The notes below the pieces were generated by a model. The model was given only the letters and a program-made list of their open reading frames with translations. It searched no databases and was not told the DNA's origin. Of a stretch of DNA of 64,000 bases, positions 1 to 64,000 are shown in pieces. A program made the position numbers and the translations under genes. Position 1 is the stretch's first letter; the number at the start of each line of letters is the position of its first letter. Source of the DNA: an uncultured Pseudoxanthomonas sp. (lineage in GTDB: Bacteria > Pseudomonadota > Gammaproteobacteria > Xanthomonadales > Xanthomonadaceae). Location of the stretch: NCBI GenBank assembly GCA_946479745.1, contig CAMLGZ010000013.1:1-64000 (forward strand), in the 5' to 3' direction.

Positions 1-1053
1 GGCGGCATCGACGGCCTGCTGCACATCACCGACATGGCCTGGAAGCGCGTGCGCCATCCGTCCGAAGTCGTGGAAGTCGGCCAGGAGCTCGACGTCCGCG
101 TGCTCAAGTACGACCGCGAGCGCAACCGCGTCAGCCTCGGCCTCAAGCAGCTGGGCGAGGATCCGTGGGACAACATCGCGCGCCGCTACCCGGCCAACAC
201 CCGCGTGTTCGGCAAGGTCTCCAACGTCACCGATTACGGCGCGTTCGTCGAGATCGAGCCGGGCGTCGAAGGCCTGGTGCACGTGTCGGAAATGGATTGG
301 ACCAACAAGAACGTCAACCCGTCCAAGGTCGTGCAGGTCGGCGACGACGTGGAAGTGATGGTCCTGGACGTGGACGAGGAGCGTCGCCGCATCTCGCTGG
401 GCATGAAGCAGGTCGCCGCCAATCCGTGGGAAACCTTCGCTGCCATCCACAAGAAGAACGACAAGGTGTCGGGCCAGATCAAGTCGATCACCGACTTCGG
501 CATCTTCATCGGCCTGGACGGCGGTATCGACGGCCTGATCCACCTGTCGGACATCAGCTGGAATTCCACCGGCGAAGACGTGGCCCGCAACTACAAGAAG
601 GGCGACACCCTGGAAGCCGTGGTGCTGGCAGTGGACCCGGAACGCGAGCGCATCAGCCTGGGCGTCAAGCAGCTGGAGCAGGATCCGTTCGGCCAGTTCA
701 TGGCTGCCAATCCGAAGGGCGCCAAGCTGGAAGGCACCGTGCGTGAAGTCGACGCCAAGGGCGCCATCATCGACATCGCCGAAGGCGTGGAAGGCTACGT
801 GGCCGCTCGCGACATCAGCAACGAGCGTGTCGACGACGCCAGCCAGCACCTGAAGGTTGGCGACAAGATCGAAGCGCGCTTCATGGGCATGGACCGCAAG
901 GGCCGCACCCTGCAGCTGTCGATCAAGGCAAAGGACGACGCTGAAATGCGCGAAGTGCTGGAGGACTACCAGTCGCAGTCTTCCTCCACCGGTGCCACCA
1001 CCCAGCTGGGAGCGCTGCTGCGCGCGCAGCTGGACGGCAACAAGTCCGAGTAA
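1..1053 (+). CDS. rpsA: 30S ribosomal protein S1 (5' end outside the window)
   Basis: S1 binds mRNA on the 30S subunit and helps unwind leaders for initiation. The frame is open from base 1; the visible 350 residues hold the last S1-type OB-fold repeats ([17 protein letters not shown] near residue 70, [17 protein letters not shown] near 155, [17 protein letters not shown] near 243). The reading begins [17 protein letters not shown], which in the family lies inside the third repeat, so about 200 residues are upstream of the window. A GC-rich hairpin follows the stop, then ihfB, the classical rpsA-ihfB order. Identification is secure. Confidence 0.97.
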
Positions 1054-1067
1054 GCAAGCCACTCGAT

Positions 1068-1107
1068 CCACTCCGGCCCGGTCATTCCGGGCCGGTAGTG
1101 GTGCTTT
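1068..1107 (+). terminator. Hairpin between rpsA and ihfB (terminator or attenuator)
   Basis: A perfect 9-bp stem CCGGCCCGG/CCGGGCCGG (1073-1081 with 1087-1095) closes a TCATT loop. CCACT and AGTGG extend it by five pairs across one bulged T. The run TTTT follows at 1104. Placed in the short gap between co-directional genes, it could partly end rpsA transcripts or set the rpsA:ihfB ratio. Confidence 0.6.
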
Positions 1108-1125
1108 TCGCCTATCTCCGTGACG

Positions 1126-1431
1126 ATGACCAAATCCGAACTCATCGAAATCCTGAGCCGTCGCCAGCCTCACCTGAAGGCCGACGACGTCGATCTTGCA
1201 GTGAAGTCGCTGCTGGAAATGATGGGCGGTGCCCTGGCCCATGGCGAACGCATCGAGATCCGGGGATTCGGCAGTTTTTCCCTGCATTACCGCCCACCCC
1301 GTCTGGGCCGTAACCCCAAGACCGGCGATTCGGTGGCCCTGCCGGCCAAGCACGTGCCGCATTTCAAACCCGGCAAAGAACTGCGCGAACGCGTCAGCAG
1401 CGTGACTCCTATCGAGGAAAGCGGCGAATAA
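1126..1431 (+). CDS. ihfB: Integration host factor subunit beta
   Basis: IHF-beta pairs with IHF-alpha to bend DNA in recombination, replication and sigma54 promoters. The 101 residues carry the HU/IHF fold and the arm signature [26 protein letters not shown] (arm tip with the RNPKTG turn), with [16 protein letters not shown] at the C-terminal helix. The frame also offers GTG at 1120, but ATG at 1126 gives the usual N-terminus MTKSELIE; neither has a clear Shine-Dalgarno. It sits directly after rpsA, as in most gammaproteobacteria. Confidence 0.95.
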
Positions 1432-1521
1432 TCGCTGCCGTCCGCAACCCGCGCCGCATTCGGCGTGCCGTCTTGAGCAGTCTCGGCTAAGCTAGCCGCT
1501 CCCTAAGCATGGAGCTGCCCG

Positions 1522-1791
1522 ATGAACATTTTCCGCTTGATCATCGCATTGATCTTCTTGGGCATAGGCTTGTTGATCGGTGTTTTGAACACGCAGCCCA
1601 TCACGCTCAAATTGCTGTTCGCCGACATCCAGACTTCTTCAGGAGTCGCCATCATCCTTTCGCTGCTGGCGGGAGTGATCATCGGCGGGTTGATCGTTCT
1701 GGCGACCTTGGTCTGGCCGCTGTATACGAAGCTGCGCAAAGCCAACAAGCAGGCCGCAGCGCCCTTGCCGCCGACCGGCAGCGGTATCTGA
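1522..1791 (+). CDS. lapA: LapA-family membrane protein (DUF1049)
   Basis: An 89-residue inner-membrane protein with two hydrophobic segments (about residues 4-22 and 42-65) and a basic cytoplasmic tail (YTKLRKANKQ). It has the LapA/DUF1049 pattern NTQPITLKLLF between the helices. In the family LapA accompanies LapB, which regulates LPS synthesis by controlling LpxC stability. GGAG precedes ATG by 8 bases, and lapB starts 28 bases after the stop. The assignment rests on length, topology and the lapB neighbour. Confidence 0.85.
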   Translation: MNIFRLIIALIFLGIGLLIGVLNTQPITLKLLFADIQTSSGVAIILSLLAGVIIGGLIVLATLVWPLYTKLRKANKQAAAPLPPTGSGI

Positions 1792-1819
1792 GCCATCGGA
1801 TTCGGACAGGCCCCGCCAA

Positions 1820-2998
1820 ATGCAATTTCTCAACGAATGGTTCTGGTTCTTTCTGTTCCTGCCGCTGGCCGCGCTCAGTGGCTGGGTGATAGGGCGCAGG
1901 GGCGGGCAGCGGCATGGGGACACTCAGGTCAGCCGGCTCTCCAGTACCTACTTCCGCGGCTTGAATTACCTGTTGAACGAGCAGCCCGACAAGGCCATCG
2001 AGCTGTTCCTGCATATCGCCGAGCTGGACAAGGAAACTTTCGAAACCCAGGTCGCGTTGGGCCATCTGTTCCGCCGCAGAGGCGAGGTCGACCGCGCCAT
2101 CCGCCTGCATCAGGGCCTGGTGCAACGCCACGACTTGAGCGATCAGCAGAAAGTGCAGGCGTTGCTGGCTTTGGGCGAAGACTACATGCGCTCGGGATTG
2201 CTGGACCGCGCCGAGACCGTTTTCAGCGACCTCACCCGCATCGACCAGCGTGCTCCGCAGGCGCTCAAGCATCTGATCGGCATCTACCAGACCGAGCGCG
2301 ACTGGGAAAAAGCCATCGACAACGCCACCCGTTACGAAGAAGTGGCCGGTGAGCCGATGGGTAAGCTGATCGCCCAGTTCGAGTGCGAGCTGGCCGAGCG
2401 CTACCGCACCGCGAACGATGTCGAATCCGCCCGCGCCGCCATCGCGCGCGCCTATCAGGCCGACGCCAGTTGCGTACGTGCGGGCATCCTGGAAGGCCGC
2501 ATGGAATCGGACGCAGCTAACTCCGAGGCGGCAATACGCGCCTTCGAACGTGCCGCACGGCATGACCCCGACTACCTGCCCGAAGTGCTGCCCAGCCTGC
2601 TGGCCAACTACGAGCAGGGTGGCGACCTTTCCGGCGCCCGCGCTTTCCTTTCGGAAATGTGCGAACACTATCGGGGCATCGCTCCGGTCCTGGCATTGAC
2701 CCGTCTGGTCGAAAAGCAGGACGGCGTGGCGGCCGCCCGTGCTTATCTTGCCCGGCAGCTGAAGGACCGGCCGTCGGTACGCGGCGAAGCAGCGCTGATC
2801 GATTTGACCCTGGCCGAGGGCGCAGATCCGACCGCCACATTGAACGATCTCAAGCACATCACCGATCAATTGCTCGTGCGCAATCCCAGCTATCGCTGTA
2901 CGCGTTGCGGCTTCGGTGCGCGTACTCACCATTGGCAGTGTCCCAGCTGCAAGGAGTGGGGGACGGTGAAACCGCTGCTGAACTACGCGGTGGTCTGA
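1820..2998 (+). CDS. lapB: LPS assembly protein LapB (TPR plus rubredoxin-type metal site)
   Basis: A 392-residue protein, the usual length of LapB/YciM. An N-terminal membrane helix (residues 5-25) is followed by a long TPR solenoid (YFRGLNYLLNEQPDKAIELFLH begins the first repeat). The C-terminal zinc-ribbon/rubredoxin knuckle has the pattern CTRCGF near 360 and CPSCKEWG near 376. LapB is known to act with FtsH and YejM in LpxC turnover. Its stop shares one base with the next start (TGATG), so translation of the wbpL-like gene is probably coupled. Confidence 0.93.
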   Translation: MQFLNEWFWFFLFLPLAALSGWVIGRRGGQRHGDTQVSRLSSTYFRGLNYLLNEQPDKAIELFLHIAELDKETFETQVALGHLFRRRGEVDRAIRLHQGLVQRHDLSDQQKVQALLALGEDYMRSGLLDRAETVFSDLTRIDQRAPQALKHLIGIYQTERDWEKAIDNATRYEEVAGEPMGKLIAQFECELAERYRTANDVESARAAIARAYQADASCVRAGILEGRMESDAANSEAAIRAFERAARHDPDYLPEVLPSLLANYEQGGDLSGARAFLSEMCEHYRGIAPVLALTRLVEKQDGVAAARAYLARQLKDRPSVRGEAALIDLTLAEGADPTATLNDLKHITDQLLVRNPSYRCTRCGFGARTHHWQCPSCKEWGTVKPLLNYAVV

Positions 2999-3975
2999 TG
3001 ACGGCGCTCCCGATGTGGATGCTGCTGCACCTGGTGCTCGCGGCAACCGGCACGTGGATGGCGCGACGCTATGCGCTGAAGAAGCAGCTGCTCGACCAAC
3101 CCGGCGAGCGGCGGAGCCATGTTGTGGCCACACCGAGAGGCGGCGGTATCGCGATAGTCGTGACCGTACTGCTGGCGATCGTCTGGCTGGCGCTGAAAGG
3201 TGGTCCGGAGTCTTTTTTACTGGCTTGTTTCGGCATCGGCTTGGTGCTGGTCGCGGCTGTCGGCTGGGTGGACGATCATCGACCCCTCCCGGCCTGGCCA
3301 AGATTGCTGGTGCATGCCCTGGCCGCATTGCTTCTGGCCTGGGGAGTGCACCGCTCAACGCCGGGCCTGTTTGCCCCGGTCCTGGCATTCGTTCTGGCCA
3401 TGGTCCTGGTGAATGTCTGGAACTTCATGGACGGCATCGATGGGCTGGCAGGTAGTCAGGCTGCCATCGTTGCCTTGGCCATGGCCTTTCTCCTGGCTGG
3501 CGGGGTGTGGGGATGGATTGCCGCGGGATCGGTCGCGGCCCTGGCTGGGTTCCTGCCCTTCAATTTCCCCAAAGCCCGGATTTTTCTGGGCGATGTGGGT
3601 AGCGGAGCGCTTGGGTTCCTGCTCGCGGGACTGTTGGCGGCGGCTTTCAAGTCGGACCGGGTTGCCTGGCCGTTGCTGCTGCTGCCGATTTCGGCCTTCC
3701 TGGTAGACGCGGGCTTCACATTGGGTATGCGCATGCTGCGAAAGGAGCGTTGGTGGACCCCACATGTCCAGCACACCTATCAAAAATGGGCGAGCCGCAA
3801 CGCGAGTCACGTGGGAGTCACCTTGGCTTACGCAGGATTCAGTCTTGTGGCCGTGGTATTGCTCGTTGTCGGGAAGAACTGGACGGACTATGGGTCGGCG
3901 GGTATTTGCCTGGTGTGGCTTCTGGGCGCAGGCTTTTTATGGGCGCGTATGCGCAGGGATATCTCTAATGAGTAA
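2998..3975 (+). CDS. WecA/WbpL-like polyprenyl-phosphate sugar-1-phosphate transferase
   Basis: A multi-pass membrane enzyme (325 residues, about ten hydrophobic segments) of the MraY/WecA family, which loads a sugar-1-phosphate onto undecaprenyl phosphate to start O-antigen synthesis. Family motifs are visible: NFMDGIDGLAG near 141 (catalytic Asp cluster), FLGDVGSGALG near 196 and HVQHTYQ near 256. An ATG overlapping the lapB stop was chosen. The next gene is a WbpM-like dehydratase, the same pairing as wbpL-wbpM in Pseudomonas, so a UDP-QuiNAc/FucNAc-type substrate is likely but not proven. Confidence 0.85.
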   Translation: MTALPMWMLLHLVLAATGTWMARRYALKKQLLDQPGERRSHVVATPRGGGIAIVVTVLLAIVWLALKGGPESFLLACFGIGLVLVAAVGWVDDHRPLPAWPRLLVHALAALLLAWGVHRSTPGLFAPVLAFVLAMVLVNVWNFMDGIDGLAGSQAAIVALAMAFLLAGGVWGWIAAGSVAALAGFLPFNFPKARIFLGDVGSGALGFLLAGLLAAAFKSDRVAWPLLLLPISAFLVDAGFTLGMRMLRKERWWTPHVQHTYQKWASRNASHVGVTLAYAGFSLVAVVLLVVGKNWTDYGSAGICLVWLLGAGFLWARMRRDISNE

Positions 3976-3987
3976 GGATGCGCAAAA

Positions 3988-5898
3988 GTGAATTCCTGGC
4001 GCGGAAAAATAGCTGCTCTGGTGCCTCGTTCGATGGTGGTCGGGCACGATCTGCTGATGGTCTGGATATGTTGGGAAGCGCTGCATCGTCTGCGCTACGC
4101 GATGCTGCCCGATCCTCCTTCGTATCCCCTGTGGTCGCCCGAGATAGCGATCGTGCTGGTCTCGCAGGGACTGGTGTTCTGGTGGGTCGGCCTTTATCGG
4201 GGTCTTTGGCGCTTCGCCAGCGTCCCGGACCTGGGCAATATCCTCAAAGCCAGCCTGGTCGGCTTGCTTGCTCTTGCCTTGGGACTGGCCCTCTACAACC
4301 GCCTGGGATCGGTGCCGCGCGCCGTGCTGGTGATGTACCCGTTCCTGTTGGTGGGCTTGCTGGGCATGCCGCGCCTCATGTTCCGCGCCTGGAAGGACAA
4401 CCAGAACGCGGACAACAAGAGCGGCATAGCCCTGCGCGTACTCATACTCGGCGCGGGCAGGTCCAGCGAGGCCCTGGTACGCGACCTGCGCCGCAGCGGC
4501 GCCTATCAGCCGGTCGGCCTGCTGGACGATTCGGCCCGTTTGCAGGGCACCAAGCTGCATGGTGTTCCGGTGCTCGGCGGATTGGCCGATGCGCCCGCGA
4601 TCGCCAAGGAAACCGCTGCCAAGCTAATCGTCATAGCCATGCCGTCCATGGATGCGGCGAGCATGCAGCGGGTGGTGGCCATCTGCGAAAGCACCGGTTT
4701 GCCGTTCCGCACCGTACCCAGACTGGTGGACGTTCTGGAAGGCCGCTCGTTGCCCGGCGAACTGAAGGAAGTGGCCATCGACGACTTGCTGGGACGCAAG
4801 CCGATCACCCCGGACTGGAAACTCATTCGCGGCTGGCTGGGCGGACGTACCGTGCTGGTGACTGGCGCCGGCGGCTCCATCGGTTCGGAGCTGTGCCGTC
4901 AATGCGCCCGCCATGGCGCCAGCAGGATCGCTCTGCTGGAAGTCGATGAGCTAGCTCTGGTTACGGCCCAGACGGAATTGCACCGCGCGTTTCCCGATCT
5001 CGAAATCATTTCGGTATTGGGTAACTGCGGCGACCCGGCGGTTATCCAGCATGCGTTGAAGACCGCCGAGCCGGATGCCGTTTTCCACGCGGCCGCCTAC
5101 AAACAAGTCCCGCTTCTGGAGCAGCAACTGCGCGAAGCGGTGCGCAACAACGTATTGGCGACCGAGACCGTGGCGCGCGCTTGCCGCGAGGCGAACGTGG
5201 CGACCTTCGTCTTCATCTCCACCGACAAAGCAGTCGATCCGGTCAACGTGCTTGGTGCGACCAAGCGCTTGGCCGAAATGGTTTGCCAGACCTTGGACGA
5301 CCGTGTTTCGACGCGCTTTGTGACCGTCCGTTTCGGCAACGTGCTGGATTCGGCGGGAAGCGTGGTGCCTCTGTTCCGCGAACAGATCAGGCTCGGTGGC
5401 CCGGTGACTGTCACCGATCCGGAGGTCACGCGCTATTTCATGACCATCCCGGAAGCCTGCCAGCTCATCGTGCAGGCGGCCGCCAGCGCCGCCCACGCCT
5501 CCATCTATACGCTGGACATGGGCGAGCCGGTGCCGATTCGCGTACTGGCCGAGCAGATGATCCGTTTGGCCGGAAAACAGCCCGGCAAGGACATCGCGAT
5601 CGCCTATACGGGCCTGCGCCCCGGTGAGAAGCTGCATGAAACGCTGTTTCATGCGGACGAACTCTATAAACCGACTTCCCACTCCAAGATTCTCGAAGCG
5701 CGCGCGCGCGATGCTTCGGTGGAAATCATCTCACGCGCCGTCTTCCTGCTGCAGACCGCGGTGGCCAATTACGACAACGACGAGCTTTCACGCATCCTGC
5801 GCGCCGCGATACCCGAGTTTTCCCCGTCTGGACAGAACGTTGACGCCGGCGCGACTATCGTGCAGTTCCCCGCACGAGAAGCCAGACAGACCCGATGA
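3988..5898 (+). CDS. WbpM/CapD-type UDP-GlcNAc C4,6-dehydratase (membrane-anchored)
   Basis: At 636 residues it has the full length of the WbpM class. About four N-terminal membrane helices precede a CoA-binding-like Rossmann fold ([17 protein letters not shown] near 150) and the SDR catalytic domain with [11 protein letters not shown] near 291. [18 protein letters not shown] near 410 carries the active-site region. The enzyme makes UDP-4-keto-6-deoxy sugars for O-antigen or capsule. GTG start with AAGGA eight bases upstream. The stop overlaps galU (ATGA), extending the sugar-nucleotide operon. Confidence 0.92.
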
Positions 5899-6794
5899 GT
5901 CAACGTATCAGGAAAGCCGTTTTCCCCGTCGCAGGCCTTGGAACCCGATTCCTGCCCGCCACCAAGACCGTTCCCAAGGAAATGCTGCCGATCATCGATA
6001 AGCCGCTGATCCAGTACGCAGTGGATGAAGCGGTGGAGGCCGGCTGCGACACTTTGATCTTCGTCACCAATCGTTACAAGCATGCGGTGGCTGACTATTT
6101 CGACAAGGCCTACGAGCTCGAGCAGAAGCTCGAGCAGGCAGGCAAGCTGGAGCAGCTGGAACTGGTGCGCAACGTGCTGCCCAGTCATGTGCGCGCGGTG
6201 TTCGTCACCCAGGCAGAAGCGCTGGGACTGGGACATGCCGTGCTTTGCGCCAAGCCCATCGTGGGCGACGAACCTTTCGCGGTATTGCTCCCCGACGATC
6301 TGATCTGGAACCGGGGCCCAGGCGCGCTCAAACAGATGGCCGATGCCGCCGAATCTTCCGGCGCCAGCATGATCGCGGTGCAGGACGTGCCGCGCGAACA
6401 GACCGGCAGTTACGGCATCGTGGCAACGCAGACTTTTTCCGGCCGCGAAGGGCGTATTTCGGCCATCGTTGAAAAGCCCAGCCCCGAAACGGCACCGAGC
6501 ACTCTGGCGGTGGTCGGACGTTACGTGCTGGACGCGCGCATTTTCGATCTGCTGGAAAGCACTACGCCCGGCGCTGGCGGCGAGATCCAGCTGACCGATG
6601 CGATCGCCGCATTGCTGGCCGAGCACCCGGTGCATGCCTACCGTTTCCGTGGCACGCGTTTCGACTGCGGTACGCACATCGGCCTGATCGAGGCCACGAT
6701 CCGCTATGCGCTGGATCACGAGAAACTGAGCGATGCCGCGCAGCAGCTGATGCAGAACGCGCTGAAGGAGCTTGGCGTCACCGAGCTGGAATAG
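5895..6794 (+). CDS. galU: UTP-glucose-1-phosphate uridylyltransferase
   Basis: GalU makes UDP-glucose from UTP and glucose-1-phosphate for LPS, exopolysaccharide and osmoprotectant synthesis. The 299-residue protein begins with the nucleotidyltransferase signature [23 protein letters not shown] (residues 9-31) and contains LPDDLIWN near 131 and [10 protein letters not shown] near 194. It is translationally coupled to the dehydratase by a 4-base overlap and ends at a paired terminator facing fadA. Confidence 0.96.
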
Positions 6795-6812
6795 TTGTGA
6801 TCAGTTCCGTAG

Positions 6813-6883
6813 GTCGGGGCTACGCCCCCGACGCACGAGTTCCCAGCTGTCGACCATAGAGCCTGCCCCGTACTTGATGCGGG
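6813..6883. repeat. Two intergenic palindromic repeat units after galU
   Basis: GTCGGGG-loop-CCCCCGAC (6813-6832) is followed by a 26-base unit (6858-6883) containing CCCCGTACTTGATGCGGG. The second unit recurs at 19452-19477 with one difference (A for G). Both look like the short dispersed hairpin repeats typical of xanthomonad intergenic DNA. Confidence 0.7.
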
Positions 6884-6891
6884 ACAGACCT

Positions 6892-6928
6892 AAAAAAGGG
6901 CAGCCGAAATGGCAGCCCCTGGTTTTTT
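6892..6928. terminator. Bidirectional intrinsic terminator between galU and fadA
   Basis: Six A, then GGGCAGCC, loop GAAAT, GGCAGCCC, and TGG followed by six T. The stem has one A.A mismatch. The A and T runs on either side make it work on both strands, as expected between convergent genes. Confidence 0.85.
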
Positions 6929-6942
6929 AGAAACGCGCTGGC

Positions 6943-8148
6943 TTAGAGCGCTTCGAACACGCCCGCCGCGCCCATGCCCGTGCCGATGCACATGGTCACC
7001 ATGCCGTACTTCTGCTGGCGGCGGCGCATGCCGTGGACAATGGTGGCGGTGCGGATCGCGCCGGTCGCGCCCAACGGGTGGCCAAGTGCGATGGCGCCGC
7101 CGAGCGGGTTGACCTTGGACGGATCCAGGCCAACGTCGCGGATCACCGCCAGCGCCTGCGCCGCGAAAGCTTCGTTCAATTCGATCCAGTCCAACTGGTC
7201 CTGGGTGATGCCGGCCTGCTTCAGCGCTTTCGGTATCGCGGCGATGGGGCCGATGCCCATTACTTCCGGGCGCACGCCGGCGACCGAGAAGGATACGAAG
7301 CGCGCCAGTGGCGTCAAGCCATAGTCCTTTATCGCCTGCTCCGAAGCGAGCAGCACGCCCGCGGCGCCATCGCTCATCTGCGACGAGGTACCGGCGGTCA
7401 CGGTGCCGCCGAACTGGGGGTTGCGAAACACGGTGCGCAGCTTGGCCAGGCCTTCCAGCGTGGTATCCGGGCGCGGACCTTCGTCTTTCTCCACCAGCAG
7501 CTTGCGCAGCTGGATGGTATTGCCGGCCAGGTCAGGCACATGCGACATCACTTCATAAGGCGTGATTTCGCTGCGGAATTCGCCCGCCTGCATCGCGGCG
7601 ATGGCTTTCTGGTGCGAGGCCAACGCGAAGGCGTCCTGGTCTTCGCGCGATACCTTCCATTCCTCGGCCACTTTTTCGGCGGTGATGCCCATGCCGTAGG
7701 CGATGGCCACGTGATCGGTGTCGAACACGCTGGGCGCCAGGGCGATCTTGTTGCCCATCATGGGCACCATCGACATCGATTCGGTGCCGCCGGCCAGCAC
7801 CAGGTCGGCGTTGCCCAGGCGGATCTGATCGGCCGCCAGCGCCACGGCCTGCAGGCCGGACGAGCAGAAGCGGTTGATGGTCTGTGCGGCGATGGTGTTG
7901 GGCAGGCCGGCCAGCAGCAGGCCGATGCGCGCCACGTTCATGCCTTGCTCGCCCTCGGGCATGGCGCAGCCGATGATGGCGTCGTCGATGCGGCCGACGT
8001 CGATGCCGGGGGCTTGGGCCACGACGGCTTTCAGCACATGCGCCAGCATGTCGTCGGGACGGGTGTTGCGGAATACGCCTTTGGGCGCCTTGCCCACGGG
8101 GGTGCGGGTGGCGGCGACGATGTAGGCTTCCTGGATCTGCTTGCTCAT
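6943..8148 (-). CDS. fadA: Acetyl-CoA C-acyltransferase (thiolase of beta-oxidation)
   Basis: A 401-residue thiolase that releases acetyl-CoA from 3-ketoacyl-CoA. Active-site residues are visible: nucleophilic Cys95 in INRFCSSGLQA, the His motif GGAIALGHPLGATGA near 350, and the second Cys in CIGTGMGAAG near 387. The start at 8148 (MSKQIQEAYIVAATRTP) has GGAG eight bases upstream. It is the last gene of the TetR-fadB-fadA operon, separated from fadB by 95 bases of GGGATTCG repeats. It could also be named fadI; the family alone does not decide. Confidence 0.92.
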   Translation of the reverse strand: MSKQIQEAYIVAATRTPVGKAPKGVFRNTRPDDMLAHVLKAVVAQAPGIDVGRIDDAIIGCAMPEGEQGMNVARIGLLLAGLPNTIAAQTINRFCSSGLQAVALAADQIRLGNADLVLAGGTESMSMVPMMGNKIALAPSVFDTDHVAIAYGMGITAEKVAEEWKVSREDQDAFALASHQKAIAAMQAGEFRSEITPYEVMSHVPDLAGNTIQLRKLLVEKDEGPRPDTTLEGLAKLRTVFRNPQFGGTVTAGTSSQMSDGAAGVLLASEQAIKDYGLTPLARFVSFSVAGVRPEVMGIGPIAAIPKALKQAGITQDQLDWIELNEAFAAQALAVIRDVGLDPSKVNPLGGAIALGHPLGATGAIRTATIVHGMRRRQQKYGMVTMCIGTGMGAAGVFEAL

Positions 8149-8165
8149 GGAATAACTCCGGAATT

Positions 8166-8243
8166 CGGGATTCGTATTTGGGATTCGGCGGTGCAGGGAT
8201 TCGGACTTCGCTCTCACGAATCCCGAGTCCCGTTTCCCGAATC
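8166..8243. repeat. GGGATTCG direct and inverted repeats between fadB and fadA
   Basis: GGGATTCG occurs at 8167, 8180 and 8196, and its complement CGAATCCC at 8217, followed by CCCGAATC. These can fold into a hairpin in the fadB-fadA transcript and may stabilise the upstream message or reduce readthrough. Similar degenerate runs are common in xanthomonad genomes. Confidence 0.75.
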
Positions 8244-10631
8244 TCAGTTTCTAAGCGGCTTGCCGGTTTTCAGCATGTGGCCGATGCGCGCCTGGGTCTT
8301 TTCCTGTTGCGCCAGTTCCACGAAGTGCTGGCGCTCGAGTTTCAGCAACCATTCCTCGTCGACCAGCGATCCGCGATCCACCGCGCCGCCGCACAGCACG
8401 GTGGCGATGCGCACGGCGATCTCGTAGTCGTATTCGCTGATGAAGCGGCCTTCCAGCATGTTGACCAGCATCATCTTGAAAGTGGCGATGCCGACGTCGC
8501 CGGCCACCTGGATGCGGCGCGCGGGCAGGGGCGGGCGGTAACCGCTTTCGGCCAGCGCCAGCGCCTCCTGCTTGGCCACGTACAGAAGCTCGTAGGCGTT
8601 GAACACGATTCTGTCGGTCTTGCGCGCCAAACCCAGTTCCTGCGCTTCTATCGCCGAAGCCGAAACCTTGGCCATCGCTACGGTTTCGAAAGTCTTCTTG
8701 AGTTCGGCGAACACATCGCCGCCAGGGCCAGCGGCCTGCGAGGCGCGCACGGCGATTTCCTTCAATCCGCCGCCGGCAGGCAGCAGGCCGACACCCGCTT
8801 CGACCAGGCCGATGTAGCTTTCCAGGCCGGCCACTGTCTTGGCGCTGTGCATCTGGAATTCACAACCGCCGCCCAGCGCAAGACCGCGTACTGCAGCCAC
8901 CACCGGCACCAGCGAATACTTGATGCGCTGGCTGGTGGCCTGGAAGTTGGCGACCATGGCCTCGAATCCGGCCACGTTGCCCGCCTGCAGCAGGCCCATG
9001 GCACCGGAAAGGTCGGCGCCGGCAGAGAAAGGTTCGCTGTTCTGCCACAGCACCAGTCCCTTGAAGTCGCGCTCGGCGCGATCCACTGCTTCCTGCAGGC
9101 CGTTGAGCACGTGGTCGTTGACGGTGTTCATCTTGGTCTTGAAGCCGACTACCGCAATGCCGTCGCCGTCGGTCCACATGCGCAGGCCGTCGTTTTCGAA
9201 TACGGTTTCGCCCGCGGGGAATTTCTCGCCCAGCAGCGGATCCGGGAATCGCTGGCGCTGGTAGACGGGCAGGGGGGAACGCGGCAGCTTGGCGTTCTTG
9301 ACCGGGCTGTAGCTGCCCTCGGCCGCATGCACGCCTTCGCGGCCGTCGAACACCCAGTTGGGCAGCGGCGCCGAGCTCATGGTCTTGCCGGCGACGATGT
9401 CGTCGGCGATCCATTGCGCCACCTGCTTCCAACCGGCGGCCTGCCAGGTTTCGAACGGACCCAGCGACCAGCCGTAGCCCCAGCGGATGGCCAGATCGAC
9501 GTCGCGTGCGGTTTCGGCGATATCGGCCAGGTGGTAGGCGCTGTAGTGGAACAGATCGCGGAAGGTGGCCCATAGGAACTGCGCCTGCGGGTGCTGGCTC
9601 TCGCGCAGCTTGGCGAATTTTTCCGCCGGGTTCTTGAGTTTCAGGATCTCGACGACTTCCGTCGCCGCTACGCCGGTCGACGGGCGATAGTCCTGCGCCT
9701 TCAGGTCGAGCACCACGATGTCCTTGCCGACCTTGCGGAAGATGCCGGCGCCGGTCTTCTGTCCCAGCGCGCCCTTGGCGATCAGCGCCTCCAGCCACTT
9801 GGGCGCGGCGAAGTACTTGTGCCACGGATCGTCGGGCAGGGTATCGCCCATGGTCTTGATGACGTGGGCCATGGTGTCCAGGCCGACCACGTCGGAGGTG
9901 CGATAGGTCGCCGACTTGGGACGGCCTATCAGCGGGCCGCTGACGGCGTCCACTTCATCGAAACCCAGGCCGAATTCGGCGGTGTGGTGGATGCTGGCCA
10001 GGATGGAGAACACGCCGATGCGGTTGCCGATGAAGTTGGGCGTGTCCTTGGCGTACACCACGCCCTTGCCCAGGGTGGTGACCAGGAAGCCTTCCAAGCC
10101 CTCCAGCACCGCGGTGTCAGTGACCTTGGTCGGAATCAGTTCGGCCAGATGCATGTAGCGCGGCGGGTTGAAGAAATGCACGCCGCAGAAGCGGTGGCGC
10201 AACTGCTCCGGCAGCACGTCGGAAAGAGCATTGATGCCCAGGCCGGAGGTGTTGCTGGCCAGCACGGCATGGTCGGCCACGAATGGGGCGATCTTCTTGT
10301 AAAGGTCCTGCTTCCAGTCCATGCGCTCGGCGATGGCTTCGATGATCAGGTCGCAGCCGCGCAGCAGCTCCAGCCCGCTGCTGTTGTCGCTCGTGCCGTA
10401 GTTGGCGGGCGTGATGGCCTCGGCCAGCGATTTGCTGGCGAGCGGGGCGGGGCTCAGCTTGCCCAGGTTGGCGATGGCCTTCAGCACCACGCCGTCCGGA
10501 TTTCCTTCCTTGGCAGGCAGGTCGAACAGCACGGTGTCCACGCCCGCATTGGTCAGGTGCGCCGCGATCTGTGCACCCATCACGCCGGCGCCGAGCACGG
10601 CGACTTTACGTACAAGCAACTTATTAGACAT
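8244..10631 (-). CDS. fadB: 3-hydroxyacyl-CoA dehydrogenase / enoyl-CoA hydratase (FadB/FadN type)
   Basis: A bifunctional beta-oxidation enzyme of 795 residues. The NAD-binding dehydrogenase comes first (VAVLGAGVMGAQIAAHL at 9-25; CDLIIEAI near 90; NTSGLGI near 126). The 3HCDH C-terminal domain occupies the middle and an enoyl-CoA hydratase-like domain the end (FSAGADLSG near 533, ALGGGCEFQMH near 583). This order is that of Bacillus FadN, the reverse of E. coli FadB. A perfect inverted repeat (10636-10653) overlaps its ribosome-binding region and matches the operator before the upstream tetR gene. Confidence 0.94.
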   Translation of the reverse strand: MSNKLLVRKVAVLGAGVMGAQIAAHLTNAGVDTVLFDLPAKEGNPDGVVLKAIANLGKLSPAPLASKSLAEAITPANYGTSDNSSGLELLRGCDLIIEAIAERMDWKQDLYKKIAPFVADHAVLASNTSGLGINALSDVLPEQLRHRFCGVHFFNPPRYMHLAELIPTKVTDTAVLEGLEGFLVTTLGKGVVYAKDTPNFIGNRIGVFSILASIHHTAEFGLGFDEVDAVSGPLIGRPKSATYRTSDVVGLDTMAHVIKTMGDTLPDDPWHKYFAAPKWLEALIAKGALGQKTGAGIFRKVGKDIVVLDLKAQDYRPSTGVAATEVVEILKLKNPAEKFAKLRESQHPQAQFLWATFRDLFHYSAYHLADIAETARDVDLAIRWGYGWSLGPFETWQAAGWKQVAQWIADDIVAGKTMSSAPLPNWVFDGREGVHAAEGSYSPVKNAKLPRSPLPVYQRQRFPDPLLGEKFPAGETVFENDGLRMWTDGDGIAVVGFKTKMNTVNDHVLNGLQEAVDRAERDFKGLVLWQNSEPFSAGADLSGAMGLLQAGNVAGFEAMVANFQATSQRIKYSLVPVVAAVRGLALGGGCEFQMHSAKTVAGLESYIGLVEAGVGLLPAGGGLKEIAVRASQAAGPGGDVFAELKKTFETVAMAKVSASAIEAQELGLARKTDRIVFNAYELLYVAKQEALALAESGYRPPLPARRIQVAGDVGIATFKMMLVNMLEGRFISEYDYEIAVRIATVLCGGAVDRGSLVDEEWLLKLERQHFVELAQQEKTQARIGHMLKTGKPLRN

Positions 10632-10635
10632 GTTC

Positions 10636-10653
10636 TATAAACCCTTGTTTATA
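10636..10653. promoter_or_regulatory. PsrA-like operator overlapping the fadB ribosome-binding site
   Basis: TATAAACCCTTGTTTATA is a perfect 7-bp inverted repeat around four bases, with the AAAC-N4-GTTT core of the operator at 11305-11324. It lies 5-22 bases before the fadB start and contains the likely AAGGG Shine-Dalgarno on the minus strand. Confidence 0.6.
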
Positions 10654-10665
10654 AATTAAAATTAT

Positions 10666-11292
10666 TCAGTGACCAGCACGGATGCCGGCCTCCGCGAAAC
10701 GGATGAGTTCGCGCGCAGCGCGTTCACGGTGCGCCGCTTCGGTGACATCGGCGGGACGCTTGATCAGGCCGAAGTCGGCCATGGCGTAGGTCAGCGCGCC
10801 GGCCAGGAAGTCGAGCCGCCAGTACAGCTCTTCCTTACTCAGGCCGGGAACGCAGCTGGCGATCGCCTTGCCGAATTCACGCAGCACGTGACCGTAATGA
10901 TCGGAGAGGAACTTGCGCAGGCCATCGTTCTTTTCGGCGTAGGCGCGAGCGACCACGCGGACGAACGCACCGCCTCCATGACGGTCCTGTGACATCGCCA
11001 GGGCGGGTTCAACGAATGCGGCCAATACGGGCTGCAGCTCGCCGGGATGCTGTTCCAGTGCTGTTTTCAGCTGGCTCAGGCGCAGTTGGGTCATGTCGTC
11101 CATGCGCCGACGGAAGACTTCATTGACCAGGTTTTCTTTCGAACCGAAGTGGTAATTGACCGCGGCGATGTTGACGTCGGCGCGACTGGTGACCTGACGC
11201 AGGGAAGTGCCGGCGAAACCATGCTGGGCGAACAGCTCCTCGGCGGCGCCGAGGATCCGGTCCTTGGTTGAAAAATGAGCAGTGTTGGCCAT
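10666..11292 (-). CDS. TetR-family repressor, PsrA/FadR-like, of the fadBA operon
   Basis: A 208-residue TetR protein: an N-terminal helix-turn-helix (DRILGAAEELFAQHGFAGTSLRQVTSRADVNIAAVNYHFGSKE spans about 10-52) and a variable ligand domain. The frame runs up to a TTG at 11310, but that start would sit inside the operator; ATG at 11292 is preferred. The palindrome 11305-11324 has CAAAC-N4-GTTTG, the known PsrA box pattern, so a fatty acyl ligand and autorepression are likely. It lies 34 bases upstream of fadB on the same strand, first gene of the operon. PsrA identity is inferred from operator and context. Confidence 0.85.
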   Translation of the reverse strand: MANTAHFSTKDRILGAAEELFAQHGFAGTSLRQVTSRADVNIAAVNYHFGSKENLVNEVFRRRMDDMTQLRLSQLKTALEQHPGELQPVLAAFVEPALAMSQDRHGGGAFVRVVARAYAEKNDGLRKFLSDHYGHVLREFGKAIASCVPGLSKEELYWRLDFLAGALTYAMADFGLIKRPADVTEAAHRERAARELIRFAEAGIRAGH

Positions 11293-11304
11293 GAGGCTCT
11301 CGGT

Positions 11305-11324
11305 AATCAAACGCTTGTTTGATT
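11305..11324. promoter_or_regulatory. PsrA-type operator upstream of the tetR-fadB-fadA operon
   Basis: AATCAAACGCTTGTTTGATT is a perfect 8-bp inverted repeat with a 4-base spacer. It lies 12 bases before the tetR ATG and contains the published PsrA consensus CAAAC-N4-GTTTG. Confidence 0.75.
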
Positions 11325-11407
11325 CTGTGCCCGGGCCTTCCGGAAGTCATGCTGCACTGCGGCATAAGGCGCATGGAGGCACTGCAAATGTCCCGCCGAT
11401 ACGTTAG

Positions 11408-11456
11408 AATTGCGCTACGCAATTTAGCCTAAGCCCGCGTTTCGACGCGGGTTTTT
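11408..11456 (+). terminator. Tandem hairpins ending in an intrinsic terminator upstream of ndk
   Basis: AATTGCG-CTA-CGCAATT (11408-11424) is followed by CCCGCGT-TTCG-ACGCGGG-TTTTT (11434-11456), a perfect terminator reading towards ndk. No gene on the plus strand ends just before it, so it would terminate either an unannotated short transcript or an ndk leader. Confidence 0.7.
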
Positions 11457-11502
11457 CATGTTAATCTCGGGTCCGCAGTGGCCCACCCAACGGAGAAAAT
11501 CC

Positions 11503-11928
11503 ATGGCGCTGGAGCGCACCCTGTCAATCGTCAAACCCGATGCCGTCGCCAAGAACGTCATCGGCGAGATCTATTCGCGTTTCGAAAAGGCCGGCCTGAA
11601 AATCGTCGCCGCCAAGTACAAGCAGTTGTCGCGCCGTGAAGCGGAAGGTTTTTACGCCGTGCATCGCGAACGTCCGTTCTTCAACGCGTTGGTCGACTTC
11701 ATGATTTCCGGTCCGGTGATGATCCAGGCGCTGGAAGGCGAGAACGCTGTGGCTCTGCATCGCGAATTGCTCGGCGCCACCAATCCCAAGGATGCTGCGC
11801 CGGGCACGATCCGCGCCGACTTCGCCGATTCGATCGACGCCAATGCGGCGCATGGTTCGGATTCGGTCGAGAACGCTGCCGTGGAAGTCGCTTACTTCTT
11901 CGCTGCGACCGAAGTGGTCTCGCGCTGA
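11503..11928 (+). CDS. ndk: Nucleoside diphosphate kinase
   Basis: A 141-residue enzyme that moves the gamma phosphate between nucleoside triphosphates and diphosphates through a phosphohistidine. [15 protein letters not shown] (residues 4-18) and the active-site motif NAAHGSDS (His near 117) are intact. An earlier in-frame ATG at 11458 lies in the terminator tail; ATG 11503 has GGAG nine bases upstream and gives the family N-terminus. rlmN follows after nine bases. Confidence 0.96.
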
Positions 11929-11937
11929 GTTGATGCC

Positions 11938-13092
11938 GTGAACGAGGCCGCCAGGAAACAGAACTTGCTGGACCTCGATCGCGAGGGTCTGGAGCGCTTC
12001 TTCGCCGACACGCTCGGCGAGCAGCGCTACCGCGCCCACCAGGTGATGAAGTGGATCCATCACCGTTATGTCACCGATTTCGATGCCATGACCGACCTCG
12101 GCAAGGCGCTGCGCGCGAAGCTGCAGCAGCACGCCGAGGTCGTGGTTCCGCAGATACAGTTCGAAAAGCCTTCCACCGATGGCACCCACAAGTGGCTGCT
12201 GGGCATGGACGGCAAGAATTCCATCGAAGCGGTGTTCATTCCCGACAAGGGGCGCGGCACGCTGTGCGTGTCCTCGCAGGTGGGCTGCGCGCTGAACTGC
12301 CAGTTCTGCTCGACCGCCACCCAGGGTTTCAACCGTAATCTGTCCACCGCCGAGATCGTAGGACAGGTGTGGGTGGCCGCGCGCCATCTGGGTAATGTGC
12401 CGCACCTGCAGCGCAAACTCACCAATGTGGTGATGATGGGCATGGGCGAGCCGTTGATGAATTTCGACAACGTCGTGCGTGCCATGAGCGTGATGCGCGA
12501 CGATCTGGGCTACGGGCTGGCCAACAAGCGCGTGACGCTTTCCACTGCGGGCATGGTGCCGATGATCGACCGTCTTTCGGTCGAGTCCGACGTGTCGCTG
12601 GCGGTGTCCCTGCATGCGGCCAACGACGAGCTGCGCACCGAGCTGGTGCCGTTGAACAAGAAATACCCGATCGCCGAATTGATGGCCGCCTGCGCGCGCT
12701 ATGTGCGGCACAACAAGAAACGCGATTCGGTTACTTTCGAATACACCATGATGCGCGGCGTCAACGATCAGCCCCAGCATGCGCGCGAGCTGGCGCGCCT
12801 GATGCGGCAGTTCGACAATGCAGTGCAATCGAAGGATGCGGGCAAGGTCAATCTGATTCCCTTCAATCCGTTTCCCGGCACGCGCTACGAGCGCAGTACC
12901 GAGGAGGACATCCGCGCTTTCCAGAAGATACTGCTGGATTCGCAAGTGCTCACCATGGTCCGCCGTACGCGCGGCGATGATATCGACGCAGCCTGCGGTC
13001 AGTTGAAGGGGCAGGTGGTCGACCGCACGCGGCGACAGGCCGAATTCCGTCTGCATCTGCAATCGCAAGGGATAGATGATGCGGCTGCGTAG
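11938..13092 (+). CDS. rlmN: 23S rRNA (adenine2503-C2)/tRNA methyltransferase, radical SAM
   Basis: RlmN methylates C2 of A2503 in 23S rRNA and A37 of some tRNAs. The 384-residue protein has the radical-SAM cluster motif CALNCQFC near 120, preceded by CVSSQVG, and [17 protein letters not shown] near 163. The methyl-carrying Cys lies near residue 350 in the DIDAACGQL segment. GTG start. Its 3' end overlaps pilW by 17 bases, the usual xanthomonad and pseudomonad arrangement. Confidence 0.95.
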
Positions 13093-13885
13093 TGTTGCGT
13101 TCGCTGCGCCGATGTTGCTGACTGCATGCAGTGCCTTCATGGTGCCCGCCGTGAGGGAGCAGCGCGCCGAATACGTGGCGCCCGACTACCATGTCGCCGA
13201 CGACGCCAGGACCACCAAGCGGATGGCGGCGGAGCGTCGGTTGAGCTTGGCCGAGCAACGGCTCAACGCGGGAGACCTCAAAACAGCCGAAGTCGAAGCT
13301 GCCGCCGCGCTGAAGGCAAACCCCTCATCGGCCGACGCATTGACCTTGCTGGCCGTCATCGCCGACAGGAAGGGGGCAAAGGTCCAAGCCGGCGAATACT
13401 TCAAGCGGGCTGCCGAAGCGGCGCCCAAGAAGGGTGGGGTACTCAACAACTATGGCGCTTGGCTGTGCGGCAATGGTTTTCCCGCCGAGTCCCTGGTCTG
13501 GTTCGACCGCGCGCTTGCGGCGCCGGGCTACGGCACCCCGGAGTCGGCCCTGGCCAACGCCGGTGGTTGCGCGCTGAAGACCGGCCAGTACGAACGCGCC
13601 GACCGCGATCTGCGCAAAGCGCTCTCGTTAGCTCCGCAAAATGCCTATGCGCTCGCCTCCCTGGCCGACAGCGAATACCGCCAGGGTCGCTATTTTGAAG
13701 CGAGGGCCTTCACAGAACGAAGATTGGATGCTGCACCTGCCGACGCAGCCGTGCTACAACTGGCGGCTGGGATAGAAGAAAAGCTGGGCGACAAGGCCGC
13801 CGCCAGCCGATATGTTCAGCGGTTACGGGCGGAGTTCCCCGATGTGGTTACCGCGGACACCTCTGGGGAAAAACTAAGGCCATGA
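13076..13885 (+). CDS. pilW: Type IV pilus biogenesis/stability lipoprotein PilW (PilF), TPR
   Basis: An outer-membrane lipoprotein that helps PilQ secretin assemble. The 269 residues start with a lipoprotein signal ending in LLTAC (Cys18), then about six TPR units ([35 protein letters not shown] is the first). It overlaps rlmN at its 5' end and rodZ by ATGA at its 3' end. Family members are called PilF in Pseudomonas and PilW in Neisseria; position between rlmN and rodZ supports the call. Confidence 0.9.
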
Positions 13886-14715
13886 CTGACCAGACACCAC
13901 TGGACCCGACGTCTGCGGGTCGTTACGCCGAAGGCTGCGGGTCCATCCTGCGCCAGGCGCGCCAGCACGCGGGACTGAGTCTGCAGGATGCGGGCAGCCA
14001 GCTGAAAATGCCTGTCCGCGTAGTGCAGGCGCTGGAGGATGAGAACTGGCAGGTTCTGGGTGCGCCGGTATTCGTGCGGGGCCAGCTGCGCAGTTACGCC
14101 AAACTGCTCAAGATCGACATCGAACCCTATCTGGAGCGCACCGACCTGCAAGGCGTGCGACCGGTGGAGCTGGTGAGCCATAGCCACACTCCCCGCTATC
14201 AGCGGGTGCTGGAAAGCGTTGCGCGCCGTGCGGTCTATGTGGTCATCACCGCCGCGATCGCCGTGCCGGTCTGGGTGGCCACCCAATCGCATCTGGGTCA
14301 AGGTTCGTCCCAGGCCACCGCTTCGCTGGATGTCGTGCCGGCGCCAGCGGCATCGGCCGATCAGAATGCCGCCGCCAGGCAGACGACGGCTGCCGGTGCG
14401 CAGGCCGCGCCGTATGTCGCTTCGCTGACGCCGCTGCCGCGCAACGGCGGTAATGGTCTGACTCTTCGCATGACGGGCGACAGTTGGGTGCAGATCGATG
14501 CACCGGGCGGCGTCAACCTCGAGCACGGGCTGCTCAAAGCCGGCGAGGAACGCAGTTTCCGCATTGGGGAAGTCGGACGCGTCGTGTTGGGCAACGCCGC
14601 GGCGGTCGAGGTTCAGCAAGCAGGTAGTACGGTGGACCTGACGCCGTACAAGCGAGCCAACATTGCACGCTTTGCGGTATCCTCTGACGGTTCCCTAGCG
14701 CCGGTCGCCAACTGA
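13882..14715 (+). CDS. rodZ: RodZ-like cytoskeletal protein (Xre HTH plus DUF4115)
   Basis: RodZ links MreB to the membrane and supports rod shape. Residues 17-85 form the HTH_25 domain (LRQARQHAGLSLQDAGSQL). A membrane helix follows at about 114-131 (AVYVVITAAIAVPVWVA), then a low-complexity linker rich in Ala/Gln and the periplasmic DUF4115 domain (LTLRMTGDSWVQIDAPGG near 194). Translation is coupled to pilW by the ATGA overlap and AAGG upstream. In many relatives ispG and hisS follow; here yfgM comes directly after. Confidence 0.92.
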   Translation: MTDQTPLDPTSAGRYAEGCGSILRQARQHAGLSLQDAGSQLKMPVRVVQALEDENWQVLGAPVFVRGQLRSYAKLLKIDIEPYLERTDLQGVRPVELVSHSHTPRYQRVLESVARRAVYVVITAAIAVPVWVATQSHLGQGSSQATASLDVVPAPAASADQNAAARQTTAAGAQAAPYVASLTPLPRNGGNGLTLRMTGDSWVQIDAPGGVNLEHGLLKAGEERSFRIGEVGRVVLGNAAAVEVQQAGSTVDLTPYKRANIARFAVSSDGSLAPVAN

Positions 14716-14785
14716 CCAGCGCGCGGGTCTCCAACAGATAATTCCGTCCAACCGAAGACCCCGCTTAGACGGGGCGAGAGTACGC

Positions 14786-15421
14786 ATGGCGATCGACGAT
14801 CTGCTCGACGAGCACGAACAAAGCGAGCGCGTCCGCAATTGGCTGAAAAACAACGGCGCCGGATTGATCGGCGGCATAGCCTTGGGACTCGCGGTGATTT
14901 TTGGCTGGCAATGGTGGCAGAAGCACCAGATCGAGCAGGCCGAGCAGGCCAACGTGAGCTATCAGTCCGCACTGGACAGCATAGGCGCGGCCGATCTAAA
15001 GAAAGCACAGGTTGAAGTAGGCAAGCTGAAGGGCGGCGACGCGTATGCGAACCTGGCCGCGTTGCGGCTGGCCAAGGCACAGGTCGACGCCGGCCAGGCA
15101 GAAGCTGCAATCGCCACGCTTCGCGGCATCAAGGCCGATCAGACCCTGCAATCGCTGGTCGACTTGCGCCTCGCCAAGTTGCTGACCGACGCCGGCAAGG
15201 GCGATGAAGCCCTGAAGGTCCTCGGCAGCGCCGCCGACAGCGCCGGCCTGGAGGCGCGCGGCGACGCGTTGCTGGCTACGGGCAAACGCGAGCAGGCGCG
15301 CGACACTTATTTGAAGGCTCTCACCGCTATGGATGTAGCTGCGCCGCAGCGTCGTCTGGTCGAGCTGAAACTCAGCGACTTGGGCGGCACGCCGCCCAAA
15401 CCCGCGCAGCCAACTTCATGA
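14786..15421 (+). CDS. YfgM-family TPR protein (SecYEG/BamB-linked ancillary subunit)
   Basis: A 211-residue single-pass membrane protein: cytoplasmic N-terminus EHEQSERVRNWLKNNG, helix at about 28-44 (LIGGIALGLAVIFGWQWW), then periplasmic TPRs (TPR_21). In E. coli YfgM sits at the Sec translocon and works with PpiD on outer-membrane traffic, and yfgM lies directly upstream of bamB as here (ATGA overlap). Members are short on sequence conservation, so the call relies on topology and synteny. Confidence 0.87.
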   Translation: MAIDDLLDEHEQSERVRNWLKNNGAGLIGGIALGLAVIFGWQWWQKHQIEQAEQANVSYQSALDSIGAADLKKAQVEVGKLKGGDAYANLAALRLAKAQVDAGQAEAAIATLRGIKADQTLQSLVDLRLAKLLTDAGKGDEALKVLGSAADSAGLEARGDALLATGKREQARDTYLKALTAMDVAAPQRRLVELKLSDLGGTPPKPAQPTS

Positions 15422-16629
15422 GGCCGGCTTTCATGCTCCAACGCATCGTGCTCCAACGCATCATGTTCAAACGCATTATGGCGATCGCGGTCCTGTCGAT
15501 GGTGCTGTCGGGTTGCAGCACGGTCAAAGGCTGGTTTGGCAAGAGCAAGGACGACGGCAAGCCGACCGAGCCGGCCGAACTGGTCGATTTCGCCGCCACC
15601 GCCACCGTTTCCAAACTGTGGAGCGCCAACGCAGGCAAGGGCGAAAACCGCCTGGGCGTAAGCCAGGGTCCTGCAGTCGCGGATGGCCGCGTCTATGCGG
15701 CGGCCGTCGAAGGTGGTGTGCGCGCTTTCGATCTGCAGAGCGGAAAGAGTGTGTGGGAATACGAGTCCGAAGAAAGGCTGTCCGGTGGTCCCGGCGCCGG
15801 CGACGGACTGGTCGTGGTCGGTTCGCTGGACGGCAAGGTGATCGCGCTGGATGCGGCCACCGGGGCGGAAAAGTGGCAGGCCAAAGTGCCCAACGAGGTC
15901 ATCTCAGCGCCCGCCATCGGACAGGGTCTGGTGGTGGTACGGTCCAACGATGGCCGTGTTTCGGCTTTCGATGCCGCCACCGGCGAACGCCGCTGGTTCT
16001 CCAATCATGATCTTCCCAGCCTGACCGTTCGCGGCAATGCACCGGTAACCCTGGGCCCGGGCGTCGTATTCGTCGGCAACGACGACGGCACTCTTTCGGC
16101 CATGGGCTTGAACGATGGGCGTCCGCTGTGGAATCAGGTGATCGGCGTGCCCGAGGGGCGCACCGAGCTGGAGCGCATGTCCGATGTCGATGGCGCCGCC
16201 GTGCTCGACAACACCACGGTATATGCCACCAGCTTCAAGAAGGAAACGGTCGCCATCGATGGTCCCAGCGGTCGCCCGCTGTGGAGCCGGGACAATGGCG
16301 GGCCGGGCGGTCTGGGCCTTTCCTCGGGCAGTGTGATCGTTTCCGATCCGGCTGGTTCGGTCTGGGCGCTGGATAAGAGCTCCGGTGCGCCGATGTGGTC
16401 CAACGTCACCCTGGCCCGCCGCTCGCTGACCGCACCGACCGTGCATGGCGACTATGCAGTGGTCGGGGATTTCGACGGCTACGTGCACTGGCTGCGCCTG
16501 GACAACGGAGAAGAAGCAGCGCGCGAGCGCGTCGGCGGCAAGGCGCTCCGCGCCAAGCCGGTGGTGGTCGATGGCGTACTGCTGGTGCAGAACGTCGAAG
16601 GCGAGTTGAGCGCTTTCCGCCTGCAATAA
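15418..16629 (+). CDS. bamB: Outer membrane protein assembly factor BamB
   Basis: BamB is a lipoprotein beta-propeller of the BAM complex. Of 403 residues, the signal peptide ends at a lipobox LSGC (Cys33). Repeated PQQ-like blades follow ([55 protein letters not shown]). The coupled ATG at 15418 is used; M16 (15463) would give a more ordinary signal peptide. The n-region is built from a 15-base tandem repeat (15433-15477) coding [15 protein letters not shown]. An intrinsic terminator follows the stop. Confidence 0.94.
15433..15477 (+). repeat. Three 15-bp tandem repeats in the bamB signal peptide
   Basis: Units at 15433, 15448 and 15463 read as xTGxTCxAACGCATy and keep frame. The first two differ by one base; the third has diverged at four. 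Copy change would lengthen or shorten the signal n-region by five residues. Confidence 0.8.
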
Positions 16630-16659
16630 AACCCGACCGGGCCATTGGCCAGCATCCAG

Positions 16660-16687
16660 AAAAGCGCACCCCCGGTGCGCTTTTTTT
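16660..16687 (+). terminator. Intrinsic terminator of the rodZ/yfgM-bamB run
   Basis: AAAAGCGCACC pairs perfectly with GGTGCGCTTTT across a CCC loop, followed by more T (seven in total). Confidence 0.93.
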
Positions 16688-16786
16688 GTAGCGGACATGC
16701 CGAGCCGCCGAATAGGGGATAATCGTGCCCGCAAGGCCTGCCGCGCAGGCCCCGCAATCTCCATTCTTCTTCTCCGGCTTCTTAAT

Positions 16787-18187
<1,401 letters not shown>

Positions 18188-18210
18188 GCGCCTTATCCGA
18201 CGGCGCGACG

Positions 18211-19428
18211 ATGGGCGACTTTCCCACACGCATCAGTTACGACGAAGCTTCGCGCATCGTGGACCGGATCGCGGGTGAGCGCAGGCCCGGTCGCGAACGC
18301 CTGGCGATCAAACGTGTGGACGGACGCATCCTGGCGCAGGATCTCAGTGCTCCCATCGATCTGCCTGCCTTCGATAACAGCCGGATGGACGGCTTCGCGC
18401 TGCGCCATGCCGATCTGAATCCGGGAAGCGAGACGCAGTTGCACATCGTCGGCGCGCAGTTCGCCGGCCCGCTGCGCGACCAGACGCTGCAGCCCGGCCA
18501 ATGCATCCGCATTACCACCGGCGCGCCCCTTCCCGCAGGTGCCGATACGGTCGTCATCAAGGAAGAAGTACGCGAGAACGAAGGCTTGCTGACCGTGCCG
18601 GCAGGCGTTGCGACGGGTGCGGACATCCGCCGTGCCGGCGAGGACGTGCGGGCTGGCGACGTGGTGCTTCACGCAGGCTCGGCCCTTTCTCCCGCACGCA
18701 TCAGTCTTGCGGCCGCGCTGGGCGTGGCTGAGCTGGAGGTCTCGCAGCGCCCCACCGTCGCCGTGTTCACTACCGGCGATGAACTGGTGGAGCCGGGACT
18801 GCCGCTGGTTCCCGGCCAGATCTACAACAGCAACCGCGAGCTGCTGATGGGCCTGCTGCGTGCGGAAGGGCTTGAACCGGTCGCTTGGCCGACCTTGCCC
18901 GATGATCCTGCCCGCATCGAGACCGCGCTGCGCGACGCGGCTTCGGCGTTCGATCTGGTCATCACCTGCGGTGGCGTTTCGGCTGGCGAAAAAGACTACC
19001 TGCCCGCGTTGCTGGCCGAGCAGGGCATCGTCCACTTCTGGAAAGTGAAAATGAAGCCGGGCATGCCGGTGCTTTTCGGAAATCTGGATCAGGCGTTGTT
19101 CCTGGGTTTGCCAGGCAATCCGGTTTCGGTCCTCGCCATTTTTCTCACTTTGGGCCGCAGGCTATTGGATGGTTTGCAGGGCAGGGCGGAGCCGCGTGCC
19201 AGGCGTTTCGCGCGGCTTTCGGCGCCGTGGAATAAATCGCACGAGCGCCTGGAGTTTCTGCGTGGGAGCCTGCACTACGGGCGGAATGGCGTGCTGGGCG
19301 TTTCGCCCAATGGCGCAGATGCTTCCCACCGGCTGCGTGCTGCAGCCGAGAGCGATGCGTTGATCGTGTTGGGGGAAGGGGCGCGGGAATTTGAAGAAGG
19401 TAGCGCTGTGGAAGTGCTGGTGTACTAG
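18211..19428 (+). CDS. moeA: Molybdopterin molybdotransferase MoeA
   Basis: MoeA inserts molybdate into adenylylated molybdopterin. The 405 residues show the MoeA core: DNSRMDGFAL near 55, TGAPLPAGADTVV near 105, the MPTb/MoCF domain FTTGDELVEPG near 187 and TCGGVSAGEKDY near 251, and GLPGNPVSVL near 300. Next on the same strand, after a repeat-filled 192-bp gap, is moeB, giving a small Moco pair. Usual length and all motifs present. Confidence 0.95.
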   Translation: MGDFPTRISYDEASRIVDRIAGERRPGRERLAIKRVDGRILAQDLSAPIDLPAFDNSRMDGFALRHADLNPGSETQLHIVGAQFAGPLRDQTLQPGQCIRITTGAPLPAGADTVVIKEEVRENEGLLTVPAGVATGADIRRAGEDVRAGDVVLHAGSALSPARISLAAALGVAELEVSQRPTVAVFTTGDELVEPGLPLVPGQIYNSNRELLMGLLRAEGLEPVAWPTLPDDPARIETALRDAASAFDLVITCGGVSAGEKDYLPALLAEQGIVHFWKVKMKPGMPVLFGNLDQALFLGLPGNPVSVLAIFLTLGRRLLDGLQGRAEPRARRFARLSAPWNKSHERLEFLRGSLHYGRNGVLGVSPNGADASHRLRAAAESDALIVLGEGAREFEEGSAVEVLVY

Positions 19429-19434
19429 CTTTTC

Positions 19435-19592
19435 CTTCTCCCACCGGGAGAAGAGCCTGCCCCGTACTTGATACGGGGTGCCCGGAGGGCGGATGAGGGA
19501 GCGGACCATCAGCTTGACGGAACCTTCCTCTTGCAAGTCATTCTCCCTCCCTCATCCGTCGCTTCGCGCCACCTTCTCCCGGAGGGAGAAGG
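19435..19592. repeat. Compound inverted repeats between moeA and moeB
   Basis: CTTCTCCC-N3-GGGAGAAG (19435-19453) and CCTTCTCCC-GGA-GGGAGAAGG (19572-19592) bracket an outward pair GCGGATGAGGGAG / CTCCCTCATCCG (19489-19501 and 19544-19555). Within it CCCCGTA-CTTGA-TACGGGG (19460-19478) belongs to the 26-base unit also found at 6858. The block looks like a BIME-type cluster and may terminate moeA transcripts. Confidence 0.75.
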
Positions 19593-19620
19593 AAAGCAAA
19601 AACAGCGCGATAATCCGATT

Positions 19621-20754
19621 ATGGCCATCCCCGAAATCACCCCCGCCCAAGCCCGTCAGCGCCAGACCCATGGCGCCGTACTGATCGATGTCCGCGAAGC
19701 GCACGAGCGCGCCGGCGGGCAGGCCGAAGGTTCGCTTGGCATAGCCAAAGCCGATCTGGAAGCCGATCCTGGCCTGCATCTGCCGGAGCAAGCCACGGAG
19801 ATTCTGCTGATCTGCCAGGGCGGCGCCCGCTCGATGCAGTCGGCCACGTTCCTTAGCCAGGCCGGTTATCTGAATCTGTCTTCCGTCGCCGGCGGCACCA
19901 CGCGTTGGATGGCCGAAGGTTTGCCGGTGGTCAAGCCGCAGCTGGACCCCGACGATGCCGATTTCATGGACCGCTATTCGCGCCATCTGCGCTTGCCGGA
20001 AGTCGGCGTGGAAGGCCAGCGCAAACTCGAGGCGTCGCGGGTGTTGATGATAGGCGCCGGCGGGTTGGGTTCACCGGCGGCGTTCTATCTTGCGGCAGCG
20101 GGAATCGGCCATCTGCGCATCGCCGATGACGATGTGGTGGACCGCAGCAACCTGCAGCGCCAGATCCTGCATACCGAAGCGCGGATAGGCGAAGCGAAAG
20201 TCGTCTCGGCCCATATTGCGCTTTCCGCATTGAATCCGCGTACGCGGATCGAAGCGGTCGCCGAACGCGTCGTGGCCGACAACGTCGAACGCCTGCTGGC
20301 GGACGTGGACGTGGTGATCGACGGCGCCGACAATTTCCCGGTGCGCTATCTGCTCAACGACGCTTGCGTGAAACTGGGCAAGCCGCTGGTGTACGGAGCG
20401 GTGCAGCGTTTCGAAGGGCAGGTGAGCGTGTTCGACGCCGGCCGCCATCGCGGGCAGGCGCCGTGCTACCGCTGCCTGTTCCCGGAACCGCCAGCGGCCG
20501 AGTTCGCGCCCAATTGCGCCGAGGCGGGAGTGCTGGGCGTGTTGCCTGGCGTGATCGGGCTGCTGCAGGCCAACGAGGCGATCAAATTGTTGCTGGGCAT
20601 CGGTGAACCGCTGAGCGGACGCCTGCTGCATTTCGATGCGCTGGCGATGCGCTTCCGTGAAATGCGATTGCGGCCGGATCCGGATTGCGTAGTTTGCGCG
20701 CCGGGCAGGCCGTTCCCGGGCTATATCGATTATCAGAAATTCTGCGAGGGCTGA
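19621..20754 (+). CDS. moeB: Rhodanese-MoeB/ThiF fusion (molybdopterin-synthase adenylyltransferase)
   Basis: A 377-residue two-domain protein. Residues 1-105 are a rhodanese (DVREAHERAGG; active-site loop CQGGARS with Cys near 65). The rest is an E1-like adenylyltransferase with MIGAGGLGSPAAFYL near 143, DDDVVDRSNLQRQ near 170, DGADNFPVRYLLND near 235 and zinc pairs CYRC near 282 and CVVC near 361. It activates the C-terminus of MoaD or ThiS; the rhodanese can supply sulfur. Many homologues carry the rhodanese at the C-terminus; here it is N-terminal. ATG 19621 is chosen because upstream codons lie in repeats. Confidence 0.9.
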   Translation: MAIPEITPAQARQRQTHGAVLIDVREAHERAGGQAEGSLGIAKADLEADPGLHLPEQATEILLICQGGARSMQSATFLSQAGYLNLSSVAGGTTRWMAEGLPVVKPQLDPDDADFMDRYSRHLRLPEVGVEGQRKLEASRVLMIGAGGLGSPAAFYLAAAGIGHLRIADDDVVDRSNLQRQILHTEARIGEAKVVSAHIALSALNPRTRIEAVAERVVADNVERLLADVDVVIDGADNFPVRYLLNDACVKLGKPLVYGAVQRFEGQVSVFDAGRHRGQAPCYRCLFPEPPAAEFAPNCAEAGVLGVLPGVIGLLQANEAIKLLLGIGEPLSGRLLHFDALAMRFREMRLRPDPDCVVCAPGRPFPGYIDYQKFCEG

Positions 20755-20819
20755 TTCGGCCGCCGCAGAAGAAAATCCGATATCGTTCGCCGAGAGATCA
20801 TTCAACTGGGGAGTTGGCT

Positions 20820-21071
20820 ATGCGTACCCTCATTTTCATCGTGACCGGTCTGGTGTTCATGGCGTTGGCCATGTGGCTGACCAAGCCCGCCAAGCGCACC
20901 ACTACCGCTTGGCTGTTCACCGCTGTCTGGCTGCTGGCGACGTTGTGGAACTTGCGCACCGGCATGTCGCATGGATATTCGCTGCAGGAAGAGTTGCCCA
21001 TCCAAGCGGCGATTTTCGCGATCCCCGTACTGGGCGCATGGATACTGGCCTGGAAGGGACGCGGCCGTTGA
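20820..21071 (+). CDS. Small two- to three-helix membrane protein, unknown function
   Basis: An 83-residue protein with hydrophobic helices at about 2-20, 30-46 and 60-78 separated by short basic loops (TKPAKRTT, WKGRGR at the end). ATG at 20820 has GGGGAG eight bases upstream; the frame extends further upstream through the moeB end without support. I do not recognise a family. It lies 35 bases before ltrA on the same strand, and the two may be cotranscribed. Confidence 0.75.
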   Translation: MRTLIFIVTGLVFMALAMWLTKPAKRTTTAWLFTAVWLLATLWNLRTGMSHGYSLQEELPIQAAIFAIPVLGAWILAWKGRGR

Positions 21072-21105
21072 TGCCGAGCCACGGGTTCGCGGGGAGATCG
21101 CCAAA

Positions 21106-22296
21106 GTGAACGTCCATTCCCGTTCGCTGTTGCGCAAGCGTGGCCAGCACGACAGCGGCAAGGTTTCCATGGTCGAATTGTTCTTCGATCTGGTCTTCGT
21201 TTTCGCCGTCACCCAGTTGTCGCACGGCCTGCTGGCGCATCTGACGCCCACCGGCGCGCTGCATACACTGATGCTGCTGATGGCGGTGTGGTGGTTGTGG
21301 ATATTCACCTCGTGGGTCACCAATTGGCTGGATCCGGAAAAAGTGCCGGTGCGGGTCATGCTGTTCGCGCTGATGCTGGGCGGACTGCTGATGTCGTCTT
21401 CCATACCGGAGGCGTTCGGCGAAAAAGGCCTGCTGTTCGCTTGCGTTTTCGCGGCGATGCAGGTGGGCCGCAACCTGTTCATGCTCTGGGCCTTGCGCGG
21501 GGAAGGGGCCGCGCAGTCGCGTAATTTCCAACGCATCCTGATCTGGTTTCTGGCTTCCGGGGTGTTCTGGATATGGGGCGGTTTCGAGCAGGGCGCATTG
21601 CGCACCGGTTTGTGGCTGATAGCGATCGCCATCGAGTACGTGTCGGCCTCGGTCGCCTTCTGGGTGCCGGGACTGAGTCATTCGACCACTACCGAATGGG
21701 ACGTGGACGGCAGCCACCTGGCCGAACGTTGCGGACTGTTCGTGATCATCGCGTTGGGCGAATCCATCCTGGTGACCGGGGCAACTTTCGCCGGATTGCC
21801 GAGCAATGGCGCGACGGTAGCCGCCTTCCTGGTTTCCTTCCTGGGCAGCGTGGCCATGTGGTGGATGTATTTCGATACCGCTTCCGAACGTGCCAGCCAT
21901 CGCATCGCGCATTCCGACGATCCTGGTCGCATTGCGCGTTTGGCCTACACCTACCTGCATCTATTGATCATCGCCGGCATCATCGTTTGTGCCGTAGCCG
22001 ATGAGATAGTACTGGTGCATCCCGGACACGCCGAAACCATAAGCGTCGCTGTCATTCTTGCTGGCCCGGCGCTGTATCTGCTGGGCAACGCCTTGTTCAA
22101 ATGGGCATCGAACGACCGCAGGCTACCCCCGTTGTCGCATCTGGTGGGGCTTTCGTTTCTGGCTGTGCTGGCCCCCTTTGCATTTGCGCACCAGTTGTCG
22201 GCGTTGGCTTTGGGCGCCGCCACCACGGGCGTGATGGTCCTGGTCGCGGCTTGGGAAAGCATCGCCCTGCGCAGACTGCCGCAGACGGAACACTGA
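21106..22296 (+). CDS. Low temperature requirement protein A (LtrA) family membrane protein
   Basis: The 396-residue sequence opens with the LtrA signature VSMVELFFDLVFVFAVTQLSHGL (about residues 17-39) and continues with about ten hydrophobic helices. WDVDGSHLAERCGLFVIIALGESILVTG near 203 is the second conserved block. The family is named from Listeria cold growth; its biochemical role is not known. GTG at 21106 was picked because GGGGAG lies nine bases before it; longer starts run through the previous gene. Confidence 0.85.
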   Translation: MNVHSRSLLRKRGQHDSGKVSMVELFFDLVFVFAVTQLSHGLLAHLTPTGALHTLMLLMAVWWLWIFTSWVTNWLDPEKVPVRVMLFALMLGGLLMSSSIPEAFGEKGLLFACVFAAMQVGRNLFMLWALRGEGAAQSRNFQRILIWFLASGVFWIWGGFEQGALRTGLWLIAIAIEYVSASVAFWVPGLSHSTTTEWDVDGSHLAERCGLFVIIALGESILVTGATFAGLPSNGATVAAFLVSFLGSVAMWWMYFDTASERASHRIAHSDDPGRIARLAYTYLHLLIIAGIIVCAVADEIVLVHPGHAETISVAVILAGPALYLLGNALFKWASNDRRLPPLSHLVGLSFLAVLAPFAFAHQLSALALGAATTGVMVLVAAWESIALRRLPQTEH

Positions 22297-22366
22297 AAGC
22301 TTTGCCCGGACTCGGAATCGCGGCCGGCAGCGGTTAACCTGTAATGCCCGCCGCAGGAAATCCGGT

Positions 22367-24214
22367 TTGGCCACCGAAGCCGTCTCCAGTGATCTGATCA
22401 AAGTCGTCGCCCTGCTGGGCGCCGCCGTGGTGGCTGTGCCTATCTTCCGGCGTCTGGGTCTGGGCTCGGTGCTGGGCTATCTGGCGGCCGGCCTGCTGAT
22501 CGGTCCGTTTGGCCTGGCTTGGTTCTCCGACCCGCAATCCATCCTGCACGTGGCCGAGCTGGGCGTGGTGATGTTCCTGTTCGTGATCGGCCTGGAAATG
22601 CGGCCTTCGCATCTGTGGGGTCTGCGCCGGCAGATCTTCGGACTGGGCAGTCTGCAGATCGCGGCATGCACGATCGCTTTGACAGGGGTCGGACTGGCCT
22701 ACGGTTTCAGTGCGCCGGTGGCGTTCGTCGGCGCAGCCGGCTTCGTGCTCACCTCGACTGCAATCGTCATGCAGTTGCTGGGCGAACGCGGGGACATCGC
22801 GCTGCCGCGCGGGCAGAAGATCGTGTCGGTCCTGCTGTTCGAAGATCTGTTGATCGTGCCGCTGCTCGCGGTCGTGGCCTTCATGTCGCCGGTAGTGCCG
22901 GACCATGCGGACGGGTCCAGGTGGATCAGCATCGGCATTGGTGTGGCCAGCCTCGCCGGACTCATCGCAGCGGGTATATGGCTGCTCAATCCTTTGTTCC
23001 GCATATTGGCATCGGCCAAGGCACGCGAAGTGATGACGGCGGCGGCGCTGCTGGTAGTGCTGGGTTCTGCGCTGTTGATGCAGATCGGCGGGTTGTCGAT
23101 GGCGATGGGTGCGTTCCTGGCGGGCGTGCTGTTGTCCGAATCCACCTTCCGGCACCAGATCGAAGCGGACATCGAACCCTTCCGCGGCATCCTGCTCGGC
23201 CTGTTCTTCCTCAGCGTGGGCATGTCGCTGGATCTGGGCGTGGTGGCGCGCAACTGGCCGCTGATCGTGTCCGGCGTGCTGACGATGATGGCGGTGAAGG
23301 CGCTATGCATCTATGTAGTGGCGCGCGCCACCCACAGCCCGCATCGCGAAGCGCTAGACCGCGCGGTGTTGATGGCGCAGGGCGGCGAATTCGCCTTCGT
23401 GCTGTTCTCCGCGGCGGCCGCGGCCGGCGTCATCGACGCCACGGTCAACGCCAACCTCACCGCCATCGTGGTGCTGTCGATGGTGCTGACGCCGTTGTTC
23501 GTGATTCTGCTCAAGCGCGTGACGCCGAAGGCGCAGGAATCACTGGAAGGCATCGACGAGGCGCGAGGGCTGAGCGGCAGCGTGCTGATCATCGGCTTCG
23601 GCCGTTTCGGCCAGGTCATGAGCCAGTCGCTGCTGGCCCGCGACGTGGATGTGACCATCATCGACACCGACATCGAGATGATCCGCAGTGCCGAGGAATT
23701 CGGTTTCAAGATCTATTACGGCGACGGCACGCGGCTGGACGTGCTGCACGCTTCCGGCGCGGACAGCGCGCGCGCCATCGCGGTGTGCATCGACAACAAA
23801 GTCGCGGCCACGCGCATCGTGGAGCTGGCCAAGGCGCAGTTCCCGCAGGCGCGGCTGCTGGTGCGCTCCTACGACCGCGAGCATTCGCTGGAGCTGATCA
23901 ATGCCGGCGTGGCTTACCAGATCCGGGAAACCTTCGAGTCGGCGGTGGATTTCGGCGCCGCGGCGCTGGTCGAGCTGGGGGTCGCGCAGGAAGAAGCCGA
24001 ACGCATCGCCACCGAGATCCGGCGCCGGGACGCCGAGCGTTTCGAACTGGAAATGGCGGCCGGGGACGTTCGCGCCGGCATTCCCATGATGCTGGGCAAC
24101 GCCCCCAAGCCCACGCCCACGCCGTTCACCACGCCCAGGCGCGAGGGGCAGGCTTTGAGCAAGGAAACCGCGGACATCATCAACAGTCCCGACCCGGAGT
24201 CGCGCACGGGTTAG
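22367..24214 (+). CDS. CPA2-family monovalent cation:proton antiporter, KefB/KefC type
   Basis: At 615 residues it has the full Kef length. An N-terminal Na/H exchanger domain of about twelve helices (GYLAAGLLIGPFGLAW near 38; FEDLLIVPLLAVV near 158) precedes a Rossmann RCK/TrkA-N domain (IIGFGRFGQVMSQSLLARDVDVTIIDTD near 408) and a soluble tail. Such proteins export potassium under electrophile stress when glutathione adducts bind the RCK domain. TTG start with AGGAA upstream. No ancillary KefF/KefG gene is adjacent. Convergent with the hydrolase, overlapping by three bases. Confidence 0.88.
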   Translation: MATEAVSSDLIKVVALLGAAVVAVPIFRRLGLGSVLGYLAAGLLIGPFGLAWFSDPQSILHVAELGVVMFLFVIGLEMRPSHLWGLRRQIFGLGSLQIAACTIALTGVGLAYGFSAPVAFVGAAGFVLTSTAIVMQLLGERGDIALPRGQKIVSVLLFEDLLIVPLLAVVAFMSPVVPDHADGSRWISIGIGVASLAGLIAAGIWLLNPLFRILASAKAREVMTAAALLVVLGSALLMQIGGLSMAMGAFLAGVLLSESTFRHQIEADIEPFRGILLGLFFLSVGMSLDLGVVARNWPLIVSGVLTMMAVKALCIYVVARATHSPHREALDRAVLMAQGGEFAFVLFSAAAAAGVIDATVNANLTAIVVLSMVLTPLFVILLKRVTPKAQESLEGIDEARGLSGSVLIIGFGRFGQVMSQSLLARDVDVTIIDTDIEMIRSAEEFGFKIYYGDGTRLDVLHASGADSARAIAVCIDNKVAATRIVELAKAQFPQARLLVRSYDREHSLELINAGVAYQIRETFESAVDFGAAALVELGVAQEEAERIATEIRRRDAERFELEMAAGDVRAGIPMMLGNAPKPTPTPFTTPRREGQALSKETADIINSPDPESRTG

Positions 24215-24990
24215 CGCAGGAAATCGCGTAAAGCCTCGGCATAGCGCGGATCGCCCGAAATATCGTTGTGACCGGCTTGCGGGAAATCGATCACTTGCGG
24301 TCTGTTTTTCAGCGATGCCAGCAATTTATCCGTATTGGCCGGTGGAACTACTTCGTCGCGGTCGGCGCGCAGTACCAGCAGTGGTCCTCGGTATTGCGGC
24401 AAGTAACGGGTGGAGTCGAAACGGTCGCGCATTAGAAAGCGTACGGGGAACATCGGATAGTGGGATTGCGCCACGGCCGCCAAGCTGTCGAACGGCGTCA
24501 CCAGCGCCAGTCTTTCCACGGGCCGTTGAGAGGCGACATAGCTGGCAACGCCGCTGCCCAAGCTGCGGCCGATGATCGCGATGGGAGCTTGTGGGTGTTG
24601 CGCGCTCACGTGGTCGTATAGCGCCAGTGCATCGCCGAATAGAGCGGCTTGGTCCGGCTTGCCTTCGCTAGCGCCGTAGCCGCGATAGGAAATCAGGTAA
24701 ACGGTGCGGTCGGGAAATAACTCGGCGAATTCCTCGCGCGACATTTCCAGCCGCTCGGCATTGCCACCGAAGTAGATGAGCGCTCTGGTCTTGCCGGGAT
24801 TCAACCGCCAACCGCGCAGCGTAATCCCTTCATGGACGAGGCTGTAGTCGGTCTCCTGCGCGCTCACCTGCGTTGCGCCGGGGTAGTAAATCAGCTCGCG
24901 CTGCTTGAAGAAGAGCAGGGCGCAGATGCCCGCATAGACGAGCGCTGTCAGTGCGGCGACGCCGAGCAGCGACTTCCCCAGCACCTGCAT
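24211..24990 (-). CDS. Membrane-anchored alpha/beta hydrolase (ABHD13/BEM46-like)
   Basis: A 259-residue serine hydrolase with an N-terminal membrane helix (about 7-23) and the sequence FKQRELIYYPGATQ typical of the ABHD13/YfhR group. The nucleophile elbow is GRSLGSG near 132, the acid lies in RADRDEVVPP near 207, and His in GHNDI near 236. Substrate unknown. The start at 24990 shares one base with the DUF1244 stop, so the two are probably cotranscribed. Confidence 0.85.
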   Translation of the reverse strand: MQVLGKSLLGVAALTALVYAGICALLFFKQRELIYYPGATQVSAQETDYSLVHEGITLRGWRLNPGKTRALIYFGGNAERLEMSREEFAELFPDRTVYLISYRGYGASEGKPDQAALFGDALALYDHVSAQHPQAPIAIIGRSLGSGVASYVASQRPVERLALVTPFDSLAAVAQSHYPMFPVRFLMRDRFDSTRYLPQYRGPLLVLRADRDEVVPPANTDKLLASLKNRPQVIDFPQAGHNDISGDPRYAEALRDFLR

Positions 24991-25286
24991 CAGCCGTGAC
25001 GCTGCTGCGCCTGGGCAAAGGCAGCCAGTTGCTCCGGGGTGGCGTCGCGCTGGAATTTCGCCTTCCATTCGGCGAACGGCATGCCGTACACGCGTTCGCG
25101 CGCCTCATCCTTGCTCATGGGCCGGCCGGCGGCTTCGGCGGCCTCGCGGTACCAGTCGGACAGGCAGTTGCGGCAGAAGCCGGCCAGGATCATCAGATCG
25201 ATGTTCTGCACGTCGCTGCGTTCGACGTTGAGATGCCGCAGCAGGCGGCGGAAGGCGGCGGCTTCGAGTTCGGTGGTGTCGGACAT
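24990..25286 (-). CDS. DUF1244-family protein
   Basis: A 98-residue protein matching DUF1244: NIDLMILAGFCRNCLSDWYREAAE and MSKDEARERVYGMPFAEWKAKFQ are the family core, with the CRNC pair likely to bind metal or act in redox. Function is unknown. A TTG at 25313 gives nine more residues, but ATG 25286 (MSDTTELEA) is preferred. Its promoter must lie in the structured region shared with folD. Coupled to the downstream hydrolase. Confidence 0.85.
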   Translation of the reverse strand: MSDTTELEAAAFRRLLRHLNVERSDVQNIDLMILAGFCRNCLSDWYREAAEAAGRPMSKDEARERVYGMPFAEWKAKFQRDATPEQLAAFAQAQQRHG

Positions 25287-25332
25287 GGCGGAATCGGGGA
25301 CAATAGGGGCCAACGACTTTACACCCGCGCCC

Positions 25333-25598
25333 AGGGCCTATTAACGCTATTGGGAGGGTCACGTTGCTTGTCCCGGGCCGTCAGGCGTTCGTGCGTGGCG
25401 CCGAGACAGGCCGGCCGCCTGTTCAAGCCGCGCGCGGGCGTCTGGCGGCCTGGGACAAGCAACCCGAAGGGCCACCGCTGAGTGCACGTGGAGCGGCGTC
25501 CTCATTCGGTCGTGTATCGACATACACTTCTTCATTCCTCCTTGCTCCACGCGCACTCAGCGGTGGCGTGACCCCTCCCAATAGCGTTAATAGGCCCT
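25333..25598. repeat. 266-bp three-armed palindromic element ending at the folD start codon
   Basis: Outer stem A: 25333-25358 pairs perfectly with 25573-25598 (26 bp), then TCACG/CGTGA after one bulged C. Stem B: 25364-25387 with 25439-25462, 24 positions, the three exceptions all G.U pairs in plus-strand RNA; inside it 25392-25399/25427-25434 and 25405-25411/25417-25423 also pair with wobbles. Stem C: 25472-25494 with 25544-25566, 22 of 23, holding GTGTAT-CGAC-ATACAC at 25512-25527. B and C are joined by CCCGAAGGG (25463-25471). Arms abut without spare bases, so almost all of the element is paired, as in a T-shaped or cloverleaf fold. The right arm contains the only likely folD ribosome-binding bases (AGG at 25592). 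Confidence 0.9.
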
Positions 25599-26483
25599 AT
25601 GACCCCAGCTTCCCCCAGCGCCCACACCGCCCGCATCCTCGATGGCCGCCGCATCGCCGAGAATCTGCTCGACGAACTCAAGGCCAAGGTCGACGCCCGC
25701 GTCGCCGCGGGCCTGCCGCGCCCGGGCCTGGCGGTAGTGCTGGTCGGGGGCGACCCGGCTTCCACCGTGTACGTGCGCAACAAGCGCCGTGCGGCGGAAA
25801 AGGTCGGTATCGAGGCTTTCGACCACGACTTGCCGGCCGGCACGTCCGAGCACGCGCTGCTGGCGCTGATCGACAAGCTCAATGCCGACCCCAAGGTCCA
25901 CGGCATCCTGGTGCAGCTGCCGCTGCCTGGCATTCCCGACGCCAGCCGCCTGATCCATCGCATCGACCCGCGCAAGGACGTGGACGGCTTCCACCCGGAA
26001 AACGTCGGCCACCTGGCCCTGCGCGAGTTCGGCCTGCGTCCGTGCACGCCGCGCGGCATCACCACCTTGCTGGGCTACACCGACAGGCCGGTGCGCGGGC
26101 AGAACGCGACCATCGTCGGCGTCAGCAACCACGTGGGCCGCCCGATGGCGCTGGAGCTGCTGATCGCGGGCTGCACGGTGACCAGCTGCCACAAATTCAC
26201 CCCCGCTCCAGTGCTGGAGGCGCGGGTGCGCGACGCGGACATCCTGGTGGTGGCCGCGGGCCGTCCGGGCTTGATTCCCGGGGAATGGGTCAAACCCGGG
26301 TCGGTGGTCATCGACGTGGGCATCAATCGCCTGGAAGACGGCAGCCTGGTCGGCGATGTGGGTTTCGACGCCGCCGCCAAGCGCGCCAGCTGGATCACCC
26401 CGGTCCCGGGCGGGGTAGGGCCCATGACCGTGGCCACGCTGATGCAGAACACGTTGGAAGCCGCCGAGGCCGCTGCTGCTTAA
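25599..26483 (+). CDS. folD: Bifunctional methylene-THF dehydrogenase/methenyl-THF cyclohydrolase
   Basis: FolD interconverts 5,10-methylene-THF and 10-formyl-THF with NADP. The 294 residues include the catalytic block [18 protein letters not shown] (Tyr and Lys near 57-60), [12 protein letters not shown] near 97, [14 protein letters not shown] near 126 and [16 protein letters not shown] near 174. The ATG at 25599 is the first codon after the three-armed palindrome, with no strong Shine-Dalgarno outside the stem. A C-rich inverted repeat follows the stop. Confidence 0.95.
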
Positions 26484-28172
<1,689 letters not shown>

Positions 28173-28208
28173 TCTGCGCGAATAGAAAAAGTCGCCAAAT
28201 AAAGAAGT

Positions 28209-28304
28209 CGTCATTCCCGCGAAGGCGGGAACCTAGTGACTTTAAGCCTTTCTCAGGAAGCAATAGAGCAAAGTCACTGGGTTCCCGCCTTCGCGGGAAT
28301 GACG
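28209..28304. repeat. 35-bp inverted repeats between guaB and guaA
   Basis: 28209-28243 and 28270-28304 are inverted copies, 34 of 35 positions (the exception is a G.U pair), around a 26-base loop. Each arm holds a smaller palindrome CCCGCGAAGGCGGG. Arms of this CATTCCCGCGAAGGCGGGAA type are a widely dispersed proteobacterial repeat. It would form a very stable hairpin in a guaB-guaA transcript. Confidence 0.9.
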
Positions 28305-28348
28305 ATGTTGTTTTTCACTCGTTGGCTTGAAGCAGTGATCGCGATTCC

Positions 28349-29914
28349 ATGACCAATATCCACACCGACAAAATCCTCATCCTCGACTTCGGCGCGCAGT
28401 ACACGCAGCTGATCGCACGCCGCATCCGCGAGATCGGCGTGTATTGCGAAATCTGGGCATGGGACCACGATCCGACCGAAATCGCCGCCTACGGTGCCAA
28501 GGGCATCATCCTGTCCGGTGGCCCCGAATCGACGACAGAGCACGGCGCGCCCGCCGCGCCGCAACAGGTCTTCGATTCCGGCTTGCCCATCCTGGGTATC
28601 TGCTACGGCATGCAAACCCTGGCGGCCCAATTGGGTGGCGCGACCGAGGCCGCCGATGCGCGCGAATTCGGCCATGCGGAAGTGGAGGTCATCGCGCCGG
28701 ATAAGTTGTTCGCCGGCCTCAGCGACCACGCCGGCAAGCCGCGCCTGGATGTGTGGATGAGCCACGGCGACCATGTCGCCAAGGCGCCGCCCGGTTTCAC
28801 GATTACTGCCGTCACCGACCGCATCCCGGTCGCGGCGATGTCCAACGAGGACAAGCGCTGGTACGGCGTGCAGTTCCATCCGGAAGTGACCCACACGCTG
28901 CAGGGCCAGGCGCTGCTGCGCCGCTTCGTGGTCGATATATGCGGTTGCGCCACTTTGTGGACGGCGGCCAACATCATCGACGACCAGATCGAGCGCGTGC
29001 GTGCGCAGGTCGGCTCGGACGAAGTGATCCTTGGTTTGTCCGGTGGCGTCGATTCCTCGGTGGTCGCTGCATTGCTGCACAAGGCTATCGGCGAACAGCT
29101 GACTTGCGTGTTCGTGGACACCGGCCTGCTGCGCTGGCAGGAAGGCGACCAGGTGATGGCGATGTTCGCCGAACACATGGGCGTCAAGGTCATCCGCGTC
29201 AATGCTGCGGACCGTTATTTCAAAGCGCTGGAAGGCGTGGCCGACCCCGAGGCCAAGCGCAAGATCATCGGCAACCTGTTCGTCGAGATCTTCGACGAAG
29301 AGTCCGGCAAGCTGGCCAACGCCAACTGGCTGGCGCAAGGCACCATCTACCCCGACGTGATCGAATCGGCTGGCAGCAAGACCGGCAAGGCGCACGTAAT
29401 CAAAAGCCATCACAACGTCGGCGGTTTGCCCGAGCACATGAAGATGGGCCTGGTGGAGCCGTTGCGCGAACTGTTCAAGGACGAGGTACGCCGTCTGGGC
29501 GTCGAGCTCGGCCTGCCGCGTTCCATGGTCTACCGCCATCCGTTCCCGGGCCCCGGCTTGGGCGTGCGCATTCTGGGCGAAGTGAAGCGCGAATACGCCG
29601 AACTGCTGGCCCAGGCCGACGCCATTTTCATCGAGGAATTGCGCAAGGCCGACCTGTACGACAAGACCAGCCAGGCCTTCGCCGTGTTCCTGCCGGTGAA
29701 GTCGGTGGGCGTGGTCGGCGACGCGCGCGCCTACGAGTGGGTGATCGCGCTGCGCGCGGTGGAAACCATCGATTTCATGACCGCGCACTGGGCGCACCTG
29801 CCGTACGATTTCCTGGGCACGGTGTCCAACCGCATCATCAACGAGCTGCGCGGCATCTCGCGCGTGGTCTACGACATCAGCGGCAAGCCGCCGGCGACTA
29901 TCGAGTGGGAATAG
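28349..29914 (+). CDS. guaA: GMP synthase (glutamine-hydrolysing)
   Basis: GuaA turns XMP into GMP using glutamine. The 521 residues show an N-terminal class I amidotransferase with the nucleophile in [10 protein letters not shown] (Cys near 87) and FHPEVTHT (His/Glu near 175). The ATP-pyrophosphatase P-loop [16 protein letters not shown] is near 229, and the C-terminal dimerisation domain ends [17 protein letters not shown]. Second gene of the guanine pair with guaB. Confidence 0.97.
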
Positions 29915-29963
29915 GGCTCTTTCGTGAGAGTTCCAGATCCCACCCTTGATCGATCCTTCGGAA

Positions 29964-29996
29964 CCGTTCGTGGTGAGCTTGTCGAACCACGCTCTT
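29964..29996 (+). repeat. 33-bp repeat, left copy flanking the GIY-YIG segment
   Basis: Begins CCGTTCGTGGTGAGCTTGTC and is the inverse of 30330-30362 with one mismatch in 33. The motif is a familiar dispersed repeat in gammaproteobacteria. Confidence 0.85.
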
Positions 29997-30019
29997 GGCC
30001 CTGAGCCGGAAGCGTAACG

Positions 30020-30382
30020 ATGTCTTTCTGGGTTTACATGCTTAAATGCGCGGATGGCTCGTATTACACGGGACACACCGACAATCTCGAAAAGCGAGTT
30101 GGCCAGCATCATGCCGGCGACGTACCGAGTTGCTATACGTTCAAGCGTCGACCTTTGACCATGGTTTGGAGTCAGGATTTTCCAAGTCGAATCGAAGCGC
30201 TAGAGTCAGAGATGCAGGTGAAGCGCTGGAGCAGGGCTAAGAAAGAAGCGTTGATCGAGGGCGATTGGCAGAAGGTCAGCGAGCTGGCTAGAAACAGGAG
30301 CGACACAGTTGATGTCGAACTACTTCGCGAAGAGCGTGGTTCGACAGGCTCACCACGAACGGGTTCTGGGGAGGGGGCGCCA
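30020..30382 (+). CDS. GIY-YIG nuclease domain read in frame into tadA (N-terminal part of a 279-residue fusion)
   Basis: A small GIY-YIG protein of the UPF0213/YhbQ-like group: WVYMLKCADGSYYTGHTDNLEKRV (residues 4-27) carries the VYM..YTG form of the motif, and the catalytic Glu lies in EALESEMQVKRWSR near 60. There is no stop after the domain: a 33-bp repeat (30330-30362) codes the linker EERGSTGSPRTG and reading continues into TadA to 30859. The domain thus may be made only as a fusion unless a stop was lost recently. Partners of this family are not well known; some act on DNA nicks. Confidence 0.75.
30330..30362 (-). repeat. 33-bp repeat, right copy, inside the GIY-YIG-TadA linker
   Basis: Inverse copy of 29964-29996 (32 of 33). 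It sits inside the open frame and removes any stop codon between the two domains. Confidence 0.85.
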
Positions 30383-30859
30383 GTGCAAAAATCAGATCTC
30401 GAATGGATGCAGCATGCCCTTGCCTTGGCAGACCGGGCCGAGCGCGAAGACGACGAGATCCCCGTAGGTGCGGTTCTGGTTGGCGCCGATGGCCAGTTGC
30501 TGGGCGAAGGCTGGAACCGCAATCTGGCCGAGCACGACCCCAGCGCGCATGCCGAGATCGTCGCCATGCGCCGCGGAGGACAGAAGCTGGCCAACCACCG
30601 GCTGGTCGGCAGCACGCTCTACGTGACGCTTGAGCCATGCGCCATGTGCGCGATGGCGATGGTCCACGCCCGTGTGGCGCGATTGGTGTACGCGGCCAGC
30701 GATCCGAAGACCGGGGCCTGCGGAAGCGTGTTCGACCTGCTGGCCGATCCGCGCCACAACCACCGTGTCGAAGTCGTATCCGGATTACTGGCCGATGAAG
30801 CCTCGCGTCGTCTGACCAACTACTTCAGGGCCAAGCGCGGCAAGCCGCTACTGGACTGA
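30383..30859 (+). CDS. tadA: tRNA-specific adenosine deaminase TadA (C-terminal part of the fusion; own start likely)
   Basis: TadA makes inosine at position 34 of tRNA-Arg(ACG). Zinc and catalytic motifs are complete: HAEIVAM and PCAMCAMAM, with VGAVLVG upstream. The frame joins the GIY-YIG domain, but GTG at 30383 has a strong Shine-Dalgarno GGGGAGGGGG (30369-30377) about six bases before it. A separate 158-residue TadA of normal length is therefore likely alongside or instead of the 279-residue fusion. Its end overlaps the convergent DUF2721 gene by 12 bases. Confidence 0.9.
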   Translation: MQKSDLEWMQHALALADRAEREDDEIPVGAVLVGADGQLLGEGWNRNLAEHDPSAHAEIVAMRRGGQKLANHRLVGSTLYVTLEPCAMCAMAMVHARVARLVYAASDPKTGACGSVFDLLADPRHNHRVEVVSGLLADEASRRLTNYFRAKRGKPLLD

Positions 30860-31336
30860 AGGCGCGTCGGCTTCCCGCTTGGCGATATGGCGGTGGTCCA
30901 TTTCCTCGTTGACCGCTTTGACCGCCAGAGTCGATTCGCGCGCCAGCAACAGGCTGGCGGCGAACATCGCCAGTACGCCAAACGCCGCCAGCACAGTGGG
31001 AAGCATACCCAGCCGGTGCGACAACAGATTGTCTGCGGCCACCGCCAGACTGGTGCCCACGAACAGGCTGATGGCGCCATACAGCAGCTGGCCTGCGCGC
31101 AGGATGATCAGGCTGCGCCGGCGCTGCAGTGCGATGCGCTGTTCGTAGAGCGCACGTTGCAGCGGGTCGTCCAGGGTGTGCAGTTCCTTCAGCAGCGTGC
31201 GCGCGCGGTCGATGATTCTGGCCAGCCGGTTATTGGCCGACAGCAGCAACGACGCGGTCGCCGTCAGGAAGAAGGCGGGCGCCAGCATCGCGGTGAGCGT
31301 GGCGTAGTGCGCGTACTGGTCGCTGTTCTGAAGCAT
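30848..31336 (-). CDS. DUF2721-family membrane protein
   Basis: A 162-residue protein with helices at about 14-33, 75-98 and 107-128. It has the DUF2721 pattern [29 protein letters not shown], ending in the charged helix after the first membrane segment, and [24 protein letters not shown]. Function unknown. Divergent from orn, convergent with tadA. Confidence 0.85.
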
Positions 31337-31442
31337 GGCCTATGCCCGGAGGGAGCTGCGTTATGATGCGGCACAATGCGGTGTTTTCGCAAAAATACGC
31401 TCGCCAACGGCGACGCGCAGCCTCAAGGAGCAGGACCAACGC

Positions 31443-32003
31443 ATGCCAGCCAACAACCACACCAGCGACCGCCTGATCTGGATCGACCTGGAAATGACCG
31501 GGCTGGACACCGGCCAGGACTCCATCATCGAGATCGCCACGGTGGTGACCGATTCGCAGTTGAACGTGCTGGCCGAAGGCCCCGAGTTCGCCATCGCCCA
31601 TCCCGTGGCGGTGCTGGAAGCCATGGACGACTGGAACCGCGCCCAGCACACCCGTTCCGGATTATGGAAGCGGGTGGTGGAAAGCACGGTCACCCTGGGC
31701 CAGGCCGAGGCGCAGACAGTCTCGTTCCTGGCCGAATGGCTGCCGGCCAATGCCTCGCCGATGTGCGGCAATTCGATCTGCCAGGACCGCCGCTTCCTGC
31801 ATCGGCTGATGCCGCGGCTGGAGAAGTATTTCCACTACCGCAATCTGGACGTCAGCACGCTCAAGGAACTGGCGCGCCGTTGGGCGCCGGAGGTGCTGGA
31901 AGGCGTACGCAAGCAATCGGCGCATACCGCGCTCAGCGACGTGCGCGACTCGATCGAGGAATTGCGCCACTACCGCAAGCACCTGGCCGAACTGGCCGGC
32001 TAG
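31443..32003 (+). CDS. orn: Oligoribonuclease
   Basis: Orn degrades dinucleotides, including pGpG from c-di-GMP turnover. The 186 residues contain the DEDDh exonuclease motifs: [10 protein letters not shown] near 13, [13 protein letters not shown] near 114, and [17 protein letters not shown] near 161. ATG 31443 follows AAGGAG by about 14 bases; the upstream frame lacks support. A terminal REP-type repeat separates it from mscS. Confidence 0.96.
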
Positions 32004-32011
32004 GAATCCTT

Positions 32012-32102
32012 GTAGGAGCGACGTAAGTCGCGAAACGATTTCCGAACGATCGGATTTGGTCGAGCATGGCCCGGAGACCTTCGCGACTTGCGTCGCTCCT
32101 AC
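32012..32102. repeat. REP-type inverted repeat between orn and mscS
   Basis: GTAGGAGCGACGTAAGTCGC begins the left arm (32012-32034); 32080-32102 is its inverse, 22 of 23. A small palindrome TCCGAACGATCGGA sits in the loop. The right arm supplies the TAG stop of mscS. It probably serves as a terminator for both convergent genes. Confidence 0.85.
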
Positions 32103-33021
32103 GCGGAGGCCGCCACATCGCCGTCATCGGCGACCGAGCGGGTGATGATCTCGGTCAGCGGTGTGCCATCGGCGTTGTGGTGGTAGACATGCAGGTCGCG
32201 TTGCGGGTATGGGATATTCAGGCCATTGCCGATGATATCGGTACGCACCGACTCGGTGACCTGACTTTTGGCATCGCCGAAATCCGCATTGTTCGCAAAG
32301 GCGAACAACTTGAGTTCCACGCTGCTTTCGCCCAGGTTGACCACCTGCACGAACGGCGGTGGATCCTTGAGGATCAATGAATTGGCGCGTGCGATATCCA
32401 GCAGGATCTGCTGCGCGCGCTTGAGGTCGTCGTCGTAGCCTATGCCCACGGCGATTTCCATGCGGCGGGTCGGCAGCGAGCTGTAATTGATGATCGGAGC
32501 CGTGGTCACTTCGCTGTTGGGAAGGATGATCAGACGCTGGTCGAAAGCGCGCAGCCGGGTCTGGAATATGCGGACTTCCAACACCACGCCCTCCTGTCCG
32601 GCGGCGATCACATGGTCGCCGACGCGGAACGGGCGCAATACGATCAGCATGACGCCCGACGCGATGTTGGATAGCGAATCCTTCAGCGCCAAGCCCACCG
32701 CCAGGCCGGCGGCGCCCAACACCGCGAGCATCGAAGTCGGGTTGACTCCCAGTGAGGTCAGGGCCGTCACCAGCACCAGCACCATCATCGCGGCGTAGCT
32801 GGTCCTGCGCAGGAAGCCGGACAGCGTGGAATCGACGTGGGCGCGGCCCAACACGCGCTCCAGGCCCAGGCTCAGCCTCCTGGCCAGCCACATGCCGATC
32901 AGGAAGATGACCGCCGCGGCCAGCAGTTTCAGGCCCCAGGTTTCCAGCAACTGCAACCAGTCGATGCCCCGGATGTCCCTGACGATGTCGTCCGGCGTCG
33001 CGACGGGCTCCTTCACCTGCA

Positions 33022-33025
<4 letters not shown>
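32099..33025 (-). CDS. Small-conductance mechanosensitive channel, MscS family
   Basis: A 308-residue MscS channel: three membrane helices, the third being the pore helix with [25 protein letters not shown] near 115, then the beta domain [21 protein letters not shown] and the C-terminal alpha/beta cage. It opens on membrane tension and relieves hypo-osmotic shock. The ATGATG start overlaps the ppsA stop (ATGA), so it is translated from the ppsA transcript. The stop lies in a REP arm. Confidence 0.9.
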
Positions 33026-35400
<2,375 letters not shown>

Positions 35401-35541
35401 CGCTCCAAAGCGGTCGTGCGCCTCGCCGATGACCTACGGCGAGGGCCGTGTCCATGGGAAGAATCGCTATGATGCAGTGCAAGACAAGCTCAGACAAGCT
35501 TGATTTTCCAGTGTTTTCATGTTGATGAAGGAGTGGTATCG

Positions 35542-36363
35542 ATGTCCAGCGTGCGACCTGTGTTCTATGTCTCGGACGGTACGGGGATCACCACCGAAAC
35601 CATCGGCCACAGCCTGCTGACCCAGTTCAGCGGGTTCAGTTTCGTCACCGACCGCATTTCCTTCGTCGACGACCCGCTCAAGGCGCATGAGGCCGCCGAA
35701 CGCATCCGCGCCGCCGGGCAGCGCCACGAGGCCCGTCCCATCGTGATCCACTCCAATGTCGACCCCGCCATCAGCGAGGTGCTGGCCGAAAGCGGGGCGT
35801 TGATGCTGGATGTTTTCGCGCCCTTTATCGATCCGATGGAGAGGGAACTGGGCGCCTTGCGCCAATCGCGGGTGGGGCAGGCGCATGGTCTGGTGAATTT
35901 CGAGACCTACCATCGCCGCATCAACGCGATGAATTACGCGCTGACCCATGACGACGGCATCGCCATCAACTACGACGAGGCCGACCTGATCCTGGTGGCG
36001 GTCTCGCGCGCGGGCAAGACGCCCACCTGCGTCTATCTGGCGCTGCATTACGGCATCCGCGCGGCCAACTATCCGTTGACCGACCAGGATCTGGAAACCG
36101 ACCGCCTGCCGGCCCGCCTGCGCGCGTACCGGCGCAAACTGTTCGGTCTGACCATCGACCCGGAACGCCTGCAGCAGATCCGCCAGGAACGCCGCCCCAA
36201 TTCGGGCTACGCCAAGCTGGAAACCTGCAAAAGCGAGGTGTTGGCGGCCGAGCGCATGTTTCAGATGGAGCGCATTCCCACGCTGAGCACCACGCACACG
36301 TCCATCGAGGAAATCGCGAGCAAGGTGATGTCCACGCTGGGGCTGCAGCGGGAAATGTTCTAG
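35542..36363 (+). CDS. ppsR: PEP synthase regulatory kinase/pyrophosphorylase (PSRP)
   Basis: A 273-residue DUF299 protein that phosphorylates PpsA on Thr with ADP and reverses it with phosphate. Features: [19 protein letters not shown] near 8, the P-loop [16 protein letters not shown] near 152, and [15 protein letters not shown] near 178. ATG 35542 has AAGGAG eight bases upstream; codons before it read through from an unsupported start. It shares a 141-bp divergent promoter region with ppsA, which matches their regulatory link. Confidence 0.94.
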
Positions 36364-36505
36364 GCGGGGGAGGGCGGGGCCGGCCTGCGTGGAAGGCCGG
36401 CGGAATCGCGCAGGCCGAACGGCGTGCGGAGGAATCTTAAATTAGGCCGTTTTGCGCGATTCGTCAATGCTGCCGAAATCGCTTTTCAACGTGTAGGATC
36501 GGGCC

Positions 36506-37000
36506 ATGGCTCAAGCCGTCGCCCGCACTGCGAACATCCCCAAACTCAACCGTTTCGGTTGGCTGATGGCGCTGTACGCAGAGAACCACGCCAGGCTGAC
36601 CCGGTTGTTCGCGCCGGGCGATCTGGTGGTGGGGCGTTATGTGTCCAGCATCGGCGACGGGCTGGACCTGTATCTGGATGTGATCGAGACCCATCGCTAT
36701 ACGGTGGAGCTTCGCCTCACCTACGGCCTGCGCGACCCGCAGACCGGCGAGCCGGACCCTTCGGCCTTTGTGCGCGTGTACCGCGACGCGCGCCAGGCCG
36801 AGGCCACGCATTGCTACGTGGGCCGCCGTTGGCAGGACGCGATCGGCATGTACCCGCCGCCGGCTGAGCTGATCGGCCACCGCATGCGCATGAACACCTT
36901 CCTGGGCAAGTGGCTGGAGTATCTGGCCGAGCGCGGCCATGGCGTGGCCACGCTGCGTCGCTGCGATGAAAACATGGTGGAAGTGGCTACGGCGGACTGA
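36506..37000 (+). CDS. DUF1249-family protein
   Basis: A 164-residue protein fitting DUF1249 (YqiB-like): LMALYAENHARLTRLFAP near 20, YTVELRLTYGLRDPQ near 65, VRVYRDARQAEATHCY near 88 and the C-terminal MRMNTFLGKWLEYLAERGH. Function unknown; family members are often near cpdA in gammaproteobacteria, which is not the case here. It is followed by the tRNA genes. Confidence 0.85.
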   Translation: MAQAVARTANIPKLNRFGWLMALYAENHARLTRLFAPGDLVVGRYVSSIGDGLDLYLDVIETHRYTVELRLTYGLRDPQTGEPDPSAFVRVYRDARQAEATHCYVGRRWQDAIGMYPPPAELIGHRMRMNTFLGKWLEYLAERGHGVATLRRCDENMVEVATAD

Positions 37001-37070
37001 AAGACGCTGCTAAGCGCCTCTACACGGCGCCGAACCTGAAAACAATAGTCATCTTTCTTCGTCATAGAGC

Positions 37071-37099
37071 TTGCGCGATGCGTGGGCGATAGCTAGAAT
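37071..37099 (+). promoter_or_regulatory. Sigma70-type promoter for the tRNA-Ala/tRNA-Glu pair
   Basis: TTGCGC (37071-37076), a 17-base spacer and TAGAAT (37094-37099), followed by a GC-rich discriminator TCCGCTCC, as in stringently controlled stable-RNA promoters. It lies 20 bases before the tRNA. Confidence 0.6.
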
Positions 37100-37119
37100 T
37101 CCGCTCCTTCCAGCCTCGT

Positions 37120-37195
37120 GGGGCCATAGCTCAGCTGGGAGAGCGCCTGCATGGCATGCAGGAGGTCGGCGGTTCGATCCCGCCTGGCTCCACCA
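37120..37195 (+). tRNA. tRNA-Ala (GGC anticodon)
   Basis: A full cloverleaf of 76 bases with encoded CCA. The acceptor stem GGGGCCA/TGGCTCC contains the G3.U70 pair that identifies alanine tRNAs. The anticodon arm CCTGC-ATGGCAT-GCAGG gives GGC, and the T arm has GGTTCGATCCC. Confidence 0.97.
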
Positions 37196-37242
37196 ACTCG
37201 CGTACCGACATGCCTCGTCGCACGTGAATGGATCTAGTCATT

Positions 37243-37318
37243 GTCCCCATCGTCTAGAGGCCTAGGACACCACCCTTTCACGGTGGACACCGGGGTTCGA
37301 ATCCCCGTGGGGACGCCA
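37243..37318 (+). tRNA. tRNA-Glu (TTC anticodon)
   Basis: Cloverleaf of 76 bases with encoded CCA. The acceptor pairs GTCCCCA with TGGGGAC, the anticodon arm CCACC-CTTTCAC-GGTGG gives TTC, and the T arm is CGGGGTTCGAATCCCCG. A lower-GC region starts directly behind it. Confidence 0.97.
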
Positions 37319-37439
37319 ATTGATTCAAGCACATAGGGCTGCCGCAAGGCGGCCCTATTTGTTTACGCTAGCGGTTCGGATCGAGGCCGCGCGGGCCGAA
37401 GCCCGTCTATTAGGTAGTTTGGCCTCTTTGGACAGTTCA

Positions 37440-37757
37440 ATGCCGACTGAAAAAGAACAAGTGTCCAGCGACAAGTCCGATGAGTGCGTTGTTCACACCC
37501 ATCCCGTTCCTGCAGGGGAGCTTAGCCGCTACAGCGTAGAAGGTGATCAGCACTCCGAAGCAGATATAGCCAACTACGTAAGTGGTCAAGCGCGAGACGA
37601 AATCGTTCAACACGTAGAGAAGATTAAACAAGAAGTCGTTCTCGGAGAGATCTATCAGATATGGGACGTTACTACAGACAAGGATAGGTGGTGGGTCATA
37701 ACTAACCTTACGAACCTGTATTCTCAGCGCCATTTTCCAAGTGGCGTAGCCCCATGA
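37440..37757 (+). CDS. Hypothetical protein, first of a two-gene pair behind tRNA-Glu
   Basis: A 105-residue acidic protein (MPTEKEQVSSDKSDECV at the start) with no signal or membrane segment. The middle is charged and helical (IVQHVEKIKQEVVLGEIYQIWDVTTDKDRWWVITN), and the block IWDV-WWVITNLTNLYSQRHFPS near the end is the most distinctive part. I do not recognise the family. The frame is open from 37320, but ATG 37440 avoids the tRNA-proximal spacer. ATGA overlap with the next gene. Lower GC than the core genes. Confidence 0.65.
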   Translation: MPTEKEQVSSDKSDECVVHTHPVPAGELSRYSVEGDQHSEADIANYVSGQARDEIVQHVEKIKQEVVLGEIYQIWDVTTDKDRWWVITNLTNLYSQRHFPSGVAP

Positions 37758-37996
37758 AGCTCTCTCACGATCAGCACAACGACTTTCTAGCGCACAAGTC
37801 TCTCCACGGTGTTTCGTTTGAGCACAATGATGCTGTAGAGATCATAGGAGGTGAGCACGCTGGCGACTCGGGTTCCATCGTCAGTTTGGAAGAGCTCGGA
37901 GAGGATCCTCTTTACCTGGTAGAGCTAGCCTCCGGTCAAGACGCGTTTATCAGGCAGTCCTTCCTCGGTAGAGCCCCTGAGGATGCGGGCGAGTGA
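37754..37996 (+). CDS. Small KOW-like hypothetical protein
   Basis: An 80-residue protein. DAVEIIGGEHAGDSGSIVSLEELGEDPLYLVELASGQDAFIRQS resembles a KOW-type beta barrel (G-x-x-AGD-x-G pattern). Proteins of this length and pattern occur widely in proteobacterial accessory regions. It is coupled to the preceding gene by ATGA, so the two probably form a functional pair; role unknown. Confidence 0.65.
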   Translation: MKLSHDQHNDFLAHKSLHGVSFEHNDAVEIIGGEHAGDSGSIVSLEELGEDPLYLVELASGQDAFIRQSFLGRAPEDAGE

Positions 37997-38043
37997 TGCG
38001 CCGCTAGTGCCGTCGCCACCGCCGATGCAGATAGTCGAAAGTG

Positions 38044-38072
38044 AAAAAAAAGGGGTCAGATGAACTTTCCAC
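38044..38072 (+). repeat. GGGGTCAGAT repeat fragment that provides the next start codon
   Basis: GGGGTCAGATGAACTTTCCA (38052-38071) resembles the inverse of 42253-42273 (TGGAAAGTGTATCTGACCC). Its ATG at 38060 starts the following gene and AGGGG would be the ribosome site. Such GGGGTCAGA units commonly mark the edges of inserted DNA in this group. Confidence 0.55.
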
Positions 38073-38434
38073 CTAAACTGCCTCCTGATACCGTTCTTGC
38101 GTCGTTGTTTCCAGGCTATTCCGGGTTTGTCTCATGGGACGGTATGATCGGCCTGCGGACAAGGGGATCCGGCTATAAGTTGGTTGGGCAGTTCATGAGC
38201 GATGCCACTGGCAAGCGGGAATCAGTTCAAAAGCGAAATGCCTGGTGGTACGTGAAGTGGGTTTTTGCGTGCAACGTCGCGTCCTTTATCTTGTTTGTGA
38301 TTGCTATGGTTATCAGCCTACCAATCGCCGACGATGCCTTTATCGTTTGGTGGTTCGAGTCCCCCTGGGGGAGCGTCGCATCGTTGGCGGTGGCTGTTGC
38401 AGTTTCACCCTTTATCTACAGACGGCTCCGGTAG
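38060..38434 (+). CDS. Hypothetical membrane protein, two helices
   Basis: A 124-residue protein: a soluble N-terminal half (LASLFPGYSGFVSWDGMIGLRTRGSGYKLVGQFMSD) and helices at about 67-87 and 100-117. Start codon and Shine-Dalgarno lie inside a GGGGTCAGAT repeat with only about four bases between AGGGG and ATG, so expression is uncertain. No family recognised. It may be a truncated gene whose original 5' end was lost at the repeat. Confidence 0.55.
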   Translation: MNFPPKLPPDTVLASLFPGYSGFVSWDGMIGLRTRGSGYKLVGQFMSDATGKRESVQKRNAWWYVKWVFACNVASFILFVIAMVISLPIADDAFIVWWFESPWGSVASLAVAVAVSPFIYRRLR

Positions 38435-38499
38435 TGGAGCGACAGCCTACTAGTGCACCCACCTCGCATCCTCTCGGGTCGGCATGGATCGAACTTTAG

Positions 38500-38886
38500 A
38501 TGACGATGTTTTCATTTGAACTAAAGGCAATCGGATATGGCTTGGCAGTCTTCATTGGCGGCTACCTAGTCATGAGTGTCCTCGGTAGTGTGGTAATAGC
38601 GTCTGGCCAGTTCACTTCTGGCAAGCTCGGTTGGGTGCTGGTGACCGTGATTGGATACTTAGTTCCGGTTTCCGCCGGATTCGTCGCCGCATTCTTCGCA
38701 TCTGCCAAGCGGATTCTTCATGGAACCGTTGGCGGGTCGATCGGCGTACTTCTCATGCTATTGCCAGCGATTTTCGTTCCAGATTATTCGATGTCCGAAG
38801 CGATGTTCGTTATTGCAACGTACACCGTGCTTGCTTCTCTCGGAGCAATAGTTGGTAGCCATCTCCGCGCTAAAGATGGGAACTAA
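38500..38886 (+). CDS. Hypothetical four-helix membrane protein
   Basis: A 128-residue protein with four hydrophobic helices (about 8-30, 40-66, 73-90, 97-120) and almost no soluble part, ending HLRAKDGN. No recognised family; topology resembles small TIGR04086/DUF-type four-helix proteins, which is only a topology match. Lies between two other small genes on the same strand with about 60-bp gaps. Confidence 0.6.
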   Translation: MTMFSFELKAIGYGLAVFIGGYLVMSVLGSVVIASGQFTSGKLGWVLVTVIGYLVPVSAGFVAAFFASAKRILHGTVGGSIGVLLMLLPAIFVPDYSMSEAMFVIATYTVLASLGAIVGSHLRAKDGN

Positions 38887-38940
38887 CATCCTTCTAAGCC
38901 GAAACCTCGCTGGTCGTCTTGACTCGGGCATAAGCACCTT

Positions 38941-39306
38941 ATGAAACATCTGTTCCTTCTGACACTGATGACAATGACTTCCGCGTGTTCGGCGGCAAGT
39001 GATCCGAAAATTCCGCTTGCCTCTGGTCAGTACGTGTTCCAGCATCGCTTCGTCGAACACCCAACGATCCCAAGCATTCCGCTCCATGTGACGATCAGTG
39101 AATTACGCATTGTCGTAGTCAATCCCACAGCCTCTGACCCCTTCCCAGCGGGCGTTCTCGCTGAGGGTCAACTGATGTGGCATGTCGCATCAAAGCAGTG
39201 GGTCATTGGCCATGAGGCTTCGGACAGATCGGCGCAGGACGTAGGTGGTTGCAGTGAAGGGCCGGAGGTTGTTGACTTGGTAGGCAAGATTTACTGGACT
39301 TGCTAG
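38941..39306 (+). CDS. Hypothetical exported protein, possible lipoprotein
   Basis: A 121-residue protein with an N-terminal signal (MKHLFLLTLMTMTSACSAAS); SAC at 14-16 is a weak lipobox because position -3 is Thr. The mature part is short, has a Cys pair near its end (GGCSEGPEV and YWTC) and no recognised domain. Moderate GC. Followed by an inverted repeat at 39315. Confidence 0.6.
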   Translation: MKHLFLLTLMTMTSACSAASDPKIPLASGQYVFQHRFVEHPTIPSIPLHVTISELRIVVVNPTASDPFPAGVLAEGQLMWHVASKQWVIGHEASDRSAQDVGGCSEGPEVVDLVGKIYWTC

Positions 39307-39314
39307 TAGACGCG

Positions 39315-39344
39315 TTCCACTTAAGTGACTCTGACTCCGTTTTC
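39315..39344 (-). repeat. 30-bp inverted repeat, left copy of the hydrolase/protease segment
   Basis: TTCCACTTAAGTGACTCTGA begins this copy; it is the inverse of 42230-42259 at 28 of 30 positions. The two copies bracket a 2.9-kb segment. Confidence 0.8.
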
Positions 39345-39418
39345 TAGCCTCGGCTTTGGTAGCTCGGCCATACCGAACCCTCTCGGGTCGGCTTGGCCCA
39401 GGAACTAGGCGGCGTCAC

Positions 39419-40291
39419 TCACGCCGTTCGTTCTTTCGCCTTCTCTTCAATACGCCTGATAAAGTCGAGCATCAGCGACACAGCTGTCTCCGCATGCGTT
39501 TCAAGAAGCAGGTGGCCCGCGTCGAGGATGTGGGCTTCCATTCTCGGCAGCGCACGCATCCAGGACAGCACCTCGGCGAGATCGAAATATATATCGTGCC
39601 TTCCCCAGACCATCAGGGCGGGGGGCTGCCAGCGTTCGAGGTACTTGGCAATAGTGTCGAAGCGGTCGGCGTAGTTCTTGTAGTCCGCGATCAGCGCTCG
39701 CTGCGTGTCCATGTGGCCCGGCAGGTTCATCACACGCCAATCTTCTTCCCAATGTTCGGCAGGGATCCGCTCAGCGATGTCCGATGGGACGCCGGAGATA
39801 TACGTGTCGCGTGTGCCCGCCAGGGTCAAATGCGCGGTGACCGCCGCCTCATTTTCTGCGTTCGGCTGCGACCAGTAGTCCAGCTGCGAAGCCCATCCCG
39901 GTCCCCACCCCGTCCGATGCGCATTGGCGTTCTGGACGATCAGGCCCAGGACTTTCTCGGGCGCCTCCATCGCGACCTGCAGGCCCACCGGCGTTCCCCA
40001 GTCATGCAGGTAAATGAATCGTGGTCCGATCGCCAGATGGTCCAGCAGTTCGGAGATGGCCTGACCAATAGCCTGAAACGAGACCACCGGCAGCACATCG
40101 GACCTGCCGTGCCCGGGCAGGTCAGGCGCAATAACATAGGCGGCCTGTGTCAGGGCGGGCACGATCTTTCGGAACATTCGTGATGAATTCGGGGTGCCGT
40201 GGAGCAGTAAGACGGCAGGCTTGGACGCCTCGCCTGCCGTGATGAACGAAAGCTCACTGCCGCCGGACAGGCGAAATCGATCCATATCCAT
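39419..40291 (-). CDS. Alpha/beta hydrolase with Asp nucleophile (epoxide hydrolase/haloalkane dehalogenase-like)
   Basis: A 290-residue cytosolic hydrolase. The oxyanion motif LLHGTPNSS is near 29, the nucleophile elbow LHDWGTPVG near 96 carries Asp (as in epoxide hydrolases and haloalkane dehalogenases, not Ser). The acid region is VWGRHDIYFDLAE near 232 and the His lies in DAGHLLLETHAE near 260. Substrate cannot be told; lid Tyr residues were not assigned. It stands alone on the minus strand inside the segment bounded by 30-bp inverted repeats, so it was likely acquired. Confidence 0.82.
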   Translation of the reverse strand: MDMDRFRLSGGSELSFITAGEASKPAVLLLHGTPNSSRMFRKIVPALTQAAYVIAPDLPGHGRSDVLPVVSFQAIGQAISELLDHLAIGPRFIYLHDWGTPVGLQVAMEAPEKVLGLIVQNANAHRTGWGPGWASQLDYWSQPNAENEAAVTAHLTLAGTRDTYISGVPSDIAERIPAEHWEEDWRVMNLPGHMDTQRALIADYKNYADRFDTIAKYLERWQPPALMVWGRHDIYFDLAEVLSWMRALPRMEAHILDAGHLLLETHAETAVSLMLDFIRRIEEKAKERTA

Positions 40292-40667
40292 GCGTTGTTC
40301 CCAATACGGATTGTGGGGGCGAGTGATAGAAGTTGTGGCGTTACTTATGGGTGAGAATCACGACAAATCCGCCTAACAATTCATTCGAAATCGGAGTCCA
40401 TTGTTCTTGGCATCTGTGTGGCAGCCTGACGATTTTTACGCAAGACCAGATAGCTCCAGGGTCCAGGCCTTGCCACCCCGTTTTCGACACCTGCCAGTTG
40501 GTTCGGCTCAGATCGCGCTCAATTTGCATGCTGTGCTTGCAATCACACATTAAGGCGGTTGATGTGACCTAAGGTTTGATCGGAGATCGCAAGGCTGTTC
40601 TTGGGGGTTCAGCGGGCAAGGCGTTCGAGTTGTTGCGATCATTCTTCTTGCACAAATGGGGATATTT
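40292..40667. other. 376-bp gap between divergent hydrolase and S8 protease genes
   Basis: Presumably holds both promoters; I see no strong -35/-10 pair. At 40370-40387 GCCTAACAATTCATTCGA resembles the first half of an integron attC site, but no GTTRRRY partner follows within 150 bases. AT content is a little above the neighbours. No convincing gene is present. Confidence 0.4.
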
Positions 40668-42188
40668 ATGGGTTTCTGCACGTCCAGGAATGGTGCGATC
40701 CTTGTTTTCGTCACCGGCATGTTGCTCGCTTCCAACTTGAACGCGCAGCAGATAGTCCGCACCGATCTTCTTTATCCCGGTGGGACCTTCGATGAATTTA
40801 TCGTCAAGTACAAGGAGGGGTCCCCCGAGCGAGCCAATAGCGCTGCTCTTAAGAAGTCATTGGATAAGGCAGCCGCAAAGGCCACTCTACGGGCTGGGCG
40901 TTCCATTTCCGCAGCGCGCCTGGCTGCCTCGGCAGGAGCCTCTGATCTGATCAGAGCGAGCAGAAAACTGGACAGGATCGACGCGGCTGATTACATGCGG
41001 GAAATAGCGTCAAATCCGAACGTCGAGTATGTCGAGCCGAACACCAAAGCCCAGGTGCTGAGTACCGTCCCTAACGATCCGGACTACTCCTTGCAATGGT
41101 ATTACTCGGATCCAATTGGAGGAATCAATGCTCCGAACGCCTGGACCAGCTCACAGGGCCAGCTGACCAGCGGCGCAGCGGTGGTCATAGCGGTGATTGA
41201 TTCTGGAAAGACGGCTCATTCCGACCTGGACGCAAAAATGCTGCCGGGGTATGACTTTATCGTCGATAGCACGATTGCCAAGGATGGGAATGGGCGAGAC
41301 GCCGATCCTTCGGATCCAGGAATATATCGGGTATACGCTGGCGACGATCCCTGCGTTGGGCCGTACGAGTGCTCCAATCTGACGTTGGGCGTCCTGTATT
41401 CCGACTGGCATGGAACTATGGTTTCCGGAATTGCGGCGGCCGAGACCAACAACGCATCAGGCATAGCGGGAGCTGGGTTCAACGCGAAAATTCTGCCGGT
41501 TCGCGTTGTTGGCAGAGGAGGGGTGGCATCGATGGCGGATGTCGCGGCCGCAATCCAGTGGGCAGCAGGCATCGCGGTAGATGGCGTATCAAATCCGAAC
41601 CCAGCCAAAGTCATCAATCTCAGTCTGGGCTTTTACGCGTCGACGCCGACCGAATGCAGTTCGACACTGCAGACTGCAGTGAACGGTGCCGTGGCCGCAG
41701 GCGCGACCGTCGTCGCGGCTGCTGGAAATGATGAAGGGGCCCACTTCCGTCAGCCGGCAACGTGTGCAAACGTCATAACCGTCGCAGCTACTACGCGTAG
41801 TGGGGCCAGGTCTACTTACACAAGCTATGGATCGAATGTGGACATCGCTGCGCCAGGGGGCGATGGATCCGATCTTATTTACACCACATCCAACGCGGGC
41901 ATGAATCAGCCTCTAGCCCAGACTTACGCGTATGCGGCAGGAACGTCCATGTCCACTCCTCAGGTTGCTGGAACTGTTGCACTCATGCAGGCGATAGCCA
42001 TGAATTCCTGCAGCCGGTGGCTGACACCGGCAGAGGTCGAGTCGCGTTTGCTGTCCAGCGCACATCCTTTCCCAGTAACGCCCACGCAATACATTGGAGT
42101 CGGCATTCTGGATGCTACTGAGGCAGTTGCCAGTGCTAAGTGCCACGTCACGGGTGGGCCTCTGCCACCGCTTCCGGGCACTGGCTAA
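40668..42188 (+). CDS. Secreted S8 (subtilisin-family) serine peptidase
   Basis: A 506-residue exported protease. The signal peptide ends LNA-Q near 24; a propeptide-like part (FIVKYKEGS near 42, NVEYVEPN near 120) precedes the catalytic domain. The triad is complete: Asp178 in AVIDSGK, His248 in DWHGTMVSG, and Ser427 in GTSMSTPQVAG. HGTMVSG and GTSMSTPQVAG differ from the usual HGTHVAG and GTSMAxPHVAG. It ends shortly after the catalytic domain, with no P-domain or PPC domain that related xanthomonad proteases often carry. ATG 40668 has GGGGA five bases upstream; 40656 is the alternative. Confidence 0.9.
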   Translation: MGFCTSRNGAILVFVTGMLLASNLNAQQIVRTDLLYPGGTFDEFIVKYKEGSPERANSAALKKSLDKAAAKATLRAGRSISAARLAASAGASDLIRASRKLDRIDAADYMREIASNPNVEYVEPNTKAQVLSTVPNDPDYSLQWYYSDPIGGINAPNAWTSSQGQLTSGAAVVIAVIDSGKTAHSDLDAKMLPGYDFIVDSTIAKDGNGRDADPSDPGIYRVYAGDDPCVGPYECSNLTLGVLYSDWHGTMVSGIAAAETNNASGIAGAGFNAKILPVRVVGRGGVASMADVAAAIQWAAGIAVDGVSNPNPAKVINLSLGFYASTPTECSSTLQTAVNGAVAAGATVVAAAGNDEGAHFRQPATCANVITVAATTRSGARSTYTSYGSNVDIAAPGGDGSDLIYTTSNAGMNQPLAQTYAYAAGTSMSTPQVAGTVALMQAIAMNSCSRWLTPAEVESRLLSSAHPFPVTPTQYIGVGILDATEAVASAKCHVTGGPLPPLPGTG

Positions 42189-42229
42189 GCGAGCCGCTAG
42201 CAGCCTTGAAAACGGGGTCTATGAAAACG

Positions 42230-42280
42230 GAAAACGGGGTCAGAGTCATTTAAGTGGAAAGTGTATCTGACCCAGTTTTC
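42230..42280. repeat. 30-bp inverted repeat, right copy, within a 51-bp palindrome
   Basis: 42230-42259 is the inverse of 39315-39344 (28 of 30). GAAAACGGGGTCAGA (42230-42244) also pairs with TCTGACCCAGTTTTC (42266-42280), 14 of 15. A partial extra copy GAAAACGGGGTC lies just upstream at 42208-42219. No transposase gene is present. Confidence 0.8.
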
Positions 42281-42364
42281 GGAACCCGTTTTCGTTCGAA
42301 CAAGCATGGGATAAGTATTTTTAGCGGGCGCCGAGTATTCAACAACAACGGAGGTTATAGGCAT

Positions 42365-43249
42365 ATGAGAAGCAACAAGGGCTTTTTGGCAACAATTGCA
42401 GTACTCGTTCTTTTTTGTGTATCGGCGAGCTCATCAGCAAGCACCATTCAGTGTAATGGATGTACCAATACGCAATACAAAACATCAGCAAAAAATGCAG
42501 GCGTCGGCCAGCACTTCGTCATGGATCTAACGAATGCAAAGCTTACGTTTTGGGAAGTCGAATTCGTACCGGATGGGCCGCTCTATATTGCTTATGCGTT
42601 AACAATTCCTTCCGGAATAGAAGTTCAATTCTTGAACATTCTTGAGCAGAAAACTCAAGCGAAACTTAGCGGAAATCCTGGGTTGGTAATTACGGTCGAT
42701 GCCAACAACCCAACGGGTGCTTCAACAATGATCGTTGATCCTCTTGGGGCTTGGGTAAACTCCAACGCTTATGATGTCGTGTCGAATCCTGGAGTAAGAA
42801 ATTCGATTGGTGCATCCCTTGCAAATGGATACACCGGGGCGGTGACCGGAAGCTCCACCCTGAATAGTGCTATTCAGAACCTGGTCTCTACACTTATGTC
42901 TGCCAGCACAGCGTTTACGTCTCCAATTTCAATCCGCATCGTCATTACCTGGAAAGACGGTAGCAAGACAACGTACGAAATGAGTTCTGGAGACGTCGCT
43001 GAAGCTAAATATGTCAATGGTGAAAGTCGTGATGAACGCAATCAACCGATTCCTGATCCGGCCTTCACTGATCCTACGACTGGCGGAGGATATTCAGGTA
43101 CTTATACTTTCAATACCAACAACGCCATCGACGATTGGTTGAATGCGGCTGCGCAAGCTGGCATTCAAATAACCGGAGGAAGCTCAGGATTGCGCCTGTC
43201 GTGTTCATGGGTTAATACGACGCTTACGTGTAAGCGTTTGAATCAATAA
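42365..43249 (+). CDS. AT-rich secreted protein of unknown family
   Basis: A 294-residue protein with a Sec signal (MRSNKGFLATIAVLVLFCVSAS, cleaved near SSAS). A Cys pair IQCNGCTNTQ starts the mature part, and two more Cys lie near the end (LSCSWVNTTLTCKRLNQ), suggesting disulfides. The body is rich in Asn, Thr and Ser with beta-like alternation. GC is clearly below neighbours (codons such as AAT, ACA, TTA are frequent), so recent transfer is likely. GGAGG lies ten bases before ATG. No domain recognised. Confidence 0.75.
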   Translation: MRSNKGFLATIAVLVLFCVSASSSASTIQCNGCTNTQYKTSAKNAGVGQHFVMDLTNAKLTFWEVEFVPDGPLYIAYALTIPSGIEVQFLNILEQKTQAKLSGNPGLVITVDANNPTGASTMIVDPLGAWVNSNAYDVVSNPGVRNSIGASLANGYTGAVTGSSTLNSAIQNLVSTLMSASTAFTSPISIRIVITWKDGSKTTYEMSSGDVAEAKYVNGESRDERNQPIPDPAFTDPTTGGGYSGTYTFNTNNAIDDWLNAAAQAGIQITGGSSGLRLSCSWVNTTLTCKRLNQ

Positions 43250-43481
43250 CGATCTGTTTTTTGGCGCGAACTTTAAATTGAAGTTTTTTCCTTGTCTGCT
43301 CAAAATAAATTGAGCAGACAAGGCGTTTGCCGGTTGAATGCAAGCTTGGGTCTGTGCCACTTTTCTTTCATGATTCCGTAGTTTATCCGCATTGATCCTT
43401 AACCCATTTAACGCGCCTCTGGGGAGATATAGCGGAACGCTCGGAGCTAGGTATGGTCTCAGGTTCTGAGGGCGCTCCCCA
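43250..43481. other. Gap after the AT-rich gene, with a perfect 14-bp hairpin
   Basis: CCTTGTCTGCTCAA (43290-43303) pairs exactly with TTGAGCAGACAAGG (43310-43323) across AATAAA. Six T precede the stem on the plus strand but none follow it, so it is not a standard terminator on either strand. GC returns to the genome level after about 43400. Confidence 0.6.
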
Positions 43482-44300
43482 TCAGAACCTTCCCTCAGTC
43501 ATTCCGTAAACCTTGTCCCGCAAAGCCACCAGCTTCGGCCCGAAGTCCTGCACCAGCTTCTCCCGCGTCATCACCGACACGCGGCCGCTGCAATTGAACG
43601 CCAGCACCCGGCTGCGGTCGGCCGAGACCATGGGGACGCCGATGGCGAACACGTCCGGGTTCCAGTCGCCCAGCGAGAAACAGAAACCGTAGTTCTCGTA
43701 ATCCTGCCGCGCCCGCACGATGCCGCTGCGGATCTTCGGCCAAAGGCCCGGTTCGCATTCGGCCTCGAACTCGGCCAGATTGCGGTCGAACACCTCCTGC
43801 GGGCGTGAGGCAAGATCGGCCCGGCCCAACGCAGTCGAACCGTGCGGCACGCGGGCGCCGGGTTCGAGCTTCATCTGGAACGTAGGGTCGCCCTGGCAAA
43901 CCTCCAGCAACACCATGCGCATGCCGTCGGCGGCGGCCAGCATCACCGCCGATTGCGTGTACTCGGCCAGCTCGCGCATCAACGGACGGGCGATGGCCAC
44001 CACATCGTTGCCTTTCATGAAGGCGTGCCCGAGCGATAGCACCGCCGTGCCCAAAGAATATTTCTCCAGCGCCGCCGAATAAGTCAGATAGCCAAGCGAG
44101 GACAAAGTGAAAGTCAGCCGCGAAACCGTGGCCTTGGGCAAGCCAGTCCGCCGCGCCAGTTCCTGGTTACCCAAATGCTGGGTGCCGAATTCGAAGCAGC
44201 GCAGAATGGAGAAAGCGCGCGCGATCGCGGTTACGAACTGAGGATGGCGTTCGTCGACGAGAGGACTGAAGGCGTCGAGCTTGCGTTTGGGGTTGCCCAT
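43482..44300 (-). CDS. IclR-family transcriptional regulator
   Basis: A 272-residue IclR protein: winged helix at about 24-85 (AIARAFSILRCFEFGTQHLGNQELARRTGLPKATVSRLTFTL) and an effector domain of GAF type with GRVSVMTREKLVQDFGPKLVALR near its end. It diverges from the phosphotransferase/acyl-CoA dehydrogenase run, and two similar inverted repeats lie in the gap, so it probably controls that cluster and itself. Ligand unknown; an aromatic or CoA-linked acid would fit relatives. Confidence 0.9.
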   Translation of the reverse strand: MGNPKRKLDAFSPLVDERHPQFVTAIARAFSILRCFEFGTQHLGNQELARRTGLPKATVSRLTFTLSSLGYLTYSAALEKYSLGTAVLSLGHAFMKGNDVVAIARPLMRELAEYTQSAVMLAAADGMRMVLLEVCQGDPTFQMKLEPGARVPHGSTALGRADLASRPQEVFDRNLAEFEAECEPGLWPKIRSGIVRARQDYENYGFCFSLGDWNPDVFAIGVPMVSADRSRVLAFNCSGRVSVMTREKLVQDFGPKLVALRDKVYGMTEGRF

Positions 44301-44315
44301 TACCGGTATCTCCAG

Positions 44316-44338
44316 TTAGTTCCGCATAACAGAACTGT
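44316..44338. promoter_or_regulatory. IclR-type operator 1
   Basis: AGTTC-N9-GAACT (44318-44322 and 44332-44336) lies 18 bases before the iclR start. It shares TTAGTTCC and ATAxCAGAACT with operator 2. Confidence 0.6.
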
Positions 44339-44446
44339 ATTGATGATGGCGTTGCATGTTGAAGACGCACAGCCTTGCCAGCGGACTTTATGGCGACCTC
44401 CAGCTTGTTTAGACCAAAGCCACTCAGTACGATGGATCGATATTCA

Positions 44447-44474
44447 GGAACTTAGTTCCATCATACAGAACTAA
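44447..44474. promoter_or_regulatory. IclR-type operator 2 for the catabolic run
   Basis: TTAGTTC-N9-GAACTAA is a perfect 7-bp inverted repeat (44452-44474). GGAAC-TTA-GTTCC (44447-44459) overlaps it, making a double palindrome about 80 bases before the first gene of the run. Confidence 0.65.
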
Positions 44475-44555
44475 AGATCGCTCACCTATGGCTACGCCAG
44501 ACCCGCATCACCGCACCCGACAGGTATCAACGGCTTTATCGCGTCAGGCGATGGC

Positions 44556-45620
44556 ATGACCGGCGCGAATTCGAGCAGCGCAACGCAGGATCCTTTCGAC
44601 CTAGGGGCGTTGGACGCGTATCTGCAGCGGCACATCGCCGGCTTTGAAGGTCCGATCCAGGTCTCCCGCTTCAAAGGCGGTCAGTCCAACCCGACCTATT
44701 TATTGAGCACTCCCATGCGCCAATACGTAATGCGCTCCAAACCGGCGCCGGTCGCGCAGCTGCTGCCTTCGGCGCATGCGGTAGAGCGCGAGTTCCGATT
44801 GCAGGCCGCGCTGGCCGGGAGTGCGGTGCCGGTAGCGGGCATGCATTGCCTGTGCGAGGACGAATCGGTGATAGGGCGCGCTTTCTACGTCATGGATTTC
44901 GTAGAAGGGCGCATCTTCTGGGAACAATCGCTGCCGGGCATCGAACCGGTCGAGCGCGCTGCCTTGTACGACGAACTCAACCGTGTCATCGCCGCGCTGC
45001 ACGAAGTCGATTTCGCCGCATTGGGATTGGCCGACTACGGCAAGGCCGGCAACTACTTTTCGCGCCAGGTCGATCGCTGGACGCGGCAATACCGCGCCAG
45101 CGAAACCGGCAGCATCGAGGCCATGGACAAGCTGATCGAATGGCTGCCGCTGCACATACCGCAGGAGGAAAACCCGCAGGTATCGCTGGTGCACGGCGAC
45201 TACCGGCTGGACAACGTCATCTTCCATCCCGCCGAACCGCGCATCCTGGCGGTGATCGACTGGGAGCTTTCCACGCTGGGGCACCCGCTGGCCGATTTCG
45301 CCTATCACCTGATGAGCTGGCATATCGCGCCGGGCGGGGCGATGCGCGGCCTGGCCGGGCTGGACCTGCCAGCGCTGGGCATTCCGCGAGAATCCGAATA
45401 CGTCGCCGCTTACGAACGGCGCATCGGCCGCAGCGCGGCCGGCGACTGGAACTACTACCTGGCTTACAACCTCTTCCGCATCGCTGCGATTCTTCAAGGC
45501 ATCGCCAAGCGCGTGCAGGAAGGGACCGCCAGCAGCCCGCAGGCCGCTGAATACGGACGCCAGGCCAAACCGCTGGCCGAACTGGGCTGGCGTTTCGCGC
45601 AACAGGCCGGAGACGCCTGA
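44556..45620 (+). CDS. Phosphotransferase-family protein (APH/ACAD10-like kinase fold)
   Basis: A 354-residue protein with the aminoglycoside-phosphotransferase fold. FKGGQSNPTYLL near 44 forms the nucleotide loop, SLVHGDYRLDNVIFHP near 209 is the Brenner-like catalytic loop, and AVIDWELSTLGHPLADFAYH near 230 is the DFG-like metal motif. Homologues fused or next to acyl-CoA dehydrogenases (ACAD10/11) are thought to phosphorylate 4-hydroxyacyl-CoA. Here the acyl-CoA dehydrogenase gene follows immediately, which supports that role over drug resistance. Confidence 0.85.
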   Translation: MTGANSSSATQDPFDLGALDAYLQRHIAGFEGPIQVSRFKGGQSNPTYLLSTPMRQYVMRSKPAPVAQLLPSAHAVEREFRLQAALAGSAVPVAGMHCLCEDESVIGRAFYVMDFVEGRIFWEQSLPGIEPVERAALYDELNRVIAALHEVDFAALGLADYGKAGNYFSRQVDRWTRQYRASETGSIEAMDKLIEWLPLHIPQEENPQVSLVHGDYRLDNVIFHPAEPRILAVIDWELSTLGHPLADFAYHLMSWHIAPGGAMRGLAGLDLPALGIPRESEYVAAYERRIGRSAAGDWNYYLAYNLFRIAAILQGIAKRVQEGTASSPQAAEYGRQAKPLAELGWRFAQQAGDA

Positions 45621-45654
45621 TGCGCGTTCTGCCGGCTAATGGTTGAGGCCACGT

Positions 45655-47481
45655 ATGGACTCGCTGCTGCTCTCTCGTCGCGACCTGCAGTTCCTGCTGT
45701 ACGAATGGCTGGACGTCGAATCGCTGATCCGAGCCGAACGCTACGCCGATCACAGCCGCGAAACCTTCGACGCGGCGCTGGACACCTGCGAACGCATCGC
45801 CACCGAAGTCTTCGCCCCGCACAACCAGAAGGCCGACCAGCATGAGCCGCGTTTCGACGGAAATACGGTCGCGTTGATCGAAGAAGTCGGGCCAGCGCTG
45901 CGGGCGTTCGCCGATGCGGGGCTGATCGCCGCTGGACATGATTACGCATTGGGCGGCATGCAGTTGCCGGCAGTGGTGGAGAAGGCGGGGCTGACCTATC
46001 TGTATGCCGCCAACGTCGGCACCAGCGCCTATCCGCTGTTGACCATGGGCAACGCCAACCTGTTGCTCGCGCATGGCAGTCAGGCGCAGGTCCAGGCGTT
46101 CGTCATGCCGGAACTCGAAGGCCGTTATTTCGGCACCATGTGCTTGTCGGAACCGCAGGCAGGTTCCTCATTGTCCGACATCGCCACGCGCGCCGACTAT
46201 GAAGGCGAATCCACTTTCGGCCCGCAGTACCGCGTGACCGGCAACAAGATGTGGATCTCCGGCGGAGACCATGAACTGTCGGAGAATATCGTGCACCTGG
46301 TGCTGGCGAAGATTCCCGGACCGGACGGCCGGCTGATTCCCGGTGTGAAGGGAATTTCTCTGCTACTGGTGCCCAAGTTCCTGGTTGGCCAGGACGGCGC
46401 GCTGCGCGAGCGCAACGATGTGCAGCTGGCAGGCATCAATCACAAGATGGGCTATCGCGGCACAGTCAACTGTCTGTTGAATTTCGGCGAAGGCACGCGC
46501 CATCGCCCTGGCGGAAAGGGCGGGGCGGTCGGCTATCTGGTCGGCGAAGCTCACCACGGCCTTGCCTACATGTTCCACATGATGAATGAGGCGCGTATCG
46601 GCGTAGGTCTGGGCGCGGTGGCGCTGGGCTACACCGGCTACCTGCATGCGCTGGACTATGCGCGCAACCGGCCACAAGGCCGTCCAGTCGGCAATGAAGG
46701 CAAAGATCCTTCCAGCCCGCAGACCCGCATCATCCATCACGCCGATGTGAAACGCATGCTGCTGGCGCAGAAGTCGTATGTGGAAGGCGCATTGGCTTTC
46801 AACCTGTACTGCGCACAGCTGGTCGATCAGGCCCGCGTGGCTGCCGATGCGGACGAACGTGCCGCACTGACGCGGTTGCTCGATATCCTGACGCCCATCG
46901 CCAAGAGCTGGCCTTCGCAGTGGTGTCTGGCCGCCAACGACCTGGCCATACAAGTGCATGGCGGCTACGGCTACACGCGCGACTACAAGGTGGAACAGTT
47001 CTACCGGGACAACCGTCTCAATCCCATCCACGAAGGTACGCACGGCATCCAGGGACTGGATTTGCTGGGCCGCAAGGTGGTGACCGAAAACGGCGCGGCA
47101 TTCAAATTGTTCGCGGGCCGTGTGGCGGAAACCATCGGCAAAGCCAGTGCTCACAAAAACCTTGCCGAATCCGCTGGCGCTCTTGGACAGCGTTTCCAAC
47201 GCCTTGCGGAAGTGACGCGTACTTTGTGGTCGGCCGGCGATGTGCAGCTGACCCTTGCCAATGCGACTGTCTACCTGGAAGCCTTCGGCCACATCGCCAT
47301 CGCCTGGATATGGCTGGAGCAAGGGTTGGCGGCGGAGACGAAAGAGGGCGATTTCTACGAAGGCAAGCGCAGCGCCATGCGTTACTTCTTCCGTTGGGAA
47401 TTGCCCAAGGTCGACGCGCAACTCGATCTGCTGGCCAGTCTGGACCGCACCGCATTGGACATGCAGGACGCTTTCTTCTAA
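45655..47481 (+). CDS. Acyl-CoA dehydrogenase (long, about 600-residue class)
   Basis: A 608-residue FAD enzyme. An N-terminal helical extension (LLYEWLDVESLIRAERYADHS) precedes the usual N, middle and C domains. MCLSEPQAGSSLSDI near 161 is the FAD/substrate motif, and QVHGGYGYTRDYKVEQFYRDNRLNPIHEGTHGIQ near 427 carries the acyl-CoA dehydrogenase C-terminal signature, including the probable catalytic Glu in HEGTHG. ATG 45655 was preferred to a TTG at 45643. The substrate is not known; it works with the adjacent kinase-like protein and the two SDRs. Confidence 0.92.
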   Translation: MDSLLLSRRDLQFLLYEWLDVESLIRAERYADHSRETFDAALDTCERIATEVFAPHNQKADQHEPRFDGNTVALIEEVGPALRAFADAGLIAAGHDYALGGMQLPAVVEKAGLTYLYAANVGTSAYPLLTMGNANLLLAHGSQAQVQAFVMPELEGRYFGTMCLSEPQAGSSLSDIATRADYEGESTFGPQYRVTGNKMWISGGDHELSENIVHLVLAKIPGPDGRLIPGVKGISLLLVPKFLVGQDGALRERNDVQLAGINHKMGYRGTVNCLLNFGEGTRHRPGGKGGAVGYLVGEAHHGLAYMFHMMNEARIGVGLGAVALGYTGYLHALDYARNRPQGRPVGNEGKDPSSPQTRIIHHADVKRMLLAQKSYVEGALAFNLYCAQLVDQARVAADADERAALTRLLDILTPIAKSWPSQWCLAANDLAIQVHGGYGYTRDYKVEQFYRDNRLNPIHEGTHGIQGLDLLGRKVVTENGAAFKLFAGRVAETIGKASAHKNLAESAGALGQRFQRLAEVTRTLWSAGDVQLTLANATVYLEAFGHIAIAWIWLEQGLAAETKEGDFYEGKRSAMRYFFRWELPKVDAQLDLLASLDRTALDMQDAFF

Positions 47482-47508
47482 TAACTATTCGCAACAAAGG
47501 CATACGAC

Positions 47509-48288
47509 ATGGCTGACAAGAATATTTTCGATCTCACCGGCAAGACCGCACTCGTCACCGGCGGCTCGCGCGGGCTGGGCCTGCAGATGGCCGAAGCACT
47601 GGGAAGCTATGGCGCACGGGTGGTGCTGTCCGCCCGCAAGGCCGATGAACTACAGCAGGCGCAGGCGTATCTGCAGAAACTGGGGATAGATGCCGACTGG
47701 GTCGCTGCCGATGGCTCGAAGGACGCCGACATCGCCGCGTTGGCCGATGCGGTGCTCGGGAAGCTCGATCACGTCGATATCCTGGTCAACAATGCGGGTG
47801 CCAGTTGGGGAGCGCCTGCCGAGGACTATCCGGCCGAGGCCTGGGACAAGGTGTTCAATCTCAATATCCGCGGCCTGTTTTTGCTCACCCAGCAGATCGG
47901 AAAGCGATCGATGATCCCGCGCAAATACGGCCGAATTATCAATATCGCTTCCATCGCGGGCTTGCGCGGAAATCCGCCCGGCGCCATGCAGACCATCGCC
48001 TACAACACCAGCAAGGGCGCACTGGTGAATTTCACCCGCACGCTGGCGGGCGAGTGGGGTAAGTACGGCATTACCGTCAACGCGCTGGCTCCCGGATTCT
48101 TCCCGTCGAAGATGTCGCAGGTGCTGATCAAGACGCTGGGAGAGGAAACGCTGATCGGCAATTCGCCGTTGCAGCGGCTGGGCGACGATGAGGATCTGAA
48201 GGGGGCGACATTGCTGTTCGCTTCCGATGCGGGCAAGCACATTACCGGCCAGATACTGGCGGTCGACGGCGGTTACAGCGCGGTTTGA
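47509..48288 (+). CDS. Short-chain dehydrogenase/reductase
   Basis: A 259-residue classical SDR: TGGSRGLGLQMA near 17 (cofactor), NNAG near 93, Ser in INIASIAGLRG near 145 and YNTSKGAL near 163 (Tyr/Lys). Likely oxidises or reduces a hydroxyacyl or alcohol intermediate of this catabolic run. It follows the acyl-CoA dehydrogenase by 27 bases and precedes a second SDR by 25. Confidence 0.92.
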   Translation: MADKNIFDLTGKTALVTGGSRGLGLQMAEALGSYGARVVLSARKADELQQAQAYLQKLGIDADWVAADGSKDADIAALADAVLGKLDHVDILVNNAGASWGAPAEDYPAEAWDKVFNLNIRGLFLLTQQIGKRSMIPRKYGRIINIASIAGLRGNPPGAMQTIAYNTSKGALVNFTRTLAGEWGKYGITVNALAPGFFPSKMSQVLIKTLGEETLIGNSPLQRLGDDEDLKGATLLFASDAGKHITGQILAVDGGYSAV

Positions 48289-48313
48289 GCGGAACATCGC
48301 CTGGGAGGGCAGC

Positions 48314-49216
48314 ATGAAGGAATTCAAGGGCAAGGTAGCGGTGATCACGGGCGCGGGTTCGGGTTTCGGCCGCGAGTTCGCGCGCATCGGCGCATCGCTG
48401 GGCATGAAGCTGGTGCTGGCTGATATCCAGGCCGACGCGCTGGAGGAAACGCGTGCCGAAGTGGAAGCGCAAGGCGCGGAAGTCTTGGCGCAAGTGGTGG
48501 ATGTTTCCAACGGCGCGCAGATCGAAGCACTTGCCGAAACCACCATGGCGACCTTCGGCGGCGTGCACCTGCTGTTCAACAACGCCGGCATCGGTGCTGC
48601 TGGCTTGATCTGGGAAAACACCGTGCGCGACTGGGAATGGGCGCTGGGCGTGAATCTGTGGGGTGTGATCCACGGCGTGCGCGCTTTCACTCCACTGATG
48701 CTGGCCGCCGCCAAGGCCGACCCCGGCTATCGGGGCCATATCGTCAACACCGCATCGATGGCGGGCTTGTTGAATCAGCCCAACCTGGGCGCCTACAACG
48801 TGTCCAAGCATGCGGTCGTGTCCTTGAGCGAAACGCTCTTCCACGACCTGTCCCTGGTGACCGATCAGGTGCATTGCTCGGTGCTGTGTCCTTATTTCGT
48901 GCCCACCGGTATCCATCAGTCGCGCCGCAACCGGCCGGCCGACTTGGCCAACCCGACCCCCGCCACCCGTTCGCAAATGATCGCCCAGGCCATGGTCAGC
49001 AAGGCGGTCATTTCAGGGAAACTTACCGCTGCCGATATCGCTCAGCGCACCTTCGATGCGATAAGGAGCGATTCTTTCTACATCGTCTCGCACCCGGATG
49101 CGCTGGAAGGCGTCCGCCAGCAGGCCGAGGACGTGGTGGCGTTGCGCAACCCGACCGATCCCTTCGCGCACAAGCCCGAGCTGCGCGCGCAACTGCAGGC
49201 CGCGCTGCGGGACTGA
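48314..49216 (+). CDS. Short-chain dehydrogenase/reductase, second of the pair
   Basis: A 300-residue SDR with TGAGSGFGREFA near 12, NNAGIGAAG near 88, the Ser in VNTASMAGLLNQ near 145 and YNVSKHAVV near 160. The C-terminus is longer than in classical SDRs (RSDSFYIVSHPDALEGVRQQAEDVV). GGGAGG lies before ATG 48314. Related genes beside acyl-CoA dehydrogenases act on 3-hydroxyacyl or alicyclic alcohols, but the substrate here is inferred only from context. Confidence 0.9.
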   Translation: MKEFKGKVAVITGAGSGFGREFARIGASLGMKLVLADIQADALEETRAEVEAQGAEVLAQVVDVSNGAQIEALAETTMATFGGVHLLFNNAGIGAAGLIWENTVRDWEWALGVNLWGVIHGVRAFTPLMLAAAKADPGYRGHIVNTASMAGLLNQPNLGAYNVSKHAVVSLSETLFHDLSLVTDQVHCSVLCPYFVPTGIHQSRRNRPADLANPTPATRSQMIAQAMVSKAVISGKLTAADIAQRTFDAIRSDSFYIVSHPDALEGVRQQAEDVVALRNPTDPFAHKPELRAQLQAALRD

Positions 49217-49365
49217 GCGGGCGGGCTTCCCGCAGGTCCAGGCCGTTTCGGCAATCCGCCTGAACGAAAACCGTCGCCGTCCGCATCCTTGTCGATTCCG
49301 GCATCGCTCATTCGATGCATTGGTATCCTGCCCAAAAATGGGCATCAACCGAGGAGAGGGTTTTC

Positions 49366-49725
49366 ATGAGCTACGTCGACGGATTCGTACTGGCGGTACC
49401 GACCAAGAACCTCGCCGCCTACCGCACTATGGCCCGTAAAGCGGGCAAGGTCTGGATGGAGCACGGCGCGCTTTCCTATATCGAATGCGTGGGCGACGAC
49501 GTGCCGCCCGGCAAGCTCACCTCGTTTCCGCTGGCGGTGAAGCTGAAGAAGGACGAGACCGTGGTGTTCTCATGGATCGTTTACAAATCGCGTTCGCAGC
49601 GGGACAAGACCAACAAGAAGGTCATGGCCGATCCGCGGCTCGCCAGCATGATGGATCCCAAAAAGCTGCCGTTCGACGGTAAGCGGATGATCTTCGGCGG
49701 CTTCAAGAGTCTGGTTGAGCTCTAA
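49366..49725 (+). CDS. DUF1428-family protein
   Basis: A 119-residue protein of the DUF1428 dimeric alpha/beta-barrel family: MSYVDGFVLAVPTKNLAAYRTMA at the start, MEHGALSYIECVGDDVP and FSWIVYKSRSQRDKTNKKVM, and the end FDGKRMIFGGFKSLVEL. Function unknown. GAGGAGAGGG lies before ATG 49366. It follows the second SDR after 149 bases and precedes gst, possibly in the same transcription unit. Confidence 0.9.
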   Translation: MSYVDGFVLAVPTKNLAAYRTMARKAGKVWMEHGALSYIECVGDDVPPGKLTSFPLAVKLKKDETVVFSWIVYKSRSQRDKTNKKVMADPRLASMMDPKKLPFDGKRMIFGGFKSLVEL

Positions 49726-49758
49726 GCGTCCGTTGCGGCCCGGCCAGGAGATAGATAC

Positions 49759-50406
49759 ATGTCATTAGTGTTCCATTACCACCCGCTTGCCTCGTTCTGC
49801 CACAAAGCACTGATTGCACTGTACGAGAACGAGGTGTCGTTCGTCCCTCAACTGGTGGATCTGGGAGATCCGACGCAACGCGCCGGGTTCCTTCGTGTGT
49901 GGCCGATCGGCAAGTTCCCGGTACTGCGAGATGAAGCCCGCGAGAAGACCATCCCCGAATCGAGCATCATCATCGAGTACTTGCAACAGCATTATCCCGG
50001 CAAGGTAAGGCTGATTCCCGAGCTCACCGACGACGCGCGCGAAACCAGGCTGCTGGATCGCTTTTTCGACCTGTACGTGCACGAGCCCATGCAGAAGATC
50101 GTGACCGACCGTCTGCGACCTGACGGAAGCAATGACCCGCATGGAGTGGAGCACGCGCGCAAAGTGATGCGCACGGCCTTCGATATGCTGGAAAAAGACA
50201 TGGCCCAGCGCAACTGGGCAGCGGGTGAAAGTTTCGGCCTGGCCGACTGCGCCGCCGCTCCAGCCCTGTTTTATGCCAACAAAGTGATGCCGATCGCTGA
50301 CCATCATCCGCATCTGGCCCGCTACCTGGACCGCTTGATGCAACGCCCGTCCTATGTCCGCGTATTGGCCGAAGCCCAGCCTTACTTCGCCATGTTCCCG
50401 AGCTGA
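49759..50406 (+). CDS. Glutathione S-transferase family protein
   Basis: A 215-residue GST. The N-terminal thioredoxin fold has FHYHPLASFCHKALIALYENEV (Ser/Cys at the glutathione thiol site), cis-Pro in IGKFPVL near 53 and ESSIIIEYL near 66. The C-terminal helices contain FGLADCAAAPALFY near 158, the GST N-capping motif. Soluble, substrate unknown. AGGAG ten bases before ATG. Confidence 0.9.
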   Translation: MSLVFHYHPLASFCHKALIALYENEVSFVPQLVDLGDPTQRAGFLRVWPIGKFPVLRDEAREKTIPESSIIIEYLQQHYPGKVRLIPELTDDARETRLLDRFFDLYVHEPMQKIVTDRLRPDGSNDPHGVEHARKVMRTAFDMLEKDMAQRNWAAGESFGLADCAAAPALFYANKVMPIADHHPHLARYLDRLMQRPSYVRVLAEAQPYFAMFPS

Positions 50407-50437
50407 CCAACCCTCCACATAAAGGAAAGATACGATC

Positions 50438-51028
50438 ATGAATAGAAAAATCCTGTTCTTCGCAATGCTGGTTGCCGCCTGTGGCCCGGCAATGGCGGCG
50501 CCTGTCAGTTACGACATCGATCCGATGCATACCTATCCCAGTTTCGAAGCCGACCACATGGGTATCTCGTTCTGGCGCGGAAAGTTCAACAAAACTACCG
50601 GCACGCTGGTCCTGGACAAGGAAGCCTCGACGGGCAGCGTGGACGTCAAGATCGACATCGCCAGCGTGGATTTCGGCCTCGATGCGATGAACCAGCAGGC
50701 CGTGTCGCCGGAATTCTTCGATAGCGCCAAGTACTCGCAAGCGACGTACAAGGGAAAGCTGGTTGACTTCGTGGACGGAGCGCCTACCCGCGTAGTGGGC
50801 GACCTGACCTTGCACGGAGTCACCCGGCCGGTAGAACTTAAGATCAACCGCTTCAAGTGCATCCCGCACCCCATGTTCAAACGCGAACTCTGCGGCGCCG
50901 ATGCGTCGGCTGTGTTCAAGCGCGATGAGTTCGGACTCACCGCCGGCAAGGAATACGGTTTCAGCATGGATGTGAACTTGCGTATCCAGATGGAAGCGGT
51001 AGTGCCGGAGAAGGCTTCGAAGCCCTGA
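50438..51028 (+). CDS. YceI-family periplasmic protein
   Basis: A 196-residue protein with a Sec signal (cleavage after AMA near 21). Its YceI lipocalin-like body has YDIDPMHTYPSFEADHMG near 25, FDSAKYSQATYKG near 92 and DLTLHGVTRPVELKI near 124. YceI proteins bind polyisoprenoids and respond to alkaline or osmotic stress. A Cys pair (CIPHP and ELCG) may form a disulfide. 31 bases after gst. Confidence 0.93.
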   Translation: MNRKILFFAMLVAACGPAMAAPVSYDIDPMHTYPSFEADHMGISFWRGKFNKTTGTLVLDKEASTGSVDVKIDIASVDFGLDAMNQQAVSPEFFDSAKYSQATYKGKLVDFVDGAPTRVVGDLTLHGVTRPVELKINRFKCIPHPMFKRELCGADASAVFKRDEFGLTAGKEYGFSMDVNLRIQMEAVVPEKASKP

Positions 51029-51047
51029 CGGTCTGTTCGATGCGAAA

Positions 51048-51077
51048 GCTGACTGTCGGACGAGTCCGGCAGTTAGC
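51048..51077. terminator. Stem-loop between convergent yceI and sigma factor genes
   Basis: GCTGACTGTCGGA (51048-51060) pairs with TCCGGCAGTTAGC (51065-51077), 13 pairs including two G.U, around CGAG. No T run; placement between convergent genes suggests a terminator role. Confidence 0.5.
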
Positions 51078-51185
51078 GTGGATCAGTTGCTGGGCTCCAC
51101 CACGGAAGCGATGCCAAACTGCCAGCAGGCATAGGGAGTAATGCCGCTGTGGCTTTGCTTTTGTTTCCGCCGATCGCAACGGCAC

Positions 51186-52478
51186 TTATTGTTTCATTTG
51201 CGACGCAGGCGCCATGTCCAACGCGGAAACGCGCGCGCGCTCGGTCAGGAATTCCTGTTCGCGGCTGTTGCGGGTCATTGCGGCCGCACGGATGAACTCT
51301 GCATGCGCCTCTTGATGACGCCCCAGTTTGGCCAGCAGGTCGCCGCGCACGCTCGGCAACAGGTGGTACTGGGCAAGGGCAGGCTCCGGCATCAGCGCAT
51401 CGACCAGTTCCAGTCCCGCAGCGGGTCCGAAAGCCATTGATACGGCCACGGCGCGATTGAGCTCCACCACGGGGGAAGGCATCAGCTGCGAAAGAGCGTC
51501 GTAGAGCGCCACGATGGTTTTCCAGTCGGTCTGTTCGGCCGTCGTCGCCTGGGCATGGCAGGCCGCAATCGCCGCCTGCAATGAGTAGGGTCCCAACGCG
51601 CCGCGTAGTCTGCGGGCACGCGCCAGCGCGGCGAAGCCCCGTTGTATCAACAAGCGGTCCCACCGCGAACGATCCTGATCCAGCAACAGCACCGGCGAGC
51701 CGTCCGGGCCCGTACGCGCCCGCGTCCGCGAAGTCTGGATTTCCATCAATGCAACCAGCCCATGTACCTCAGGTTCTTCCGGCGCCAGCTCGGCGACGAT
51801 GCGGCCCAGCCGCAAAGCTTCCTCGCATAAGGCGGGCCGCATCAGGTCATCGCCGGCGGTCGCGGAATAGCCTTCGTTGAAAATCAGATAGATCACGCTA
51901 AGCACCGAAGACAGGCGTTCGCCCAACTCGTCCGCGCGCGGCACTTCGAAAGGGACCTGCGCCTCGGCCAGGGTGCGTTTGGCGCGCACTATGCGCTGCG
52001 CCACGGTGGATTCGGTTACCAGGTAGGCCCGCGCGATTTCATCGGTGGTCAATCCGCCGAGCATGCGTAAAGTCAAAGCCACCCGCGCCTCCATCGAAAG
52101 CACGGGGTGGCAGGCAGTGAACACCAGCCTCAACAGATCGTCGCCTATGTCGTCGTCCATATTGGCTTCGAATTCCGCAGTGGCGTCTTCCCAATCGCGT
52201 TCGAGCTCATGGCCGAGTTCCTCGTGCTTGCGCTGTTGCAGCTTGATCCGGCGCAGGCGGTCTATGGCGCGATGTTTGGCGGTAGCCATCAGCCACGCGC
52301 CCGGATTATCGGGCACTCCGGATTCGGGCCACTTCTCCAAGGCGATGACCAGCGCATCCTGCGCGAGTTCTTCGGCCAGGCCAACATCGCGCAGCATGCG
52401 CGCCAGGCCGGCGATGAGCCGTGCCGACTCGATTCGCCAGACAGCATCGATCGCGCGGTGTGTGTCTGAAGTCGTCAT
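51186..52478 (-). CDS. ECF42-type RNA polymerase sigma factor with C-terminal TPR-like extension
   Basis: A 430-residue sigma factor. Region 2 (LARMLRDVGLAEELAQDALVIALEKWPE near 25; NPGAWLMATAKHRAIDRLR near 58) and region 4 (ARVALTLRMLGGLTTDEIARAYLVTESTVAQRIVRAKRTL) are followed by a long helical extension of the ECF42/DUF6596 class. In that group the extension is needed for activity, no anti-sigma factor is linked, and the gene neighbours a DGPF protein, exactly as here (75 bases upstream). Confidence 0.9.
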   Translation of the reverse strand: MTTSDTHRAIDAVWRIESARLIAGLARMLRDVGLAEELAQDALVIALEKWPESGVPDNPGAWLMATAKHRAIDRLRRIKLQQRKHEELGHELERDWEDATAEFEANMDDDIGDDLLRLVFTACHPVLSMEARVALTLRMLGGLTTDEIARAYLVTESTVAQRIVRAKRTLAEAQVPFEVPRADELGERLSSVLSVIYLIFNEGYSATAGDDLMRPALCEEALRLGRIVAELAPEEPEVHGLVALMEIQTSRTRARTGPDGSPVLLLDQDRSRWDRLLIQRGFAALARARRLRGALGPYSLQAAIAACHAQATTAEQTDWKTIVALYDALSQLMPSPVVELNRAVAVSMAFGPAAGLELVDALMPEPALAQYHLLPSVRGDLLAKLGRHQEAHAEFIRAAAMTRNSREQEFLTERARVSALDMAPASQMKQ

Positions 52479-52553
52479 AGTTGGCGATCAGACCATTGCC
52501 GCTGCCTTCATGCAAGTTGCGGTGCAGCTTGTTCATGCCGTTCCCAGATTCCA

Positions 52554-52979
52554 CTATTGCCTCGTCGCGGTCCCTGCCCGCAGCCGCTGCTCCTGCGCCC
52601 GTAACTCCGGTGTGAATTCAACGCCGAAATCCTCCGGCTCGAACACCTGGCGGATCTCGATTTCAGATTCGCCCGGCATAGGGTTGGGGCAGCGTTTCAT
52701 CCATTCGATCGCTTCTTCCCTGGATTTCACCTGCAGCAGCCAGAATCCCGCGATCAGCTCGCCGGTTTGGGCGAACGGTCCGTCGATGACTGTGCGCTTG
52801 CTGCCGGAAAAACGTACGCGCGCGCCTTTCGAGCTGGGCTGCAGTCCTTCGCCTGCCAGTAGTACGCCCGCCTTGATCAACTGCTCATTGAACTTGCCCA
52901 TGTCGGCCAGCAGTTGTTCGCTGGGCATCACGCCGGCTTCGGAGTCCTTGCTGGCTTTGACCATCACCATGAATCGCAT
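52554..52979 (-). CDS. YCII/DGPF-domain protein, partner of the ECF42 sigma factor
   Basis: A 141-residue protein with the motif VIDGPFAQTGELIAGFWLLQVKS near 62 that names the DGPF family; the fold is YCII-like. Homologues are typical members of ECF42 regulons, sometimes several in a row; here a single copy. ATG 52979 has GGAG eight bases upstream. Function unknown; a catalytic His/Asp pair of true YciI was not found. Confidence 0.9.
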   Translation of the reverse strand: MRFMVMVKASKDSEAGVMPSEQLLADMGKFNEQLIKAGVLLAGEGLQPSSKGARVRFSGSKRTVIDGPFAQTGELIAGFWLLQVKSREEAIEWMKRCPNPMPGESEIEIRQVFEPEDFGVEFTPELRAQEQRLRAGTATRQ

Positions 52980-53203
52980 CGTCGTTTCTCCTGTCCAGGA
53001 TGGGTTGCCGGGCCGGTTCTCGTCGTTCCGGACCTTCCATATCCATGACGAATCAAGAGCTGGAGAATCGACAATCCGCGGAGGCAATCCCGATATCCGG
53101 TGACTGGAAAGGGCGGGGCTGACCCGTCCCTAACGCGCATGTGTTTACCATGCGGCGGCGACAATCAAGCCAATCCTGTCGGTCCTGTCCGGAGTACTTC
53201 CCC

Positions 53204-53701
53204 ATGCCAGAGGTTCCATCCCCCATGCCAGCCATCGGCGAGCCGGCGCCCGATTTCACCCTGCATTCCACGCCGGATCAAACCGTGTCGCTTTCCCAGT
53301 TGCGCGGCCATCCGGTGGTGCTGGCCTTCTATCCCGCGGACTGGAGTCCGGTCTGCGGCGACCAGATGTCGCTGTACAACGAACTGTTGTCCGAATTCCG
53401 GCGTTTCCACGCGGCGGTCATCGGTATCTCGGTCGACGGCGCATGGTGCCATGCCGCCTTTGCGCTGGATCGCAAACTGCATTTCCCCTTGTTGTCGGAC
53501 TTCGAGCCCAAGGGCGAGGTTTCGCGGTTGTACGGGGTGTACCAGTTGCCGGAAGGCATCAGCGAACGCGCGTTGTTCGTTATCGATGCCGAGGGCATCA
53601 TCCGCTGGAGCTACGTATCGCCCAGCGGAATCAACCCGGGCGCCGACGGCATTCTGGAGGCGCTGGAGAAACTGCCCAGCTCCGCGGGAGCCGGAGCATG
53701 A
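53204..53701 (+). CDS. Peroxiredoxin (AhpC/TSA family)
   Basis: A 165-residue peroxiredoxin. The active-site segment FYPADWSPVCGDQ near 45 holds the peroxidatic Cys52, with Ser in place of the usual Thr two before it. A second Cys lies in GAWCHAAF near 87, as in the AhpE/Prx5-like group. It reduces peroxides by an unknown donor. It overlaps the next gene, a CPYC thioredoxin-fold protein, by ATGA, so that protein is the likely reductant or partner. GGAG upstream supports ATG 53204. Confidence 0.92.
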   Translation: MPEVPSPMPAIGEPAPDFTLHSTPDQTVSLSQLRGHPVVLAFYPADWSPVCGDQMSLYNELLSEFRRFHAAVIGISVDGAWCHAAFALDRKLHFPLLSDFEPKGEVSRLYGVYQLPEGISERALFVIDAEGIIRWSYVSPSGINPGADGILEALEKLPSSAGAGA

Positions 53702-54234
53702 GCCTTCTGAAACCCGACGTAGGGCCAGCCGACCATGCCCAGGGTCCGCGGGATGCGCCGTTGATGCTGGTGGAATACGGCGACTTCCAATGCCCGTATT
53801 GCGGCGAGCAATATCCGCAGATCAAGGCGGTCCAGGAGGCCATGGGCGATGAACTCTGCTTCGTGTTCCGCCATTTTCCCCTGGCCGAGGCGCACCCCCA
53901 TGCCGAGCACGCTGCCGAGCTGACCGAAGCTGCGGATACCGTGGGTAAATTCTGGGAAATGCACGACCGGCTTTACGAGCATCAATCGGCACTGGACGAC
54001 CGCAGCCTGGCCGGGCATGCCCGGGCGCTGGGCTTGGACGACGCCCTGTTCCAAACCGTGTTGGACGAAGAATACGAAGGCCGTGTGCGCCACGATTTTC
54101 TGACCGGGGTCCGCAGCGGCGTCAACGGCACGCCAAGCTTGTTCATCAATGGAGAGCGTTATGACGGGCCGCGCGATGCCGACAGTCTGATCGAGCTGCT
54201 GAAGGCGATGCGCGAGCTGCAGTTGCAGGGCTGA
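53698..54234 (+). CDS. DsbA-like thioredoxin-fold protein without signal peptide
   Basis: A 178-residue protein: CPYC at about 32-35 in EYGDFQCPYCGEQYP, the helical insertion (AAELTEAADTVGKFWEMHDRLYEHQ), and the cis-Pro loop GVNGTPSLFING near 142. This is the DsbA/FrnE-like fold, but there is no export signal, so it should act in the cytosol. Coupling to the peroxiredoxin gene suggests a redox relay. Thioredoxin_4 family members of this size are often of unknown substrate. Confidence 0.88.
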   Translation: MSLLKPDVGPADHAQGPRDAPLMLVEYGDFQCPYCGEQYPQIKAVQEAMGDELCFVFRHFPLAEAHPHAEHAAELTEAADTVGKFWEMHDRLYEHQSALDDRSLAGHARALGLDDALFQTVLDEEYEGRVRHDFLTGVRSGVNGTPSLFINGERYDGPRDADSLIELLKAMRELQLQG

Positions 54235-54626
54235 GGTAGCTCACTGAACTCACTCCGTGTAAGCGGGTGCGTCTCTAAAGAAGTGCCCCTGAAGCCCATC
54301 CGAACGATGGAGCAGGCGCGCTGGTTGCCGGGCGGCGCGTGCCCGCATGAATAAGCCGAATAGAATGGACCCGGGACAGCGGCTTGTCCTGGATTCGGGT
54401 CAGCGATGAGACAAATCCATGTGCAAATTGGGCCCGGCAATTGTCAGCAAAGTCATTTCAATGTCATGTAATGTCCTGAAAAGTAGGTAATCTGGACAAA
54501 GATATTATTGCTATCCCGATTTGACTGGGCTTGGCTACGCTGCAGTATGGTGGGTGTAACTTTCCAATTGGCTTCCAATGCCACATGATCGGTGAATTGA
54601 ATCGATCCAATTGATGGGACAAGTGA
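54235..54626. other. 392-bp region upstream of the kinase gene with palindromic sites
   Basis: No gene seen. GGACA-N6-TGTCC inside a longer GACCCG/CGGGTC pair (54367-54401) can form a hairpin. CCAATTGG (54564-54571) and ATTGG-CTT-CCAAT (54567-54579) precede the LacI-like site at 54595. TTGACT at 54521 could be a -35, but the -10 (TATGGT) is 19 bases away. Confidence 0.5.
54595..54612. promoter_or_regulatory. LacI-type operator candidate before the kinase gene
   Basis: AATTGAATCGATCCAATT is an 18-bp palindrome (8 of 9 pairs) with central CG, the usual LacI-family form, 14 bases before the GTG start. Confidence 0.5.
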
Positions 54627-55670
54627 GTGAACGCAGCGGTGTCGTATCCGGTCAATCTTGAAGCACCCCAAACGCTTTCGTCCCACAGTGGGCATTCGCT
54701 GGACCCTTTGATCGTCGCCGATGTGGGCGGCACCTACGCAAGGGTGGCCCTGGTCCATGTCGCGCGGGGCCGGGCGCCGGAAATTCTGGCTTTCCAACGG
54801 CACGTCTGTGCCGAGCATCCGAGTCTGGCCGCGATCCTGCGCGATTTCGCCGATCGCCAGGGGACTTCCAGGCAGCCGCGGCGCGCGGTCGTTGCCATCG
54901 CCGGATTGCTGGATGGCGATACGCTGGTGAATTCCAATCTTCCTTGGCCGGTGTCGCTGGAAAGCACGCGCCTGACGGCCGGGTTGGGCGAGTTGATCCT
55001 CATCAACGATTTCGAGGCGGTGGCCCATGCGATGCCCTATCTCGACCCAGGCAAGCTGTCGGCCTTGAGCGGCGACGCGGAGCATTCCTTTCAATGGCCC
55101 GCACTCGTGCTGGGACCGGGGACGGGCTTGGGCGCTGCACTGCGGTTCGAAGGCGGCGCGCGGCCCGTGCTGGCCAGCGAAGTAGGGCACTCGGCGTTGT
55201 CGGCAGGCACTCCGCTGGAGCTGGAAATTCTGCGCCTGCTGATGGCGCGCTGGCCGCACGTGGACAACGAGCGCGTGCTGTCCGGCAGCGGACTGATGAA
55301 CCTGTACCCATGCTTGTGCGAACTCCGCGGCGTCGCGCCGCGCTGGAGCACGACCGAACAACTGATCGCCGCCGCGCAGACGGGCGAGGACGCGCTGGCG
55401 GTGGAATGCATGGAAGTATTCTGCGGATGGCTGGGCAGCCTGGCGGGCGATCTGGCGATCGCCTTCGGTGCGAAATCCGTTTATCTGGCAGGCGGCATTT
55501 CCGGCCATATCGACAACTTCCTGCGTAGCGGCGCCTTCCAGGCCCGCTACGTCAACAAGGGCGTGTTGTCGGAGGTCTTGCGGCACACGCCGGTCTGGCG
55601 CGTGGATCATGGCCAACTGGGGGTGATCGGCGCGGCGGCGTGGTATGCCGAACATCAGGCCCTGGCCTGA
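54627..55670 (+). CDS. Glucokinase-family sugar kinase (glucokinase or GlcNAc kinase)
   Basis: A 347-residue kinase of the bacterial Glk (Pfam Glucokinase) family: ADVGGTYARVALV near 31 (phosphate 1), LINDFEAVAHAM near 124 (catalytic Asp), LGPGTGLGAAL near 160 (phosphate 2), ASEVGHSAL near 183 and YLAGGISGHI near 289 (adenosine motif). Xanthomonads use Glk-family members as GlcNAc kinases as well as glucokinases. The next gene frees GlcNAc from GlcNAc-Asn, so GlcNAc phosphorylation is plausible. GTG start. Confidence 0.85.
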   Translation: MNAAVSYPVNLEAPQTLSSHSGHSLDPLIVADVGGTYARVALVHVARGRAPEILAFQRHVCAEHPSLAAILRDFADRQGTSRQPRRAVVAIAGLLDGDTLVNSNLPWPVSLESTRLTAGLGELILINDFEAVAHAMPYLDPGKLSALSGDAEHSFQWPALVLGPGTGLGAALRFEGGARPVLASEVGHSALSAGTPLELEILRLLMARWPHVDNERVLSGSGLMNLYPCLCELRGVAPRWSTTEQLIAAAQTGEDALAVECMEVFCGWLGSLAGDLAIAFGAKSVYLAGGISGHIDNFLRSGAFQARYVNKGVLSEVLRHTPVWRVDHGQLGVIGAAAWYAEHQALA

Positions 55671-55742
55671 CATCACGCCGTGAAGACACACGGATGAGAG
55701 TATTGCGAGGGCGTGCCATCGTTCATCGGGGAGAATGACGGA

Positions 55743-56750
55743 ATGACTGATCGCAGACGATTTATACAGGCGGGAATATTGGCCGCCGGCGCATTGACGG
55801 TACCCGGCATGCGCGCGCAATCGAACAGCACTTCCGCCGGTGCGCGCGTCGTGGCCACCTGGGATTTCGGCGTGCAGGCCAATTCGGCGGCCTGGCGCGT
55901 CCTGGAAACCGGCGGTGGCGCGCTGGATGCCGTCGAAGTGGGCGCACGTTGGGCCGAAAGCGAACTGTGCAATCCCACCGTGGGTCATTGCGGCAGACCG
56001 GACCGGGATGGCGTGTTGACCTTGGATGCCAGCATCATGGATGGCGATGGCCGTTGCGGTTCGGTGGCTGCCCTGCAGGACATCGCCCATCCCATCTCGG
56101 TTGCGCGCCGGGTAATGGAAAAGACTCCGCACGTGATGCTGGTGGGCGAGGGAGCGCAGCAGTTCGCGGTGCAGCAGGGCTTCGCCAAACAGCGTCTGCT
56201 GACGCCCGCTGCCGAGCAGGCCTGGCGCGACTGGCTGAAAACCGCCGAATACAAGCCCGAAATCAATGCCGAGCGACGCAGCCAGCCCGGTAACAAGGAC
56301 AACCACGACACCCTGGGCATGCTGGCTATCGACGCGCAGGGCAAGCTTGCGGGTGCCTGCACTACCAGCGGCATGGCCTGGAAAATGCACGGCCGGGTCG
56401 GGGACAGCCCCATCATCGGTGCGGGCCTGTACGTCGACAACGAGGTCGGCGCGGCCACGGCGTCGGGCGTGGGCGAAGAAATGATCCGCAATGCCGCCAG
56501 TTTCCTGGTGGTGGAGTTGATGCGGCAAGGACGGACGCCCGCAGACGCCTGCCGGGAGGCCATCGACCGGGTCGTGCACAAAAGGCCCGAAGCCAGCAAG
56601 ACCTTGCAGGTCTGTTTCCTGGCGCTCAACAAGCATGGTGAGGTCGGTGCGTTCGCGTTGCACAAAGGCTTCGTCTATGCGGTCTGCGATGCGGACAAGC
56701 GCGAAGATCTGCGCGAGTCGGCTTCGGTCTACGCCACCAAGCAGCTGTGA
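55743..56750 (+). CDS. N4-(beta-N-acetylglucosaminyl)-L-asparaginase (glycosylasparaginase)
   Basis: A 335-residue Ntn-hydrolase that splits the GlcNAc-Asn bond, the last step in N-glycoprotein breakdown. A Tat-type signal (DRRRFIQAGILAAGALTVPG) suggests periplasmic export. Self-cleavage should occur at HDTLGM, freeing Thr190 as nucleophile. Supporting motifs: WDFGVQANSAAWRVLE near 35, PTVGHCGRPDRDG near 78, MAWKMHGRVGDSPIIGAGLYVDNEVGAATASGVGEE near 214. ATG 55743 is used because it starts the Tat n-region; GTG 55713 is longer. It sits 72 bases after the kinase. Confidence 0.9.
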   Translation: MTDRRRFIQAGILAAGALTVPGMRAQSNSTSAGARVVATWDFGVQANSAAWRVLETGGGALDAVEVGARWAESELCNPTVGHCGRPDRDGVLTLDASIMDGDGRCGSVAALQDIAHPISVARRVMEKTPHVMLVGEGAQQFAVQQGFAKQRLLTPAAEQAWRDWLKTAEYKPEINAERRSQPGNKDNHDTLGMLAIDAQGKLAGACTTSGMAWKMHGRVGDSPIIGAGLYVDNEVGAATASGVGEEMIRNAASFLVVELMRQGRTPADACREAIDRVVHKRPEASKTLQVCFLALNKHGEVGAFALHKGFVYAVCDADKREDLRESASVYATKQL

Positions 56751-57128
56751 ATTCGATTGTGGCGGCATCGATCGGCTGCGGATACCCGTTCTGAATCATC
56801 CCCGTTTTCTTCCGCCTTGGCGGCCCAGGCTGTGATGGATGCATCGAGCCCCATGAAAAGTAGGGACCGAACTTCCGCGCATTCGTTTTCACAACCTGTT
56901 CCCACGGGGCCTGTCGCGGCATGGGTCCGCCCACTGCGCCAACGTTGTTCGCTTGATCGACTGACTGATTAGTGCCGCTGAACTTGCGGATGTTTTTTGG
57001 TGGCACGGGCTTTAGTTTTGCGCAGCTCTGTCGAGACTCACAGTAAGAAGTTTGTTTGTTAGCCATATCACAGTAATCAAGTACCTGATTTCAGTGATGA
57101 ATTTTCGCTGAGAATAATCACATTAACT

Positions 57129-57161
57129 AAAACAGCGCAGCGGAATGCAGCGCTGTTTTTT
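57129..57161 (+). terminator. Intrinsic terminator upstream of the TonB receptor gene
   Basis: AAAACAGCGC (57129-57138) pairs with GCGCTGTTTT (57150-57159), followed by more T. It either ends the kinase/asparaginase transcript or acts as an attenuator in the receptor leader; it lies 143 bases before the start. Confidence 0.85.
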
Positions 57162-57207
57162 GTCGTGCTAAGTTTTTTATCGATCCAGGGGGATAGGTCT
57201 ATTTTAG

Positions 57208-57225
57208 ATTTAGAACGATCTAAAT
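57208..57225. promoter_or_regulatory. LacI-type operator candidate before the TonB receptor
   Basis: ATTTAGAACGATCTAAAT, 8 of 9 pairs with central CG, 79 bases before the receptor start. It shares the layout (CGAT centre, AA/TT ends) of the 54595 site. Confidence 0.5.
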
Positions 57226-57303
57226 GCCTGCAATTTGGATCTGAACAAACTCTTGAACGCCAAGCTTGTCGGTCGTTCGATCACCATCACCGGGGATTAC
57301 TCA

Positions 57304-60300
57304 ATGGCTAAATTCAATCTGTTTCGTCGCAATACTTTGACCAGTGCGCTGCTGCTGGCGATCGTGACGCCGCTCGTCGCAACGGCGCAGGAAGCTTCCG
57401 GAAACGAGCCCAGCACCACGCAGCTCGATACCGTCACGGTCACCGGTTCGCGCATCAAACGCGCTCAGGTCGAAGGTCCCGCACCGGTCAACATCATCAC
57501 CGGCGATCAGATCAGGAAAGAGGGGTTCGCTACCGCTTACGATGCGTTGAGCACGCTGACCGAAGCCATTGGCACGGTCGAAGCCGATTCCCAGTGGGGG
57601 CAGCACACCAGCAATGCCAGCCCGCTGAACCTGCGGAACATGGGCCCCGGTCGCAGCCTGCTGCTGATCAATGGCCACCGCGCCGCCGACTACCCGCTGC
57701 CTTATGGCGGCCAGAGCAATTTCCAGAACTTCAGCAATATCCCGGCCGCGGCCATCGAACGTATCGAAGTACTGGCTTCCGGCGCCTCGGCAATTTACGG
57801 CTCCGATGCGGTCGCCGGTGTAATCAACGTGGTGTTGAAGAAGAACTTCACGGGCGACGAGTTGCGTATCAAGGGCGGCACGTCGACGCGCGGCGGACGC
57901 GATCTGGCCGACTTTTCGTGGACGGGCGGGCGCAGCGGCGAAAAATGGAACCTGACCTACTCCCTGCAGTACTTCAACCGTGAACCGCTGTTCGCCGGTG
58001 AGCGGGATTTCATGGATTCGGAGAACGACGCCGAGCGCCCCAACTGGAGCGAAGCCGAGCTCGCCAAGGGCAACCGCTTCAACAATTACTACGACACCGC
58101 CCGCATCAGCCGGGTGGACAATGGCATGCGCATCTCGCCGCCGGCCGGCGCTTGCGACAACCGCGGTTTCGGCGGCGTGACCAGCCTGCAGGATTATCGG
58201 GAGTACAACCAGGCTACCCATACCCTGGGGCCCGCGATGGGCCAGTACTGCGCCAACGCGAAGAACTTCCACAACTGGACGATCAACGACGGCCAGGAAA
58301 GCGCTTCTCTGTACCTGTACGGCACCTACGATTTCAGCGACAAGCTGCATGTCTGGTCGAGCGTGTCGGTATTCGATGCCGAAGGCACCAGCAGCATCGG
58401 CGATTTCGCGATGGGCTATGTGCCGCAGGTGAAGTGGTACGACCAGGGCATCGGCGCGATGGTGGAAGGCAAGCGTTTCTTCACCGGCCGCGAAACCGGC
58501 GATGCGTTGACCTATACCAATGAACGTTCGTACGACGTCGCTTTCGGTCTCAACGGCAGCATCGCCGATCGCTTCGACTGGGAAGCTTCTTTCGACCATG
58601 CCGAGTACAAACTGAAGAAGAGCTACCCGGCGGCAGTGCCTGCGCTGGTCAATAATTTCTATCTGGGGCAGCAGCAGGGCGTCACCGACGCGAGCTACGC
58701 CGGCGTACCGGTGGGAACCCCCATCTACACCGCCGACATCAACCGTTTCTTCACGCCGCTTTCCCCGCAACAGTGGCAGTCGATCTCGACCCACGGCCAT
58801 GATCGCGCGGAATCCAAATCCGATCAGTTCCAGTTCGTGATCTCCGGCGACCTGTTCCAGGGTTGGGCCGGTCCCGTCAGCTTTGCCGCAGTGGCTGAAG
58901 CAGCGCGCCAAAGCTATGGCATCCATCCGGATCCGAAGACCGTGCCGGCGCTTGGCCAGACCGCACCAGGGCCGAACCTGTTCGTCACCGAATACGGCAG
59001 CCCTTACTACGGTTACGATCTGGGCGGCGGTTCGCGTACGCGCTGGGCGCTGGGCAGCGAGTTCCGCGTGCCGCTGTGGGATAGCAAGACACCGGGTCTG
59101 GGTTCGGCCACGGTCAATCTGGCGGGTCGCTACGACGACTACAGCCAGACCCTGGATGGATCGAAGGCAACCTGGATGACCGGGCTCGAATGGCGTCCGT
59201 TCGACAACCTGCTGGTGCGTGGTTCGTACGCCACCAGTTTTCGCGCGCCGGACATGCACTACGTTTATGCGCAGGGCGGCCAGTCCTATGTGCAGCTGAT
59301 CGACGCCTTGCGCTGTGGTCAGAATGGAGACTACGGACAGTGCGCGCCGTTGAATGGGAATTCCGATCCGGCCACCAGCAACTACTACCGCTCGATCACC
59401 AGCCGTGAAGGCTCGCCGTTGCTCAAGTACGAGGAAGGCAAATCCTGGACCGCCGGCTTCGTCTGGGATATCCGCGACGATCTGTCGGTCAGCGCCGATT
59501 ACTGGAATATCGAGCTGAAGAACGCCATCGAAAACATCGGCATGAACGATATCCTCGCCGCAGAACTGGGTTGCGCGCTGGGCACGACCACCAATGGCGC
59601 GCCTTACGTCAATCCGCTGACCGGACAAGCGCCGACCGCCGCGTTCTGTCAGTTGATGCAGTCGCGCATCGAGCGGGATGGGCCCAACGGCGCGATCACC
59701 GGTGTCAAGGAAGGGCCCATCAACAAGGCCGGGCGTCGCGTTGCCGGTTTCGATGTGGCTGCCAAGTACAAGTTGTCCACGGAACGGTTCGGCGATTTCA
59801 GCTTCGGTTTGAATTACACCAATCTGTTGAGCCTGTCGACGCAGGATTCCGAAGCGACCGAATGGACAGACGGCAAGAAAGGCGCGCATAACGACATCCA
59901 CACCAAGCTGCGCGCCAGCGTGGGCTGGGAGCGGGGTAATTTCAACACTACGCTGCTCATGACGCGGCTGGCCAGGGTCAGGGGCAGCAACTTCGGCGGT
60001 TGCTGGCCGTTTGCCAACGGTGAGCGCGCCACCGCGGTCGATAACGACACCTGCACCAGCACCGACCCGACCAGCGCCAACTACAACCAGAGCACCAGGC
60101 GCTACTGGGATCGCTTGAAGGCGCCAGTCATCTTCAATCTGACCGCCGGTTACAAGATTACCGACCATGCCAGCGTCAATCTGTATATCAACAATCTGTT
60201 CGACGCCACCTACAAGGATCCGTACAAGGGCGATTATGTGTTCACCAGCGATCGCGTATGGCCGATGATCGGCCGGGAGTTCGCAATGGAGTACGTGTTC

Positions 60301-60312
60301 CGTTTCGATTGA
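57304..60312 (+). CDS. TonB-dependent outer membrane receptor (glycan uptake)
   Basis: A 1002-residue receptor. Signal peptide to about residue 29 (ALLLAIVTPLVATAQ), then the TonB box-like LDTVTVTGSRI near 42, a plug domain (APVNIITGDQIRKEGF; NLRNMGPGRSLLLINGHR; IYGSDAVAGVINVVLKKNF) and a 22-strand type barrel ending in Phe (EYVFRFD, aromatic residue near the end). No STN domain, so no direct sigma/anti-sigma signalling. Flanked by glycosylasparaginase, fucosidase and hexosaminidase, it likely imports N-glycan oligosaccharides or glycopeptides. A hairpin follows the stop. Confidence 0.93.
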   Translation: MAKFNLFRRNTLTSALLLAIVTPLVATAQEASGNEPSTTQLDTVTVTGSRIKRAQVEGPAPVNIITGDQIRKEGFATAYDALSTLTEAIGTVEADSQWGQHTSNASPLNLRNMGPGRSLLLINGHRAADYPLPYGGQSNFQNFSNIPAAAIERIEVLASGASAIYGSDAVAGVINVVLKKNFTGDELRIKGGTSTRGGRDLADFSWTGGRSGEKWNLTYSLQYFNREPLFAGERDFMDSENDAERPNWSEAELAKGNRFNNYYDTARISRVDNGMRISPPAGACDNRGFGGVTSLQDYREYNQATHTLGPAMGQYCANAKNFHNWTINDGQESASLYLYGTYDFSDKLHVWSSVSVFDAEGTSSIGDFAMGYVPQVKWYDQGIGAMVEGKRFFTGRETGDALTYTNERSYDVAFGLNGSIADRFDWEASFDHAEYKLKKSYPAAVPALVNNFYLGQQQGVTDASYAGVPVGTPIYTADINRFFTPLSPQQWQSISTHGHDRAESKSDQFQFVISGDLFQGWAGPVSFAAVAEAARQSYGIHPDPKTVPALGQTAPGPNLFVTEYGSPYYGYDLGGGSRTRWALGSEFRVPLWDSKTPGLGSATVNLAGRYDDYSQTLDGSKATWMTGLEWRPFDNLLVRGSYATSFRAPDMHYVYAQGGQSYVQLIDALRCGQNGDYGQCAPLNGNSDPATSNYYRSITSREGSPLLKYEEGKSWTAGFVWDIRDDLSVSADYWNIELKNAIENIGMNDILAAELGCALGTTTNGAPYVNPLTGQAPTAAFCQLMQSRIERDGPNGAITGVKEGPINKAGRRVAGFDVAAKYKLSTERFGDFSFGLNYTNLLSLSTQDSEATEWTDGKKGAHNDIHTKLRASVGWERGNFNTTLLMTRLARVRGSNFGGCWPFANGERATAVDNDTCTSTDPTSANYNQSTRRYWDRLKAPVIFNLTAGYKITDHASVNLYINNLFDATYKDPYKGDYVFTSDRVWPMIGREFAMEYVFRFD

Positions 60313-60336
60313 GCACCGGGTTCTGGAATCGGGTAG

Positions 60337-60363
60337 GGCCCGACGGTCGCCGATCGTCGGGCC
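60337..60363 (+). terminator. Hairpin after the TonB receptor gene
   Basis: GGCCCGACG pairs perfectly with CGTCGGGCC around a 9-base loop; the T run is short (TGTTGCTT). It may only partly stop transcription into the fucosidase gene. Confidence 0.6.
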
Positions 60364-60469
60364 TGTTGCTTCAAGTCGTACCAATCTGCATTCTTGCAAG
60401 CGGAGCCCGGTCTGTTCGCGACGGCCGGCATCGCAATTGCACCCAATCCCCATTCATTCGGAGACACAG

Positions 60470-61840
60470 ATGAAAGACCACCGTTGGCTGCGCTTCGCAT
60501 CCGCCGCGATGCTTTTGGCTGCGGCAATGCAGTCGGGACTGGCTATGGCGCAGGCACAAGTGCCGGCAGAAAGCGCCGAGCAAAAGGAGCAGCGCATGCA
60601 GTGGTGGACGGATGCGCGCTTCGGCATGTTTATCCACTGGGGCCTGTATGCGGTACCGGCTGGTGAGTGGAAGCAGGGCAAGGACTATGGCGAATGGATC
60701 ATGGAGAACGCCTACATACCCCGCAATGAATACGAGCAGTTCGCCAAGCAGTTCAACCCGGTGCGGTACGACCCGGACGCATGGGTTCGCATAGCCAAGG
60801 ACGCGGGGATGAAATACATCGTCATCACCAGCAAACACCATGAGGGCTTTGCGATGTGGGACAGCAAGGCCAGCGATTACAACATCGTCCGCCGAACACC
60901 TTATGGAAAGGGTGTTTTGAAGGAGCTGGCCGACGCGACGCGCCGGCAGGGACTGCACTTCGGAACCTACTACTCGATCATGGACTGGCATCATCCGTCG
61001 CAGTCCGGCATGGAGCCCGGACACTATCAACCTACCAAGATCGACCCGGCCCGAAAGCGCGAGTATGTCGAGGAGATGAAAGCGCAGTTGAAAGAACTGA
61101 TAACCGGGACCGATACGGAAGTCCTCTGGTTCGACGGGGAATGGGTGAACTGGTGGACGAACGAAGACGGCCGCGACCTGTACGCCTATTTGCGCTCGCT
61201 CAAACCGGATTTGATCATCAATAACCGTATCGGCAGAGGCCGCGATGGCCTGGCGGGCATGGACAAGGTGCAAGGAGCCGGCGACTTCGGCACGCCCGAA
61301 CAGGAGATCCCCGCACGCGGCTTTGGCCCCGGCGTCTACTGGGAGTCGTGCATGACGCTGAACGATCATTGGGGCTTCAGCCGCAACGATCACAACTGGA
61401 AATCACCCGAAACCCTGATCCGCAACCTGATAGATATCGCCAGCAAAGGCGGAAACTACCTGCTCAATGTCGGTCCCACCGCGGAAGGCCTGATTCCGCA
61501 ACCGTCGGTCGAGCGTTTGGCGGAAGTAGGGAAGTGGATGAAGGTCAATGGCGAATCCATCTACGGCACACAGGCCAGTCCGTTCGCTACGCCAGTTGCA
61601 TGGGGCAGGGTGACGAGCAAACCGGGCAAGCTTTACCTTCACGTGTTCGACTGGCCGAAGGACGGCCGGCTGACGCTTCCCCCGGGCGTCGAGTATCGCC
61701 GCGCCTATTTGCTTGCGGAGCCCGGCCGCGCGCTCAAGTTGCGGGACACCGGGCGGGGCGTGCACTTGTCGGTGCCAGCCAGGGCGCCGGATTCGGTTGC
61801 CAGCGTCATCGTCGTCGAAACCAGGCAGGCACGACAGTGA
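60470..61840 (+). CDS. GH29 alpha-L-fucosidase, exported
   Basis: A 456-residue glycosidase. Signal peptide to about residue 27 (LAMA-Q). The GH29 hallmarks are RFGMFIHWGLYA near 50, ITSKHHEGFAMWDS near 118 and the nucleophile Asp222 in LWFDGEW; HWGFSRNDHNWKS near 300 is also typical. A short C-terminal beta domain ends the protein. It removes alpha-linked fucose, on plant and insect N-glycans the core alpha-1,3 or on mammalian ones alpha-1,6 residue. ATG 60470 has GGAG nine bases upstream. Next comes a hexosaminidase. Confidence 0.94.
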   Translation: MKDHRWLRFASAAMLLAAAMQSGLAMAQAQVPAESAEQKEQRMQWWTDARFGMFIHWGLYAVPAGEWKQGKDYGEWIMENAYIPRNEYEQFAKQFNPVRYDPDAWVRIAKDAGMKYIVITSKHHEGFAMWDSKASDYNIVRRTPYGKGVLKELADATRRQGLHFGTYYSIMDWHHPSQSGMEPGHYQPTKIDPARKREYVEEMKAQLKELITGTDTEVLWFDGEWVNWWTNEDGRDLYAYLRSLKPDLIINNRIGRGRDGLAGMDKVQGAGDFGTPEQEIPARGFGPGVYWESCMTLNDHWGFSRNDHNWKSPETLIRNLIDIASKGGNYLLNVGPTAEGLIPQPSVERLAEVGKWMKVNGESIYGTQASPFATPVAWGRVTSKPGKLYLHVFDWPKDGRLTLPPGVEYRRAYLLAEPGRALKLRDTGRGVHLSVPARAPDSVASVIVVETRQARQ

Positions 61841-62188
61841 CCATGAATCGGCAGTTCGAGTGCCGGCCAACAGCCTGAAATCTGGCGCAGTGTGGGACCG
61901 AAGTCCGCTTTTTCACGGATCGGCATAATGGCCAATTGGCTCCAAATCATTGGCTCTGAAAGACGGAAACGATCCTGGCGTCCTTGTTTGCTGCAACGCG
62001 GTGATCGATTCGCGTATCAGGCGTGCCCATGGGCAGCGGCGGCGTCGGTCCATGCCATTTCCGCGGAGCAGATCAGGTACGTATTCAACTTTTAGTAATA
62101 CCTTTCCCGTTCTGGCTTTGACTCGGCTTCTCGACCGAAGCCTTCCAGTCGCTCGGCCTATCACTGAAAAACTCCCCAGGGGCTCGCT
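61841..62188. other. 348-bp gap between fucosidase and hexosaminidase genes
   Basis: No gene supported. CCAATTGGCTCCAAA (61932-61946) nearly repeats CCAATTGGCTTCCAA at 54564-54578, suggesting a shared regulatory site. CTTCTCGACCGAAG (62126-62139) is a small hairpin further down. The composition is like the neighbours. Confidence 0.45.
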
Positions 62189-64000
62189 TTGCCGATAAGC
62201 ATAAGATCCGCAGCAGTGTTGATGGTGTGCCTGCTTGTGGCTGGAATGAGCGCGCCTGCATCGGCGCAAGATCTGATTCCGCAGCCGCAGCGTCTGGAAC
62301 ATGGCGAAGGCTCTTTCCGCCTGGATCGCAATGTCCATATCGTCGCGCCCGATGATGCGCGCAGCCGCGAGATTGCGGAATTTCTGCGCGAGGCCATCGG
62401 CAGCGATAGCGGGATCGCGCTGGAGAAGGGCAGAAAAGGGAAGGCCATCGAACTGCGCCTGGACCCGGATATCGCGGGTGAGGAAGCCTATCGCCTGACT
62501 GTGGCGAAGGACAGAATCGTCTTGGCGGCATCGCATCATCGCGGCATGTTCTGGGCGGCGCAGACTTTGCGGCAGTTACTGCCGGTAGAGCAGGGCGCCG
62601 AGTCCATTCCGGTTCCGGCCATGCGCATCCAGGATGCGCCACGGTTTTCCTACCGCGGACATATGCTGGACGTCGGGCGGCATTTCATGCCGATTGATTT
62701 CGTGAAGAAGCAGATCGATCTGCTTTCCTACTACAAGCTCAATACTTTTCACTGGCATCTGACCGATGACCAGGGCTGGCGCATCGAGATCAGGAAATAT
62801 CCGAAATTGACGGAAGTCGGGGCCTGGCGCATCGAACCGGACGGCAGCCGCTATGGCGGTTTCTACACCCAGGACCAGATCCGCGATGTCGTCGAATATG
62901 CGCGGCTACGCAACATCATGGTGATCCCGGAAATCGAAATGCCGGGGCATGCCTCCGCAGCGTTGGCATCCTATCCCGAGTTGTCGTGCCGCAAACAGCC
63001 GATCGATGTCCCCACCAACTGGGGCGTGTTGAAGGATGTGTATTGCGTCGGCGACGAGTTCACCTTCGAGTTCATCGAAAACGTGCTTGACGAAGTGATC
63101 GCACTGTTCCCGGCTCCTTACCTGCATATTGGCGGCGATGAAGTGCCGAAGGACCACTGGCGGGAAAGCGCTTCCTCGCAGAAGCGCATGCGCGATGAGG
63201 GCCTTAAGGACGAACACGAGCTGCAAAGCTATTTCGTCAAGCGTATCCAGCGCTATCTTGCCGGCAAGGGCAAGACCCTGATCGGTTGGGACGAGATTCT
63301 GGAAGGTGGTGCCGATCGCAATGCGATCGTCGAAGTGTGGCGTGGGGATGCCGAAGGCGCAAAGGCGTTGGCCAATGGAAACAAGATCATCAGCGCCGGT
63401 TCGTTCTATCTGGATTCTCCGTTGAAGCTTCTCACCGTGGAAAAAATCTATTCGACGGAAATCGTTCCGGCCCCTTACGCTTCCCACAGCGCGCAGGTGC
63501 TCGGCGCCGAGGCGCCGCTGTGGACCGAGCGTGTCACTCCGGAAAATGCTGAAACCCTGCTGTATCCACGCCTGATCGCATTCGCCGAAGTAACCTGGGG
63601 AACCGCGGCGCGGGACTACCCCGGTTTCCAGCGGCGGCTGCAATCGCATTACCGCCGGTTGGAGAAATGGCAGGTGGCGTATGGCCCGGAAGACAAGAAC
63701 GTCGTCGATTATCACGTCGCTTGGAGTCCGGCGGAACACGCCCCGCGCATCGATGCGGAACGTGGCTTTGCCGATCTGCAGCTGCGCTACACCACCGACG
63801 GCAGCGGGCCCACACCGAGCTCACCTGGGTTCACCGATTCGTTGACGTTGCGCCAGGCGGGCAGGCTCAGGGTTACTCCGTTCCGCGGCGATCGCGCGTA
63901 TGCCTCTCCACGCGACTTGCTGATGATGGACCACAAAGGCGTGGGCAAGCCGATCGAATATTCATCGCAACCGAACCAGAACTACCGCCAAGCAGGCGAA
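62189..64000 (+). CDS. GH20 beta-N-acetylhexosaminidase, exported (3' end outside the window)
   Basis: The frame starts at TTG 62189, with AGGGG seven bases upstream, and is open to the window edge (604 codons visible). The signal LPISIRSAAVLMVCLLVAG ends at PASA-Q near 26; ATG 62222 would lack a basic n-region. An N-terminal GH20b domain (RLDRNVHIVAPDDARSREIAEFL) leads to the barrel: YRGHMLDVGRHFMPIDFVKKQIDLLSYYKLNTFHWHLTDDQGW near 155, then catalytic Asp317-Glu318 in IGGDEVPKDHW. It removes terminal GlcNAc/GalNAc. After the barrel, LRYTTDGSGPTP suggests a CHB_HEX_C/Fn3-like domain; the protein continues beyond the window. Confidence 0.93.
   Translation, partial: MPISIRSAAVLMVCLLVAGMSAPASAQDLIPQPQRLEHGEGSFRLDRNVHIVAPDDARSREIAEFLREAIGSDSGIALEKGRKGKAIELRLDPDIAGEEAYRLTVAKDRIVLAASHHRGMFWAAQTLRQLLPVEQGAESIPVPAMRIQDAPRFSYRGHMLDVGRHFMPIDFVKKQIDLLSYYKLNTFHWHLTDDQGWRIEIRKYPKLTEVGAWRIEPDGSRYGGFYTQDQIRDVVEYARLRNIMVIPEIEMPGHASAALASYPELSCRKQPIDVPTNWGVLKDVYCVGDEFTFEFIENVLDEVIALFPAPYLHIGGDEVPKDHWRESASSQKRMRDEGLKDEHELQSYFVKRIQRYLAGKGKTLIGWDEILEGGADRNAIVEVWRGDAEGAKALANGNKIISAGSFYLDSPLKLLTVEKIYSTEIVPAPYASHSAQVLGAEAPLWTERVTPENAETLLYPRLIAFAEVTWGTAARDYPGFQRRLQSHYRRLEKWQVAYGPEDKNVVDYHVAWSPAEHAPRIDAERGFADLQLRYTTDGSGPTPSSPGFTDSLTLRQAGRLRVTPFRGDRAYASPRDLLMMDHKGVGKPIEYSSQPNQNYRQAGE

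What the first reader, a model, noticed from the sequence alone, without database searches (positions are those of the whole stretch)
25333..25598. Three-armed, almost fully paired palindromic element that ends exactly at the folD start codon
Every part of 266 bases belongs to a stem: outer arms 25333-25363/25567-25598 (31 pairs, one bulge), arm B 25364-25387/25439-25462 and arm C 25472-25494/25544-25566, which abut the outer stem with no spare bases; CCCGAAGGG joins them. In arm B and its inner stems all six departures from perfect pairing are G.U in plus-strand RNA, which hints at selection on the RNA rather than chance. The only likely ribosome-binding bases of folD are inside the outer stem, so folding should limit folD translation, and opening could switch it on. 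The same T-shaped layout is seen in replication hairpins of some mobile DNA, so a mobile palindromic element, a transposon end pair, or a cis-acting leader RNA are all open. No coding capacity and no transposase.
Basis: partly seen in the sequence, partly recalled or inferred. Interest (0 to 1): 0.85.

Follow-up and report, generated by a model that had tools for sequence, protein, structure and literature searches.

The report
Three-armed hairpin transposon before folD
The 266-base folded stretch in front of folD is a small passenger transposon that landed there after this bacterium split from its nearest known relatives; it belongs to a widespread, apparently undescribed family whose three-armed fold is kept while its letters change.

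Summary
The structure is real: RNA fold -205.5 kcal/mol against -116.7 ± 5.6 for shuffles. It is not a folD regulator. The two closest folD relatives found (94% and 93% identity) lack it and carry the empty site CCCTAGATG. Relatives of the element sit at unrelated loci in several genomes, share the end repeat TAGGGCCTGTTAAC and have the same three-armed fold; 33 of 41 copies have TA at both ends. In 41 full-length copies, 65 of 88 pairs show two-sided compensatory change. The same end repeat bounds an 809-818 bp IS5-family insertion sequence (7 copies). A second subfamily shares its end repeat with another IS5-family element, 861 bp. An arm-B covariance model matches in 78 of 338 genomes of the order, with varied end repeats. 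Conclusion: a non-autonomous IS5-family element (MITE) with an unusual, selected internal fold. Arm B is more stable on one strand in 41 of 41 and then 28 of 28 copies, arm C on the other (41 of 41). What the fold does is unknown. Rfam has no gathering-score match, and eight literature searches found no description.

The parts
25333..25598 (+). whole three-armed element (called + when arm B precedes arm C)
   Evidence: fold and shuffles; absent at this site in relatives; family members
25334..25355 (+). left terminal inverted repeat GGGCCTATTAACGCTATTGGGA (family form GGGCCTGTTAACGCTATTGGGA)
25576..25597 (-). right terminal inverted repeat
25333..25363 (+). outer arm A, 5' side
25567..25598 (+). 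outer arm A, 3' side, one bulge
25363..25463 (+). arm B hairpin, stem 25363-25399/25427-25463 with 7 G.U pairs
   Evidence: model R1 match 99.5 bits
25463..25471 (+). linker CCCGAAGGG, can form a tiny hairpin
25472..25566 (+). arm C hairpin with a pyrimidine-rich internal loop on this strand
25598..25599 (.). TA at the right end, as in the family; the left end has CA instead of TA
   Evidence: empty site CCCTAGATG in relatives
25290..25305 (+). GGAATCGGGGACAATA, a motif kept upstream of folD in 24 of 30 relatives; possibly the folD promoter (inference). It lies upstream of the insertion
25599..26483 (+). folD, reading frame intact
   Evidence: relatives

Best explanation
The stretch is one copy of a family of non-autonomous transposable elements (MITE type) of about 265-300 bp. 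Step 1 (shown by comparison): it inserted at a CTAG site just before the folD start codon after this lineage split from its two closest relatives found. Step 2 (inferred from shared ends and target): it moves by using the transposase of IS5-family insertion sequences that have the same end repeat, TAGGGCCTGTTAAC. Step 3 (shown): across the family the three arms are rebuilt with new letters while pairing is kept, so the fold itself is maintained. Step 4 (inferred): the fold is selected in a single-stranded form, most simply RNA made by read-through from neighbouring genes; it may help the element to be tolerated, or to move. At folD it lies between a conserved upstream motif and the start codon, so it probably forms the 5' leader of the mRNA; its effect on folD is unknown and probably incidental.
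For: Empty site in both closest relatives and a second empty site for another copy, GGTCTAGGGCCC in G221 against GGTC-TA[element]-TA-GCGC in G361. 33 of 41 copies have TA at both ends and 21 of 41 have CTA...TAG. Exact end repeat in 52 of 390 genomes of the family, in pairs spaced as elements or as an 809-818 bp insertion sequence; 5 of 7 such insertion sequences have CTA...TAG. Its two ORFs match DUF4096 and DDE_Tnp_1; the second passes the NCBIfam IS5 cut-off, the first is just under it (102.1 against 110). BLAST of three element copies against the seven insertion sequences, listed for two of them in the part of the output shown, gave only matches within the end repeat, 14-23 bp. Second subfamily (G161) and an 861 bp IS5-family element share TAGAGCGTGTTATG. 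Covariation: 95.1% of cells paired, 65 of 88 pairs changed on both sides, score 0.523 against 0.185 ± 0.006 shuffled (0 of 500) and 0.07-0.10 when slid.
Against: No transposition was observed. The window copy's junctions are not a clean TA duplication: T is missing on the left and GA on the right relative to the relatives' CCCTAGATG. G161, rich in copies, and G189 have no DUF4096 match, and the ten DUF4096 loci found in six other host genomes have no matching end repeat; for G048 a partner is seen only as contig ends. Whether the six genomes holding the 809-818 bp insertion sequence also hold the element was not tested. The structure used for counting came from the same alignment, and the shuffle control does not keep relatedness. 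Strand evidence conflicts between arms B and C. Palindrome correction during replication could make compensatory changes without selection, though it does not predict the G.U excess in arm B.
Confidence: 0.9

Rival explanations
1. A cis-acting folD leader RNA (switch or attenuator) that controls folD translation.
For: It ends at the folD ATG and would sequester the region before the start codon; it lies downstream of a conserved upstream motif.
Against: Absent before folD in 30 of 30 fetched relatives by end repeat, including the two closest; copies lie at unrelated loci in other genomes.
Confidence: 0.03
2. The pairing is kept not by selection but by a DNA process: hairpin-templated correction (strand switching) turns imperfect palindromes into perfect ones in this MITE family.
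For: Correction would give compensatory changes and long perfect stems in each copy. Single-copy departures in arm B are even, 9 G.U and 8 A.C.
Against: It predicts equal G.U and A.C on a given strand, but arm B has 199 against 18 cells, 23 against 1 columns, and 121 against 9 in 28 further loci. Loop and linker letters are also conserved between subfamilies. The contrast of shared and single-copy types is weak (20:4 against 9:8, Fisher P = 0.045).
Confidence: 0.2
3. The element is an RNA-level device for its neighbours: inserted at stop codons it forms the 3' end of mRNAs (stabiliser, processing site or terminator), and is kept for that reason, as proposed for ERIC or Correia elements.
For: Of 36 open frames running into 31 copies, 21 (at 20 copies) stop exactly at the junction TAG; among the 18 with gene-like codon GC pattern, 17 do. 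Known MITEs alter mRNA decay (passages of PMC10969869 and PMC2229807).
Against: No orientation preference: 10 genes in the direction of the element, 11 opposite. The stop-codon location is explained by the CTAG target, rare elsewhere (28 against 224 expected in the window). No T-run terminator was found at folD.
Confidence: 0.2

Closest known systems
Bacterial MITEs with TA ends and folded transcripts: Correia/NEMIS, ERIC, RUP (passages of PMC2229807)
   Same: Small, non-coding, terminal inverted repeats, TA at the ends, transcript predicted to be highly base-paired; some alter mRNA decay.
   Different: That review says repeats other than CIR form one long stem loop without arms or linker. Here three covarying arms plus a linker hairpin, about 265 bp, IS5-family ends, several distinct end repeats on one internal module.
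CIR repeats of Caulobacter/Brucella (passage of PMC2229807)
   Same: Two long stem-loop arms joined by a linker.
   Different: CIR lacks a terminal inverted repeat in that review's table; here an outer stem encloses the two arms.
QMITE1/QMITE2 of Coxiella (passages of PMC5896051)
   Same: MITEs with very stable palindromic transcripts.
   Different: Other sequence and host; direct repeats there are 2-4 bp (QMITE1, software prediction) or 7-9 bp (QMITE2), not TA; no three-armed fold is described in the passages seen.
IS5-family insertion sequences
   Same: End repeat and CTAG target.
   Different: The element has no transposase and only the ends are alike.
Hairpin telomeres / parvovirus-type T-shaped ends (recalled, not from a call)
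   Same: T- or Y-shaped folded outline.
   Different: This one is an internal chromosomal insertion with insertion-sequence ends; no replication protein was sought or seen next to it.

Membership tests
MITE (non-autonomous transposable element) | short, no transposase of its own | tested here: met
   266 bp in the window, no transposase frame; 41 aligned copies mostly 263-302 bp
MITE (non-autonomous transposable element) | terminal inverted repeats shared with an autonomous element | tested here: met
   TAGGGCCTGTTAAC on 7 insertion-sequence copies; TAGAGCGTGTTATG on the 861 bp element
MITE (non-autonomous transposable element) | several copies at unrelated loci, empty sites in relatives | tested here: met
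   empty sites
MITE (non-autonomous transposable element) | target-site duplication | tested here: met
   TA at both ends in 33 of 41 copies, consistent with one TA in the empty sites; the window copy itself is imperfect on the left
MITE (non-autonomous transposable element) | moved in trans by the partner transposase | not testable with these tools
   needs a transposition assay
IS5-family partner | IS5-type transposase between the same ends | tested here: met
   DUF4096 and DDE_Tnp_1; NF033580 above cut-off for the second ORF and for the 861 bp element's protein, just under for the first ORF alone
cis-regulatory folD leader RNA | conserved before folD in relatives | tested here: not met
   0 of 30 folD upstream regions carry the end repeat
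known Rfam family | match at gathering score | tested here: not met
   none at the element nor in 7 loci with relatives; below-threshold hits only to two plant/animal-type microRNA precursor models
REP/BIME repeats | 20-40 bp palindromes tagged GTAG or CGTC | tested here: not met
   length and ends differ; definition from the abstract of PMC3733652 in the listing

The most novel reading that the evidence does not exclude
An order-wide family of structured single-stranded (probably RNA) modules that spreads by wearing the end repeats of several different IS5-type insertion sequences: the B-linker-C module is one conserved, strand-specific functional fold that has been fitted with many end repeats and acts on its own spread or on its host in a strand-dependent way.
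Probability: 0.35. Interest if true: 0.8.

Novelty: new variant of a known kind. Interest (0 to 1): 0.6.

Why it matters
MITEs are usually read as worn-down insertion sequences with simple hairpins. Here the interior looks maintained: compensatory change in all three arms, one-sided wobble pairs, conserved linker and loop letters, and many end repeats around one fold. If so, a bacterial MITE carries a selected structure, and the question of what a non-coding passenger element gains from its own fold becomes testable in a simple assay. It also warns that a striking structured leader beside one gene can be an insertion.

Tried and rejected
Plasmid and phage collections: the folD region matched only the neighbouring DUF1244 gene on plasmids, and weak 26-base phage hits are chance; another family copy gave no match in either. 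IMG/VR exact scans of two end-repeat strings: none. BLAST of the element in five relatives gave only short weak matches. Ten DUF4096 loci in host genomes: no matching ends. An apparent flip of arm B in 11 loci was rejected: exactly the model hits on the minus strand had been delivered unturned. Promoter and terminator scan of 25200-25700: none.

Rows dropped or mended: A1 held L204 in the wrong direction; and A2 use it turned. A2 (41 rows) leaves out short, broken or one-ended copies (L117, L201-L203, L206, L209, L210, L216, L218, L248, L250, L256-L258 and solo ends). Model R1 used 27 of the 41. One search used 28 of 30 loci, leaving out L329 and L333, whose genomes are in A2; L330 is also from a genome in A2. 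The orientation count in my notebook (11/10) was by locus side; the recount by element direction is 10/11.

Against the strand argument: (25 copies, pairing not assumed) arm B has 136 G.U, 28 A.C and 87 other mismatches; arm C 51, 56 and 245 with its loop included. Tandem G.A pairs explain arm C's preference for the minus strand in many copies (74 of 93 two-by-two loops), but 8 of 41 copies, the window's included, show none in that fold.

Literature: eight searches of an open-access library found no description; the three papers with a 12-base match to an end repeat were seen as listings only, on other subjects. ISfinder was not available.

Full report
What is there. The window holds a 266-base stretch, 25333-25598, that folds into an outer stem enclosing two hairpin arms joined by CCCGAAGGG. 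RNA folding gives -205.5 kcal/mol against -116.7 ± 5.6 for 200 shuffles, none as stable; DNA parameters give the same picture. The first 26 outer pairs are perfect; arm B has 30 Watson-Crick and 7 G.U pairs over 37; arm C has 22 pairs and one A.C over 23. The stretch ends one base before the ATG of an intact folD.

It is an insertion. Using folD as bait I searched 395 genomes of the family. The two closest (G361, 94%; G221, 93%) have ...ACACCCGCGCCCTAGATGACCCC where the window has ...ACACCCGCGCCC, then the element, then ATGACCCC. None of the 30 fetched folD upstream regions holds the end repeat. A second copy shows the same: G361 has C-TA-[element]-TA-G where G221 has CTAG. The window junction is slightly eroded: relative to a TA duplication at CTAG, T is missing on the left and GA on the right. 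The motif GGAATCGGGGACAATA upstream of folD is kept in 24 of 30 relatives. If it is the promoter (inference), the element lies in the leader.

It is a family. The end repeat GGGCCTATTAACGCTATTGGGAGGG, with up to 3 mismatches, occurs in 7 of 395 family genomes, repeatedly as facing pairs about 265-298 bases apart. The family form is TAGGGCCTGTTAACGCTATTGGGA; exact TAGGGCCTGTTAAC occurs in 52 of 390 genomes. I read and folded the paired copies; the full-length ones show the same three arms. Of 41 aligned copies, 33 have TA at both ends and 21 have CTA...TAG. Shortened and end-only remnants are also common.

It has likely helpers. Seven copies of an 809-818 bp insertion sequence from six genomes have TAGGGCCTGTTAAC at both ends, five of them with CTA...TAG. 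It has two ORFs in different frames that match DUF4096 and DDE_Tnp_1; the second is above and the first just below the cut-off of an NCBIfam IS5 model. Only the ends resemble the element: matches of 14-23 bases in the BLAST output shown. In G161 a second subfamily with TAGAGCGTGTTATG ends has the same architecture, including CCCGAAGGG in several copies. An 861 bp IS5-family element shares that end; 9 loci gave copies of that length and 6 of these an intact 268-276 aa frame, and its end occurs in 31 of 390 genomes. Against this, G161 and G189 have no DUF4096 match, and the ten such loci in six other host genomes lack the ends. A partner within the same genome is seen only for G048, as contig ends.

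The fold is maintained. On the 41-copy alignment with the RNAalifold structure, 95.1% of cells pair and 65 of 88 pairs have two-sided changes. The covariation score is 0.523 against 0.185 ± 0.006 in shuffles and 0.07-0.10 when slid. Relatedness inflates the shuffle contrast and the structure came from the same data, so the slide control and the number of pairs carry the weight.

Strand signals. In arm B, G.U cells outnumber A.C 199 to 18, in 23 columns against 1; outer arm 49 to 20; arm C stem 37 to 22. Arm B folds better on the plus strand in 41 of 41 copies and in 28 of 28 further loci, with 121 G.U to 9 A.C. A caveat is that those further loci were found with a plus-strand model. Arm C folds better on the minus strand in 41 of 41, partly because its loop becomes tandem G.A pairs there. 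Whole copies are more stable on the plus strand in 34 of 41. Selection on one strand explains arm B, but the two arms disagree and I leave that open.

Spread. Of the 30 best loci, 28 have paired ends at element distance (18, 10). Most ends begin like AGRGCCTG but then differ (TTAAC, TTCATGATC, TTTATGACC, TCGTCATG, CCAATGCG and others).

Where it lands. Of 36 open frames running into 31 copies, 21 end exactly at the junction TAG; among 18 with a gene-like codon GC pattern, 17 do. Directions are 10 with and 11 against the element. CTAG is rare in this DNA (28 against 224 expected), and insertion there rebuilds TAG, so landing on stop codons is nearly harmless. The folD copy is an exception, landing before a start codon.

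Known or new. Reviews seen in passages describe bacterial MITEs with TA ends and folded transcripts, including effects on mRNA decay (PMC10969869, PMC2229807; also PMC5896051, and PMC2267715). Rfam has no gathering-score match. Eight searches of an open-access library found no description. I file it as a new variant of a known kind: a MITE family with a three-armed covarying fold and several end repeats.

Noticed in passing
L305:112-1072 (G097): An IS5-type copy with this family's end repeat carries a nested insert of about 143 bp with other ends (GAGTGGCTAACAAAAC) and an inner stem resembling arm B.
   Followed up: partly
linker of L116, L120, L228, L253: Four of 41 aligned copies have an extra small hairpin (CCCCGTACTTGATACGGGG type) in the linker; L307-L309 carry another, shorter extension.
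   Followed up: no
arm C, minus strand, many copies: Serial tandem G.A pairs in the apical part (74 of 93 two-by-two loops in 41 copies; 8 copies show none).
   Followed up: partly
L165:5633-5684, L209:2978-3019, L256-L258, L318:79-124: Remnants of 42-54 bases consisting of little more than the two end repeats.
   Followed up: no
window 28208-28305: Inverted repeat of 36 bases, 97% complementary, after the 553-aa ORF downstream of folD.
   Followed up: no
window 32007-32107 and 29964-30362: Further long inverted repeats (28 and 36 bases).
   Followed up: no
window 37120-37315: Two tRNA genes close together; the window's CTAG sites are dense around 37-39 kb.
   Followed up: no
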